Translations under genes and position numbers: made by a program
The notes under the pieces: generated by a model
The model's database searches: none
What the model saw: only the letters and a program-made list of their open reading frames with translations
What the model was told of the DNA's origin: nothing
Shown here: positions 1 to 41,828 of the stretch, piece by piece
Layout: each line of letters opens with the position of its first letter
How positions within the stretch are numbered: the stretch's first letter is position 1
Source: a virus
Reading direction: 5' to 3' (one strand)
IMG/VR virus record: IMGVR_UViG_3300042939_000601
Span: 1-41,828 of that record
DNA length: 41,828 bases

Positions 1-230
1 TTGAATGTAACCGTTGCTCCGGAGGTCGCCGTAGTAATGGTTCCGCCGCCAGCGTCTCTGATGGTCTTGATGTCAATCTTGACTCCAACCGAGCCGATTT
101 TCACTATATCGCTTGGCATATTATGGTTTCTCCAGTGTTATGCGAACGTACCTGTAGCTTTGTGCGTAGACCGTTGTTGCGTTGGCGCTAGTATAGGTCA
201 CGTTGTCGGTGCTATATGCAATTTTTGCCG
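1..230. repeat. Terminal redundancy, left copy
   Basis: Bases 1-230 match 41599-41828 with one difference (A at 103, G at 41701). The repeat cuts through two tail genes, so it is most simply an assembly overlap of a circular or circularly permuted genome rather than a functional end. On the - strand it holds the 5' part of the small tail gene that is complete at 41406-41717, and the 3' end of the tail hub gene. The mismatch changes residue 6 of the small tail protein (Ala in the right copy, Val here), so it may be a population variant. Confidence 0.93.
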
Positions 231-3177
231 TTACGGTGGTTGTTCCCGTTATTTGTAAAAACGAATAGGACAGCTTGATTAAGCTTGGGTCAAGTAGGCT
301 TCCGTAGTCAATGACTTTCTCCCACTTGCCTGTGCTAAGGGTTGGCTGAAGATAGTATGGGTAGCCTGCATCTATCTGGTCCTGCGGGGTGCTCCAACTG
401 TTGTTCACAAAGTGGTCTGCCCAGGTCTCCGTGGTGTTTATTCCGAGGTAAATATCGTCATCCAAGATATATGCGTTTGTGAGTGTGCCAACGCTTCCTG
501 GGAGCGCTGTTTCCTCCAAAATTACATAATCGGGTGGTTCATCAACCTTCGCTGTTACTGATGTCTCTGCTCCTGCGGTGCCTGCGGTATTTACCGGAAC
601 GATCCAATAGGTGAATGTCCCCGAGATAATTTCAAACAGAGCCGAAAATGTGCCTGCGGTTTGCCCGACCAAGGTTGCTCCGCTGAATGTAGCGCCTTTG
701 TATATTTTATAGGTTTCAATCGGTATCGTGCTACTTGTCGGTGCGCTCCACTTTATGAGCACGTTGTTATCAACCACGTCAACAAGTGGATTGTTTACAA
801 TGCTAGGTGCCGAAATGTTTATATCAATGCTCGCCGGTTCGCCAAGATTGCCTGCTACATCTCTTGCGGCCACCCAATATTTACGTACTCCGCTCCATGT
901 TGCTTTGGTTAATAGGCTCAGGGCTCTGGTCGATGTCTCGGTCGTTGCTGTTGCAAAGGTAGCTCCGTACCGAATTTCGTATTCTCGTATTGCAAACAGC
1001 GCCTCCGATGCTGTCCACGTGAGCAGCACATTTGGTCCGGTGATCGTAAAGCTAACATTCGGCGCTGTAGGTGCCGTTATTATTACGGCTATTGTGGCTG
1101 CTGTGGCGCTTTCATTCCCGCTGGTATCGTATCCTTTTATCAGAAATGAATATTCGCCAGCCGCTTGCAATTGGGTCGTTTTAGATGTCCCTGCCACTTC
1201 TCCCAAAGAGATGGCGTTTCCCCACGCTACTCCTGTGGCGCCGTATTTTATGTGGTAGTGAGATATATCCAGGTCTGGAAGTGCGTCCCATTGTAGGCTA
1301 ACTCCGTAGCTCTGTATTTGCGCTTGGAGCCCTTGTACGGTTCCGGGAGGTTCCGTTTTTCCTATTACTGTGTGTGTAGCTGTATTTGACCATGCGCTAT
1401 AGACGCCCAGTACGCTTTTCGCTCGTAGCCGCACCTCATAGGTGGCTGTGTCCTTAACGTCCAAAATATAAAGGTAGTCAAAATCGCCTGCCACTGGTGT
1501 TGTCGGTAGCCATGCGCTTGACCCTACGATTCTGTACTGAGCTTCAATTTGGCCGCCCGATGTTACAAATGAGTCCTCGTTTGTAGTCCAGCTTACCTTC
1601 ATTCTGGAAAATATGGTTCCATCGGCTCGGACGTAGAGTTCGCTCGTGCCGCTTTGTATTGTGATTCCTGTCGGTGCGACTACACTAAATGGGTTTGGCA
1701 GTGTTGTGTTTGGTGCCACATCGACGGTTGTTTCTTCTCCGCCGTTCCATGCGTAGACTCCTGCGGCTGATTCCCGTAGTGAAAGACGGACTAGGCAGGT
1801 TGGATTGTCCCCTGAAATATCAAATAGAAGCTCGGCTTCGTCGACTTCAAATGTCTTATTAACCCAGCCAAGACGACTCCAACTTAGGTACACTGCTTCT
1901 CCGGGTTCCACTTGGAAGGCTTTCAGCTTCGCCGTCAATTCGACGGTAATTGGTTGTCGTATTTGCTCTAGGTGTATTTTTGCAATGCGTTGAGCGGTAG
2001 CTGGCGAGGTCGTAAAGGGCAGCTGAATGTCTTCGTAAATCTCTTCGTTGTTGTCCTGTTGTTTGTAGAAGTCATTTTTTACGGCTGGGAAGTCGGTTTC
2101 CTCATAGTTCGCTTCGGGGGATACGTATGTTCCCTTTACAGCATTGAAGTTGTCCCGCCGTGAAATCTTGGTTACGATTTGGAGTTCTCCAATTATATCC
2201 TCTTCCGAAAGATAAATTGCCGCTCCGTACCACTTTGCTGGCCAGCATTTCCATTTTCCGTTTGCGTAGGTGAGTGTTCCCGCCATTGCGCTCAGAATAG
2301 TTTCTAGGTTTGTCTGGTGGCTTTCTCCAATTTCAAATGAACCATTGCCAGTATATCTGGCTTCTGTGCCTCCGCCTGAAAGCGATACCGATTGCTGACA
2401 AACATCCGCTGCTGCTTTCCAGTTGCCTGCCTTGCCTGTGGTTGTTTCGCATTCCGATAGTGATGCTCCAAGGCCGTATTGTGTATTTGTTAGGTAGTCC
2501 AGTGCCTGTAGCGCAGCGTTTCTTGTCCAGTACGTTGTTCCGTCTCTCGGGTCATAGCACTTCTTCCCTTTAACAAGAAAACTGATTTCCGGTATGCCGT
2601 TGGGAAACAGAACTGCATCCCATTTCAAAATAATGTAAACGTGGGCTCGGCCTCGTTGTCTGTAGCGGCTGTCCCATTTGTTTGGACAGTTTGCTATTAG
2701 TTCTGGGATTGCTGGGTTTGATGGATTTCCGTTGTTTACGGCTAGAAATATTTTGTTTGATGCGTTCCTGGTTACGTTTGTCGTGTTGTCTCGTATGCTG
2801 GTACTCCAGCCTCCTATGGGATTGCTGGAAAAAAGAACCTCTTGCTCGTCAAGATATAGCTTTTCGATCTCCTCAATTTCATGGCCGGCGACCGTTACTA
2901 CTATGTGCAGTTGTTCGTTGTTGTTGGTGGTGTGAAGAAATGAAATTGTTCCGCCAACTCTCGCTCGGCCATAAATTACCCGCCAGTTGCCGTTGCTCTC
3001 CAGGCCGCTTATTTCCTTGCCCAGCGCCTTTTTTATTTTGCTGGCGGTAAGCCTTCGTACGGCTAGGGCTCGATATGCTCGAGTGTTTTTTAGCCGGTGT
3101 TTTTTGAGGTAGTCGGTTACTTCGTCTTTGCTCGGTCCGTACCGCTCCTTAATTTCAGCATCGGTCAAAAATGGCAT
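121..3177 (-). CDS. Central tail hub / host-specificity protein (lambda gpJ-like)
   Basis: 1018-residue tail-tip protein. The N-terminal half resembles the gpJ-type hub that closes the tail tube. The second half holds about four fibronectin type III-like modules, recognisable by recurring segments such as VSLQWDALPD, VLLTWTASEA and VLIKWSAPTS. A C-terminal module probably faces the receptor. The start was set at the ATG at 3177 because it overlaps the stop of the upstream gene (TAATG) and has an AAGGA site; an upstream start at 3258 would add 27 highly charged residues encoded over the neighbour. By family knowledge these hubs organise the baseplate and help set host range. Confidence 0.85.
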   Translation of the reverse strand: MPFLTDAEIKERYGPSKDEVTDYLKKHRLKNTRAYRALAVRRLTASKIKKALGKEISGLESNGNWRVIYGRARVGGTISFLHTTNNNEQLHIVVTVAGHEIEEIEKLYLDEQEVLFSSNPIGGWSTSIRDNTTNVTRNASNKIFLAVNNGNPSNPAIPELIANCPNKWDSRYRQRGRAHVYIILKWDAVLFPNGIPEISFLVKGKKCYDPRDGTTYWTRNAALQALDYLTNTQYGLGASLSECETTTGKAGNWKAAADVCQQSVSLSGGGTEARYTGNGSFEIGESHQTNLETILSAMAGTLTYANGKWKCWPAKWYGAAIYLSEEDIIGELQIVTKISRRDNFNAVKGTYVSPEANYEETDFPAVKNDFYKQQDNNEEIYEDIQLPFTTSPATAQRIAKIHLEQIRQPITVELTAKLKAFQVEPGEAVYLSWSRLGWVNKTFEVDEAELLFDISGDNPTCLVRLSLRESAAGVYAWNGGEETTVDVAPNTTLPNPFSVVAPTGITIQSGTSELYVRADGTIFSRMKVSWTTNEDSFVTSGGQIEAQYRIVGSSAWLPTTPVAGDFDYLYILDVKDTATYEVRLRAKSVLGVYSAWSNTATHTVIGKTEPPGTVQGLQAQIQSYGVSLQWDALPDLDISHYHIKYGATGVAWGNAISLGEVAGTSKTTQLQAAGEYSFLIKGYDTSGNESATAATIAVIITAPTAPNVSFTITGPNVLLTWTASEALFAIREYEIRYGATFATATTETSTRALSLLTKATWSGVRKYWVAARDVAGNLGEPASIDINISAPSIVNNPLVDVVDNNVLIKWSAPTSSTIPIETYKIYKGATFSGATLVGQTAGTFSALFEIISGTFTYWIVPVNTAGTAGAETSVTAKVDEPPDYVILEETALPGSVGTLTNAYILDDDIYLGINTTETWADHFVNNSWSTPQDQIDAGYPYYLQPTLSTGKWEKVIDYGSLLDPSLIKLSYSFLQITGTTTVTAKIAYSTDNVTYTSANATTVYAQSYRYVRITLEKP

Positions 3178-3803
3178 TATCGGTTCCTTCGGTTTGTGTT
3201 TTTCGGTTTGCCTTTTCTGTCGTCCTTCTTCTCGGGCTTCTTTTCTTTCGGCCCCCAAAAACCTTTCCAGTCCTGCAGGGAGCTTACATAGTCGAAGCCT
3301 TTATCTCCGCTGTAAATGATTCTCTGGCTTTCCGGTGTGTATCGCCAGTCCTTGCCTCTCTCGATGTCGATAACCCGGCTTTCGTACTTTAGGGTTACCA
3401 TCGGGTTTTCCGCCGATTCAATTATCTCTGCTTGGTCAAATCGGCCTTCAAATAAAAGGTATGGCGATGATACGATTGCTCCGCTGTTGTCCAGGAATCC
3501 GAAGTAAATTCGGCCTGGTTTGCCAAGCTGGGCGGAAATCAAAATAAGCGATAGCACCTGGTCGCTTACTCCGGCTAGGTATATCTCTACTCCTGTGGCT
3601 TCTATATGCGTTACTTCGGCTGCTGGCTTAATTCCATGCAGTAGGCCGTTGCCCTCCCAAGTGTAGCCGTTCCAGCTTATAGGTCCGGTCCCGCTCCAAT
3701 ATCGAAGTGTGCCATCGCCGAACTCTCCCTCGAAAAGGAAAATCGGCCGATTGGTTGCCGCTAAAAGCTCCGTTATCATGTTTGCCGTCAGGTCTCGGCT
3801 CAT
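3177..3803 (-). CDS. Tail-tip assembly protein (DUF2163-like)
   Basis: 208 residues. The N-terminal core (LFEGEFGDGTLRYWSGTGPI, then a glycine/tryptophan-rich stretch and a SYLAGVS-like strand region) resembles the DUF2163/tail-tip family found between distal tail and hub genes in lambda-like siphophages. The last 40 residues are almost entirely Lys/Arg/Glu/Pro and probably disordered. It overlaps the hub gene by one base and the upstream gene by four, so translation is probably coupled. A role linking tail tube and hub is inferred from position. Confidence 0.65.
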   Translation of the reverse strand: MSRDLTANMITELLAATNRPIFLFEGEFGDGTLRYWSGTGPISWNGYTWEGNGLLHGIKPAAEVTHIEATGVEIYLAGVSDQVLSLILISAQLGKPGRIYFGFLDNSGAIVSSPYLLFEGRFDQAEIIESAENPMVTLKYESRVIDIERGKDWRYTPESQRIIYSGDKGFDYVSSLQDWKGFWGPKEKKPEKKDDRKGKPKNTNRRNR

Positions 3804-4414
3804 GGCTTTGCCTCAACACAACTGAAGCCAACGCTATAAAGCCTGCTCTCGTCGGCCTCGAAAATTGTAACTACATTCTCTGTAAGCCTGAAAACCCCTA
3901 CTGTGTTGTTTGTAACGATAAGCTCGTCGTTGGCTGGGCTGACACCGAGTCTGGGCCATATATCAATAGTAGCGTTGCCGCTTGAGTCCGACGTTACGGT
4001 GGTTAGGCATTTGTGTAGCCCTGTGCCAATCTGAATGTAGTCACCTGGAAGAAGGACTCCTGTGGTGCTTGCCGGCCATCCGTCTGTGATAACTGAGTTG
4101 CCTGTTTGGTTGGCTCCGTTTACCCTTGGGTTGCCGCCGCCGACTCCCCTCGGTTGTTTGGCCAATGGGTCGCCCAGGTAAAAGGTTCCCTTTTGCCCGC
4201 AGAGTGCCAAAAGAAATGCGTTGAAGTTTTCTGCTTCCTCCCTGGTCATGTCTGGGAAGGAAACATCGGCGCCCCAGCTTTGTCCTGAGAACTCCTGTAC
4301 CTGAATAGTATGCGTGAACGGACTTCTGGCTACTCCCACAGTATTGATTGCATACAGCCTTACCTGTCTGAAGGACTTGGTCGTTGGTATCGTCAGTGGA
4401 TAGGTTACAGCCAT
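3800..4414 (-). CDS. Distal tail / minor tail protein
   Basis: 204 residues, directly after the tape-measure gene, whose stop it overlaps (TAATG). The start has a GAGGAG site. The first 90 residues (QVRLYAINTVGVARSPFTHT, FPDMTREEAENFNAFLLALC, GTFYLGDP) have the pattern of distal-tail-type proteins that join tube to tip. The rest is beta-rich with a Gly/Asn-rich loop near residues 90-110. Gene order (tape measure, this protein, tip protein, hub) matches lambda-like tail modules. Function is assigned from order and general resemblance. Confidence 0.6.
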   Translation of the reverse strand: MAVTYPLTIPTTKSFRQVRLYAINTVGVARSPFTHTIQVQEFSGQSWGADVSFPDMTREEAENFNAFLLALCGQKGTFYLGDPLAKQPRGVGGGNPRVNGANQTGNSVITDGWPASTTGVLLPGDYIQIGTGLHKCLTTVTSDSSGNATIDIWPRLGVSPANDELIVTNNTVGVFRLTENVVTIFEADESRLYSVGFSCVEAKP

Positions 4415-7400
4415 TAGAATCTTGCTCCTCGTCTCCCGCCGTCTGCCACTGCATTTATTGAACGCCGTACGGCCCGTTCCTCAACTTCTCTTAGGGCTGC
4501 TTTTATTCTGTTTTCCATGCCAGGTGTGGCCCCTCTTGCGTCAACGTAGTAGTTCGCTCCTCCGCCTCCACCTTTTTGAACGGCCAGTACCCCTAGCTTG
4601 CCGCCAATTCTTGTCAACGGCATTATGGCTTCTGAGCCCGCTTCTCCGGCCATGCCTAGCTTGTTTCCGCCATAGCTGAAAAAGGTCGGCCTATCGACTA
4701 TTCCACCGCTAGCAAATTTGGTCCCCTCAACGCTGCCGGTATTACTGCCGCTGGTGATGTTGCTGTTTAGAAGCTGTCTGCTGTTGTCGTCCAGGTTGGT
4801 CCGGACGTTTATCTGTATGTCCTTCTCGGTTGGGATTTTGTCGATTGTGTCCTTCAACCCTTTTAGGTCGTTGGTCATTGTCTCCCATTGTTTCTTGATT
4901 TCTGCGTTTCTATTTTCAAACTCGGCGACTACTCCTCCTGCTAGTTGGTCGCTGGCTTGAGAAAGTTGTTGCAGGCTTGTAATGCCCATAGCCTTGATTG
5001 CTGCAAGGTAGCTTTCGACTACCTTCGGGTCCACGCCTTGGGCAATCATCATTCGGCCCATATCGTCAATGGATTTGGCTCCCGCTTCCATCGCTTCAAC
5101 TGCCGTATCTTTGACGCTCTTAATGGCCGCTATGCCTCTTCCGCCTGAGCCTACTAATTGCTCCATCGCTCCGGACAGGTTGCCAACTGCTACCAGCCCT
5201 GGCTTGTATGCTTCTGCAATGCCGGCGATGGTAGAGCGGTACTCCGACCAGCGCATGGTTCCCTTCTTTGCTGATTCGAAAAGCGCCTTATCGAACTCCT
5301 CAAATGTTATTCCGAGTTGCGCAACAAGGAGCCGGGCGTTGTCTATGTTGCCTGCTAGGTTCTCGCCTAGTAGAAACCCAATTTGTCCGCCAACATCTTC
5401 GGTTAGGCCTAGTAACTCCTTGAAGCCTTTTCCGAGTGCGTCGAATGTTCCCTTCGCCTGCTCGCCCCAGGCGTTCATAGATTCTGCCCATCCTGGTGTG
5501 TTGAAGCGTCCCGTATCTCCCTCTAGGAAGTTGAAGTTTTTTCCCGCTACGGTCTTCAGTCGGTTTTGTGCGTCGAAAAAGGATACTGCCCCTAGCTTCT
5601 CGAAGCCTTCCTCAATAAAGTTTGCGAAAGCGTGGCGAGCTTGTGTCGCTGGGTTTTGAGGGCCCCATTTCATCGTTGCGCCTATCTCTCCGCCAATGAC
5701 TTTTCCAATTTGTGCGCCAATTTGGGCTCCTGCTGCTCCGCCAAACGCTGCACCAATTCCCGCTCCGATACCCGAGCCGACTGCTGCTCCGGTGCCCCGA
5801 TTGCTTTGCGTCTCTTTGTCTATGCTGCCTGCACTTAGTGATGTGCCAAGAACATCCATCCCAACTTGAGCGTATGCCCCGACTTCTCCGGCGCTTGCAT
5901 CAATTCCAAGCTCTTTTAGGCCATCTGAAATGCCCTGCATCAGCTTGCCTTTGGTCTCTTCGCTTAGTTGGGTCGTAAATGCGTTTACAACTCCGTCAAG
6001 CTCAATGCCAAGCGCATCTCCAAGTCCCGCTATGGAGCCCGCCAGTTGGTCGAAGGACCCGGCAAAGCTCTCAAAGTGCTCCTTTGCCGCTTGGTCTAGC
6101 TCGGCTTGGTATTTATCTGTCACTTCCTTTGCGGCTTTCTGGCCGTATTCGCTTATTTCGTCCATGGAAACGGCGCCTTTATCGACGGCCTCTTTCCATT
6201 TTTCGGTAAACCCGTTGTAGACCGATGTCCCGATTTGGTCTTTTAGTTTGTCGAGCCCTGCCTGGTCTAGGTTTTGGATGGCGTTGTTGATTTGGTCCTC
6301 AAGGCCACTTTGGTCGGCTTCTTGTTTGTATTTGCCCCACTCGGTCTTGAGCTTTGCCACTTCGGCTGCCGCTTTCTTCGCCTCTTCTCCCATTTTGCCA
6401 ATGGCTTCGCCTGCCAAGCCAGTATTCTGTATGGCTGGGATTGACGCTCGCCCGAGGCCTTCAACTGCCGTGCTTGTTTCGTTTACTGCGGTTGTGGTCG
6501 TTTGTGCGGTCGTGGTGTTTTCATTCAAAATGCCGTTAAGTCGGTTGAGTTCGTCCCACCCCACCTTAATCGCCGCCTTCAGCCTTGTTCTCTCTTCCTC
6601 TATCTGCTCCGGCGTCCAGCCGAAAAGCGCCTGCATAGCCGGCCCTTCGTATGGCTTCGTGCGCTCATCAAGCGTTGCCAATTCTTTTTCAAGCTCGGCT
6701 AGGCTTATAGCCATTCGGTCTGCTTGCGCTCTCGTCCCGCTTCCGAAAAGAGTGTTGAATCCGCCTATTACTTCGTTGATGTACCCTAAAACGGCTGGGA
6801 GAACCTTGCCGGCCCAATCCAACACCGTGGCAAAAAAGTCTGCTGCGTTTTGCCCTAATTGCTCCCAGTTTATTTCATTCAATACCTTGGTGAACTTTCG
6901 GTAGGCCTCGGTTAGTGTTTCGTTGCTCGCAAGGGCTATTCCGAATTTTGCTTGTGCTTCGTCCATCGCAACAGACATTGCCTTTTGCGCCGCATTTAGG
7001 CTGTCCTGCATTGGCAGAAGTTTGCCGTTCTGCTCTTCGATAGCTTTGAGAGCGGCTAGTTGTCTTGCTTCTTTCTTTTGTGCGTCATCAAGTTGCTTTG
7101 CCGTGACGCCGATGGATGCTGCATATTGTTCATAGGCTAGGTCGGCGTCTATTACGATTCCAAGCGATGCTAGTTGCTTTTCTTTCGCCATCGTCATGGC
7201 GCCAACAAGCTCTTCAAGTGCCGCTTTAGCGTCCTTGCCTGTTGCCTCGGCGAATCGTCCGGCATAGTCGGCCATAAGTCCGAAGTTGTCGGCAAGTCCG
7301 GGAATTTGCTTTATCATTCCCTCGTTGGCAATCTTCATGAGGTCCATCGAGGAAACGGTTCCTAGTAGCGCCGTTTTCGCTGCGTCTAGTTGTGCGGACG

Positions 7401-7671
7401 TACCTCCAAGCTGCTTGAAACTGGCGGTGAGGTCGTCTAGCTCGTCTCCCTTTTCGGCCAGGGCACCTACGGCTTGTCCCAGCTTGTAAACTGCTGCGGC
7501 TCCTCCAATAACGAGCGCAGCCTGTCCAATCTTTTGAATCGTCTTGAACGCTCCGGATATTTTCTTTTCTGCGCCGAGAACGGATTTGACGGCGCCGTCC
7601 ATGTCCTGTGAAAACTTCGCAACCAGCGCTCGTAGCTCAATATATAAACCGCCTGCTGGTTGTGGTGCCAT
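4414..7671 (-). CDS. Tail tape measure protein
   Basis: 1085 residues, one of the longest genes present, right after the tail chaperone frameshift region, the usual place for a tape measure. It opens with alpha-helical, Ala/Lys/Gln-rich sequence, has a hydrophobic segment near residues 45-75, and a Gly/Ala-rich run around residues 655-700 (GSGIGAGIGAAFGGAAG) typical of tape measures with membrane-active segments. It sets tail length and probably helps DNA pass the envelope. Tape-measure scaling of about 0.15 nm per residue would predict a tail of roughly 160 nm. Confidence 0.9.
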   Translation of the reverse strand: MAPQPAGGLYIELRALVAKFSQDMDGAVKSVLGAEKKISGAFKTIQKIGQAALVIGGAAAVYKLGQAVGALAEKGDELDDLTASFKQLGGTSAQLDAAKTALLGTVSSMDLMKIANEGMIKQIPGLADNFGLMADYAGRFAEATGKDAKAALEELVGAMTMAKEKQLASLGIVIDADLAYEQYAASIGVTAKQLDDAQKKEARQLAALKAIEEQNGKLLPMQDSLNAAQKAMSVAMDEAQAKFGIALASNETLTEAYRKFTKVLNEINWEQLGQNAADFFATVLDWAGKVLPAVLGYINEVIGGFNTLFGSGTRAQADRMAISLAELEKELATLDERTKPYEGPAMQALFGWTPEQIEEERTRLKAAIKVGWDELNRLNGILNENTTTAQTTTTAVNETSTAVEGLGRASIPAIQNTGLAGEAIGKMGEEAKKAAAEVAKLKTEWGKYKQEADQSGLEDQINNAIQNLDQAGLDKLKDQIGTSVYNGFTEKWKEAVDKGAVSMDEISEYGQKAAKEVTDKYQAELDQAAKEHFESFAGSFDQLAGSIAGLGDALGIELDGVVNAFTTQLSEETKGKLMQGISDGLKELGIDASAGEVGAYAQVGMDVLGTSLSAGSIDKETQSNRGTGAAVGSGIGAGIGAAFGGAAGAQIGAQIGKVIGGEIGATMKWGPQNPATQARHAFANFIEEGFEKLGAVSFFDAQNRLKTVAGKNFNFLEGDTGRFNTPGWAESMNAWGEQAKGTFDALGKGFKELLGLTEDVGGQIGFLLGENLAGNIDNARLLVAQLGITFEEFDKALFESAKKGTMRWSEYRSTIAGIAEAYKPGLVAVGNLSGAMEQLVGSGGRGIAAIKSVKDTAVEAMEAGAKSIDDMGRMMIAQGVDPKVVESYLAAIKAMGITSLQQLSQASDQLAGGVVAEFENRNAEIKKQWETMTNDLKGLKDTIDKIPTEKDIQINVRTNLDDNSRQLLNSNITSGSNTGSVEGTKFASGGIVDRPTFFSYGGNKLGMAGEAGSEAIMPLTRIGGKLGVLAVQKGGGGGANYYVDARGATPGMENRIKAALREVEERAVRRSINAVADGGRRGARF

Positions 7672-7673
7672 GT

Positions 7674-8386
7674 CTACCTTGGCTTTGACGCTACAACGTT
7701 CATCATGTGCAGTAGCATTGCCTCCCCCGACATTTCTTGTCTAGTCGGCCTGGGTGCCTCTGCGCTGTTCTTTAAGTTATCCAACGAGTGGAAAAAGTCC
7801 TGTGGATGCAGGCTTGGATTATCACCACGATGGATATTGTATAAGATACTCGCAATCAGTCCGGCTCGGTAGTCTGCTTGCTGTATTTGGAGTTCGTGTC
7901 TCTTGCCCAGTGCGTGAAATTGCGCCGGTGTTAGGTCAAGAAATTGCTCAAAGCTCAGCCCGAAGTCGTAAATAGCTACGGATAGAACCTCCAGCCACGA
8001 GCCCTCTTCATGCTCGTCGGTAGAGTCGCCTTCTATTCCGTAGCCTCGCCTTTTTTTTCCTGTTCGGCGTCTGACTCCGCAACATAGCAGGCCTGAATCA
8101 GCTTAGGCATAATTTCGTTGGTGAACTTTTGGAAAACCTTTTGTTCGAGGTTATCCAATATCCACTCTTTCGTGTACTTCTTGTCGATGTGCTTTATTGC
8201 TGCGTGAAGTAGCTCAACAATAGTCACTGCCGAGGCAATCTCCCATTGATTGGCGAAGATACTCGCCAGTGGTTTGCCCGTGGACTTTTCATAGTTGAAA
8301 ATGGTCCGATAGTTACAAACGACTGGTACGGTATCTCCGCCAATCTCAAGGTCGATGTGAGGATGGGCTTTCTCGGCGTGTTTCAT
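7674..8386 (-). CDS. Tail assembly chaperone, -1 frameshift product (gpGT-like)
   Basis: Predicted 237-residue fusion made when ribosomes slip back one base on the slippery heptamer A_AAA_AAA followed by G (bases 8057-8051, - strand) near the end of the upstream chaperone gene. After the slip the frame stays open for about 125 codons to a TAG at 7676-7674, just before the tape-measure start at 7671. The extension reads like a lambda gpT domain (DFGLSFEQFLDLTPAQF, then HELQIQQADYRAGLIASILY). It has no plausible start of its own, which supports expression by frameshifting. In this family the short and fused forms together guide tail tube assembly on the tape measure. Confidence 0.85.
8033..8386 (-). 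CDS. Tail assembly chaperone, short form (gpG-like)
   Basis: 117 residues, mostly helical. Motifs such as VCNYRTIFNYEKSTGKPL and EWILDNLEQKVFQKF fit the gpG-type chaperones between tube and tape-measure genes. An AGGA site lies a few bases before the ATG. Its 3' end (GAA AAA AAA GGC) carries the slippery run of eight A. By analogy the short form should be the abundant product and the -1 fusion a minor one. Confidence 0.85.
   Translation of the reverse strand: MKHAEKAHPHIDLEIGGDTVPVVCNYRTIFNYEKSTGKPLASIFANQWEIASAVTIVELLHAAIKHIDKKYTKEWILDNLEQKVFQKFTNEIMPKLIQACYVAESDAEQEKKGEATE
8051..8058 (-). promoter_or_regulatory. Programmed -1 ribosomal frameshift site
   Basis: Eight consecutive A on the - strand, phased so that codons GAA AAA AAA G form the canonical A_AAA_AAA_G heptamer. 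The zero frame stops six codons later, while the -1 frame is open to just before the tape measure. Position and outcome match the conserved G/GT frameshift of long-tailed phages. Confidence 0.85.
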
Positions 8387-8416
8387 TTGTATCCTGCTTT
8401 TTTTAGCAGTTTACAT

Positions 8417-9178
8417 TTAGAACGGCCATGAAGTCAACTTAATCGTTACCGCTCCCTGAAGAACGCTCTCGATTTCCGCTGTAATGCCAACCGCCGTTAC
8501 GTATCCTGCAAAGCTCAGCGTTGTGGCTGCTGCGTTGCTGAATACAAGCTGAAAGTTGCGCTTGGTGCGGTTCTTCTGATCCGTGCTAAGTCCGGTATGC
8601 GTTGCGTTGTTCGGAAGATAGTTGACCTGAAAGGAAATCTCACCTGGGTCAATTAGGCTCGGCAGGAACTCTCTCGTCGAGTTCTCTGACTCCATGTGAG
8701 TTACATCGATAATCTGGCTGCTGGTGTTCGGGCCACTGATGCTCTTTACTTCTGCAACATTGGTGAATGTCTCGCCGCCTGCTGTTCCGCCGGAGAGGGC
8801 GCCGCTTGCCCCTGCTACCAATACTCCAGAGCCATTGCCTGCTCCGGTGGTTGCTTGGAAGTTCTCCACGAATGTGCTGTTCTGATAGAGTTGGCTGATG
8901 GCAAACCCAACAGTTGTCGTTGCAACTCCGCTCCCGTCTGTAGCTGACGTGATTGTCACACTCGACGCAGTTACGGCAATCGCAAATGCGGTATTGTTGC
9001 CGCTTACGATAACTGCTGCGGTCTTGCTGTTGCCCGCTGTCCCTGCTTCAATCGCTTGAATAACGAGGGTCTGGTTGCTTGTTCCGAAGGTTTTGCTGGC
9101 CTTCACTCCGGCTCCTGCTCCACCATCTCCCTTCTTCAAAATACAACCGAATCCGGCTGTAGCTGTGCTTGCTGGCAT
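8417..9178 (-). CDS. Major tail tube protein
   Basis: 253 residues with an excellent GGAGGAG ribosome site. The C-terminal two thirds contain the tube-protein pattern: a region around VKSISGPNTSSQIIDVTHMES, then REFLPSLIDPGEISFQVNYL, then a beta-rich end. The N-terminal third (residues 20-130) is Ala/Gly/Thr-rich and looks like an inserted beta domain that could sit on the tube surface. It would polymerise into the tail tube with the chaperone and tape measure encoded just downstream. Confidence 0.85.
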   Translation of the reverse strand: MPASTATAGFGCILKKGDGGAGAGVKASKTFGTSNQTLVIQAIEAGTAGNSKTAAVIVSGNNTAFAIAVTASSVTITSATDGSGVATTTVGFAISQLYQNSTFVENFQATTGAGNGSGVLVAGASGALSGGTAGGETFTNVAEVKSISGPNTSSQIIDVTHMESENSTREFLPSLIDPGEISFQVNYLPNNATHTGLSTDQKNRTKRNFQLVFSNAAATTLSFAGYVTAVGITAEIESVLQGAVTIKLTSWPF

Positions 9179-9202
9179 ATTAAATCTCCTCCGATTTTAG
9201 CC

Positions 9203-9613
9203 TCATCCTTCTCGGTGCATTATGAGCCACGTTTGCGTGATACGATATACCTCAACATCGCTCTCATACCCTTGGGCCTCATTTTCCGAAAGAATCCCCA
9301 GTATGTCTACTGCCGATACTGTCCCTTTATACCCGTCAAGCCTTGCTTGTATTTTCCGTGCAAGGTCTTGCGCCATAATGGCGCCACCGGTGGTGTGTTC
9401 CCTCGGTGTCCAAATCTCTATAATAAATCGGCTGAAGGTTAAACTGCCTGCTCCGTCGAGGTGGTGTTCTCTTTGGCCGCTTGTTCTTTGGTATGAAATG
9501 CACGGGAATACTGCGTTGTCGGGTGTTCTGACCGGATATATTCGTTTTTTAACCACCGATGCTATCTGGCTGTCGGTGCTTAAAAGTGTAAAAAGCGCCG
9601 CTTCAATGCTCAT
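9203..9613 (-). CDS. Tail completion / minor tail protein (DUF3168)
   Basis: 136 residues with the DUF3168 signature: an N-terminal helix (ALFTLLSTD), IYPVRTPDNAVFPCISYQRT, and a later WTPREHTTGGAIMAQDLARKI. The family includes tail terminator/completion proteins encoded between the HK97 gp10-like gene and the tube gene, the position seen here. The start overlaps the previous stop by four bases. It probably caps the tail tube and makes the joint to the head connector. Confidence 0.8.
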   Translation of the reverse strand: MSIEAALFTLLSTDSQIASVVKKRIYPVRTPDNAVFPCISYQRTSGQREHHLDGAGSLTFSRFIIEIWTPREHTTGGAIMAQDLARKIQARLDGYKGTVSAVDILGILSENEAQGYESDVEVYRITQTWLIMHREG

Positions 9614-10032
9614 TTTGCCGCCTTTTTAAGTCTTCTCTCTATAAACCTTCGAAGCTCCGACTCAATATAGTTTAGAATTTCTTGCTCGCTTTCCATTAGG
9701 GCCTTTTGCATAAATTGGGTGCCCGGATAGTGTTGGGTTCCGTTTTGAGTTTTTCTTTGCCAGCCGTTCTCTACCAGGTGTGCGTAGCGTGATTTGGCAA
9801 CGACATCATCTCCGAGCCTCGTCGCCTCGGCTTTTCGTCTGCGCACCTGTATGCTCTTTCGGAGGTTTCCGCTTCTATCCTTGAAGTGGGTTGAGGCCCT
9901 CGCTCGCTCAGCAAGCATTTGAGCACCTTTGGTCATTGCTTGTTTTATGACGTTCCGCTGGACCTTGTCCGGAAGCTCCTTCAGCATTGTCGCTGTGTCC
10001 TTCCAGCCTTTCAGCTTTATGCCTACAGCCAT
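9610..10032 (-). CDS. HK97 gp10-like neck/tail protein
   Basis: 140 residues, very basic. It has the HK97 gp10 layout: an N-terminal helix with MLKELPDKVQRNVIKQAM, a central AERARASTHFKDRSGNLRKS stretch and a conserved SRYAHLVENG motif. It overlaps the head-closure gene by ten bases and the DUF3168 gene by four. The family acts at the head-tail interface, usually as a tail-completion or neck component. Confidence 0.88.
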   Translation of the reverse strand: MAVGIKLKGWKDTATMLKELPDKVQRNVIKQAMTKGAQMLAERARASTHFKDRSGNLRKSIQVRRRKAEATRLGDDVVAKSRYAHLVENGWQRKTQNGTQHYPGTQFMQKALMESEQEILNYIESELRRFIERRLKKAAK

Positions 10033-10337
10033 ATATCCACCACAATTTCCAACCCTTGCCGTCTGGTTAGCTCGGCAATTGCTTTGATTGCGTATATCTT
10101 GCCGTCGAAAAGAATCCGCATCGTCGGGTCGATGCCGGTTTTGTATCGTATTGTGAACTTACCACCCATTATCGAGTGGGCGCCATTTGCTTGAAATCGC
10201 TCGCTGCCAAGGGTCGGCTCCCACCTGGCGTAGGTCGTAAGCCAAGGCCTCCAGGTCGGGATTTCCTGACCTATGGAATCCTGCGTGTAGGTCGCCTGCT
10301 CAATTACAATGGGTCGGTCTAGTTGTCCTGCTCTCAT
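10023..10337 (-). CDS. Head closure / head-tail joining protein
   Basis: 104 residues starting MRAGQLDRPIVIEQ, typical of the phage head-tail joining family (SPP1 gp16-like): a small beta barrel with a WARWEP-like turn (here TYARWEPTLG) and a C-terminal IDPTMRILFDGKIYAI strand pair. The ATG at 10337 was chosen because it forms an ATGA overlap with the upstream stop; an in-frame start 57 codons earlier would lie wholly inside the upstream gene. It probably plugs the connector after packaging. Confidence 0.85.
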   Translation of the reverse strand: MRAGQLDRPIVIEQATYTQDSIGQEIPTWRPWLTTYARWEPTLGSERFQANGAHSIMGGKFTIRYKTGIDPTMRILFDGKIYAIKAIAELTRRQGLEIVVDIWL

Positions 10338-10966
10338 TGAAAGTAGTGGTTCCTGTAGGATGCCAATAAAAGGTGAATCGTATTTGGAATCTCCATGCCG
10401 CTTGTGCCAATTACCACAGTTTCCCTGTTTTCGTACCAGGTTGCCACTAGCAGTAGAATTGCTTGCTTTATGCCCTTGGGGACGGCCGATGCTGGTCCGT
10501 AGCCACAAACAAACCTAACCTCAACAGAGTTGAGCCGGTACTCCTCTGTCTCTGGCCATAGTTGGTTGTTTTTTAGTGCCACCTTGCCAACTGTCGAGTA
10601 CCTGTCAACCTGGTAGACCGACTGGCTAAGGGTTTGGTAGGCTCCCTGCTCGTCGTAATACTTAATCCATGTGACCGACTGTAGCGGTGCGAATGGAAGT
10701 TCAAACCCGGTTGGTGCTGGTACGTTGTTCCTGTCCCATGCCCATGCCACTCCGCCTGTGCTGGGGAGTGCGTCAAAGTATCTCTCCCAGGTCTGAGTAA
10801 CGAACTTTCGGTTCGTGATTTGCTCGCAGGTTGCCGTAGCTGCCTCTATAAGGCTGTCGATATAAACATCATCCATCGACTCGCTGGCCGGTATCCGCAA
10901 GTGGGCCTTTGCCTCTTCTCGGGATACCGGCATTTCGGTTGGTCCTGTTATCAGGTTTACCTTCAT
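10334..10966 (-). CDS. Head-tail connector (HK97 gp6 / phiE125 gp8-like)
   Basis: 210 residues. The N-terminus has the connector signature: VSREEAKAHLRI, then DDVYIDSLIEAATATCEQITNR and KFVTQTWERYFDALP. The C-terminal half contains VRFVCGYG and PKGIKQAILLLVATWYENRE, also characteristic. In this family 12 or so copies form a ring under the portal. Four-base overlaps tie it to both neighbours. Confidence 0.88.
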   Translation of the reverse strand: MKVNLITGPTEMPVSREEAKAHLRIPASESMDDVYIDSLIEAATATCEQITNRKFVTQTWERYFDALPSTGGVAWAWDRNNVPAPTGFELPFAPLQSVTWIKYYDEQGAYQTLSQSVYQVDRYSTVGKVALKNNQLWPETEEYRLNSVEVRFVCGYGPASAVPKGIKQAILLLVATWYENRETVVIGTSGMEIPNTIHLLLASYRNHYFQ

Positions 10967-11205
10967 GCTTTCCTCTTCCTGCCTCGCTTCGGTGCCTCTG
11001 CTGTTTCAATTTCGGGCTGGGCTTCTGCTGTCTCTAGTATGACCTTTTCGGTTTGGGGTGTCTCGATATCTGCTTCAATTAGCTCCGCCTGTCCGGTCTC
11101 GACGAGGGCTTGGCCCTCTTCCTTAGAAACTTCTATTACATCCCCGCCTTTGGCAGTTCCGGTTGGTCCTGCCATTATTTTGCCTGGTGCCAGTTTTACT
11201 TTCAT
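10963..11205 (-). CDS. Small head-region protein, function unknown
   Basis: 80 residues. The first 45 (MKVKLAPGKIMAGPTGTAKG, then GDVIEVSKEEGQALVETGQAEL) look like the small beta domain common in head operons, with a pattern of 'GDVIEVsxxEaxxLvexGxAE'. The rest is acidic and ends in a basic tail RKRKA. It begins directly after a predicted terminator and has a GAGG site. A minor head or connector-associated role is possible from position only. Confidence 0.6.
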   Translation of the reverse strand: MKVKLAPGKIMAGPTGTAKGGDVIEVSKEEGQALVETGQAELIEADIETPQTEKVILETAEAQPEIETAEAPKRGRKRKA

Positions 11206-11214
11206 TGTTTCCTC

Positions 11215-11253
11215 AAAAAAAAGGGGGAGAAATAGGCACGCCTACTCTCCCCC
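11215..11253 (-). terminator. Intrinsic terminator after capsid/decoration genes
   Basis: On the - strand GGGGGAGA pairs with TCTCCCCC around an inner TAGGC/GCCTA helix, followed by eight T. It lies 22 bases after the stop of the gene at 11276-11686 and just before the Shine-Dalgarno site of the next head gene. As a partial terminator it would let capsid and decoration mRNA exceed downstream connector and tail mRNA. Confidence 0.85.
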
Positions 11254-11275
11254 TCGGTCTGTTCCCGCTATGTGA

Positions 11276-11686
11276 CTAGAGGGTGCCTACCTTCGCTTTG
11301 CCAACTACTGCTACTGCTGCAAGAAGTGCTGCCGATGCGTTGTTTGCTGGCGTGATGGTCAATCGTACGTATCGCTTCGCTCCCTTGTATCCAATCTTGA
11401 ATACTTTGTTATCGTCGCTAAATACAAACGATGCTTCTGCTGCTGTGCCCAACAGGTCGGCTGCGGCTGGTGTAGCTGCGTCTGACATGTTTGCAGCGTC
11501 ACCGTGCTCAACGAGCGAGGTGAACGTTGCATCTGCGTCTGCAAGTGAGCCAGCTAAAATTACGAACTCAAGGGATGTGTATCCCTGAAGGTCGATAATT
11601 TGGCTTACCTGCGCCGTGTTGTCCGCTACCGATACTGGGCTAATAGCTCGCAGTACGTCAATTACATTGTGGTTGTCCTTTAACAT
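11276..11686 (-). CDS. Putative head decoration/fibre-like protein
   Basis: 136 residues, beta-rich. It starts with a helix-like MLKDNHNVIDVLRAISP and continues with IIDLQGYTSLEFVILAG, FVFSDDNKVFKIGYKGAKRYVRLTI and AAVAVVGKAK. This 'GYKGxKRYVRlti' pattern is common in small proteins encoded next to HK97-type capsids. It lies 17 bases after the capsid gene with an AAGGA site and is followed by a strong terminator, which suggests a high-copy virion protein. No enzyme motif is visible. Confidence 0.6.
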   Translation of the reverse strand: MLKDNHNVIDVLRAISPVSVADNTAQVSQIIDLQGYTSLEFVILAGSLADADATFTSLVEHGDAANMSDAATPAAADLLGTAAEASFVFSDDNKVFKIGYKGAKRYVRLTITPANNASAALLAAVAVVGKAKVGTL

Positions 11687-11703
11687 ACCTATTCCTTTTG
11701 CTA

Positions 11704-12939
11704 TTAGCCAAGTTTAACACGAGCAAACGCCTCTTGAAGAACGGGTGCTCCGTCCATCTCCATGCGTCCGATGTAGCCGGTCTGACCTGTCTCGGCGTAA
11801 AGCTCAACAAGTTTTTGAACCGACATATCGAGTGCGTCAACAACCCAAACATAGGAAAGGTCGCCGAAAAGTCCGACATATTTTCCTGATGTAAAGGTGT
11901 TTGGCACGTACTCGCTCTGAAGCACTGGGCGACCGAGAAGCATATCTGGCTGTCCCATCTGAATGCTCGGCTGCCAGAGGTACTGATTCTGGTTGTCCTT
12001 GAGCTTCATGATGGCCTTTACCGCATCACGGTGAAAAAGCCAGCTTCCTGTTGCCTGATACTGCTGCTTCAATGCGTACTTCACATCGAAAAGGGTATCC
12101 GCTGCAATCGCTGTAGTGGTGTTTGAGCCTACCACGTCTCGGGAGGTTGAAATTCCAGAGGCATGGGCAGTGAAAAGACCAAGAGGTTGGTTTACGCCGC
12201 TGCCGGTCATAAGCGCCTTCTCTTCGGTGATTGCGAACTTGTATGCCATGCGCTGCATAACAAGCTCCTCAACTCCAACGATGCTCGCTCGGATCAGCTT
12301 GTTGCTTACCTTGATTCTCTTTGCAAGAGGATTTGGGGAAAGCTCACGGCTGCCGAACTTCATGGATGAGTCCTCGGTGCCTGTCCCAAGCTCGGTAGTC
12401 CAGTCGCCATCTGCTGGGTCGCTGTCAAGAACAGGAACTCCAACAGAAAGAGCTTTTTCTACACGGTACTTGGTTGCTGCTGCTCGTACTACGGTAAGGT
12501 CGTCAACGGCCTTCAGAAGCTGGTTAATCCACTCAACTGGCGGCACAACTGCTCCACCCTCAATGTGGTTACCGGCGCTAAGGGCTCGTACTTCTTCTTG
12601 GTTGAGTCCTCCCATTCCGTGCTTGAGGAATGTGCGGTACGCCTTCTTTGCGAAGGCTGCACGCTCCTCGTCTCCGGAGTTGCGCTCAACTGCTGCTGTC
12701 GAAAAGCCAGCCTCGGAGCCACGGCCTGCTGTTCGCAGCTCGTGCTCAATCTCTGCCTGGCGGTTCTCTCGCTCAATTGCTCCCTTGAGCTCATCCTGTC
12801 GTGCGAAAAGCTTGTCATACTGACCTTGCTCCTCGTTTGTAAGGCTACGGTTTTCCTTCTTGCTTGACTCAAGGAGGGCTCGCATATCCGCTACTGCCCT
12901 TGCTCGCTCCTCGTTCAGTCGCCTAATTTCTGCTGACAT
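11704..12939 (-). CDS. Major capsid protein, HK97 fold
   Basis: 411 residues. The first 115 or so are a charged coiled-coil delta domain (LNEERARAVADMRALLESSK) that the protease would remove after assembly. The mature part has the HK97 family pattern: GNHIEGGAVVPPVEWINQLL, then SPNPLAKRIKVSNKLIRAS, then MTGSGVNQPLGLFT, and WLFHRDAVKAIMKLKDNQ near the end. The ATG at 12939 is preferred over a TTG two codons earlier because an AAGGA site is properly spaced before it. Confidence 0.95.
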   Translation of the reverse strand: MSAEIRRLNEERARAVADMRALLESSKKENRSLTNEEQGQYDKLFARQDELKGAIERENRQAEIEHELRTAGRGSEAGFSTAAVERNSGDEERAAFAKKAYRTFLKHGMGGLNQEEVRALSAGNHIEGGAVVPPVEWINQLLKAVDDLTVVRAAATKYRVEKALSVGVPVLDSDPADGDWTTELGTGTEDSSMKFGSRELSPNPLAKRIKVSNKLIRASIVGVEELVMQRMAYKFAITEEKALMTGSGVNQPLGLFTAHASGISTSRDVVGSNTTTAIAADTLFDVKYALKQQYQATGSWLFHRDAVKAIMKLKDNQNQYLWQPSIQMGQPDMLLGRPVLQSEYVPNTFTSGKYVGLFGDLSYVWVVDALDMSVQKLVELYAETGQTGYIGRMEMDGAPVLQEAFARVKLG

Positions 12940-13057
12940 AAACAATCCTTTTTTAATTATACGCTCTGTCGCCTCGATTCATTGGAATTAGGCTCAAGCT
13001 CCTTCGGGAGGCTCGTGCCTATAATGTACGACCGGTTTTTCCCTTACTCAAGCGCCT

Positions 13058-13648
13058 TTATATTTTGGGGCGCCATGCCTCTAGTTCTGCCAGCATCGCC
13101 CAGCGAGACTCCTCTTCTTGCCACGATGCTTCAAGCTCTTTTAAAAGGCTTTCTGCGTCTCTGGTCGAAACATCGGTCTGCTCGTATGCAGGAAACGCCG
13201 TAGGGCTTATTTCGAAAATATCAACCTTCCTTAGGGTTCGCTGGTGTGGGCCGGTGCCATCGCTTTTTTTCCACTCATGTTGTTGAACCGTAAATCCAAA
13301 GCTCATGCCTGTTACGTCACCACGTTGAATGCTTGTAAATGTGTCTCGTCCAAGTTGCGTGTCTGGCAGTTTCAGTTCAAATGCAAGGCCGTAGTTGTCT
13401 TCCCAAAGGCGGAGGCTCCGATTGCCCGTACGTCCTAGCACTAGGTCGGTGTTGTGGCTCCAAAGTGCCCTTACGTCATTCTTGGCGATGCTTTCTGTGA
13501 AGGCGCCTGGTGCAATTCGCTCTACAAATCCGCCCAGGTTTTGGCTGAATTTGTCGAATACCGCTGCATGGCCTGTGATTACTCGCTCGCCATCAGTTTC
13601 TAAGGCCCGGATTTCGCCGGCAAATGCTGCTCGTTTTTCTATTTTCAT
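13058..13648 (-). CDS. Prohead serine protease (S78/HK97 type)
   Basis: 196 residues. The segment ITGHAAVFDKFS followed by RIAPGAFTESI is the family signature. His65 in ALWSHNTDLVLGRT and Ser116 in GMSFGF are the expected catalytic residues. It matures the head by cutting the capsid N-terminal domain. It lies between portal and capsid, as usual, with a GGGAG site and starts within two bases of the portal stop. Confidence 0.93.
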   Translation of the reverse strand: MKIEKRAAFAGEIRALETDGERVITGHAAVFDKFSQNLGGFVERIAPGAFTESIAKNDVRALWSHNTDLVLGRTGNRSLRLWEDNYGLAFELKLPDTQLGRDTFTSIQRGDVTGMSFGFTVQQHEWKKSDGTGPHQRTLRKVDIFEISPTAFPAYEQTDVSTRDAESLLKELEASWQEEESRWAMLAELEAWRPKI

Positions 13649-13649
13649 A

Positions 13650-15206
13650 TTATGCTCCCCTCAGTAGTCCGAGTATGGCCACCGTTGCCTCTGCCGGCGT
13701 ATCGTTATTCTCCCAGGTATCTGCCACTTTGTCTCGTAGGTGCTCCATACCAAGTCCCCTTAAAATGGGCTCGATATCCGTTTGGAATTGCCCTCGCTCC
13801 TTTTGTGCTGTCGGCTGGTCCCATCCTTTGCTGGCCTTTATCTTCTCTTTGCGCCTGTTGCTGCGCTCTAAAATAGCAACAATTACGGGTTCCATACATC
13901 GAAGGGCAATCTCCCGGTTGGCCTCGTCTTCGCTATTATCTGATGAGTCCTCTGCATCGGGCTGTTCTTCGCTGCTGCCGCTCTCTTCGTCGGTATCCTC
14001 TTCGTCTGGTTCCTTCATATCTGACGGCTCGTCTTCCCCTGGCTCAACCATGTTCATAGGCTGTAGGTAAATTTTGCCTTTGTCGTCGGGCAATGGGTTC
14101 ATATTTTCACGTTCACGTATTTCATCAACGTTCATCCAGCCCCATTGTCTTGCAACGCTATATGCGTTGTATCGACTTTGAGTGTCGCCTCTCAAAATGG
14201 CATCGGCTAAAAATTCTATAGTGTATTCTTGCCGCTCCTCCGGCGTGAAGAGGGTCCGCATCAGCGCTTTTTCCCATCTGACAAGCCAGGGTCGGATTGT
14301 ATCGGTCACAAATTCTAATGCCTGGTGTTCAATGTTGCTGAATGTTGCTTTCTCTAGGTCTCCAATCTTGTGCGGTGGTATTCGAAACCACATCGCTATA
14401 TCTGACTTGCTGAACTTCCGGCCCTGGATAAATTGAGCTTGCTCGTTGCTTAGTCCTACCTGCTGCCATTCCATCCCCTCTTCAAGCAGCATAGTGGTGC
14501 CTGTCTTGTCGGTTCCGGCGTATTTGCGTTCGAAGTCTTCCTTCAGTCGTTTTGCGGCAATATCGCTTAGCTTGCCCGGATGCTTTAGAACTCCTCCCGG
14601 AGATGCCTTGTTGGTGAACATTGTGTCGGCATAAAGCTCCTGCTTTCGGGCTAGTGTGACTGTGCGCATAGCAAGCTCGATTGGGCTTAGTCCTATCAAA
14701 CCATCGCTGCTGAGTCCGTAAATGTGCAGCATATTCTGTGGCTTAATGATTCTTGTTCGGTTGCCGTCCCAGTATTCGTAGTATTTGTATCGACCGTTAT
14801 CCGCAATTTTTACCGATACCTTGCCCGGATGTAGCGGCGTCATTGTTGTGCCGCCGGGAGTGAAGTCAATTTGTGCGTAGGCGTTGCCTCGTAAAACAAC
14901 GTGGCCGGTCAGCATTTCAAAAAACTGCACGCTGTCTTGTATCGGGTTGGGTGTGTCGTGAAGAACCCCATAAAGTGGATGGTCGGTTGCCCGCTCTTTT
15001 CCCCCGCCTGGTAGCCTTCGGTACAAAATACACGGGAGGGTCGAAAGTGTTTCTGCTATAACTCTGACGCAGGCAAATACTGCCCCAACCTTAAGCGCAT
15101 CGTCGGCTGTGTAAATTTCGTCTCGGTTGCCTGTCAACCACGCTACTTCGCCCACCTGAACCGATGCTCTTTTTTCTTTTTGCCTGCCAAAACTAAATAG
15201 TCTCAT
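13650..15206 (-). CDS. Portal protein (HK97 family)
   Basis: 518 residues. It has the HK97 portal pattern: VFACVRVIAETLSTLPCILYRR, HPLYGVLHDTPNPIQDS, GNAYAQIDF, IYGLSSDGLIGLSPIELAM and FRIPPHKIGDL. Residues about 405-455 are very acidic (Glu/Asp/Ser-rich, EDEPSDMKEPDEEDTDEE) and probably disordered, followed by a basic segment. Twelve copies would form the ring through which DNA enters and leaves the head. An AAGGA site precedes the chosen ATG. Confidence 0.95.
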   Translation of the reverse strand: MRLFSFGRQKEKRASVQVGEVAWLTGNRDEIYTADDALKVGAVFACVRVIAETLSTLPCILYRRLPGGGKERATDHPLYGVLHDTPNPIQDSVQFFEMLTGHVVLRGNAYAQIDFTPGGTTMTPLHPGKVSVKIADNGRYKYYEYWDGNRTRIIKPQNMLHIYGLSSDGLIGLSPIELAMRTVTLARKQELYADTMFTNKASPGGVLKHPGKLSDIAAKRLKEDFERKYAGTDKTGTTMLLEEGMEWQQVGLSNEQAQFIQGRKFSKSDIAMWFRIPPHKIGDLEKATFSNIEHQALEFVTDTIRPWLVRWEKALMRTLFTPEERQEYTIEFLADAILRGDTQSRYNAYSVARQWGWMNVDEIRERENMNPLPDDKGKIYLQPMNMVEPGEDEPSDMKEPDEEDTDEESGSSEEQPDAEDSSDNSEDEANREIALRCMEPVIVAILERSNRRKEKIKASKGWDQPTAQKERGQFQTDIEPILRGLGMEHLRDKVADTWENNDTPAEATVAILGLLRGA

Positions 15207-15246
15207 TCATGGTTCCTTCGTTGGGCTAGCCCATTTTCGCCGTCAA

Positions 15247-16869
15247 TCAAAACGTAATCAATCCCCGATCCTCGTAGACGCTTTTTGGGTCGGTTGTGTC
15301 CATAGTGTAGAGGCCAATTGCCATAACAGCGGCAACAACTCCGTCGATTTTTTCCTTACTTCGCTTTTTGCTTGGTTTGATGTTCCCGTCTGCGTCTGAC
15401 TCGGCTGCCACGTTGCCGGCCATCCAGTTTAGGACCGGGTTGTCCGGATGGATAAGTTGGCCAGCGGTGATTCTTTTCAGAAGCTCTTTGGTTGGTGCGC
15501 TCATGCTCTTGTAACCTTGCCCAAAGGGCTCCAGGTTGAGCCCATCCCCGTCTAGTTGTGTGGTCAGTTGTGTGGCGTTCCATCTATCAAACGCTATTTT
15601 TCTTATGTTGTAGCGTTCGGCAAGGTCGTTTATGAACTTGCGAATATAGTCGTAGTCAATCACATTGCCTTCCGTAGCTATAAGATGGCCTCTGGCTGCC
15701 CACTCCGGATAGTTTGCCAGCGGATTCTTCTTCTGTCTCGCCGGCATGTTCTCTCTGGGAACAAAAAAGAAAGGCAAAAGGCGTATTTCTTTGTCAATTG
15801 GGAAGGCTAGAACCAGTGCTGTTACATCGCTGGTTGTCGAAAGGTCAAGTCCTGCCCAGCAGTCTTTGCCTTCTAACTCTTTCGGCTCGTATTGTCGGGC
15901 ATTGCGTTGCCACACATGCATTTGAATCATGCGGCTCTCTTGCTCGGTCCATTGGTTGAGGTGCAGGCGTCTGAATGTATTCTCGTAGGCCGGTACTTCC
16001 TGGGCCTTTTTGCATTCTCGCTCCAGATAATCATAGCTTATTGTTGTGCCTATGTTCGGATTTGCTTTTTCCCAGGTGGCTTGTTGGCGCCAATCATCTT
16101 CCTGCTCGGCTGCATAAATAACCGGATAGAAGCTTTCGTCCTCAATCTGCTTGAGTTTTACCTTCAAAGCATATTCATGATACTCCCAGCAAATGCTCGT
16201 TCGGTCGTATCCGGCTGTGGTCATATATATTTCCAGCGGCTGCAAACGAGTTCCGGTTGAGGTCTTCAGTACGTCTACAAGCTCTCTGTTTGGTTGTGCG
16301 TGGAGTTCGTCAAACAAAATGCCGTGAAGGTTCTTGCCGTGTTTTGAAAACGCATCTGCGGATAGTACTTTATAGCTATTGCCGTATTTGTAGTATGCGA
16401 TGCTGCTGCGATAAACTGCTGCTAGTTCGCTTAGTTTGGCGCTGTTGCTCACCATCTTGCTGGCCATGTCGAATATGATTCTTGCTTGCTCCCGGTCTGC
16501 CGCTGCGGATACGATTTGCGCTCCGTACTCCCGGTCGGCGAATATAAGGTATAGGGCTATTGCCGCTCCTAGTGTGCTCTTGCCGTTTTTTCTGGGCACT
16601 TCGAAGTAAAGCACTCTGTACTTCCGGGTGTGGTCGGCTTTCCGCTTCCAACCGAATAGGTCTTCAATTATTACCCGTTGCCATGTCTCTAAAATGAATG
16701 GATGACCGGCGTCCTTGCCCTCAATGTGTACAAGGTTCTTCTCAATGAACCGTACGGCTCTGGCCGCCTCGTCATAGTCAAAGTAATATTTATCTGTTGA
16801 CTCTCTTTGCTCGATGCCATGTCGACTCTCTTTATTCGTCGAATGGGTCTTTTTCTTCTTGTCTGCCAT
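15247..16869 (-). CDS. terL: Terminase large subunit
   Basis: 540 residues. The ATPase domain has Walker A VPRKNGKST (residues 91-99) and Walker B ILFDE (184-188). The nuclease domain begins around GLDLSTTSDVTALVL, with further acidic positions in IAFDRWNATQL and IDGVVAAVMAIGL. This is the HK97-type terminase paired with P27-family small subunits. It overlaps the small subunit gene by 38 bases. It cuts concatemers and pumps DNA into the prohead. Confidence 0.95.
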   Translation of the reverse strand: MADKKKKTHSTNKESRHGIEQRESTDKYYFDYDEAARAVRFIEKNLVHIEGKDAGHPFILETWQRVIIEDLFGWKRKADHTRKYRVLYFEVPRKNGKSTLGAAIALYLIFADREYGAQIVSAAADREQARIIFDMASKMVSNSAKLSELAAVYRSSIAYYKYGNSYKVLSADAFSKHGKNLHGILFDELHAQPNRELVDVLKTSTGTRLQPLEIYMTTAGYDRTSICWEYHEYALKVKLKQIEDESFYPVIYAAEQEDDWRQQATWEKANPNIGTTISYDYLERECKKAQEVPAYENTFRRLHLNQWTEQESRMIQMHVWQRNARQYEPKELEGKDCWAGLDLSTTSDVTALVLAFPIDKEIRLLPFFFVPRENMPARQKKNPLANYPEWAARGHLIATEGNVIDYDYIRKFINDLAERYNIRKIAFDRWNATQLTTQLDGDGLNLEPFGQGYKSMSAPTKELLKRITAGQLIHPDNPVLNWMAGNVAAESDADGNIKPSKKRSKEKIDGVVAAVMAIGLYTMDTTDPKSVYEDRGLITF

Positions 16870-17392
16870 ATCTGCCGCCGCTGTCTGGTATGAATAGTTT
16901 GCTTCTGGCCTGTGGGGTGAGTCCCAGTTCTCCCTCCAGTTTTCGTAGTGTCTCTGAAAGTCGGTGGTACTCGGCCACTTCGGGTAGTGTGCGGTAAAAT
17001 TTGACCCTTAGTTGTGGGGTGCCATCTGGGTTAAGCACCGGAACGAGGCCGCCTTTTGGTCCCTGGCGGTAAACCTGCTCCGTTACGGCCTGGCGTATGC
17101 CGGTTGGATTATTGGCCGTTCCTACCATCGCCTCCAGGTATCGGCTGATTCGAAGCCACCGAGCAAATGTGTCGCAATAGCGCCAAAATATATTTGTGTC
17201 GACCGTTTGCAATAGTCCAATTCGTGCTAGTTGGTTGCCAAGTTCGAACCAGGCCCTTCGGCCATCCTCGTTAAGGTCTTTCGGAGCGGAGTCGATGCTT
17301 AGCGTCTCGTACTTCGGCTCTTGGTTGTTGAGCTTGCGCTTGCCTGGATTGCCCTCAAATAGCTTCAGTGCTGTCGGTTTGCGCCTAGTCAT
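16832..17392 (-). CDS. terS: Terminase small subunit, P27 family
   Basis: 186 residues starting MTRRKPTALKLFEGNPGKRKLNN, the typical P27 opening, followed by helical DNA-binding sequence (ARIGLLQTVDTNIFWRYCDTF) and a C-terminal EYHRLSETLRKLEGELGLTPQARSKL that resembles the segment contacting the large subunit. The Shine-Dalgarno GGGGAG is the end of a run of eight G, the last of several G-runs in the leader. It would recognise the packaging site, likely nearby. Confidence 0.92.
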   Translation of the reverse strand: MTRRKPTALKLFEGNPGKRKLNNQEPKYETLSIDSAPKDLNEDGRRAWFELGNQLARIGLLQTVDTNIFWRYCDTFARWLRISRYLEAMVGTANNPTGIRQAVTEQVYRQGPKGGLVPVLNPDGTPQLRVKFYRTLPEVAEYHRLSETLRKLEGELGLTPQARSKLFIPDSGGRYGRQEEKDPFDE

Positions 17393-17628
17393 CGTTTGGC
17401 TCCCCCCCCATAAAATTATCCCCGACTGCGGTCGTACACGTTTGCCCCCCCAAGCGCCGGCTCCCCTGGCCCCCCCCAGGGATTCGATCCCCCCCTCCTA
17501 ACTCTTTGAATATATATGAGTATTCGGCTTTTTTTTTGGAAAGCAACATAACCACCTGTTTATATATGGTATTTTTTCTTGCGGTCTGCTCGGCGTAGTT
17601 GGCGGGCATGGTAAGGGGTGGGTGTTGT
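17393..17628 (-). other. Non-coding leader with G-run cluster upstream of terminase
   Basis: This 236-base gap has no convincing gene. On the - strand it holds six G-runs of 7, 8, 4, 7, 4 and 8 between 17495 and 17402; the four between 17495 and 17445 are separated by 11, 3 and 11 bases, so a G-quadruplex is conceivable. Upstream of these is an AT-rich stretch with nine A (17529-17537) and a possible sigma70-like promoter (TTGCTT 17546-17541, 18 bases, TACTCA 17522-17517). Lying between an HNH gene and the small terminase gene, it is also a reasonable place for the packaging site. Confidence 0.5.
17517..17546 (-). promoter_or_regulatory. Possible promoter for packaging/head genes
   Basis: On the - strand TTGCTT (17546-17541) and TACTCA (17522-17517) are 18 bases apart in AT-rich sequence. 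TTGCTT is also the -35-like element of one right-arm promoter. The -10 match is weak, and overlapping TATATA sequence could serve instead. Confidence 0.3.
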
Positions 17629-18519
17629 TTAGTCGGTGGGTGGTTGGCTTTGCGGCTCGAGCTTTCCCAGAGCCATGAGGGCCATTCCTCGCATCTGAGG
17701 TATCTCGCTGTTGGCCCGCACCCGGTACCACTCACGGACCAATTGGCGCCAGCTTGTTTGTTCCCAAGGTCTGCTAGCTCTCTCGCTTGCGTTTATTCTA
17801 CGGTCAATCTCGGTCAAGGTTGGCATCATAAGCTGGACCGTTCCTCCCTTTGCCTTGTGTTTTATGATTTCCTCGTCTGTAGCGCTTGTTGTGATGAGCC
17901 AGGCTCGGCTTACGTCCGATCGCCGGGTGAGTCTTTTTATTATTGCGTCCCTGGCTTCTAGTGCGAATGGCAGTAGGCACCTGTCGGTGTGGTGCCCGCT
18001 CTCTTTGCCGTTGCTTATGGCCTCCATTATTCTGTCGAGGTCCACAACCAGGTCTCTTACACCTGCCACTTCTTTTGTGTAGGAGGTCTTGCCGGCAAAC
18101 GGAGGCCCGATTATTAGCATCGTAGGCACTTTGTAATTATCTGCCCTCGACTCTTCGCTTCTCTTCTTATTGTGGCACCTGTCGCACATGGATTGAAGGT
18201 TGGCTTGGTCGTAGCGGTCGCCGCCTTCTGCTATTCGGTCGATGTGGTCTACAACTCTGGCTGGTGCGCCGCATATTACGCACAGTGGTTGCTCGGCTAA
18301 TTGCAGCTTTCTCAGTGAGCGCCATCTTTTGCTTTTGTAGAACTCATATCGTTCCTGAGCTTGAGCGTCCTGCTCTCTTCTGCGCTCTTGGTATTTCTGT
18401 TTTCTGAGATTTTCCCGCTCGTTGAATTGTTGTAGGTGCGCTGCGCAATATGCTCTTGATGCTACTCTCTTTTCTTGGCAGTTCGGTGATTTGCATCGTG
18501 CTTCTATTTTCCAAGGCAT
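17629..18519 (-). CDS. HNH endonuclease fused to P-loop kinase-like domain
   Basis: 296 residues. Residues 1-30 contain a possible zinc finger (C9, C14, C25, H28). A basic helix leads to an HNH domain at about 70-125: CVIC at 80-83, DH at 91-92, N107, then CDRCH at 112-116. A second domain follows, with a P-loop GPPFAGKT (138-145), DLVVDLDRI and helical C-terminal sequence resembling small nucleotide or polynucleotide kinases. HNH proteins beside terminase genes often support cleavage and packaging; a kinase partner would suit DNA-end processing. Substrate of the kinase part is unknown. Confidence 0.82.
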   Translation of the reverse strand: MPWKIEARCKSPNCQEKRVASRAYCAAHLQQFNERENLRKQKYQERRREQDAQAQERYEFYKSKRWRSLRKLQLAEQPLCVICGAPARVVDHIDRIAEGGDRYDQANLQSMCDRCHNKKRSEESRADNYKVPTMLIIGPPFAGKTSYTKEVAGVRDLVVDLDRIMEAISNGKESGHHTDRCLLPFALEARDAIIKRLTRRSDVSRAWLITTSATDEEIIKHKAKGGTVQLMMPTLTEIDRRINASERASRPWEQTSWRQLVREWYRVRANSEIPQMRGMALMALGKLEPQSQPPTD

Positions 18520-18755
18520 TAGTGGATTTCCTCGTCAAATAGCTGGTCAATGACCGTTTTCGGGGTGGCAATTACTTGAATTGTAAAGCCTTCCTTAATG
18601 GTGCCCATCATCATTTTTATCCAATACCAGGGCAGGCAGTACCAGCGTACCTTATACGCATACACAATTGTTCTTTCTGCCAGGTTTATTTGTGTGGTGC
18701 TGTGAGTTGTGCCGAACGGTTGCCTGGCTTCGTCGGTCCATATCTCCCCTTTCAT
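18519..18755 (-). CDS. Unknown small protein in modification/packaging operon
   Basis: 78 residues, not recognised. The middle (TIVYAYKVRWYCLPWYWIKMMMG) is rich in aromatic and hydrophobic residues and could contact a membrane or form a beta sheet core; the C-terminus is acidic. It overlaps the upstream gene by four bases (ATGA) and the HNH-kinase gene by one, so it is part of the leftward operon. No signal peptide is evident. Confidence 0.6.
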   Translation of the reverse strand: MKGEIWTDEARQPFGTTHSTTQINLAERTIVYAYKVRWYCLPWYWIKMMMGTIKEGFTIQVIATPKTVIDQLFDEEIH

Positions 18756-19051
18756 GTGCTTGCGCCTCGCTTCTCGTAGTGCGCTTTAATTGCGTTCTTC
18801 AGTCCGAGATGAAAGCTCGTCAGTTTGAAAGGAACCCACTCTAATGTCACTCCCTCTGGGTATTTGTCGGCGTATAGGTGGTGCCGGTTTGCTGTCTTTC
18901 GGTCCATGCCCAATGCCCTGCGGCCCTCTTCCTCGGAGCGTACTGCCACGCTGGTTATGGTATCTCCATCCTCGGTTACTGCTGTGACGATAAAAAGCCC
19001 TTCAGGGAGCATCCCATTAAGAAATCCGTAAACATATTTCAGGCGCTTCAT
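18752..19051 (-). CDS. Unknown 99-residue protein next to nucleotidyltransferase
   Basis: Not recognised. It looks like a compact alpha/beta protein: strands GLFIVTAVTEDGDTITSVAV, a helix EEEGRRALGMDRKT, then VTLEWVPFKLTSFHLGLKNAI and a basic end. ATGA overlaps link it to the nucleotidyltransferase-HAD gene upstream and the 78-residue gene downstream. Its place at the end of the modification block makes an accessory role possible, but nothing in the sequence shows one. Confidence 0.65.
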   Translation of the reverse strand: MKRLKYVYGFLNGMLPEGLFIVTAVTEDGDTITSVAVRSEEEGRRALGMDRKTANRHHLYADKYPEGVTLEWVPFKLTSFHLGLKNAIKAHYEKRGAST

Positions 19052-20070
19052 AGCTCAACTCCCTCTGCCTGGAACATTTCCTCTAGCGATTCACTGTTCT
19101 GTGGCAGCGATATAGCTATGGCGCTTTTTTCTCCACGCTGTTCCCAAATGTCATTTATTAGGAATCTGCGACCTCGGGGGAGGCCCATAATTAGTTGGTC
19201 GTATTTGAGCTTGGCCAGTTGTCTTTGTGTTTTTTTTCTTTCGCTCTCGTCTCTGCACGTGGTCACAATCAGGCAAAAGTGGCCGCTGTCCTTAAGCCTG
19301 TTTAGGTATGATATGTTTCTGTCAATTGTTTGACCTTTTTGCTCGTTGTTATCGAATACCAAACACCCGTCAACGTCGATAAAGATTGTTCCGCCTCTTC
19401 TTCGGTGCATGCGCCAGTCTTTGGCGGTTCCCCAGTCTTCAAATCTCTGGGCCTTTATCGCTACGACTCGCTCTCCCTCCCATATCAATTGTTGGTGCAC
19501 GTTTGTGATGCTTGTTGCTTCGTCGCATACGGCTAAAAATTCGGCTGCTGACTCAAATCCGTAGGCTCCCACGTTAAAAAGATTGCTTATTACTTGTTTC
19601 TCTGCGGTCTCTGAAATGCTGTGGAATCCGCTAAGTTTGACGTAGCTCTTGTTGTAGGCGGGCACATCCGGATTGTCCTCAAGCCTGCTTACTATTGTAA
19701 AGTTGCCGGTGCCGGGTAGCTCGGCTTCCACTAGGTTGTCGCAATCTCTTACCACAAAGCATCCCTTGTGCTTCGTCAGAAGCAATGCTTGCTTAACTGT
19801 CTCGACTTGGTTGTTGGTTGGCGGTAGGGCGATTACGTCAATGGAGAGGCCCTTATTGCCATTTGCAATCTGCTGTTTTACCGCCTTGAGGTCTTCCCCT
19901 TCTCGCACTACCGCAGTGACATGAAATTGTCCCCTTAACCCGCTGAGCGCCAGGCTTGCCAGGCACCTGCCGTCCCTTGTGGATAACTTCCACTTCGGTT
20001 GGAGCTTACCGTATCGTTCGCTGTTGCCGTTGCAGGTCAGGAAAACAGTTTGCATTTGCATTTTACCCAT
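19048..20070 (-). CDS. Nucleotidyltransferase-HAD phosphatase fusion
   Basis: 340 residues, two catalytic domains. Residues 1-220 look like a sugar-1-phosphate or cholinephosphate nucleotidyltransferase: CNGNSER..G (13-21), PKW (25-27), VRDCDN with Asp109/Asp111, and EDWGT at 211-215. Residues 225-340 are a HAD-type phosphatase: IFIDVDGCL (Asp232, Asp234), VTTCR (269-273) and FLINDI (Asp307). Such activities occur with APH-like kinases in capsule loci, as with the next gene upstream. Here, beside TET and TAGT genes, it may activate a small molecule or sugar for DNA decoration; that role is inferred. Confidence 0.78.
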   Translation of the reverse strand: MGKMQMQTVFLTCNGNSERYGKLQPKWKLSTRDGRCLASLALSGLRGQFHVTAVVREGEDLKAVKQQIANGNKGLSIDVIALPPTNNQVETVKQALLLTKHKGCFVVRDCDNLVEAELPGTGNFTIVSRLEDNPDVPAYNKSYVKLSGFHSISETAEKQVISNLFNVGAYGFESAAEFLAVCDEATSITNVHQQLIWEGERVVAIKAQRFEDWGTAKDWRMHRRRGGTIFIDVDGCLVFDNNEQKGQTIDRNISYLNRLKDSGHFCLIVTTCRDESERKKTQRQLAKLKYDQLIMGLPRGRRFLINDIWEQRGEKSAIAISLPQNSESLEEMFQAEGVEL

Positions 20071-20825
20071 GTGCTTGCCTGGTGCTTATTACGAATCAAA
20101 ATTCTACTCAGTGCAATCCCAAGCAAAAGGCTCCGCCATTGCTGATATCCTTTGAATTGCGCTAGGCGTCCTATGACGTGCTTGTCTAGTGAGTCGCCAA
20201 AGGTTGGATTTGGGAAGAAGCGTCTATACCATCCGCACAGCGCATCTTGTTCAAGTTTTGCTAGGTCGTAGTATGGCGTATTTAGGGCTCCTTGATCGAA
20301 GTCAATCAGATAGGTCGCTTCTTTTGCTGCAATCATGTTTGTAAAGGTGAGATCGCCGTGGTTGTCGCCAATCGGTAGAAATGCTTCCCTTGTCAGGTTG
20401 TGGAGACCGGATTCCAAAATACTGTGAACTATCCCGTGGTATGGCTGGCCAACTGAACGGGCTTTTGCGTCCAACTGATTTAGGTAGGTTAATATATCGG
20501 CCTTGGGGACTGTCTCCGTGCTCCTTCGTATGTTATCCGCTACCCATTCGATAACGTTATCAATGCGACGCTTCCAGTCTTTTGCTTCCCAAATTGCGGC
20601 CCCGTCAATAAAGTCCATTTCGGCTGAATACACTTCCGGCTGGTCCCCGAACATGGAGGCCATTTGGTACCCGCTTGTATGGACCTTTGGCGTTTGCAGT
20701 GGTTCTGGGAGTCTGGCCCAAATTTGTTTTTCGATGCTTATTTGAAGCTTCTTTCCCTCTTCGCTTTCTTTTCTTATGCGCTCTCCTGCCTTTGTGATGG
20801 TTGCTCCGCTATTGCCTGGTCGCAT
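20037..20825 (-). CDS. APH/choline-kinase-like small-molecule phosphotransferase
   Basis: 262 residues. The C-terminal lobe has the catalytic loop HGDLTFTN (156-163) and the metal-binding IDFD (174-177), then YYDLAKLEQDALCGWY, as in capsule-locus phosphotransferases and choline/aminoglycoside kinases. The N-lobe is short and its nucleotide-binding lysine is not obvious. The start overlaps the glycosyltransferase stop by 17 bases, and its end overlaps the nucleotidyltransferase by 34, so the three are probably made together. Substrate could be a sugar, choline or an amine; I cannot tell which. Confidence 0.78.
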   Translation of the reverse strand: MRPGNSGATITKAGERIRKESEEGKKLQISIEKQIWARLPEPLQTPKVHTSGYQMASMFGDQPEVYSAEMDFIDGAAIWEAKDWKRRIDNVIEWVADNIRRSTETVPKADILTYLNQLDAKARSVGQPYHGIVHSILESGLHNLTREAFLPIGDNHGDLTFTNMIAAKEATYLIDFDQGALNTPYYDLAKLEQDALCGWYRRFFPNPTFGDSLDKHVIGRLAQFKGYQQWRSLLLGIALSRILIRNKHQASTWVKCKCKLFS

Positions 20826-21597
20826 TTCGCCTCCGCTCTCGTAGCCTACACTCGTCCGGATGTATGCGTGGATTTCTAAAGGCTATTTCTGGCATTGGAC
20901 TGCGTCTGTTTTTATTGATTCTCAGCATGTATCCGTATCGCTCTAGGAGATATTCTACGCACTTCTCCTCCTCGGCTCTCCTTGCCTCTGTGCTGGTGTT
21001 CTCCTGCAAGCCTCCCTTCGTGACAAAGCTTTTGGTCGCTACTCCTGTGTTGCCTAGTCGCAATATGGAGCCGTATTTCAAAAAGTATTTGATTGTTCGC
21101 TCGTAGTCGTTCTTATATGGCACCGTCAACTCTAGTTCTTTATCGTGAGTGGACGTAAATCCGAAAGCAAATCCTGCTGCAAAGTAAAGCCCTCGTTTGT
21201 CCTCTTCAAGCATATAAAAGGCGTTGGCTGTCGAACCAAAGCACCAAAGTCCCTGCGGCTGCTTCTTAAATGCTTGGATTATTAGGTCCTCTATGTTTGT
21301 TATCTGCTGTGTCTTTTGTGGGTTATTTGGGTCAGCCTCAACCAGCTTTATGTCGTCCTCCAATTGCACTACTTTTGTCCCGATTGGGTAGTGGTAGTGA
21401 ATGTAGTTTAGTTTTTGCAGGAGGTTCCTTGCTCCCGTATTAGCTTTTTTAAATGGCAAGGCCTCGTATTGCTGTTCGTCCTTTTCGTCACTTAAAAAAA
21501 GGGTTACCCGGTGATGCGTTTCCGGTGGAAGGTCGCTTATCATTTTTGCGCATAGCTCTGCTCTCCTGTGGGTCGGTACTGCTATCTCAAACTCCAT
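20809..21597 (-). CDS. TET-associated glycosyltransferase (TAGT family)
   Basis: 262 residues. It has the TAGT pattern: an N-terminal IAVPTHRR, a VVQLEDDI metal site (Glu80, Asp81, Asp82), LWCFGSTANAFYML, then DYERTIKYFLKYGSILRL (Asp164, Glu166, Arg167) and VATKSFVTKGGL. The family was defined in phages next to TET/JBP enzymes and includes the kinetoplastid glucosyltransferase of base J. It should transfer a sugar to hydroxymethyl-pyrimidine in DNA. It overlaps the dioxygenase gene directly upstream by 11 bases. Confidence 0.87.
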   Translation of the reverse strand: MEFEIAVPTHRRAELCAKMISDLPPETHHRVTLFLSDEKDEQQYEALPFKKANTGARNLLQKLNYIHYHYPIGTKVVQLEDDIKLVEADPNNPQKTQQITNIEDLIIQAFKKQPQGLWCFGSTANAFYMLEEDKRGLYFAAGFAFGFTSTHDKELELTVPYKNDYERTIKYFLKYGSILRLGNTGVATKSFVTKGGLQENTSTEARRAEEEKCVEYLLERYGYMLRINKNRRSPMPEIAFRNPRIHPDECRLRERRRNATRQ

Positions 21598-22456
21598 TTG
21601 GCTCGTCCTCCTCCACTCCGTGCTGCGTCACCTTGAGCTCGGCTTCGGTTGGGATTCCTGCTCGCTTCCTCTCTCGCTCCATCTTTAGCTTTCTGATTCG
21701 TGCAAGCTCCTCTGTCACCGTCTCGCATTTCCACATTTGGTGTAGGGTGTAGTAAACAATCGTGTATCGCTCTGAGTTGTCGGCCAGCTTCTTTATTGGC
21801 GTTACTCCGTGCAAAAGCGATTGTCCGTCAAATATCGTCAAGCTTTGGTCCGCTATCTCTAGCCCTACCCCTATTTCCGGTAGGCTCAGAAATCCTCCTC
21901 CGCAACTGCGCTTCAATGCCAGCATGCAACTACAAACGTGCTTTATGTTGCCGGCATCGAAATGATATTTCAGTGGGTTGTTCTTGTTGATAATGCCGCT
22001 GGTGAATGGGGTTTCTTGCATTTTCCATTCGTTCTTGATTTTGCTCGTTACCCATTTGTTGTGGCTATCGAATACGTCTGGAAAATACTCCTGGTAAATC
22101 CCCACAATCTGCTTGCCGTAGTCGCAAACGACCCGATTCTTCGATGGTGTTTTATGCGCCAACGTTGTAGCTGTACAAAAGTCTCGCCGGAGGGCTATTC
22201 GTGGTTGATAGCCAAAGACTCGGCTGGTTGATTTAAGTCCTAGCGCTCTTGCTCCGGTGTCGTATTTAATTGTTCGGAGTGTCTGCCGCAAGGGTTCTAG
22301 GTCAACGTCCAAGCGTTTGTATAAAATCGCTGGGCGCCCATCAATTCTTATTAGCGTGTCCTCTGTTATTAGGGTCTTGTAGTCTGATTCCTGTGCGCTC
22401 CGTTTTACGTATTCCTTGAGGTCAATCGCCGATTTGGTTACGTCAAGAATTTTCAT
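21587..22456 (-). CDS. TET/JBP-family 2-oxoglutarate/Fe(II) dioxygenase
   Basis: 289 residues from the ATG at 22456. The double-stranded beta helix core carries the iron ligands His165 and Asp167 (KYHFDAGN) and His216 (LLHGVTP), plus Arg230 in ERYTIVYY for 2-oxoglutarate. The stretch GGGFLSLPEIGVGLEIADQS is typical of the TET/JBP group. Members hydroxylate the methyl group of 5-methylcytosine or thymine in DNA. The start was chosen over one 30 codons upstream because that one lies inside the ParB-like gene. No methyltransferase is seen nearby. Confidence 0.88.
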   Translation of the reverse strand: MKILDVTKSAIDLKEYVKRSAQESDYKTLITEDTLIRIDGRPAILYKRLDVDLEPLRQTLRTIKYDTGARALGLKSTSRVFGYQPRIALRRDFCTATTLAHKTPSKNRVVCDYGKQIVGIYQEYFPDVFDSHNKWVTSKIKNEWKMQETPFTSGIINKNNPLKYHFDAGNIKHVCSCMLALKRSCGGGFLSLPEIGVGLEIADQSLTIFDGQSLLHGVTPIKKLADNSERYTIVYYTLHQMWKCETVTEELARIRKLKMERERKRAGIPTEAELKVTQHGVEEDEPNGV

Positions 22457-23027
22457 TTGAGCAGCTTTCCTCAAACACTGTAAGAAGTTTATTGAATACC
22501 TCGGTGTTGTCCCGAAGGCTCGGTTCCTTTGCTCGTATGCTGTCAAATTTGCGCATTACAAGGTCGAAGTCTTGGCTTTCGAATATGATAACGATTTGTT
22601 TTATTGTTCCTGCGTTGTTCTGCTCCTCGGGCTCGGCTTCCTCGGGGAAGGCTATCTCCATGCTAAGTCCGAGGCTTTCTGTCTCGTACTCGTCGGCTCG
22701 TAGGTCTCCAAGTATTTGCTCGACCTTTAATAGGTCTAGTGGTGTTTGCGCTGCTATCTGGTTGTCGGCAAGGCAGAGGGCTAGCTTCTCACTCTCCCGA
22801 AGGCCTCTTTTTATCAACACGGGAATCTTTTTGTATTGTAGTTTCTTCGCTGCCTGAGTGCGGGCATGGCCAACCAAAATCGTATAGTTCTCGTCGCAAA
22901 CCACCGGTTGGGTAAACCCAAATCGCTTTATGCTTTCCACTATGTGCCCGATTTGCTCTTCGGTGTGAAGCTTCGGGTTCATCGGATGTGGCTTTAGCTC
23001 TTCCGGTTGCTTAGTTGTGATTTCCAT
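22443..23027 (-). CDS. ParB/Srx-like nuclease-fold protein (copy 1)
   Basis: 194 residues. The N-terminal ParB-like domain has LKPHPMNPKLHTEEQI, IKRFGFTQPVVCDEN and the motif GHAR (53-56) followed by AAKKL. A C-terminal domain (IKQIVIIFESQDFDLVMRKF) also occurs in the paralogue at 23480-24091. These proteins often accompany phage DNA methyltransferases and modification enzymes. It lies directly upstream of the dioxygenase and overlaps it by 14 bases. It may target or regulate modification; partition is unlikely because no ParA or parS is visible. Confidence 0.8.
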   Translation of the reverse strand: MEITTKQPEELKPHPMNPKLHTEEQIGHIVESIKRFGFTQPVVCDENYTILVGHARTQAAKKLQYKKIPVLIKRGLRESEKLALCLADNQIAAQTPLDLLKVEQILGDLRADEYETESLGLSMEIAFPEEAEPEEQNNAGTIKQIVIIFESQDFDLVMRKFDSIRAKEPSLRDNTEVFNKLLTVFEESCSNENS

Positions 23028-23280
23028 CGGTCGAGCCCGCTATGTGTAGTTTGTATGTTTTTGCTTGCTTGGCTGCGCTCTCAAACGGTCGGTCCTCCGG
23101 CAGCCTAGCTTTTCGCTCCATTCGGCTGTTGGTTAGCTCAATCAACTGAAGCGTATTGATAAGATGCCCGACAAGCTCTTTGTTGGCTTTTTCTTGTTGC
23201 TTGATTCGAGTGTAGAGGTAGTACAGTTGGGTTTGAACGCTTATTAAAGCTAATGTTTCAAGGGCGTAGTAAACATTCAT
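23011..23280 (-). CDS. Unknown small protein, possible N-terminal hydrophobic helix
   Basis: 89 residues. It begins MNVYYALETLALISVQTQLYYLYTR, an amphipathic to hydrophobic helix, then a Lys/Glu-rich helical segment and a polar C-terminus. It is not long enough to call a clear membrane anchor. It lies between the two ParB-like genes, overlapping the upstream gene by four bases and ParB copy 1 by 17. Confidence 0.6.
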   Translation of the reverse strand: MNVYYALETLALISVQTQLYYLYTRIKQQEKANKELVGHLINTLQLIELTNSRMERKARLPEDRPFESAAKQAKTYKLHIAGSTDGNHN

Positions 23281-23483
23281 AGTGTGCTCCCTACTCTTTC
23301 TGCCAGCATTTGTTCCGCTTGGTCCTGGGTCGTTGTCGGCAAAATATGCAGCACGACTCCTTCTCCCTGGGCGCTTGCTTCAATCATGCAGTCCATTTCC
23401 TGCGAAAGTGATATCAAATCAAATACTGCCTGTCGTATTGGGGTGCCGGGAATTATTCTTACTTGCATTATTACCGATTTCAT
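23277..23483 (-). CDS. Unknown 68-residue protein
   Basis: Begins MKSVIMQVRIIPGTP at an ATG overlapping the stop of ParB copy 2 (ATGA), with AGGAG in front. A longer version starting 22 codons earlier would lie inside the ParB gene and is not used. The predicted beta-alpha-beta pattern (VRIIPGT, RQAVFDLISLSQE, GVVLHILPT) suggests a small alpha/beta fold. No family recognised. Confidence 0.55.
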   Translation of the reverse strand: MKSVIMQVRIIPGTPIRQAVFDLISLSQEMDCMIEASAQGEGVVLHILPTTTQDQAEQMLAERVGSTL

Positions 23484-24091
23484 TCTTTCTCCTTTAGTAG
23501 TCCGTTTGCTCTTTCGTATTCTAAAATCATAGCCAGAACTAGGTCGCACCGCATTGGGATTTCGTGCTCCGTCATCAACCGGTCAATCCGTGACTCCGTC
23601 AAAATGTAGTCATCTGGTTCGTAGTAAAGAACAAGTCTTTTTGTGTCGCCGTCCAGGTACTTTTGTAAGCTCTCTTTAACCTTGTTAATATCTTCTGCTC
23701 TTTCTCCGGTCTCGCCTAGCATTTCAACCATCAGTCCCAAGTCTTCAATTGGGAATTGGTCTTCATTCAGAATCGTCAGGATTTTGTCGACTGCTAGTGG
23801 TTCGAAGCCTGTTTCCTGATTCGTGGTGTTGTCCACTAGCATTAGTGCTTGCTTGGCGCTGTCCGACAGTTTGCTCAAGCGAAGGCATGGCACTTTTGTT
23901 TGTGTTTGCTTGGTTGCTCTCCACCTGCCGTGCCCGATAAGTATCGTGTTGTGCTCGTCTATTACTATCGGCTGTGTCCAACCAAAACGGGAGATTGAAT
24001 TGGCAATATGCTCCAGTTGTTTCTGTGTGTGTGGTTTTGGATTGCTTGGGTGTTCTCGAAGGAGTTCTGCGTCGACGTATTCTAAGTCCAT
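23480..24091 (-). CDS. ParB/Srx-like nuclease-fold protein (copy 2)
   Basis: 203 residues, paralogue of the protein at 22443-23027: LREHPSNPKPHTQKQLEHIA, ISRFGWTQPIVIDEH, GHGR (53-56), then a C-terminal RLVLYYEPDDYILTES domain. Copy 2 keeps the more usual GHGRxRA form of the motif. A GAGGAAA site precedes the ATG. The two copies flank two small genes, which suggests a duplication of a ParB-like unit within the operon. Confidence 0.8.
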   Translation of the reverse strand: MDLEYVDAELLREHPSNPKPHTQKQLEHIANSISRFGWTQPIVIDEHNTILIGHGRWRATKQTQTKVPCLRLSKLSDSAKQALMLVDNTTNQETGFEPLAVDKILTILNEDQFPIEDLGLMVEMLGETGERAEDINKVKESLQKYLDGDTKRLVLYYEPDDYILTESRIDRLMTEHEIPMRCDLVLAMILEYERANGLLKEKE

Positions 24092-24419
24092 GTGGTATTT
24101 CCTCGTTTGCCGATCCTATTATGCCCTGCGCTTTTTCGCAATATCTTCGTTTAGTTTTAGCAATATGCGCTACCGTAAAGTCTCTGATAGCTTGCGGTTC
24201 CAGGTCGAGGTGTTCGCAAATCCATTCAAAGGTCCACTCCGTTGGTGCCGATTTGTCTTCCGCTTTCCATGTTATCCACAAAAGCGCCGCCTGCCGGATG
24301 TGCATTGGGACGTCTTTGGTTGTGCCGGAGGCATCAATCAACGCTCGCTCCAATATTGCAGCTAGGAGATTTCTCTCAGCCGGTAATTGCTCGTCGGAGG
24401 AGTCTTCCTCTAACGGAGC
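24090..24419 (-). CDS. Helical replication-region protein, ends uncertain
   Basis: The frame from 24419 to 24090 reads like a real protein: LPAERNLLAAILERALIDAS, RQAALLWITWK, TEWTFEWICEHLDLEPQAIRDF, HIAKTKRRYCEK. It fills the only gap between RusA and ParB copy 2. No start codon lies at a sensible place: the frame is open upstream inside rusA but its starts there lack ribosome sites, and the ATG at 24421 is one base out of frame. Downstream it stays open through ParB copy 2 to 23763. A one-base assembly error or an unusual start is likely. Coordinates give the supported core only. Confidence 0.5.
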
Positions 24420-25045
24420 ATACTGGTTATCAAACCTGCCACTTCTTTTCGTACGTCCTCCAATCGTCTCATAGCTATATATAGCTTCTCGGTATCTGGT
24501 GTTTCTGTTGCAAAGTCTGCGTTGCGTACGGGAAAGCACTCTATGAACTTGTCGTTGTCGATTAGTCCCACTTCCTGCAACCAGTCGCATATGGGCTTGG
24601 TTAGGTTGTGTGTATCTACTCTGTGCAGGTCTCTGTGAATGTGAACCGTTACAAGCCAGCGGTTGTCTTTGTCGCAAATTAATGGGCGTCTGGGTTTGAT
24701 TTTAATGGCATCGTACAGCCTGCTGAGCGCCGCCAGTCTTATTCGGTGCTGTGGATTAATTGTGGATATCACTCTTGTTGTATTGAGTAGTGCGAGTGCC
24801 TTCTTTGCGTGTAGGTATGGATTACCTTGTCCTCGCAGTATCTTAGCTATCTCCGCTGCCACTCCCGATTTTCTAAACATGTTTAATCGGCTGTTAGTTG
24901 TGCTGGGGATTCTTGCGGCCTCTCCCGTTACCTCTAAAACAAGGTGTGTGGGCTGATTGTTTTCGTCGTTCGCTTTTATGTGCAGGCTGATGGTGCTTCC
25001 GGCCACAATCGATAGAAGCTCGTGCTCGGCTTTGCTGACCCGCAT
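24410..25045 (-). CDS. RusA-like Holliday junction resolvase
   Basis: 211 residues. The C-terminal half has the RusA pattern HRVDTHNLTKPICDWLQEVGLIDND: acidic residues at 144, 154, 163 and 165 and Asn147 match the metal-binding and dimer positions of the family (DxDNLxKPxxDaL...xxDD). The first 100 residues are an extra, helical region not found in the short RusA proteins. It would cut branched DNA from replication and recombination before packaging. Confidence 0.75.
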   Translation of the reverse strand: MRVSKAEHELLSIVAGSTISLHIKANDENNQPTHLVLEVTGEAARIPSTTNSRLNMFRKSGVAAEIAKILRGQGNPYLHAKKALALLNTTRVISTINPQHRIRLAALSRLYDAIKIKPRRPLICDKDNRWLVTVHIHRDLHRVDTHNLTKPICDWLQEVGLIDNDKFIECFPVRNADFATETPDTEKLYIAMRRLEDVRKEVAGLITSMLR

Positions 25046-25052
25046 TTTTTGC

Positions 25053-25592
25053 CTACCCTTGGCCTAGTCGTTTGGTCGTTTGTTCCAAAAGGCTTTTCAA
25101 CAGCGGACTGTGCAGTACTGGCTGTGGCTTTTTCATTTCCGCCTCTTGTCGCTCTTTCAAAGAGTCATATCGTTGTCGGAACTGCGCTCTGAATGTGGGT
25201 ACGTCTTCAAGCTTTGTTGTAAACCATTCAGACAGCATTGTCCCAAGGGCTTTTTCTGCCGCCGGGTTTTTGCGCTGTAGTTCCTGCCGGCAAAGTTCTT
25301 GCTGGTAGTAGCCGTAGCGCCTGGCTATCGTCACCCAGTCGTCCCAGGCTTCGGCCCAGCTTGAGTTGGCTGGAGTCCTGAGTTCCGCCAGGGCTTCCCA
25401 CATATCCGCCACCTTCGGGAACTTCCCATACACTTTTCTTGTCAGTAGGACTCTGGCTGCCTCTGCTAGCTCCTGTGGCTCGATGCCTTTGAACTGGTCG
25501 TACCAAACGGCCCGACGCTCCGGCGTGATAACCACGTCCAGGTCTGCTCCGATGTACGTTAAAATGTCGTGTATTTGTAACTCGGTTGCCAT
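25053..25592 (-). CDS. Helicase-loader-like protein (G39P-type N-terminus)
   Basis: 179 residues. The N-terminal 75 (ILTYIGADLDVVITPERRAVWYDQFKGIEPQELAEAARVLL, then FPKVADMWEAL) fit the helical fold of the SPP1 G39P group, which loads or inhibits a replicative helicase. The C-terminal part is charged and could bind helicase or primase. It starts at the stop of the initiator gene. No helicase is encoded in the window, so the partner would be host DnaB. Confidence 0.6.
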   Translation of the reverse strand: MATELQIHDILTYIGADLDVVITPERRAVWYDQFKGIEPQELAEAARVLLTRKVYGKFPKVADMWEALAELRTPANSSWAEAWDDWVTIARRYGYYQQELCRQELQRKNPAAEKALGTMLSEWFTTKLEDVPTFRAQFRQRYDSLKERQEAEMKKPQPVLHSPLLKSLLEQTTKRLGQG

Positions 25593-26440
25593 TAGCTGTT
25601 TCCTTGCCTCATTAGGTTTAGAAGTTCTTCCCTGGCTGCCATGTTTTGCTCAAACGATGACCCATTGTTCCCTCTGTCTGGCTTCAGGGGGATATTTGGA
25701 TTCAGTCCCCTCCATCCCTGGGCGATTGCCCGTTCAACGAGCCTGGCGTAGTCCTGTGGCTTCTCCCGGTAGTCTTCAACCTCGGTCTGGTAGCTCTCAA
25801 GAAGTTTTGGATGGCCGCTCGATGCTCGGTACTTGACCCATCGCTCCAGTGCCGCCAGTTGTCCCGGCGACCAGTGCCCTATGGTTGGGAAGTCTTCCGC
25901 CTTGAATGTTTTGTATTTGCTTTGCGCTCTCTTCTCTTCTTTCTTATCTTCTCTCTTCTTATCTTCTCTTATCTGGCATGGCTTTGCATCGACTTGCATC
26001 GGCTTGCATTCGTTTGCATCTTCCACTTCCTGCGGCTTGCCCCAACGTGCTGAAGCTGCTGCTTTTCTTTTCTCTGAAAGCCCTAACTGCTGGGCTCGGC
26101 GCTCCCCGATTTCCTCGTCAACCCTTGGTGAGCAAAGGTACTCTCCGTCGAAAACAAGCAGGCCTACGCTCGTCAAATGCTCCACGTATGCATTCAGTTT
26201 CGTTTGCTCACATTTGAATAAAGTTGCATAGGTTTGCATCCGTTTGCATGGATTTGCATTTTTCGTGCTTTGTTCCCCTGGTGCGGTCCAGGGCAGTTTA
26301 TGTTCCTCGGCTCGGTACAGAAGTTCAATGAGCCAAACAAAAACGCCGTACCCTTCCGCTCCGTGCTCCGCCACGAATCCGGCCATTTTGAATCCGCTCC
26401 TGCTGTCCAGGTCCCACTTTATCCAGTTCTCTCTTTTCAT
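25592..26440 (-). CDS. Replication initiator (Lin1244/DUF4373, O-like)
   Basis: 282 residues from an ATG at 26440 that forms an ATGA overlap with the preceding gene; a start 32 codons earlier would lie in that gene. The N-terminal winged-helix region WIKWDLDSRSGFKMAGFVAEHGAEGYGVFVWLIELLY is the Lin1244/Lin1753-like domain of initiators. A lysine/glutamate-rich linker (REDKKREDKKEEKR) separates it from a helical C-terminus that may bind loader or helicase. Two arrays of 10-bp repeats lie inside the gene, as the lambda origin lies inside gene O. Confidence 0.75.
   Translation of the reverse strand: MKRENWIKWDLDSRSGFKMAGFVAEHGAEGYGVFVWLIELLYRAEEHKLPWTAPGEQSTKNANPCKRMQTYATLFKCEQTKLNAYVEHLTSVGLLVFDGEYLCSPRVDEEIGERRAQQLGLSEKRKAAASARWGKPQEVEDANECKPMQVDAKPCQIREDKKREDKKEEKRAQSKYKTFKAEDFPTIGHWSPGQLAALERWVKYRASSGHPKLLESYQTEVEDYREKPQDYARLVERAIAQGWRGLNPNIPLKPDRGNNGSSFEQNMAAREELLNLMRQGNS
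25926..25972 (-). other. Purine-rich tract beside iterons (possible unwinding element)
   Basis: On the - strand this segment is nearly all A and G, with repeats of AGAGAAGATAAGA. It encodes the REDKKREDKKEEKR linker. It lies immediately on the far side of the iteron array at 25984-26019. The lambda origin also has an A-rich, purine-biased stretch next to its iterons. Assigned by analogy. Confidence 0.5.
25984..26019 (-). repeat. Iteron array A in initiator gene
   Basis: Four copies of TTGCAT (+ strand) at 25984, 25994, 26004 and 26014, exactly 10 bases apart, so all lie on one helix face; a fifth partial GCAT is at 25976-25979. The codons fall in different phases across the copies, so the repeat is selected as DNA rather than as a peptide. 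Likely binding sites for the initiator encoded here. Confidence 0.75.
26224..26259 (-). repeat. Iteron array B in initiator gene
   Basis: Four copies of TTGCAT (+ strand) at 26224, 26234, 26244 and 26254, again exactly 10 bases apart; most copies extend to TTTGCAT. Same unit and spacing as array A, 240 bases away, which is 24 helical turns at that period. The two arrays could be brought together by looping. Confidence 0.75.
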
Positions 26441-26655
26441 GCTTGGCCCTCGGTTGTTGGCTTGGCCGATGGTCGTCCTGCCATCAGCCAGTCCCATACT
26501 GCGTCCCTGCTGTATCTTCGTATCCGGTGGCTGCACTTGATTGTCGGGAGGCCTGCCTTTTCCCAGTTCCCGATAGTCCTGTGGCTAACGCTCAAAAGCT
26601 TTGCTAGCTCTTGTCTTGTAAGTATTTGCTTGTCTTGCTCTTCGTGCTCCTGCAT
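26437..26655 (-). CDS. Excisionase/MerR-like helix-turn-helix protein
   Basis: 72 residues. ILTRQELAKLLSVSHRTIGNWEKAGLPTIKCSHRIRRYSRDAVWDWL is the winged helix-turn-helix of excisionase-type proteins (HTH_17). A proper AGGAG site precedes it. No integrase exists here, so it more probably regulates or helps initiation at the origin next door. It overlaps the initiator gene by four bases. Confidence 0.75.
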   Translation of the reverse strand: MQEHEEQDKQILTRQELAKLLSVSHRTIGNWEKAGLPTIKCSHRIRRYSRDAVWDWLMAGRPSAKPTTEGQA

Positions 26656-26726
26656 TTGCCGCTCCTGTCGTCAATAGTCCGTTGGAGGCGCCATTGTGCC
26701 TGTCTTTGCCGTAAAAGTCTTGTAAA

Positions 26727-26960
26727 TTATTCGAACCGCCGTTTTTTCCCTCTAACTGCCTGATAAACTTTGCGGCTGTGCTCTCGCAGCTTGGTTCTGA
26801 TTTGTTCCTCAAGCTCCGGGGATAGCTTGCTTCCGTCGAGGTAGTATCTCAAAAGGCTCGGGGTCATCCCTACTTGGTCGGCGATGTATTGGAGCTTTAG
26901 GCCGTGGTCCTTCAGAAAGGCTCGTAGTTTCTTTTGGGTCTCGTCATTCATATTGCTCAC
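26727..26960 (-). CDS. Cro/CI-like helix-turn-helix regulator
   Basis: 77 residues if started at GTG 26960, or 74 from the ATG at 26951. The N-terminal half (KKLRAFLKDHGLKLQYIADQVGMTPSLLRYYLDGS) is a lambda-repressor-like helix-turn-helix; the C-terminus is very basic. First gene of the leftward arm, beside the divergent promoters, so it is a good candidate for the switch protein controlling both arms. It lacks a dimerisation or cleavage domain. Confidence 0.75.
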   Translation of the reverse strand: MSNMNDETQKKLRAFLKDHGLKLQYIADQVGMTPSLLRYYLDGSKLSPELEEQIRTKLREHSRKVYQAVRGKKRRFE

Positions 26961-26981
26961 TTAACTAATACTTCTGGCTCA

Positions 26982-27010
26982 ACTTTATTTTTTTTTGCGT
27001 TTTTTGGCAA
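26982..27010 (-). promoter_or_regulatory. Leftward promoter candidate
   Basis: On the - strand TTGCCA (27010-27005) is followed after exactly 17 bases by TAAAGT (26987-26982). The spacer is A-rich. Transcription would start about 15 bases before the regulator gene and could feed the whole leftward replication and modification operon. Confidence 0.5.
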
Positions 27011-27028
27011 TCTCTGGAGCTTCGTCGG

Positions 27029-27058
27029 TTGCTTATTTACCTTTATTGACGTCTAATG
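27029..27058 (+). promoter_or_regulatory. Rightward cassette promoter, copy 1
   Basis: TTGCTT (27029-27034), 17 bases, TCTAAT (27052-27057), inside the 13-base block TTGACGTCTAATG (27046-27058) found identically before two other right-arm genes. The -10 is one base from TATAAT. TTGACG itself could act as a -35 or as an activator/extended -10 element. Confidence 0.65.
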
Positions 27059-27065
27059 TCCTTAT

Positions 27066-27091
27066 CGAGCAAGTGGGTTGCTCGTTTTTTT
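27066..27091 (+). promoter_or_regulatory. 5' leader hairpin, copy 1 (with T-run)
   Basis: Perfect 7-bp stem CGAGCAA/TTGCTCG (27066-27072, 27078-27084) with loop GTGGG, followed by seven T. Placed just after the expected transcription start. Loop identical to copies 2 and 3 while the stem bases differ but still pair. With the T-run this copy also fits an intrinsic terminator, so it may act as an attenuator. Confidence 0.7.
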
Positions 27092-27101
27092 GGAGGCTAC
27101 T

Positions 27102-27326
27102 ATGTCAAAGTTCGATGCAAATTTCCGGCGCTACTGGGTTACTGATGCTAAAGAAATCCGAGCAAAGTTCTCGGTTGCCACTATGGCTAATGCCCATCTC
27201 GATGTTCTTCGGGAGGCTGAGTCCCAAAAGCGTTTGATGAACGCAGTTCTTCTCTGCACTCCGTTCGGTACCTACCTGGAGGAGCTTGCGCTGTACGAGG
27301 GTCCGATTTCCAAAATGGGGCAGTAG
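27102..27326 (+). CDS. Unknown first gene of rightward arm
   Basis: 74 residues (MSKFDANFRRYWVTDAKEIR...), no family recognised. The ATG at 27102 has GGAGG in front; an in-frame start eight codons earlier falls in the leader hairpin's T-run. The protein is charged and probably helical (TMANAHLDVLREAESQKRLM), with no membrane segment. Being first after the switch promoter suggests an early regulatory or host-takeover role, which is inference only. Confidence 0.7.
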   Translation: MSKFDANFRRYWVTDAKEIRAKFSVATMANAHLDVLREAESQKRLMNAVLLCTPFGTYLEELALYEGPISKMGQ

Positions 27327-27328
27327 TC

Positions 27329-27386
27329 CCCATCGTTGCGTCACGCAACGTGTATCGCCTACGGGCGATAGACACTGCGTGATGGG
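27329..27386 (+). ncRNA. Three-way-junction leader RNA candidate
   Basis: Closing helix CCCATC/GATGGG (27329-27334, 27381-27386) encloses two hairpins. One is GTTGCG-TCA-CGCAAC (27335-27349). The other is TATCGCC-TACG-GGCGATA (27353-27370), capped by a UNCG-type tetraloop and extended by GTG/CAC (27350-27352, 27373-27375). TCACGCA (27341-27347) can instead pair with TGCGTGA (27376-27382), which would break the closing helix. Lies between the first right-arm gene and the DUF932 gene. No T-run follows. I do not match it to a known riboswitch. Confidence 0.6.
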
Positions 27387-27468
27387 CTCCGGTTTGTTGC
27401 GTAGTATTAACTTCCCTGGTCGGTGTGGGCGTTTGGCTCGGTCGGTTGGGGCTTTCTAAAGGCATGTT
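27387..27468 (+). other. Rest of leader before DUF932 gene
   Basis: Non-coding, G/T-rich (GGTCGGTGTGGGCG...). Contains a second TTGCGT (27397-27402) that could compete for the ACGCAA of the leader hairpin, and AAGG before the ATG at 27469. No promoter of the cassette type is present, so the DUF932 gene is probably read from the promoter at 27029. Confidence 0.45.
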
Positions 27469-28524
27469 ATGAAGACTGGTAAATCCCTTGTTGAGTTGGC
27501 TGCGGAGCTTGAGCGTCAGAAAGAGCTTGCTCGTGACTACATCGCTCCCTCTGGCGTTATCTCGATGACCGGCAACGGTAGCAACGAGTTGCTGATTCCT
27601 GTCGGCGGTGAGGTGCGGTCGTTTGCGGCTACCGAAATCGCCCACGACCAAATTGCCGAGTTCACCGGCATCCCAACCAAGTACTACCGGCGTTTGCGTG
27701 AGGAGATGCCGTCTTTGCTGGCCGACAACGTCAATTCGTGGCTGCTCAAAAATGGCGGTCATCGGATGGTGCGCACTATGGACAACTCCGTTCGTGCGTT
27801 TTTGTCCGATAGGTATCGACCTCTCGACAACGCCGACCTTGCTGAGGTCGCTCTGCCTGCTCTTTTGGAGAGCGGCTGCCGTATCGAGTCCTGCGAGGTC
27901 ACGGACAGGCGTCTCTACCTCAAGGCCGTTACGGACCGGCTTCAGTTTGAGGTTAAGAAGGGCGATGTTGTCCAGGCTGGCATTGTAATCTCCAACTCGG
28001 AGGTTGGGATGGGTGCCCTGACGGTTGAGCCTCTGCTGTACCGTCTCGTCTGCACTAACGGCATGATCGTAAACGACGCTAAGATGCGCCGGACCCACGT
28101 TGGTCGGGGTAGCGGGCAGTTCGAAGGTGTCTCTGAGTTCTTCCGGGACGCCACTCGTGAAGCTGACGACCGTGCGTTCTGGATGAAGGTCCGGGACGTC
28201 ATTGGCGCTGCCTTCTCGACGATGGGCTTTGAGAAGTTTGTCCAGAAGTTTGCGGCTAGTGCCGCCGACAAAATCGAGGGCGACCCCATGAAGGTCGTCG
28301 AGGTTGCGCAGAAGCAGTGGTCGCTGTCGGATGGCGAGCGTAACAGCGTACTGAAGCATCTGCTCATCGACGGCGATTTGAGTCGCTTCGGTCTGGCCAA
28401 TGCCGTGACTCGGACGGCCCAGGACGTAGAGAGCTACGACCGGGCAACCGAGTTGGAGCGTTTGGGTGGTATGGTGATTGAGTTGCCTAAGCGTGACTGG
28501 TCGGTCATCGCTGCCGCTGCGTAG
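27469..28524 (+). CDS. DUF932 / phage-plasmid-like protein
   Basis: 351 residues. It shows the DUF932 pattern: FAATEIAHDQIAEFTGIPTKYYRRL, LLADNVNSWL, VRTMDNSVRAFLSDRYRPLDNADL, GIVISNSEVGMGALTVEPLLYRLVCTNGM and RTHVG. The family is widespread on phages and plasmids with no settled biochemical role; early expression is usual. AAGG lies before the ATG. The gene is framed by a structured leader and two terminators. Confidence 0.85.
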   Translation: MKTGKSLVELAAELERQKELARDYIAPSGVISMTGNGSNELLIPVGGEVRSFAATEIAHDQIAEFTGIPTKYYRRLREEMPSLLADNVNSWLLKNGGHRMVRTMDNSVRAFLSDRYRPLDNADLAEVALPALLESGCRIESCEVTDRRLYLKAVTDRLQFEVKKGDVVQAGIVISNSEVGMGALTVEPLLYRLVCTNGMIVNDAKMRRTHVGRGSGQFEGVSEFFRDATREADDRAFWMKVRDVIGAAFSTMGFEKFVQKFAASAADKIEGDPMKVVEVAQKQWSLSDGERNSVLKHLLIDGDLSRFGLANAVTRTAQDVESYDRATELERLGGMVIELPKRDWSVIAAAA

Positions 28525-28533
28525 GCCACTTCG

Positions 28534-28564
28534 GGGGAGGGCTGCTTGTCGGCTCTCCCCTTTT
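28534..28564 (+). terminator. Terminator after DUF932 gene
   Basis: GGGGAGGGC pairs with GCTCTCCCC (one G-U pair) around a nine-base loop and is followed by TTTT. Begins ten bases after the stop. Confidence 0.8.
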
Positions 28565-28579
28565 GTAACTGATTGAATT

Positions 28580-28601
28580 AGCTGGCCTAGGCCGGCTTTT
28601 T
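28580..28601 (+). terminator. Second terminator, GAATTAGCTGGC type
   Basis: AGCTGGCC/GGCCGGCT stem with a two-base loop, then TTTTT. The preceding bases GATTGAATTAGCTGGC recur at the terminator at 29227, so terminator plus next promoter form a duplicated block. Confidence 0.8.
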
Positions 28602-28632
28602 GCGTTTTTTTGCAAAATCGGACCGGTTGGGC

Positions 28633-28663
28633 TTGCCTATTTGACCCTTGTTGACGTCTAATG
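28633..28663 (+). promoter_or_regulatory. Rightward cassette promoter, copy 2
   Basis: TTGCCT (28633-28638), 18 bases, TCTAAT (28657-28662), with the shared TTGACGTCTAATG at 28651-28663. Lies after two terminators and so starts a new transcription unit. Confidence 0.65.
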
Positions 28664-28672
28664 ACCTTATTG

Positions 28673-28691
28673 AGCCCGAGTGGGTCGGGCT
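28673..28691 (+). promoter_or_regulatory. 5' leader hairpin, copy 2
   Basis: 7-bp stem AGCCCGA/TCGGGCT around loop GTGGG. Compared with copies 1 and 3, both sides of the stem have changed together while the loop has not. No T-run follows, so this copy is not a terminator. Confidence 0.7.
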
Positions 28692-28707
28692 GTTAAATGG
28701 AGGCAAA

Positions 28708-28860
28708 ATGAAAAAGTCAAATCAAAGAATCGCTGCTGAAAAAGCTGCCGCTGCTTCTGGCAAGTCTCTTGTGTACGTCAACTGGTTTGCAGCTCAGATG
28801 GTTGCAGCCGGGATGTTCTCTTCGCAAGTCGCCGCCCTTGAGTATATCGCTTCTTTGTAG
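28708..28860 (+). CDS. Unknown 50-residue protein
   Basis: Starts MKKSNQRIAAEKAAAASG at the ATG behind TGGAGGC; a longer reading would begin inside the promoter. Ala-rich, helical, ending SQVAALEYIASL. It may be a small DNA- or protein-binding factor. Real because promoter, hairpin and ribosome site all point at this start. Confidence 0.65.
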   Translation: MKKSNQRIAAEKAAAASGKSLVYVNWFAAQMVAAGMFSSQVAALEYIASL

Positions 28861-28872
28861 TCGGAGGTCGCC

Positions 28873-29145
28873 ATGAAAGTTTCCGTAGTTCTCCCAGTGC
28901 TCTCTTCCCTTGGCAAGTCCGGCAAAAAGGCCGAGTTGCGTCAGCAGTTCATCGAGTGGTCCCTTGGCTTCTATGGCTGCTGCAAAGGCGATGCGATTCA
29001 GGCCGCCGATAGCAGCGACTTCGACCTGCTCAAAATAGCCGATGAGCTTCTCGCTCTTGGCCAGGTCGACGAGGCTGCGGTCTATTTGCGCTACACGGTT
29101 GCTCGGGGTGTTGCTCGGCGTGTAGCCGGTCCCGTTAGGGCTTAG
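28873..29145 (+). CDS. Unknown 90-residue protein
   Basis: Begins MKVSVVLPVLSSLGKSGKKAEL after a GGAGG site, 12 bases past the previous stop, so it shares the promoter at 28633. Predicted alpha-helical, with a possible helix pair FDLLKIADELLALGQVDEAAVYL and a basic C-terminus. Not recognised. Confidence 0.65.
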   Translation: MKVSVVLPVLSSLGKSGKKAELRQQFIEWSLGFYGCCKGDAIQAADSSDFDLLKIADELLALGQVDEAAVYLRYTVARGVARRVAGPVRA

Positions 29146-29152
29146 TCGCCTC

Positions 29153-29180
29153 GGTGCCGACCGGAGTCCCGGTCGGCGCC
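29153..29180 (+). terminator. Strong 12-bp hairpin, possible terminator
   Basis: GGTGCCGACCGG pairs with CCGGTCGGCGCC (one G-U) around AGTC. The T-rich stretch GTTTTGTTTT starts only about 12 bases later, so termination may be weak; the hairpin may protect the mRNA 3' end. Confidence 0.5.
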
Positions 29181-29226
29181 AATGGGCCAACGTTTTGTTT
29201 TAGCTGCATAAATAACCGATTGAATT

Positions 29227-29257
29227 AGCTGGCTTCATGCCGGCTTTTGCTTTTTTT
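29227..29257 (+). terminator. Terminator, GAATTAGCTGGC type
   Basis: AGCTGGC/GCCGGCT stem with loop TTCAT, followed by TTTT GC and seven T. Preceded by GATTGAATT as at 28571-28579. Confidence 0.8.
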
Positions 29258-29280
29258 GGCAAAATAATGACGATTATCCG

Positions 29281-29311
29281 TTGCGTTGCTGACTCCGGTT
29301 GACGTCTAATG
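29281..29311 (+). promoter_or_regulatory. Rightward cassette promoter, copy 3
   Basis: TTGCGT (29281-29286), 18 bases, TCTAAT (29305-29310), with TTGACGTCTAATG at 29299-29311. Confidence 0.65.
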
Positions 29312-29319
29312 ATTGAAGT

Positions 29320-29342
29320 GAGGGGCAAGTGGGTTGCCGCTC
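29320..29342 (+). promoter_or_regulatory. 5' leader hairpin, copy 3
   Basis: GAG-G-GGCAA pairs with TTGCC-G-CTC with one G/G mismatch, around loop GTGGG. Stem sequence partly differs from copies 1 and 2; loop is the same. The block AAATGGAGGC follows 12 or so bases later, as in copy 2. Confidence 0.65.
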
Positions 29343-29363
29343 TCAAAGCAAATGGAGGCTAAT

Positions 29364-29759
29364 ATGAAAATCAAGTCGCAGTCGGTTTCGTCTTACAATT
29401 ACCTGGCGCAAAAAGGCGCCAACATCTGCCGGTCTTTCGTGCCTGTGTCGGCAAATGGCACTTCGCTCAAAGGCTTGGTCAACGTCACTTACGACACTTT
29501 GGTTGCTGTGTTTGGTGAGCCAACTTTTGTTAGCCAGTACCAGGACGACAAGGTGACTTGCTCCTGGGAGCTTGTCTTGGCCGAGGGTGGAAACGGTCAT
29601 CCAGTCGTTGCCACCATCTACGATTGGAAGGTGTACGGACCGACTCCCAAGGGCCCTTACGAGTGGCACGTTGGTGGGTTTTCCTCGATGGCTGTCTACT
29701 CGGTTCAGGCTGCCATCGCTCAGTACGAGGCAAAGCGTGATGGGTTCTTTGCGGTCTAG
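29364..29759 (+). CDS. Conserved phage protein, function unknown
   Basis: 131 residues from the ATG at 29364 behind ATGGAGGC. Central region VNVTYDTLVAVFGEPTFV, KVTCSWEL and VVATIYDWK...YEWHVGG is a pattern I associate with hypothetical proteins of phages and plasmids. Probably a small alpha/beta fold; C-terminal helix VQAAIAQYEAKRD. No catalytic motif visible. Likely highly expressed from its own promoter. Confidence 0.7.
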   Translation: MKIKSQSVSSYNYLAQKGANICRSFVPVSANGTSLKGLVNVTYDTLVAVFGEPTFVSQYQDDKVTCSWELVLAEGGNGHPVVATIYDWKVYGPTPKGPYEWHVGGFSSMAVYSVQAAIAQYEAKRDGFFAV

Positions 29760-29766
29760 TTGTCTG

Positions 29767-29786
29767 GGCGGAGCTTCGGCTCCGCC
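29767..29786 (+). terminator. UUCG-capped hairpin between genes
   Basis: GGCGGAGC-TTCG-GCTCCGCC, a perfect 8-bp stem with the extra-stable tetraloop. Followed by ATTCTTT, only a poor T-run, and then the next ribosome site, so it may be a weak terminator or an mRNA-stability element. Confidence 0.55.
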
Positions 29787-29803
29787 ATTCTTTCGGAGGT
29801 CTT

Positions 29804-30088
29804 ATGTTTCGTGGTTTGCAAGTCGTATCTGGTCGGTTTAAGCCAGAGGTTCGTGGTGCTGAGTGGTTTTTGGTTAAGGCTCCTTTTGGGCTTTGCGTGT
29901 TTGAGTCCGGTCATTACGATTCCCTTCGGGAAATTAAAGAGATGATGGGCGACGACTATCTGGCCGGTCGGCGGGTAGTTGGGTTGGCGTTCAGGTTGGC
30001 TGTGCCGGGGACCCTATCCGCCACGCCTTGGCGATGGGTCGATGGTAGCTGGTCAGTTCGTTTAGCTCGTTGTGGGAGGTCGGTATGA
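29804..30088 (+). CDS. Unknown 94-residue protein
   Basis: Starts MFRGLQVVSGRFKPEVRGAE after a CGGAGG site. Mixed composition with a possible beta sheet (EWFLVKAPFGLCVFES) and an acidic helix (SLREIKEMMGDDY); the C-terminal 35 residues are Arg/Trp-rich. Not recognised. ATGA overlap with the next gene. Confidence 0.6.
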   Translation: MFRGLQVVSGRFKPEVRGAEWFLVKAPFGLCVFESGHYDSLREIKEMMGDDYLAGRRVVGLAFRLAVPGTLSATPWRWVDGSWSVRLARCGRSV

Positions 30089-30279
30089 GTGGTGATGAAA
30101 AGAGGCGTAGTGAGGCTGCGGCTACAAGTGCTGCTGTGGCTTTGGAGTTGGTTCGCAAGATGGTTGCTTATGAGGTCGCTATTGACGCCAAGGAGGAGCA
30201 AACTCCGGCAGAGCAACGCCACGTTGCGTTCCTTCGGGCTTTGCGGACGTCTAGTTTGTTCGGGGAGGAGGTCGTATGA
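30085..30279 (+). CDS. Unknown 64-residue helical protein
   Basis: MSGDEKRRSEAAATSAAVALELVRKMVAYEV..., a helical, charged protein starting on the ATGA overlap with the previous stop. A start five codons earlier exists but has no ribosome site. Overlaps the transglycosylase gene by four bases, so it may help its expression by coupling. Function unknown. Confidence 0.6.
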   Translation: MSGDEKRRSEAAATSAAVALELVRKMVAYEVAIDAKEEQTPAEQRHVAFLRALRTSSLFGEEVV

Positions 30280-30968
30280 GCGCAGTTGTGCTGAACCGTA
30301 CGGTCGGCGGTTGGCGGTTTGCTGTCGGCCTGTTTGCTTTGAAGGTGTTGGGTGTGGCGCTCACGGCGGTCATCGCTGCTCATTATGTTGTGGCTGGTGT
30401 GGTGTGGGCTCGGTCCTGGGCGACCGTCCAGTATGCTCGGTTGGTCGATTCAATTACCCGCACAAAGGTGGTGCGAGAGGTTGTGCGGCCGGACCAGGTG
30501 CCCTTGAGCCAACTGGTGCCTATGGTTGCTCATAGTGTCGGGGTGCCGGAGGTGGTGCTGTTTGCGGTCGTTGAGCGTGAAAGCTCGGGCGCTCGGCGGT
30601 TGTATCGGTTCGAGGCTCGGAAGTTCGATGAGCTTCGTCGTAGCAGGGAGTACACAAAATACTCGGACGATGAGTTGCGTATGTTGGCGTCCTCGCATGG
30701 CTCAGCGCACGTTCTGGGCCTTAATGCGGAGCCTCGGTGTGGGCTGCACTGGAGTCGGCTGTATGACTCCGTTGCCGGGCTGGAGTGCGGTGCTCGTATC
30801 TTGCGTGAGAACCTAGATAGGCATCGGGCTGTGCAGAATCCGTCTCGGCGACTCTGGCTGGCGCTGCGTGATTACAACGGCTCCGGCTCGGCTGCCGAGG
30901 CCTACGCCGATGCTGTGATGGCTCGCATTGGGGCTTTGTTATTTGATGGGTTAAAGGAGGCAATGTGA
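30276..30968 (+). CDS. Membrane-anchored lytic transglycosylase (SLT-like)
   Basis: 230 residues. A hydrophobic segment at about residues 14-44 is a likely signal anchor. The SLT-type domain begins near residue 80: VVERESSG with catalytic Glu102, then GSAHVLGLNAEPRCG, YDSVAGLECGARILREN and ALRDYNGSG. It cleaves peptidoglycan glycan strands. Its place in the early arm, next to recombination genes and far from the muramidase at 39163, is unusual. It could aid local wall remodelling or exclusion of other phages. Confidence 0.8.
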   Translation: MSAVVLNRTVGGWRFAVGLFALKVLGVALTAVIAAHYVVAGVVWARSWATVQYARLVDSITRTKVVREVVRPDQVPLSQLVPMVAHSVGVPEVVLFAVVERESSGARRLYRFEARKFDELRRSREYTKYSDDELRMLASSHGSAHVLGLNAEPRCGLHWSRLYDSVAGLECGARILRENLDRHRAVQNPSRRLWLALRDYNGSGSAAEAYADAVMARIGALLFDGLKEAM

Positions 30969-31885
30969 AAGTTCTTTTAGAAAATATTTCGGAAAATCGT
31001 GCCAGTTGGCTGGCGCTACGCTCCCGGTCTGTCGGCTCGTCGGAGATTGCGACGGTGGTAGGTTTGAATCGGTACCAAACGCCATTGCAGCTTTGGATGC
31101 AAAAGACCGGTAGGGTTGCTCCGGTTGCCGATAACGATTCGATGCGGCTGGGCCGTCTGATGGAGTCGTTTATTGGGGAGAAGTTTGGTCGTGATTCGGG
31201 ATTGTCGGTTCGGGCTGCTGATGTTCTCTTGGCGCATCCTGTGCATGAGCAGTTCACGGCAAGTCCGGATTTTTGGGTGGATGCCGATTCTTCTCTGCGG
31301 CTGCTTGAATGTAAAAACGTCAGCTATCGTCGGGCTTCTGAGTGGGCTGATGGCGACTGTCCCGACCACGCCCAGGCGCAGTTGCAGTGGCAGCTTGCTG
31401 TGTCTGGTCTTTTCGAGGGCTACGTTGCAGGGCTTGTTGGCGCTCAGGTTTACGAGTTCCATCAGCGTCACTTCGTTGCCGACCCAGTTGTTGCGGACCG
31501 TCTTTTTACTGCCGCCCACGAGTTCTTGCAGTTCGTTAAATCGGACACTCCTCCCGCTGCCGTTGCCGGCGACCGAGAGCTTATCGAGGCTCGCATGGAG
31601 ATAGTCGCTGACTCCGCTGTCGAGTTGCCGGCTTCTGCGCTGTCGCTGTTGCAGCGTTATGAGGAGTTCGTCGCTCTCCGTAAAGAGCGTGAAAAGTCTG
31701 CCAAGGCCGTCAAGGTTGAGGAGGACTCTCTCCGTGCTCAAATCGAGCTACTACTTGGTAACTCGGCTGTTGGCTCAGTCGGTGCTTACTCGGTGGAAGT
31801 TAAGCGTATTAACAAACCTGCATATACGACTAAGCCTAGCTCGTATGTCGGGTTCTCTGTGAAAAAGGATGGTAAGGCATTATGA
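30965..31885 (+). CDS. YqaJ-type exonuclease (viral recombinase)
   Basis: 306 residues, GTG start overlapping the previous stop (GTGA). The N-terminus RASWLALRSRSVGSSEIATVVGLNRYQTPLQLW is the YqaJ signature. MRLGRLMESFIGEKF, a later ASPDFWVDADSSLRLLECKNVSY (Asp and Glu/Lys of the PD-(D/E)xK core) and CPDHAQAQLQWQLAV follow. It degrades one strand at DNA ends to load the annealing protein encoded two genes downstream. Confidence 0.92.
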   Translation: MKVLLENISENRASWLALRSRSVGSSEIATVVGLNRYQTPLQLWMQKTGRVAPVADNDSMRLGRLMESFIGEKFGRDSGLSVRAADVLLAHPVHEQFTASPDFWVDADSSLRLLECKNVSYRRASEWADGDCPDHAQAQLQWQLAVSGLFEGYVAGLVGAQVYEFHQRHFVADPVVADRLFTAAHEFLQFVKSDTPPAAVAGDRELIEARMEIVADSAVELPASALSLLQRYEEFVALRKEREKSAKAVKVEEDSLRAQIELLLGNSAVGSVGAYSVEVKRINKPAYTTKPSSYVGFSVKKDGKAL

Positions 31886-32100
31886 CCGATGAAATTGAGT
31901 CTTCAGATCCTAGCAAGGATTTGTTTTATGCCCTGCGGGATGCCCAGCGTTGTGCGTTTGCATTCGCTACGGCTGCTCCTGGGGACACCGATTGGATTCA
32001 CGCTATGTTTCGCAATTTAAGCGCAACGGTGCACGTGATTGAAGTTTATATGATGTCCGTTAAGTCTCGGACAAAGGAGGGTTCAAATGGCAAGGTCTAA
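31882..32100 (+). CDS. Unknown small protein between exonuclease and RecT
   Basis: 72 residues, acidic N-terminus (MTDEIESSDPSKDLFYALRDAQRC) and helical middle. Four-base overlap with yqaJ and 14-base overlap with recT show one operon. May be an accessory of the recombination pair. No motif recognised. Confidence 0.65.
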   Translation: MTDEIESSDPSKDLFYALRDAQRCAFAFATAAPGDTDWIHAMFRNLSATVHVIEVYMMSVKSRTKEGSNGKV

Positions 32101-32992
32101 TTCTGAGTTGGCTGGCAAGATAGCCGGTTCCGGTGCTCGCTTTGAGCAGTTGGCGGTCCAGGAGCAGTTGCAAAAGTGGAAAGAGGCCCATTTTGACAAG
32201 TTTGTTGCGCTTGCCGGTGGCAGAGATGCGGCGGAGAAGGTGTTTGTGATTTGCATGAATACAATCGCAAAGAACCCCGACTTGTTGTTGTGTACTTTTG
32301 ATTCGATTGCGAATTGTGTTTTACAGTCGTTTCAGTTGCAGTTGTTCCCTGGCCCTTTCCAAGAGTGTGGTTATGTCCCGCTCAAAAATGGACGGCTCTC
32401 CGAGCGTACAGGTCGGGATGTGCGAGAGGCTAACTTTTGGCCTCAGTACCAAGGAATCGTGAAGCTTCTGCGCAACGCTGGCAACAAGGCTGTTGTCGCT
32501 CGGGTGGTGTGCGAAAATGATTTCTTTCAATACCACGAAGGCGATAAAGCTCCTGTATATGCTCCGGCGGTTGTTGTTGGGAAAAAGAGGGGTGCTCCGC
32601 TGTTCGTGTACGCTGCGGTTTGTACGATGCATGGCTCCTGGCAAGTTGAAGTGATGGATTTGGAGCAAATTCAAGTTATCAAGAGTCGCTCCCGTGGTGC
32701 TGCCAAGGCTGACTCGCCTTGGAACTCAAAGTACGTTGACGACCAATATGCGATGTGGGCCAAAACCTGCTTGAAGCGTGTTGCCAAATGGTGCACGAAG
32801 AGCGCCGAGCTTGTTACTGCTATCGAGTATGACAATGTCGTCGATGGCGATGTTGTGCTTGAGAAAAAGACGCCAGATGCTCCGGTGCTGCTTGATACTC
32901 TTAGCTCTTTGGAGCAAGCTGAGCCAGCTTCGGCGGTTTTGTCCGACCAAGAGGTCGTTTTCTCTTTTGCGGACGAGGTAAAGTCAAAGTAA
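32087..32992 (+). CDS. recT: RecT-family single-strand annealing protein
   Basis: 301 residues. It has the RecT pattern: VFVICMNTIAKNPDLLLCTFDSIANCVLQSFQLQLFPG, YVPLKNG, FWPQYQGIVKLLRNAGN, VRVVCENDFFQY and the C-terminal DPWNSKYVDDQYAMWAKTCLKRVAKW-like segment (here DSPWNSKY...). It pairs complementary strands exposed by the YqaJ exonuclease. AAAGGAGG lies before the ATG. Followed by a terminator. Confidence 0.93.
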   Translation: MARSNSELAGKIAGSGARFEQLAVQEQLQKWKEAHFDKFVALAGGRDAAEKVFVICMNTIAKNPDLLLCTFDSIANCVLQSFQLQLFPGPFQECGYVPLKNGRLSERTGRDVREANFWPQYQGIVKLLRNAGNKAVVARVVCENDFFQYHEGDKAPVYAPAVVVGKKRGAPLFVYAAVCTMHGSWQVEVMDLEQIQVIKSRSRGAAKADSPWNSKYVDDQYAMWAKTCLKRVAKWCTKSAELVTAIEYDNVVDGDVVLEKKTPDAPVLLDTLSSLEQAEPASAVLSDQEVVFSFADEVKSK

Positions 32993-33051
32993 ATGCGTAG
33001 CTGCGCCATCCAGTTACCTTCGGATTGCCTCCGAACCCACCGATGGCCGTT

Positions 33052-33077
33052 TGCCGGTTCGTAAAACCGGCATTTTT
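33052..33077 (+). terminator. Intrinsic terminator after recT
   Basis: TGCCGGTT pairs with AACCGGCA around CGTAA, followed by TTTTT. Lies 60 bases after the recT stop and ten bases before the next ATG. A smaller TTCGG/CCGAA hairpin is at 33019-33035. Confidence 0.82.
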
Positions 33078-33087
33078 GTGGGGATTT

Positions 33088-33303
33088 ATGGATGACGTTG
33101 AACAGGTAATTTACAATTCGGCCTCTCACAAGTTGCTTGCTGATGCGCTCCGAGGCAAGGTTGATGCGCTCAATGATGCTCTCGCCGATTGCGCTCGTGC
33201 TGGGATGTCGGTCATGGTTGAGGTTATTGATGCCTCGGTCGGCTCTGACAATATCGTGCGCTCCGTTGTTCGGGTAGAGCCTCATGTTGTTCTGAGGTAT
33301 TAG
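33088..33303 (+). CDS. Unknown 71-residue protein
   Basis: MDDVEQVIYNSASHKLLADAL..., from an ATG behind GGGGA; a longer frame starting at 33025 would run through the terminator. Looks like a helix-helix-strand domain (ALNDALADCARAGMSVMVEVIDA). No family recognised. Confidence 0.6.
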   Translation: MDDVEQVIYNSASHKLLADALRGKVDALNDALADCARAGMSVMVEVIDASVGSDNIVRSVVRVEPHVVLRY

Positions 33304-33304
33304 T

Positions 33305-33622
33305 ATGTTTCGTTCTCCCGTTAATGGTTCTCTCTACGACTTTGTTCGGGCTGTCTTAGTGGAAAAGCCAGACTGCCGGGATTGCGACCGGAAGTTGGTT
33401 ACCACAATTTGGCATCGTCAGTTGTCGGCTGCCGGCTGCGACCCAAAGTCGATGTCCGTCGAGGCGTTTTTTCTTAGATTTCGGTCCGATGATTCCCTTT
33501 GGTGCCCAGAAAGCATTAGGCGCTGTCGGCAAAAGCTGCAGGAGGAGTGTCCTGAGCTTCGAGGGCTCCTTTACAAAAAGCGCCAGCAAAAAGCTCGGGA
33601 CGTATCGCTCGCTTTGGCTTAA
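33305..33622 (+). CDS. Small phage protein, basic helical
   Basis: 105 residues starting two bases after the previous stop. Contains KLVTTIWHRQLSAAG and WCPESIRRCRQKLQEECPELRGLLYKKR, a pattern seen in short hypothetical phage proteins that end recombination operons. Basic and probably DNA-binding. Last gene of the rightward arm; its TAA overlaps the TAA of the convergent gene in the sequence TTAA. Confidence 0.65.
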   Translation: MFRSPVNGSLYDFVRAVLVEKPDCRDCDRKLVTTIWHRQLSAAGCDPKSMSVEAFFLRFRSDDSLWCPESIRRCRQKLQEECPELRGLLYKKRQQKARDVSLALA

Positions 33623-33819
33623 CTCTTTTTGCTCTTTGCAAAGGAAAAGCCCTGCCCGATTGCATAGGCAATTAGGCCCATAACAACTTCGTAGTTGGTT
33701 GAAACAAATGATGCTCCGCCGTCTCTTATGATTCCCTGCGCAACAAGGAGTCCCGCTAGAAAAGTCAACCAGTGTCGTACTAGGCTTCCAATGTATTGCT
33801 CGATTATCGTACGTATCAT
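33619..33819 (-). CDS. Small two-helix membrane protein (holin candidate)
   Basis: 66 residues from the ATG at 33819: an N-terminal amphipathic segment, hydrophobic helix WLTFLAGLLVAQGII, a short polar turn, a second helix VVMGLIAYAIGQGFSF and a basic tail SKKS. Size and layout fit a holin. It overlaps the 49-residue membrane gene by ATGA. It is the last gene of the leftward transcript, seven genes after the muramidase, so a holin role is plausible but not proven. Confidence 0.6.
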   Translation of the reverse strand: MIRTIIEQYIGSLVRHWLTFLAGLLVAQGIIRDGGASFVSTNYEVVMGLIAYAIGQGFSFAKSKKS

Positions 33820-33965
33820 TTGCGTTTGCCCTTTTTGTCTAGCCCAATTATTCCTGAAACAATAGCTGCTACCGGCGCCGCTAGTGCCGCTACGGGAACT
33901 CCTAAAAGACCTAGCAAGGAAAATGCGCCAATAATTATTTTTTGGATGTCGTCGGTTCCGTCCAT
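33816..33965 (-). CDS. 49-residue single-helix membrane protein
   Basis: MDGTDDIQKIIIGAFSLLGL... then VPVAALAAPVAAIVSGIIGL and a basic end DKKGKRK. An acidic N-terminus, one long hydrophobic Ala/Val/Ile-rich stretch and a Lys/Arg tail fit a small inner-membrane protein. Coupled to the next membrane gene by ATGA overlap. The pair could be holin and antiholin or another lysis helper. Confidence 0.55.
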   Translation of the reverse strand: MDGTDDIQKIIIGAFSLLGLLGVPVAALAAPVAAIVSGIIGLDKKGKRK

Positions 33966-33979
33966 ATTTCATACGCTCC

Positions 33980-34258
33980 CTAGCTGATAGTGCTTGTTAC
34001 AACTGCCTGCTCGTCAAAATAGATGACTGCTTTTGTGGCCTCAGCGCTGTTTGCAATTCCGTAGTATGGCGCCAGTGCGTTCGTAATTATGGTGCGAAAC
34101 AACGCAAGCATTTGTTGTTTGCAAATATGTTCACATACAAATTGGTTTATCGCTGCCTGCTCTGCTGGTCCTTCGTAGCCATGCGCTTTGGCAATAATCA
34201 TCAAAAATGGTGCCGAGTTCTCCGGCAACGGCATTGAAAGCGTTACATCGAGTTTCAT
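33980..34258 (-). CDS. Unknown 92-residue protein
   Basis: MKLDVTLSMPLPENSAPFLMIIAKAHGYEG..., then a helical middle with two cysteines (FVCEHICKQQML) and a beta-like end AVIYFDEQAVVTSTIS. Overlaps the thioredoxin-like gene by ATGA. Possibly a virion or lysis-module component by position. Not recognised. Confidence 0.6.
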   Translation of the reverse strand: MKLDVTLSMPLPENSAPFLMIIAKAHGYEGPAEQAAINQFVCEHICKQQMLALFRTIITNALAPYYGIANSAEATKAVIYFDEQAVVTSTIS

Positions 34259-34758
34259 TTTAATAGCTCCTCTATTGCTTCGTCGGTTGCTGTTAGCTTG
34301 GCGTTAATTCGGGTTAAATTGAATGTCAGTTCTCCCCTTTGTGCAAAAAGCTCATACAGCTTCTTTTGCTTCTCTTGAGCGGCTCTCTCTTCTTGCTGGA
34401 TCTTGGATGGAATAACCTCTCCGGTTCGAAGCCAGTGTTGAAGAGAATCAGAGTAGAGCATTCCAAATTGCCGATGCTTCAACTCGCCCTTCTCGAAGAC
34501 GAAGATAGCGGGAACCGAATCCTTGACTACATCGCTCTTGTCCATCTTCATCCAAGTGCGCTTAAACTCGGATGGTCGTGGGTTCTTGTCCATTGGATGT
34601 GAAACCTCAAGCATTCCACACTCAAATCCAGTTAGGTCAACTCTGGCAAGTTGCTCATCGAGGCGTGTGCAGTATGGGCAGTTCTGCGCCCAGACCTTTA
34701 CAAGCACACGGTCCTTTTGAATAAATTCCTTTACGCTCTCTTCGCTCAATACGTTCAT
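34255..34758 (-). CDS. Thioredoxin-like protein with CPYC motif
   Basis: 167 residues from the ATG at 34758, which has GGAAGG in front and overlaps the fibre stop (TAATATG). Residues about 15-110 are a thioredoxin fold: VLVKVWAQNCPYCTRLDEQL with a CPYC redox pair, then VPAIFVFEKGEL with the cis-proline before the last strands. A C-terminal coiled-coil-like region of about 50 charged residues follows. Next to a fibre with 32 cysteines, a disulphide role in fibre folding is an attractive inference. There is no signal peptide. Confidence 0.8.
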   Translation of the reverse strand: MNVLSEESVKEFIQKDRVLVKVWAQNCPYCTRLDEQLARVDLTGFECGMLEVSHPMDKNPRPSEFKRTWMKMDKSDVVKDSVPAIFVFEKGELKHRQFGMLYSDSLQHWLRTGEVIPSKIQQEERAAQEKQKKLYELFAQRGELTFNLTRINAKLTATDEAIEELLK

Positions 34759-34759
34759 A

Positions 34760-37687
34760 TTACCTTCCGAACACGTACCAGTTAGACGACACAACATAGC
34801 TTCCAGTACAGGCTGAAAAATACGTTGCCGCTTCGCATGATGATTGATCGCCATAGGCAGAGCAAGATGGATCACCTTCGCAAAGGCTATCCATAGCGTT
34901 CCAAGTGCAGTTTGAATAGTTTTGATTACATCCTGCCGTTGAGCCACAAGTGCCTTCGTTTAGTCCACTGCATGGTTGTGTTCTTCTGAACGGACTAATA
35001 TGCACCCAATCCTTGTAGTTTGAGAGCGTATATGACGTTGTATGGTCGATGCTATCTCCGCTCGATGGAACCAATATCACGTCAGCATTTGACGAGTTTC
35101 CGTTGTAAATCCAATAGTCACGGTCCGGTACGCCGGATATTTGCGGCAGCGTCAATGTAACTCCGGTTGCCCAGGTACAACCTGGTTCGGCGTTGCAGTT
35201 GGTTTGATCGTCAATGCTGCCGCACGATGCTGTGCCAGAACACGCTGCTCCATAAGTGCCTGTGCAATTCCCCGTTGCATAGGTTCCTTGGCAACTGTAG
35301 GAATCGTAACTACCTGAACAGCTAATGTACCACGAGCCACCAGTGCAAGCGCCTGTTCCGCTATCGTACGAACAATAGCCGCCACCATTAGCGTTATTAC
35401 AGGCAGTGCCGTCTCCACCACCATCGCTATAATTTGAGCAATAGTCGAAATTCTGCGTACAACCGGATGTATTGCCGCAACTTGTCTCATCTAACACTGA
35501 GCAGTCTTGCGGCACGTTTTGCCAGCTACATCCTGTGTAGCTGTTGCAAGTAGTTTCGTCGCCATATATGCCACACGACGCCTGTTCCCACGTACATCCA
35601 AGAGTGCTGGTACAATTAAACTCGTCGCCGTTGTAAACCGAGCAATCGTACCCGGCAAACCAACTGCAACCGCCATGTGCATCACGAGCAATGCAATCCG
35701 CTTCGTTTGTATAGCTGCTACAAGCGTTAGTTGGAGAGCCGTTACAGACTGCGTTTTGCGGATCGACAATCCATTCTGTAGCTGTGTTGTCGAGCGTCTG
35801 ATTAGCCGTGATATACTTAACTTTTAACGCTGTACCACCTTGTGACATCAGCGTACTGGATGGAGTTCCCATTCCACCGGCATTTACGCCTAGTTGAAAT
35901 AATCCAAAGCCGTAATGACCGAGGGCTCCAGGAGTGTTGTAGCTGATTAGGGAGTTGGTATTTTTATTGTAAACGGCATCGTAATTGCCGCCGGATACCC
36001 ATGTGCTTACTTCGCCAGATGCGTTGGCTCCAATGTGTCCTTTGTCGACTCCAGAAAACTCGAAATCAATCCATGTGTTGCCGCCATTGTTTTCAAGCGA
36101 TATGTGTTTAGTTGTGCCTGGCAATCCGTTGGATTTGCCGCTTCCGGAAACAGTAATAACACCAGATGTGCCAGCGCCTTGGACATATAGATCGCCAGTG
36201 ACCATACGACCACCACTGAGAATCTTACAGCTTACATCGTCGATAGTAAGTCGTGCGGTGGTTGCTGTTGGATTGAATGCAAGAATTCCAGAAACAGCGG
36301 TTACCTCGCCACGATAGGTGTATGTTCCATTTGTTGTATAGGAGCCAATTGTTACGCCGTTGAATGTAACTACCACACCACCCGACGTTACATTTGAAAG
36401 GGTAAATGTGATTTCATAACGCTCGCCAAGATTTACTGTGACCGTTTGCGTTAATCCACCTGCGCCGTTTGTATTGTGTGATACGCTATTGGATGAATAT
36501 GACCATCCGGTTGGCAGCGTCCATCCGGATGCGCTGCCCGTAAAGCTACCGTTAGTTACTCGTTCTTGAAATGATGATGATACCGAGAGCCACTTACCGG
36601 TGTTCTGCCAGTTGAAGTTTCGGTTGTCTTGGGCAATCGCTCCGGCTGCTCCGGCAAATAGCACACTATGTTGGGTGAAATTGGATAGGGTTAGTCCTGT
36701 CAGTGATAGTGTCGAGGAGTTCTCCCAGCGGTTGTTTGCCGAAACATATTTTAGTACATCCTCGTTTTGTACGTTAGTTGTCTCGACGTCATGCAGTTCG
36801 CCGATTTCGTATCCGTTATCCACCTTAATATAAATGGACCCGACGGTTGCGTGGACTCGCTCAATCCATCCTAAAACAACAAGGTGGTTGGGAGATGCTG
36901 GCGCCGTGGTTGTGTAGGCTCCCGCTGTTGCCGCCGAGAGATAAATTGGCTGGCCTTGCGTAAGTCCTAGCGTGTTTAGTTTGTAAAGTGCTCCACTGGT
37001 CAGTACAAAGCCTTCGGCTCCGGCTGCTATAGATTCGGCTGCGAGTCCTATTGTGGCTCTGGATGTGGTCTCTTGATCGGCTCGGGCGAGCTTAACGGCG
37101 ATGCGGTTTCCCTGGGCGCCGCTTATGTAAACCACCTGGCCTTTGGTTAGTTGGCTGCCCGTATCATTGTAAACTCTTGCATATTCCTGGGCGCCAATGA
37201 CCTGAGTTGTTCCGCCGCCCTTCATCAACAGCGAAAGGGTGCCTTCCCCATCGTCCCATGCCACCTGTCCGGCTGTGGTCAGTGTTTCCGCTGCCAGGGT
37301 ATCCAGGGCGACCAGGTCAAACGTGGGGCTATCTGTCCAGCTAGTGTCATAGTTTGTGCTGCTATTTTTAATTAGGACATCTCCCGTAGCGCCGCCGGCT
37401 GCTACTCCTGGTCCGGCTGGACCGGTCGCTCCCGGTGGGCCTTGCTCTCCGGCTGGGCCTTGATTTCCTGCCGGTCCCGGCTCTCCGGCTGGGCCTTGGC
37501 TGCCGGCTGGACCTTGGGCTCCCGCTGGGCCTTGGGCGCCGGCTGGACCTTGCTGGCCCTGTGGTCCCTGTGGGCCACCCGCTGTGACCTCTACCTTGTA
37601 TTGGCCCTCTACAATGACGGTTGTGTACTGAGTGCTCTCGTCGGTGATTACGGTCGGTGTGGTCTCAATTACAATCGTATCGGTCAT
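34760..37687 (-). CDS. Collagen-like, cysteine-rich tail fibre
   Basis: 975 residues. Residues about 37-95 are Gly-X-Y collagen-like triplets ([11 protein letters not shown]). A phage-fibre shaft follows, including [20 protein letters not shown] and [16 protein letters not shown]. The C-terminal cap is interrupted twice: about 195 residues with 24 cysteines (645-840; units like [13 protein letters not shown]) split the strands TEWIVD and TLTLPQISG, and a second block with eight cysteines (905-960) precedes the final SSNWYVFG. Probably the receptor-binding fibre. TAATG links it to the gene upstream. Confidence 0.88.
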
Positions 37688-38037
37688 TATTTGGTGACCT
37701 CTGCGCTGATAGTCGCCGTTCCTTGCAGCAGTCTGCTTACTGTTCCGGCGCCGCTGACAAGTTCAAGGTCGTAAAAGCCAATTATTGCCGGTAGAGCTGC
37801 TGTTGCGGTTGCCGTTATTGTTATTGTAATGGTACCTAGTGCTCCGCCCAAGACTATGCCGTTGTTTTCTGTTGTGGCCGTTACTAGCGCCGCTGTAGAG
37901 TCTTTGTACTGACGCACCTGCATCCTGGCCGTATAGCCTGTGAGGTTGATCGGATTGTCGTTGGCGTCTTTCCACGTTACCGGAAGAATAAACGTGGCGC
38001 CTTGTTCTATGGTCAGGTTGTAAATACCGGCTGGCAT
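37687..38037 (-). CDS. Fibre adaptor / Ig-like tail protein
   Basis: 116 residues, all beta: IEQGATFILPVTWKDANDNPINLTGYTARMQVR, then AALPAIIGFYDLELV and a final strand. This is the BppU-like or small adaptor domain often found just before fibre genes. One-base TAATG overlaps at both ends couple it to the fibre. It likely attaches the collagen-like fibre to the tail tip. Confidence 0.65.
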   Translation of the reverse strand: MPAGIYNLTIEQGATFILPVTWKDANDNPINLTGYTARMQVRQYKDSTAALVTATTENNGIVLGGALGTITITITATATAALPAIIGFYDLELVSGAGTVSRLLQGTATISAEVTK

Positions 38038-39194
38038 TATTTAAGGCTCCCCGTTCGTCGTATGGCGTTTATCGGTATGCAGTCTTGGTTTGGCAGTTGT
38101 ACCCAACCCCATTCTCCCTTCAAGTCAGCCCTTAATCTAGATGGCGTTTGGTCGCTGCACCCAGCAATATACCACTTTTCCAGTCCCTCTTGGCTAGGGG
38201 TGCCGCTGTGCCGAAAGCATCCTACTTGGTTGCCAGTGCGGTCTAATATCGGGATAGGCTCAGTTGTGCCAATGGGTCTAATAACCAAAATTGCTTTATT
38301 CTGAGTTGTTGGCTTGGGCTGCCCGTTGCAGTTGTTTCTTGCGTTAGGTCTGCTTGTTTCCCTGGCGCTGATATCCAATGGCCGTTCTTTTTTACACTTT
38401 TCTTTGGGAGGCTCTGGTTTTGCTTCCTCGGTCGTAAGAATTTCAAATGCTTGTTGGAATTGGTCAATAGTTGGCTGTTCCGTTCTATTTTCTGGTGCGG
38501 TGAATCTTTTTTCTCCAGAGCACCTAAGATTTAGTTCGTACCACCAAGCAAACGTTGCGTAGCTCCCGGCTTTGGCGTGATTGAATTGAGTGCCATCTGT
38601 GCTGAGTGTATCTGCTTCGAATGTCGAGGCTCCATCTGCTGAAATCATAAACGCTGTAGTCGTTGTGCCATGTAGCTCTAGGGCTATTTCTCTCGGCCTG
38701 CTGCCGGTGTGTGGGCTGTTCACGCATTTGCAGGTTTTGCATTGTCGCAGTGCTACCGTACATGCCTTTCTTATGGTTCTCGGGCTTTTGATGTCGTGCT
38801 CCAACCACGGGCTAATCCAAAACTCCGTTGATGGGTGTGCCTTTGCGAGGCGGGATATCTGCCTACTCTTTCTGGCGATGTCGGCCCAGTCGGTGAGTTT
38901 GCTGGTGTTTGGTGCGCACGTTTTGTTCCGCCAGCACGTTGCATCCTTTAGGTCTATCTGTACTAGCTTTAGGTTTTTTTTACTCAATGCTTTTTTAAGG
39001 CACGGGATTGGATTGCCGAAAGTTGTCATTAGCGTTGAAACTGCCGGTAGTTCCGGCGCTTGCAGGTATGTGTCGCAGTAGCGGGCTAGCGCCAAGGCGT
39101 CATATCCCACCAGTGGTTCTGCCGGACACGGTTGGCATCCATAAAGCAGCGCTGCTGCCGCTTTAGCTATTTTTTTTGCCCAGTCCGTATTCAT
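38037..39194 (-). CDS. Phage protein of unknown function, possible barrel domain
   Basis: 385 residues from the ATG at 39194 behind AGGAG. The N-terminal 220 residues (LVQIDLKDATCWRNKTCAPNTS, STEFWISPWLEHDIKS, KCVNSPHTGSRP, ALELHGTTTTAFMISADGAS) look like a phage family whose strands resemble a TIM-barrel glycoside hydrolase, though catalytic residues are not certain. A proline/lysine-rich linker leads to a small C-terminal domain. It overlaps the muramidase gene by 32 bases. Could be a fibre-associated or wall-directed factor. Confidence 0.6.
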   Translation of the reverse strand: MNTDWAKKIAKAAAALLYGCQPCPAEPLVGYDALALARYCDTYLQAPELPAVSTLMTTFGNPIPCLKKALSKKNLKLVQIDLKDATCWRNKTCAPNTSKLTDWADIARKSRQISRLAKAHPSTEFWISPWLEHDIKSPRTIRKACTVALRQCKTCKCVNSPHTGSRPREIALELHGTTTTAFMISADGASTFEADTLSTDGTQFNHAKAGSYATFAWWYELNLRCSGEKRFTAPENRTEQPTIDQFQQAFEILTTEEAKPEPPKEKCKKERPLDISARETSRPNARNNCNGQPKPTTQNKAILVIRPIGTTEPIPILDRTGNQVGCFRHSGTPSQEGLEKWYIAGCSDQTPSRLRADLKGEWGWVQLPNQDCIPINAIRRTGSLK

Positions 39195-39675
39195 GGTGGA
39201 CCGCTCCTGTTTCAATCATGGATGCGATTCTATCATCTCTCCCGGTGCCTGGTCTTTGTCGGGGATCGACATCTCTCGCCCACTTCGTCTTGCGGAGTAG
39301 GGTTCCCGCCGATTGCCAGCGTTCTTCCTTTATCGCTGGCACGGTTTGTGTAAATGTTGAAAGTTTGGCTGCCCCCAGATTGAACACAAGGCTCAAAATA
39401 GCCGCTTGCCTAGCTGTGGTTTGCTTGACTAGCCAGTCTGCGCCAAATATTTCACATGCCTCTGCCCAATGCTTCTCTATATCTTCGTTCAAAATGGCTA
39501 TGCAGATGTTGCGTGAAAGTTGCAGGTTGCGCAGGTCAGGCCCGATAAAGTGCCCAACTCCAATCGTCCAAAAGTCTCTGGTATCTTTGTATGGTCTTTC
39601 TTCTAAACCCTCGTCGAATATCAGGATTTTTGTTATGACCTCTGAAAGCTCGTTTGATATTGGACATTTTTTCAT
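39163..39675 (-). CDS. T4-type lysozyme (GH24 muramidase) endolysin
   Basis: 170 residues. It has the GH24 triad layout: Glu22 in FDEGLEERPYKD, Asp31, and Thr37 in WTIGVGH. The rest includes QTTARQAAILSLVFNLG and KWARDVDPRQRPGTGRDDRI, typical of the fold. No signal peptide, so a holin is needed for release. It overlaps the membrane-protein gene upstream by four bases. It cuts peptidoglycan at the end of infection. Confidence 0.92.
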   Translation of the reverse strand: MKKCPISNELSEVITKILIFDEGLEERPYKDTRDFWTIGVGHFIGPDLRNLQLSRNICIAILNEDIEKHWAEACEIFGADWLVKQTTARQAAILSLVFNLGAAKLSTFTQTVPAIKEERWQSAGTLLRKTKWARDVDPRQRPGTGRDDRIASMIETGAVHHEYGLGKKNS

Positions 39676-40103
39676 GGTGTTTTTTTATTATCGCTCTCTG
39701 GCGATGTTAGGGACACTCCCTGTGTGCCGAGTGCAAAGTTTTTGTTGCTCTCTCGTAAAAGCATTACAATCAATAGGATTCCCAAAAAGATAACCGTCGT
39801 TAGGCAAATCATCATCATTTTTTCAATCAGCTTTGTTTTGCTTACTTCGTTTGCGTTTGCTTGGCCAATTAAACTGTTGATGTGGGCTGCGCTGCTTGTC
39901 TCTAATGCTTTTAAGCTGCCGGCAATTGTAGGAAGTTGCGAAAGGTGGATTGCTTGAGGCGCTATAGCTACCACTGTGTTGTGAACCTCGGCAATTAGTT
40001 GGTTAATCTCTCTAGCTTCTTTTCTGTGCTCTCCCCATTGGTCTTGAAACTCGTCGAAACGGTTCATGTGGCTAATTAATAGGGCTTTGAGTTCGTCTGA
40101 CAT
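39672..40103 (-). CDS. Membrane protein upstream of lysozyme (holin/spanin candidate)
   Basis: 143 residues. The first 95 are soluble and helical with heptad-like leucines (KALLISHMNRFDEFQDQW...), followed by one membrane helix MMICLTTVIFLGILLIVMLL (about 97-116) and a short polar tail. Being directly before the lysozyme it probably takes part in lysis. One helix near the C-terminus does not match a classical lambda holin; it could be a holin regulator or inner-membrane spanin-type protein. Confidence 0.6.
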   Translation of the reverse strand: MSDELKALLISHMNRFDEFQDQWGEHRKEAREINQLIAEVHNTVVAIAPQAIHLSQLPTIAGSLKALETSSAAHINSLIGQANANEVSKTKLIEKMMMICLTTVIFLGILLIVMLLRESNKNFALGTQGVSLTSPESDNKKTP

Positions 40104-40125
40104 AGGCTCTCCGGTTGCCGCTATT

Positions 40126-40329
40126 TTAGTCTTCGTGGGCTCTATATGTCTCGGCGTTTTTGTTTTGCAGTTGTGTATTTATTGCGTCAGCCGCTTCTTT
40201 TTCCGTTGCCCCCCATGCGTCAAGCCCGATTGCCGGGGCAACGCAGTACCACTTCCCGCTGCACGTTAGGAAACAGCGAAAGGTTATCGGTAGGTTCGTC
40301 GTGAAAATGGTCTTAGCCAAGTCGTTCAT
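40126..40329 (-). CDS. HicB-like small domain protein
   Basis: 67 residues: FRCFLTCSGKWYCVAPAIGLDAWGATEKEAADAINTQL follows the HicB strand-strand-helix pattern (G-W-Y-x5-P...GxTxxEA). No HicA toxin partner lies next to it. It may simply be a small phage domain with the same fold. One-base overlap with the upstream fibre gene stop. Confidence 0.55.
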   Translation of the reverse strand: MNDLAKTIFTTNLPITFRCFLTCSGKWYCVAPAIGLDAWGATEKEAADAINTQLQNKNAETYRAHED

Positions 40330-41405
40330 CAGAATTTGATTTGGAAGTTAATTGCCAGCACTGGTGGGTTATTTGTTCCCGATGTGCCGCCTCCTTCGGC
40401 TGCGTTGCTGGTTAGCGTACCGCTGCCTCCCGTTCTTGTTGTTCCTGAGCCGCCGCTGTCAAATGCTGTATTGTCTCTTGTTTCTAGGTCTCCCGAATAT
40501 CCGGTATTAAAGGTTGCGTCTCCGTTAACTCCTCCCGTCACATTTCCCACCTTGCCCGTAAAAGCTGAATTTGGGTGCGTATGGTTGGAGTTTGTCGAGT
40601 CGATTGTTTGCGCCACAACTGTTCCGCTGCCGTTATTCCATGTATAGGAAACCGTGCTACCACTTCCGGTGTTTGTCGATTTGGTATCGTTGTCGGAGTG
40701 AGTGTGTGAGCCTGACAAAGCTATTGCTATGGTTGCTCCTGATGCCTGTGTGTCATGGCTGTGTCCCGCAACTGTGTGCCTGTGGGTATCCAAAATATGT
40801 TTATGCGCTCCCACTGAGTGCTTGTGGTCGGCCATGTCATGGTCGTGTGAGCTTATGGTGTGTGTGTGGGTCGGTGTGGTGTGTGAATGGCTAAATGTAC
40901 CGGTCGCCAGTCCTAATGCGTTGATTGGCGCAAATGTTGCAGAGTAGCCCGCTTGTCCTGTTGGAAATACGCCGATTGGAATATATCCACAAAGGTTTGG
41001 CAGCGTGAAGTTGGCTCCACTTCCGCCAAACGTGTAGCCTATCTTTGCAAAAAGTGCGGCGTAGGTTCCGCTTGTCGGCAGGGATTGTCCTCGACAAAGC
41101 AACCAGCCGCTATCTGCCGTTCCGTAGGTTATCATCTCTATCGCCCCAACGTTGGTCGGTTGGTGGATTGTGGTATTCGCAATGTGGTTGTCAATCGTTG
41201 TAATGAAGTCCAGGGCTACCCAGCTACTTCCATTCCATCGTTCAAGTTTGTAGCTGTTGGATGCGTTTGCTCTAATTGCTCCGGTGGGGAGATTAGTAAG
41301 GCCGGTGTAGTCCATTTTTGCAAGCGCAATGTTCCGGTCCCGGATTTGCTGCAAAATATTGGTATATGTATCTGTGGTTGCTGGTTGAGTTTGAAAGTTT
41401 GTCAT
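40329..41405 (-). CDS. Tail collar fibre with histidine-rich HxH segment
   Basis: 358 residues. An N-terminal attachment region is followed by a phage tail collar domain (AIEMITYGTADSGWLLCRGQSLPTSGTYAALFAKIG, FTLPNLCGYIPIG). Residues about 172-235 hold repeated His-X-His (THTHTISSHDHDMADHKHS) as in T4 gp12/gp37-type fibres, where such pairs bind metal in the trimer. The glycine/threonine-rich C-terminus ends PPVLAINFQIKF, a typical fibre cap. A short tail fibre or side fibre is likely. Confidence 0.85.
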   Translation of the reverse strand: MTNFQTQPATTDTYTNILQQIRDRNIALAKMDYTGLTNLPTGAIRANASNSYKLERWNGSSWVALDFITTIDNHIANTTIHQPTNVGAIEMITYGTADSGWLLCRGQSLPTSGTYAALFAKIGYTFGGSGANFTLPNLCGYIPIGVFPTGQAGYSATFAPINALGLATGTFSHSHTTPTHTHTISSHDHDMADHKHSVGAHKHILDTHRHTVAGHSHDTQASGATIAIALSGSHTHSDNDTKSTNTGSGSTVSYTWNNGSGTVVAQTIDSTNSNHTHPNSAFTGKVGNVTGGVNGDATFNTGYSGDLETRDNTAFDSGGSGTTRTGGSGTLTSNAAEGGGTSGTNNPPVLAINFQIKF

Positions 41406-41717
41406 TTACACTCCTTCGGCTGACCAATAAAAGCTGCCCGTTATTCTGTTACCGCTGTTAGTTCCCTTTGTTGCGTATAGAAACACCGTAAAGGTCGTAG
41501 GGTTTGGGCCATCTGTGAAGTCATATACCGCTATCGGTTGTTGTGCGTCATCTCTTGCAGCCGTGACGGTTATGCTTCGTATGTCTTTGAACGTTCGATT
41601 GAATGTAACCGTTGCTCCGGAGGTCGCCGTAGTAATGGTTCCGCCGCCAGCGTCTCTGATGGTCTTGATGTCAATCTTGACTCCAACCGAGCCGATTTTC
41701 GCTATATCGCTTGGCAT
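41406..41717 (-). CDS. Small tail protein after the hub
   Basis: 103 residues, beta-rich: KIDIKTIRDAGGGTITTATSGATVTF, FKDIRSITVTAARDD and ITGSFYWSAEGV. Pattern of small tail-tip proteins encoded between hub and fibre. The 5' part is repeated at 1-119, where residue 6 is Val instead of Ala. Just after the hub gene in the circular map; precise job unknown. Confidence 0.65.
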   Translation of the reverse strand: MPSDIAKIGSVGVKIDIKTIRDAGGGTITTATSGATVTFNRTFKDIRSITVTAARDDAQQPIAVYDFTDGPNPTTFTVFLYATKGTNSGNRITGSFYWSAEGV

Positions 41718-41828
41718 ATTATGGTTTCTCCAGTGTTATGCGAACGTACCTGTAGCTTTGTGCGTAGACCGTTGTTGCGTTGGCGCTAGTATAGGTCACG
41801 TTGTCGGTGCTATATGCAATTTTTGCCG
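41599..41828. repeat. Terminal redundancy, right copy
   Basis: Equals bases 1-230 except G at 41701 for A at 103. Circularising removes one copy and gives a genome of 41,598 bases in which the hub gene (stop at 121) joins its neighbour at 41406-41717 without interruption. Confidence 0.93.

Follow-up and report, generated by a model that had tools for sequence, protein, structure and literature searches.

In the base J pathway of kinetoplastids, JBP and the J-glucosyltransferase act in turn, so that hydroxylation within DNA is followed by glycosylation. Activated sugars are made by a shared logic of phosphatase, kinase and nucleotidyltransferase in the MupP/AmgK/MurU route to UDP-MurNAc and the GmhB/HldE route to ADP-heptose. 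In the former, the three activities are encoded by separate genes and work in series (PMC5371407). Among phages, RB69 carries candidate UDP-arabinose genes for DNA glycosylation (PMC6024577) and Thanatos encodes a demonstrated UDP-xylose pyrophosphorylase, TH1_063 (PMC12838424); a donor made by the phage therefore has precedent. The TET-associated glycosyltransferase (TAGT) of T6-type phages adds glucose, and bases that carry a hydroxymethyl group or a sugar have been described as acceptors (PMC13216743); according to the same 2026 paper, many phages carry a TAGT without either T4-type glucosyltransferase, and its product there is unassigned.

The locus described here lies in a window of 41,828 bases, which is the whole of IMG/VR virus record IMGVR_UViG_3300042939_000601. 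The window encodes head, tail-fibre, terminase, RecE/RecT and replication-initiator genes, among them a large tail-fibre protein with collagen-like repeats (34760-37687), and no similarity to known phages was found at the DNA level. An initial annotation had placed four overlapping genes of a DNA hypermodification cassette at 19048-22456; all four reading frames and their overlaps were recovered at these positions on the minus strand, and the four enzyme classes it had named were upheld by profile matches and intact catalytic motifs. The features are as follows.

23480..24091, minus strand: ParB-N protein, further upstream in the same string (PF02195, E 4.5e-8)
22443..23027, minus strand: ParB-N/nuclease-like protein, directly upstream of TET (PF02195, E 2e-9)
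21587..22456, minus strand: TET/JBP-family 2-oxoglutarate/Fe(II) dioxygenase, 289 aa (PF12851, E 1.4e-13; phrog_6059, E 6.3e-39)
20809..21597, minus strand: TAGT, 262 aa (PF20691, E 1.5e-8; phrog_25200, E 1.1e-23)
20037..20825, minus strand: APH-fold small-molecule kinase with HGDLTFTN and IDFD motifs, 262 aa (PF01636, E 4.9e-4)
19048..20070, minus strand: sugar-phosphate-type nucleotidyltransferase fused to a HAD phosphatase (NT-HAD), 340 aa (assigned by homology, profile and fold)

From TET through TAGT and APH to NT-HAD, successive genes share 11, 17 and 34 bp. The four frames are not chance, being long and conserved and falling in four real families. The minus-strand string opens with the ParB gene at 23480-24091, two small ORFs and the second ParB gene (22443-23027), and continues beyond NT-HAD with two small ORFs, an HNH/P-loop ORF, a gap of 236 bp and the small and large terminase genes. 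The HNH/P-loop ORF (17629-18519), just upstream of the terminase small subunit, combines an HNH domain at its N terminus with a P-loop domain at its C terminus; its best PHROG is phrog_4581, named terminase small subunit, and a relative was found at L096:8632-9456.

The TET gene starts at the ATG at 22456, preceded by GAGGAAAG, and its product of 289 aa scored 50.8 bits against PF12851 (curated Pfam cut-off 34.9). With this start, the HxD...H iron ligands are H165, D167 and H216, exactly the residues originally named; R230 is the probable 2-oxoglutarate-binding arginine, and the H, D, H and R positions are invariant in 34/34 aligned relatives. Homologues are often labelled 'queuine tRNA-ribosyltransferase', both in phrog_6059 and in several GenBank records, including those of actinobacteriophages; this label is at odds with the PF12851 match and seems to be a propagated misannotation. 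TAGT was likewise above its cut-off against PF20691 (35.2 bits, cut-off 27.5). Its EDD at 80-82, also listed in the initial annotation, aligns with the family GT-A acidic motif (D/E)D(D/N), D81 being invariant in 17/17 sequences, and TAGT homologues adjoin TET in Mycobacterium and Arthrobacter phages.

The kinase fell just below the PF01636 cut-off (20.4 bits, cut-off 23.2), and a homologue (L067) scored 33.1 bits. The HGDLTFTN motif (from 156) and the IDFD motif are present as first reported, and their catalytic residues, H156, D158 and N163 of the HxDxxxxN loop and the metal-binding D175 (IDF), are invariant in 20/20 homologues. Another homologue is found in Marine virus AG-345-E15 (E 8e-7), and an iterative profile gave E 8e-50.

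For the window NT-HAD no Pfam model scored above cut-off. A full-length homologue is encoded by AG-345-E15 (E 2e-41), and a profile of 20 sequences matched the solved NDP-sugar pyrophosphorylase 4evw (E 6e-8) and also HAD phosphatases, including the Pnkp1/1xpj HAD domains. Foldseek returned 4evw (E 6.8e-8), RmlA, TarI and IspD, and MurU (8hhd, Z 12.6) was among tied fold matches in VIA-align. The AlphaFold models of the window proteins have a mean pLDDT near 60 and are of low confidence. The fold comparison proposed as a check placed the nucleotidyltransferase with sugar pyrophosphorylases, while the kinase matched aminoglycoside phosphotransferases best and weakly (E 6.7e-3, Z 6.1, model pLDDT 59.7). 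Together, the profile and fold matches support the earlier call of a nucleotidyltransferase-HAD fusion. In the nucleotidyltransferase, R19, P25-K26, D109/D111 and D212 (G...R...PK and metal-binding Asp) are invariant in the alignment, and in the HAD domain D232xD234 (nucleophile), T270/T271 (motif II) and N306-D307 (motif IV) are invariant in 20/20 sequences (numbering in the alignment is one lower than that given here, the first Met being omitted). The FPPY(V/I)G insertion carried by phage relatives is absent from the window HAD domain. A role in RNA repair, raised by the likeness to Pnkp1 and polynucleotide kinase, was rejected, as the nucleotidyltransferase matches sugar pyrophosphorylases and its context is glycan loci.

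The window shares with the base J pathway members of the TET/JBP and TAGT-like families. In contrast to the window, that pathway has no donor-making genes attached; the product in the phage is a prediction. RB69 and Thanatos resemble the window in that phage enzymes are proposed or shown to make an activated sugar for DNA modification, but in those phages the cytosine is modified beforehand at the free-nucleotide stage without TET, the nucleotidyltransferases are different proteins, and no APH-fold kinase is described. As far as shown, the likeness to MupP/AmgK/MurU lies in the same three activities and their proposed logic.

Closer in gene order are the ParB-TET-TAGT operons of actinobacteriophages. 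Mycobacterium phage Donny (gp1-gp6) encodes ParB, TET, TAGT, a PIG-L deacetylase, a P-loop kinase and terminase, and Arthrobacter phage Klevey (gp64-gp69) is similar as far as the deacetylase; the ParB, TET/JBP, TAGT order is that of the window, and in Donny the terminase is close behind. Their extra genes, a PIG-L-type deacetylase in both and a P-loop kinase in Donny, differ from those of the window and would modify the attached group or the base. Among 31 viral TET loci, ParB was present in 28 and TAGT in 13, often with terminase-like genes next, so that the statement that TET plus TAGT pairs are known in phages holds. Phages repeatedly carry ParB-TET(-TAGT) next to terminase, with one further slot that varies, and since this arrangement recurs, the TET-TAGT half of the window is already known in kind. 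These phages (L001-L031) exchange the gene that sits between ParB and TET or immediately follows TET; its occupants include TAGT, an FkbM-type methyltransferase (L002, L031) and a P-loop protein (L004), suggesting that DNA decoration is being diversified beside the terminase. No operon of this kind carried NT-HAD, unlike the window, and NT-HAD was found in 0/34 TET-bearing records.

Relatives of the kinase and NT-HAD came from elsewhere. Direct searches of viral contigs with peptide patterns from the window NT-HAD, TAGT and APH returned no relatives, and an alignment search built with the marine homologue returned 42 further viral loci. In AG-345-E15, NT-HAD and the neighbouring kinase sit within a sugar gene cluster. 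Wherever a phage locus includes DNA upstream of NT-HAD, the kinase gene precedes it, nearly always with an overlap (41/41 loci, of which about 20 are distinct at 95% identity). Epimerase and glycosyltransferase genes typically surround the pair; large sugar clusters of this kind have been described for cyanophages (PMC7824862). NT-HAD was detected in three of 292 genomes of the cyanobacterial phylum, with the kinase adjacent in all three. A bacterial-genome scan recovered, from a polysaccharide/KDO gene region of Prochlorococcus AG-402-C09 (L080:7983-10055), a single 690-aa NT-HAD-APH fusion that is named by no family model. No homologue of NT-HAD was found on plasmids. The two genes are adjacent across lineages and once fused, which is strong evidence that kinase and NT-HAD act in a shared pathway; this uncharacterised pair is met repeatedly in glycan clusters of phages and cyanobacteria, in keeping with the likeness to capsule-locus enzymes pointed out at the outset.

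The families and their order in these cyanophage-like and cyanobacterial loci (L033, L038-L078, L080, L088-L090) are those of the window, and the genes overlap or adjoin as they do there (fused in L080). Unlike the window, these loci have no TET or TAGT, and NT-HAD is directly followed by a NAD-dependent epimerase in nearly all of the phage loci, whereas no epimerase adjoins the pair in the window. The best match of this neighbouring epimerase is heptose 6-epimerase, and heptose was considered as the sugar and rejected: the score was 128.6 bits against a cut-off of 274.6, and the enzyme is about equally GalE-like. Phylogenetic trees place the window copies within or close to the bacterial ones, on long branches outside the well-sampled phage clade. 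Since the window APH and NT-HAD are diverged from their relatives (17-27% and 22-35% identity, respectively), their specificity may have changed.

The four-gene set was met only in this phage, and its halves join nowhere else among the records examined. It was absent from terminase relatives, many of them fragments, and the search for the same gene order in phage genomes, which had been put forward as a test, yielded no conserved four-gene synteny. The four genes can accordingly not be called one established cassette; elsewhere they are two separate modules. What sets the window apart among the records examined is this joining of TET-TAGT with a probable donor-making pair.

For the added pair, the initial annotation had offered either an activated donor or a phosphorylated or nucleotidyl-linked decoration of the sugar on DNA. 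The latter would have the kinase phosphorylate the base-linked sugar or hydroxymethyl group after glycosylation, and NT-HAD add or edit a nucleotidyl or phosphate group. Phosphorylation in TET pathways is plausible, as P-loop NTPase genes occupy the variable slot of TET operons (PF18751 in Donny gp5, AAA_18 in L004), and the HAD domain is weakly similar to that of polynucleotide kinase-phosphatase. Such action on DNA is nonetheless improbable: the nucleotidyltransferase is of the sugar-phosphate type, and bacteria and phages carry the same pair in glycan loci in which no DNA-modification gene was found. Not one TET above cut-off turned up in the 42 phage records that have NT-HAD, which argues that the pair is independent of DNA modification. 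Its standing as a unit of glycan loci without TET or TAGT supports the activated donor well.

We hold with moderate confidence that the cassette serves to glycosylate the phage's own DNA with a sugar whose donor it also makes. In the order of reactions that we infer, TET/JBP would act on pyrimidines already incorporated in DNA and hydroxylate their 5-methyl group, with thymine to 5-hydroxymethyluracil as the most likely conversion, and TAGT would glycosylate the resulting hydroxyl to give a base-J-like nucleotide. The APH-fold kinase would phosphorylate a free sugar, probably at C1, and the nucleotidyltransferase would use a predicted NTP to convert the sugar-phosphate to an NDP-sugar; the fused HAD phosphatase may remove another phosphate, for example the 6- or 7-phosphate of a metabolic precursor. 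Kinase, nucleotidyltransferase and phosphatase are the standard toolset for making NDP-sugars, and because TAGT overlaps the kinase gene, the simplest reading is that the pair would supply TAGT with a dedicated activated donor, having been recruited by the phage from glycan pathways that make nucleotide sugars. More tentatively, and somewhat short of an even chance, the product would be a base-J-like nucleotide with a new sugar, beyond the ordinary nucleotide sugars of the host, its donor pathway borrowed from surface-polysaccharide genes. If so, TET/TAGT DNA glycosylation could be re-tooled with a dedicated donor pathway and phage DNA sugars would not be restricted to host nucleotide sugars; the four enzymes form a directly testable set.

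The pair could instead serve a separate glycan, making a sugar for the collagen-repeat tail fibre (34760-37687), a host-surface glycan or the like, while TET and TAGT use an ordinary host donor such as UDP-glucose. All relatives of the pair that were examined lie outside DNA-modification clusters, mostly in surface-glycan clusters, and glucose is what the T6-type TAGT adds (PMC13216743). We regard this arrangement as unlikely, given that the pair shares 17 bp with TAGT within a ParB-TET-TAGT-terminase string and that no second glycosyltransferase or epimerase was seen among the window proteins scanned (part of the ORFs).

The base modified by the favoured donor-and-transfer route was considered separately. 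PF12851 spans both TET and JBP, and hosts may provide C5-methyltransferases, so TET could act on host-made 5-methylcytosine and the glycosylated base would be cytosine, a proposal compatible with any of the readings above. However, neither the window nor any of 20 TET-bearing records, several of them fragments, yielded a C5-methyltransferase (the control matched in 10/14 genomes), and methylation by the host would give sparse sites only. Thymine is therefore favoured as the TET substrate, and a cytosine target appears rather unlikely.

Two further TAGT neighbourhoods were noted. In one phage (L092:5814-7254), with a large terminase that shares 52% identity with the window's, ParB and a distant TAGT-like gene immediately precede terminase, and the 18.9 kb fetched contain no TET. 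In Caulobacter phage Cr30 (L037:4763-8210), an ADDT amino acid:DNA transferase, a TAGT and an inositol-1-phosphate synthase lie in a row, the last of these being possibly another precursor-making gene beside TAGT.
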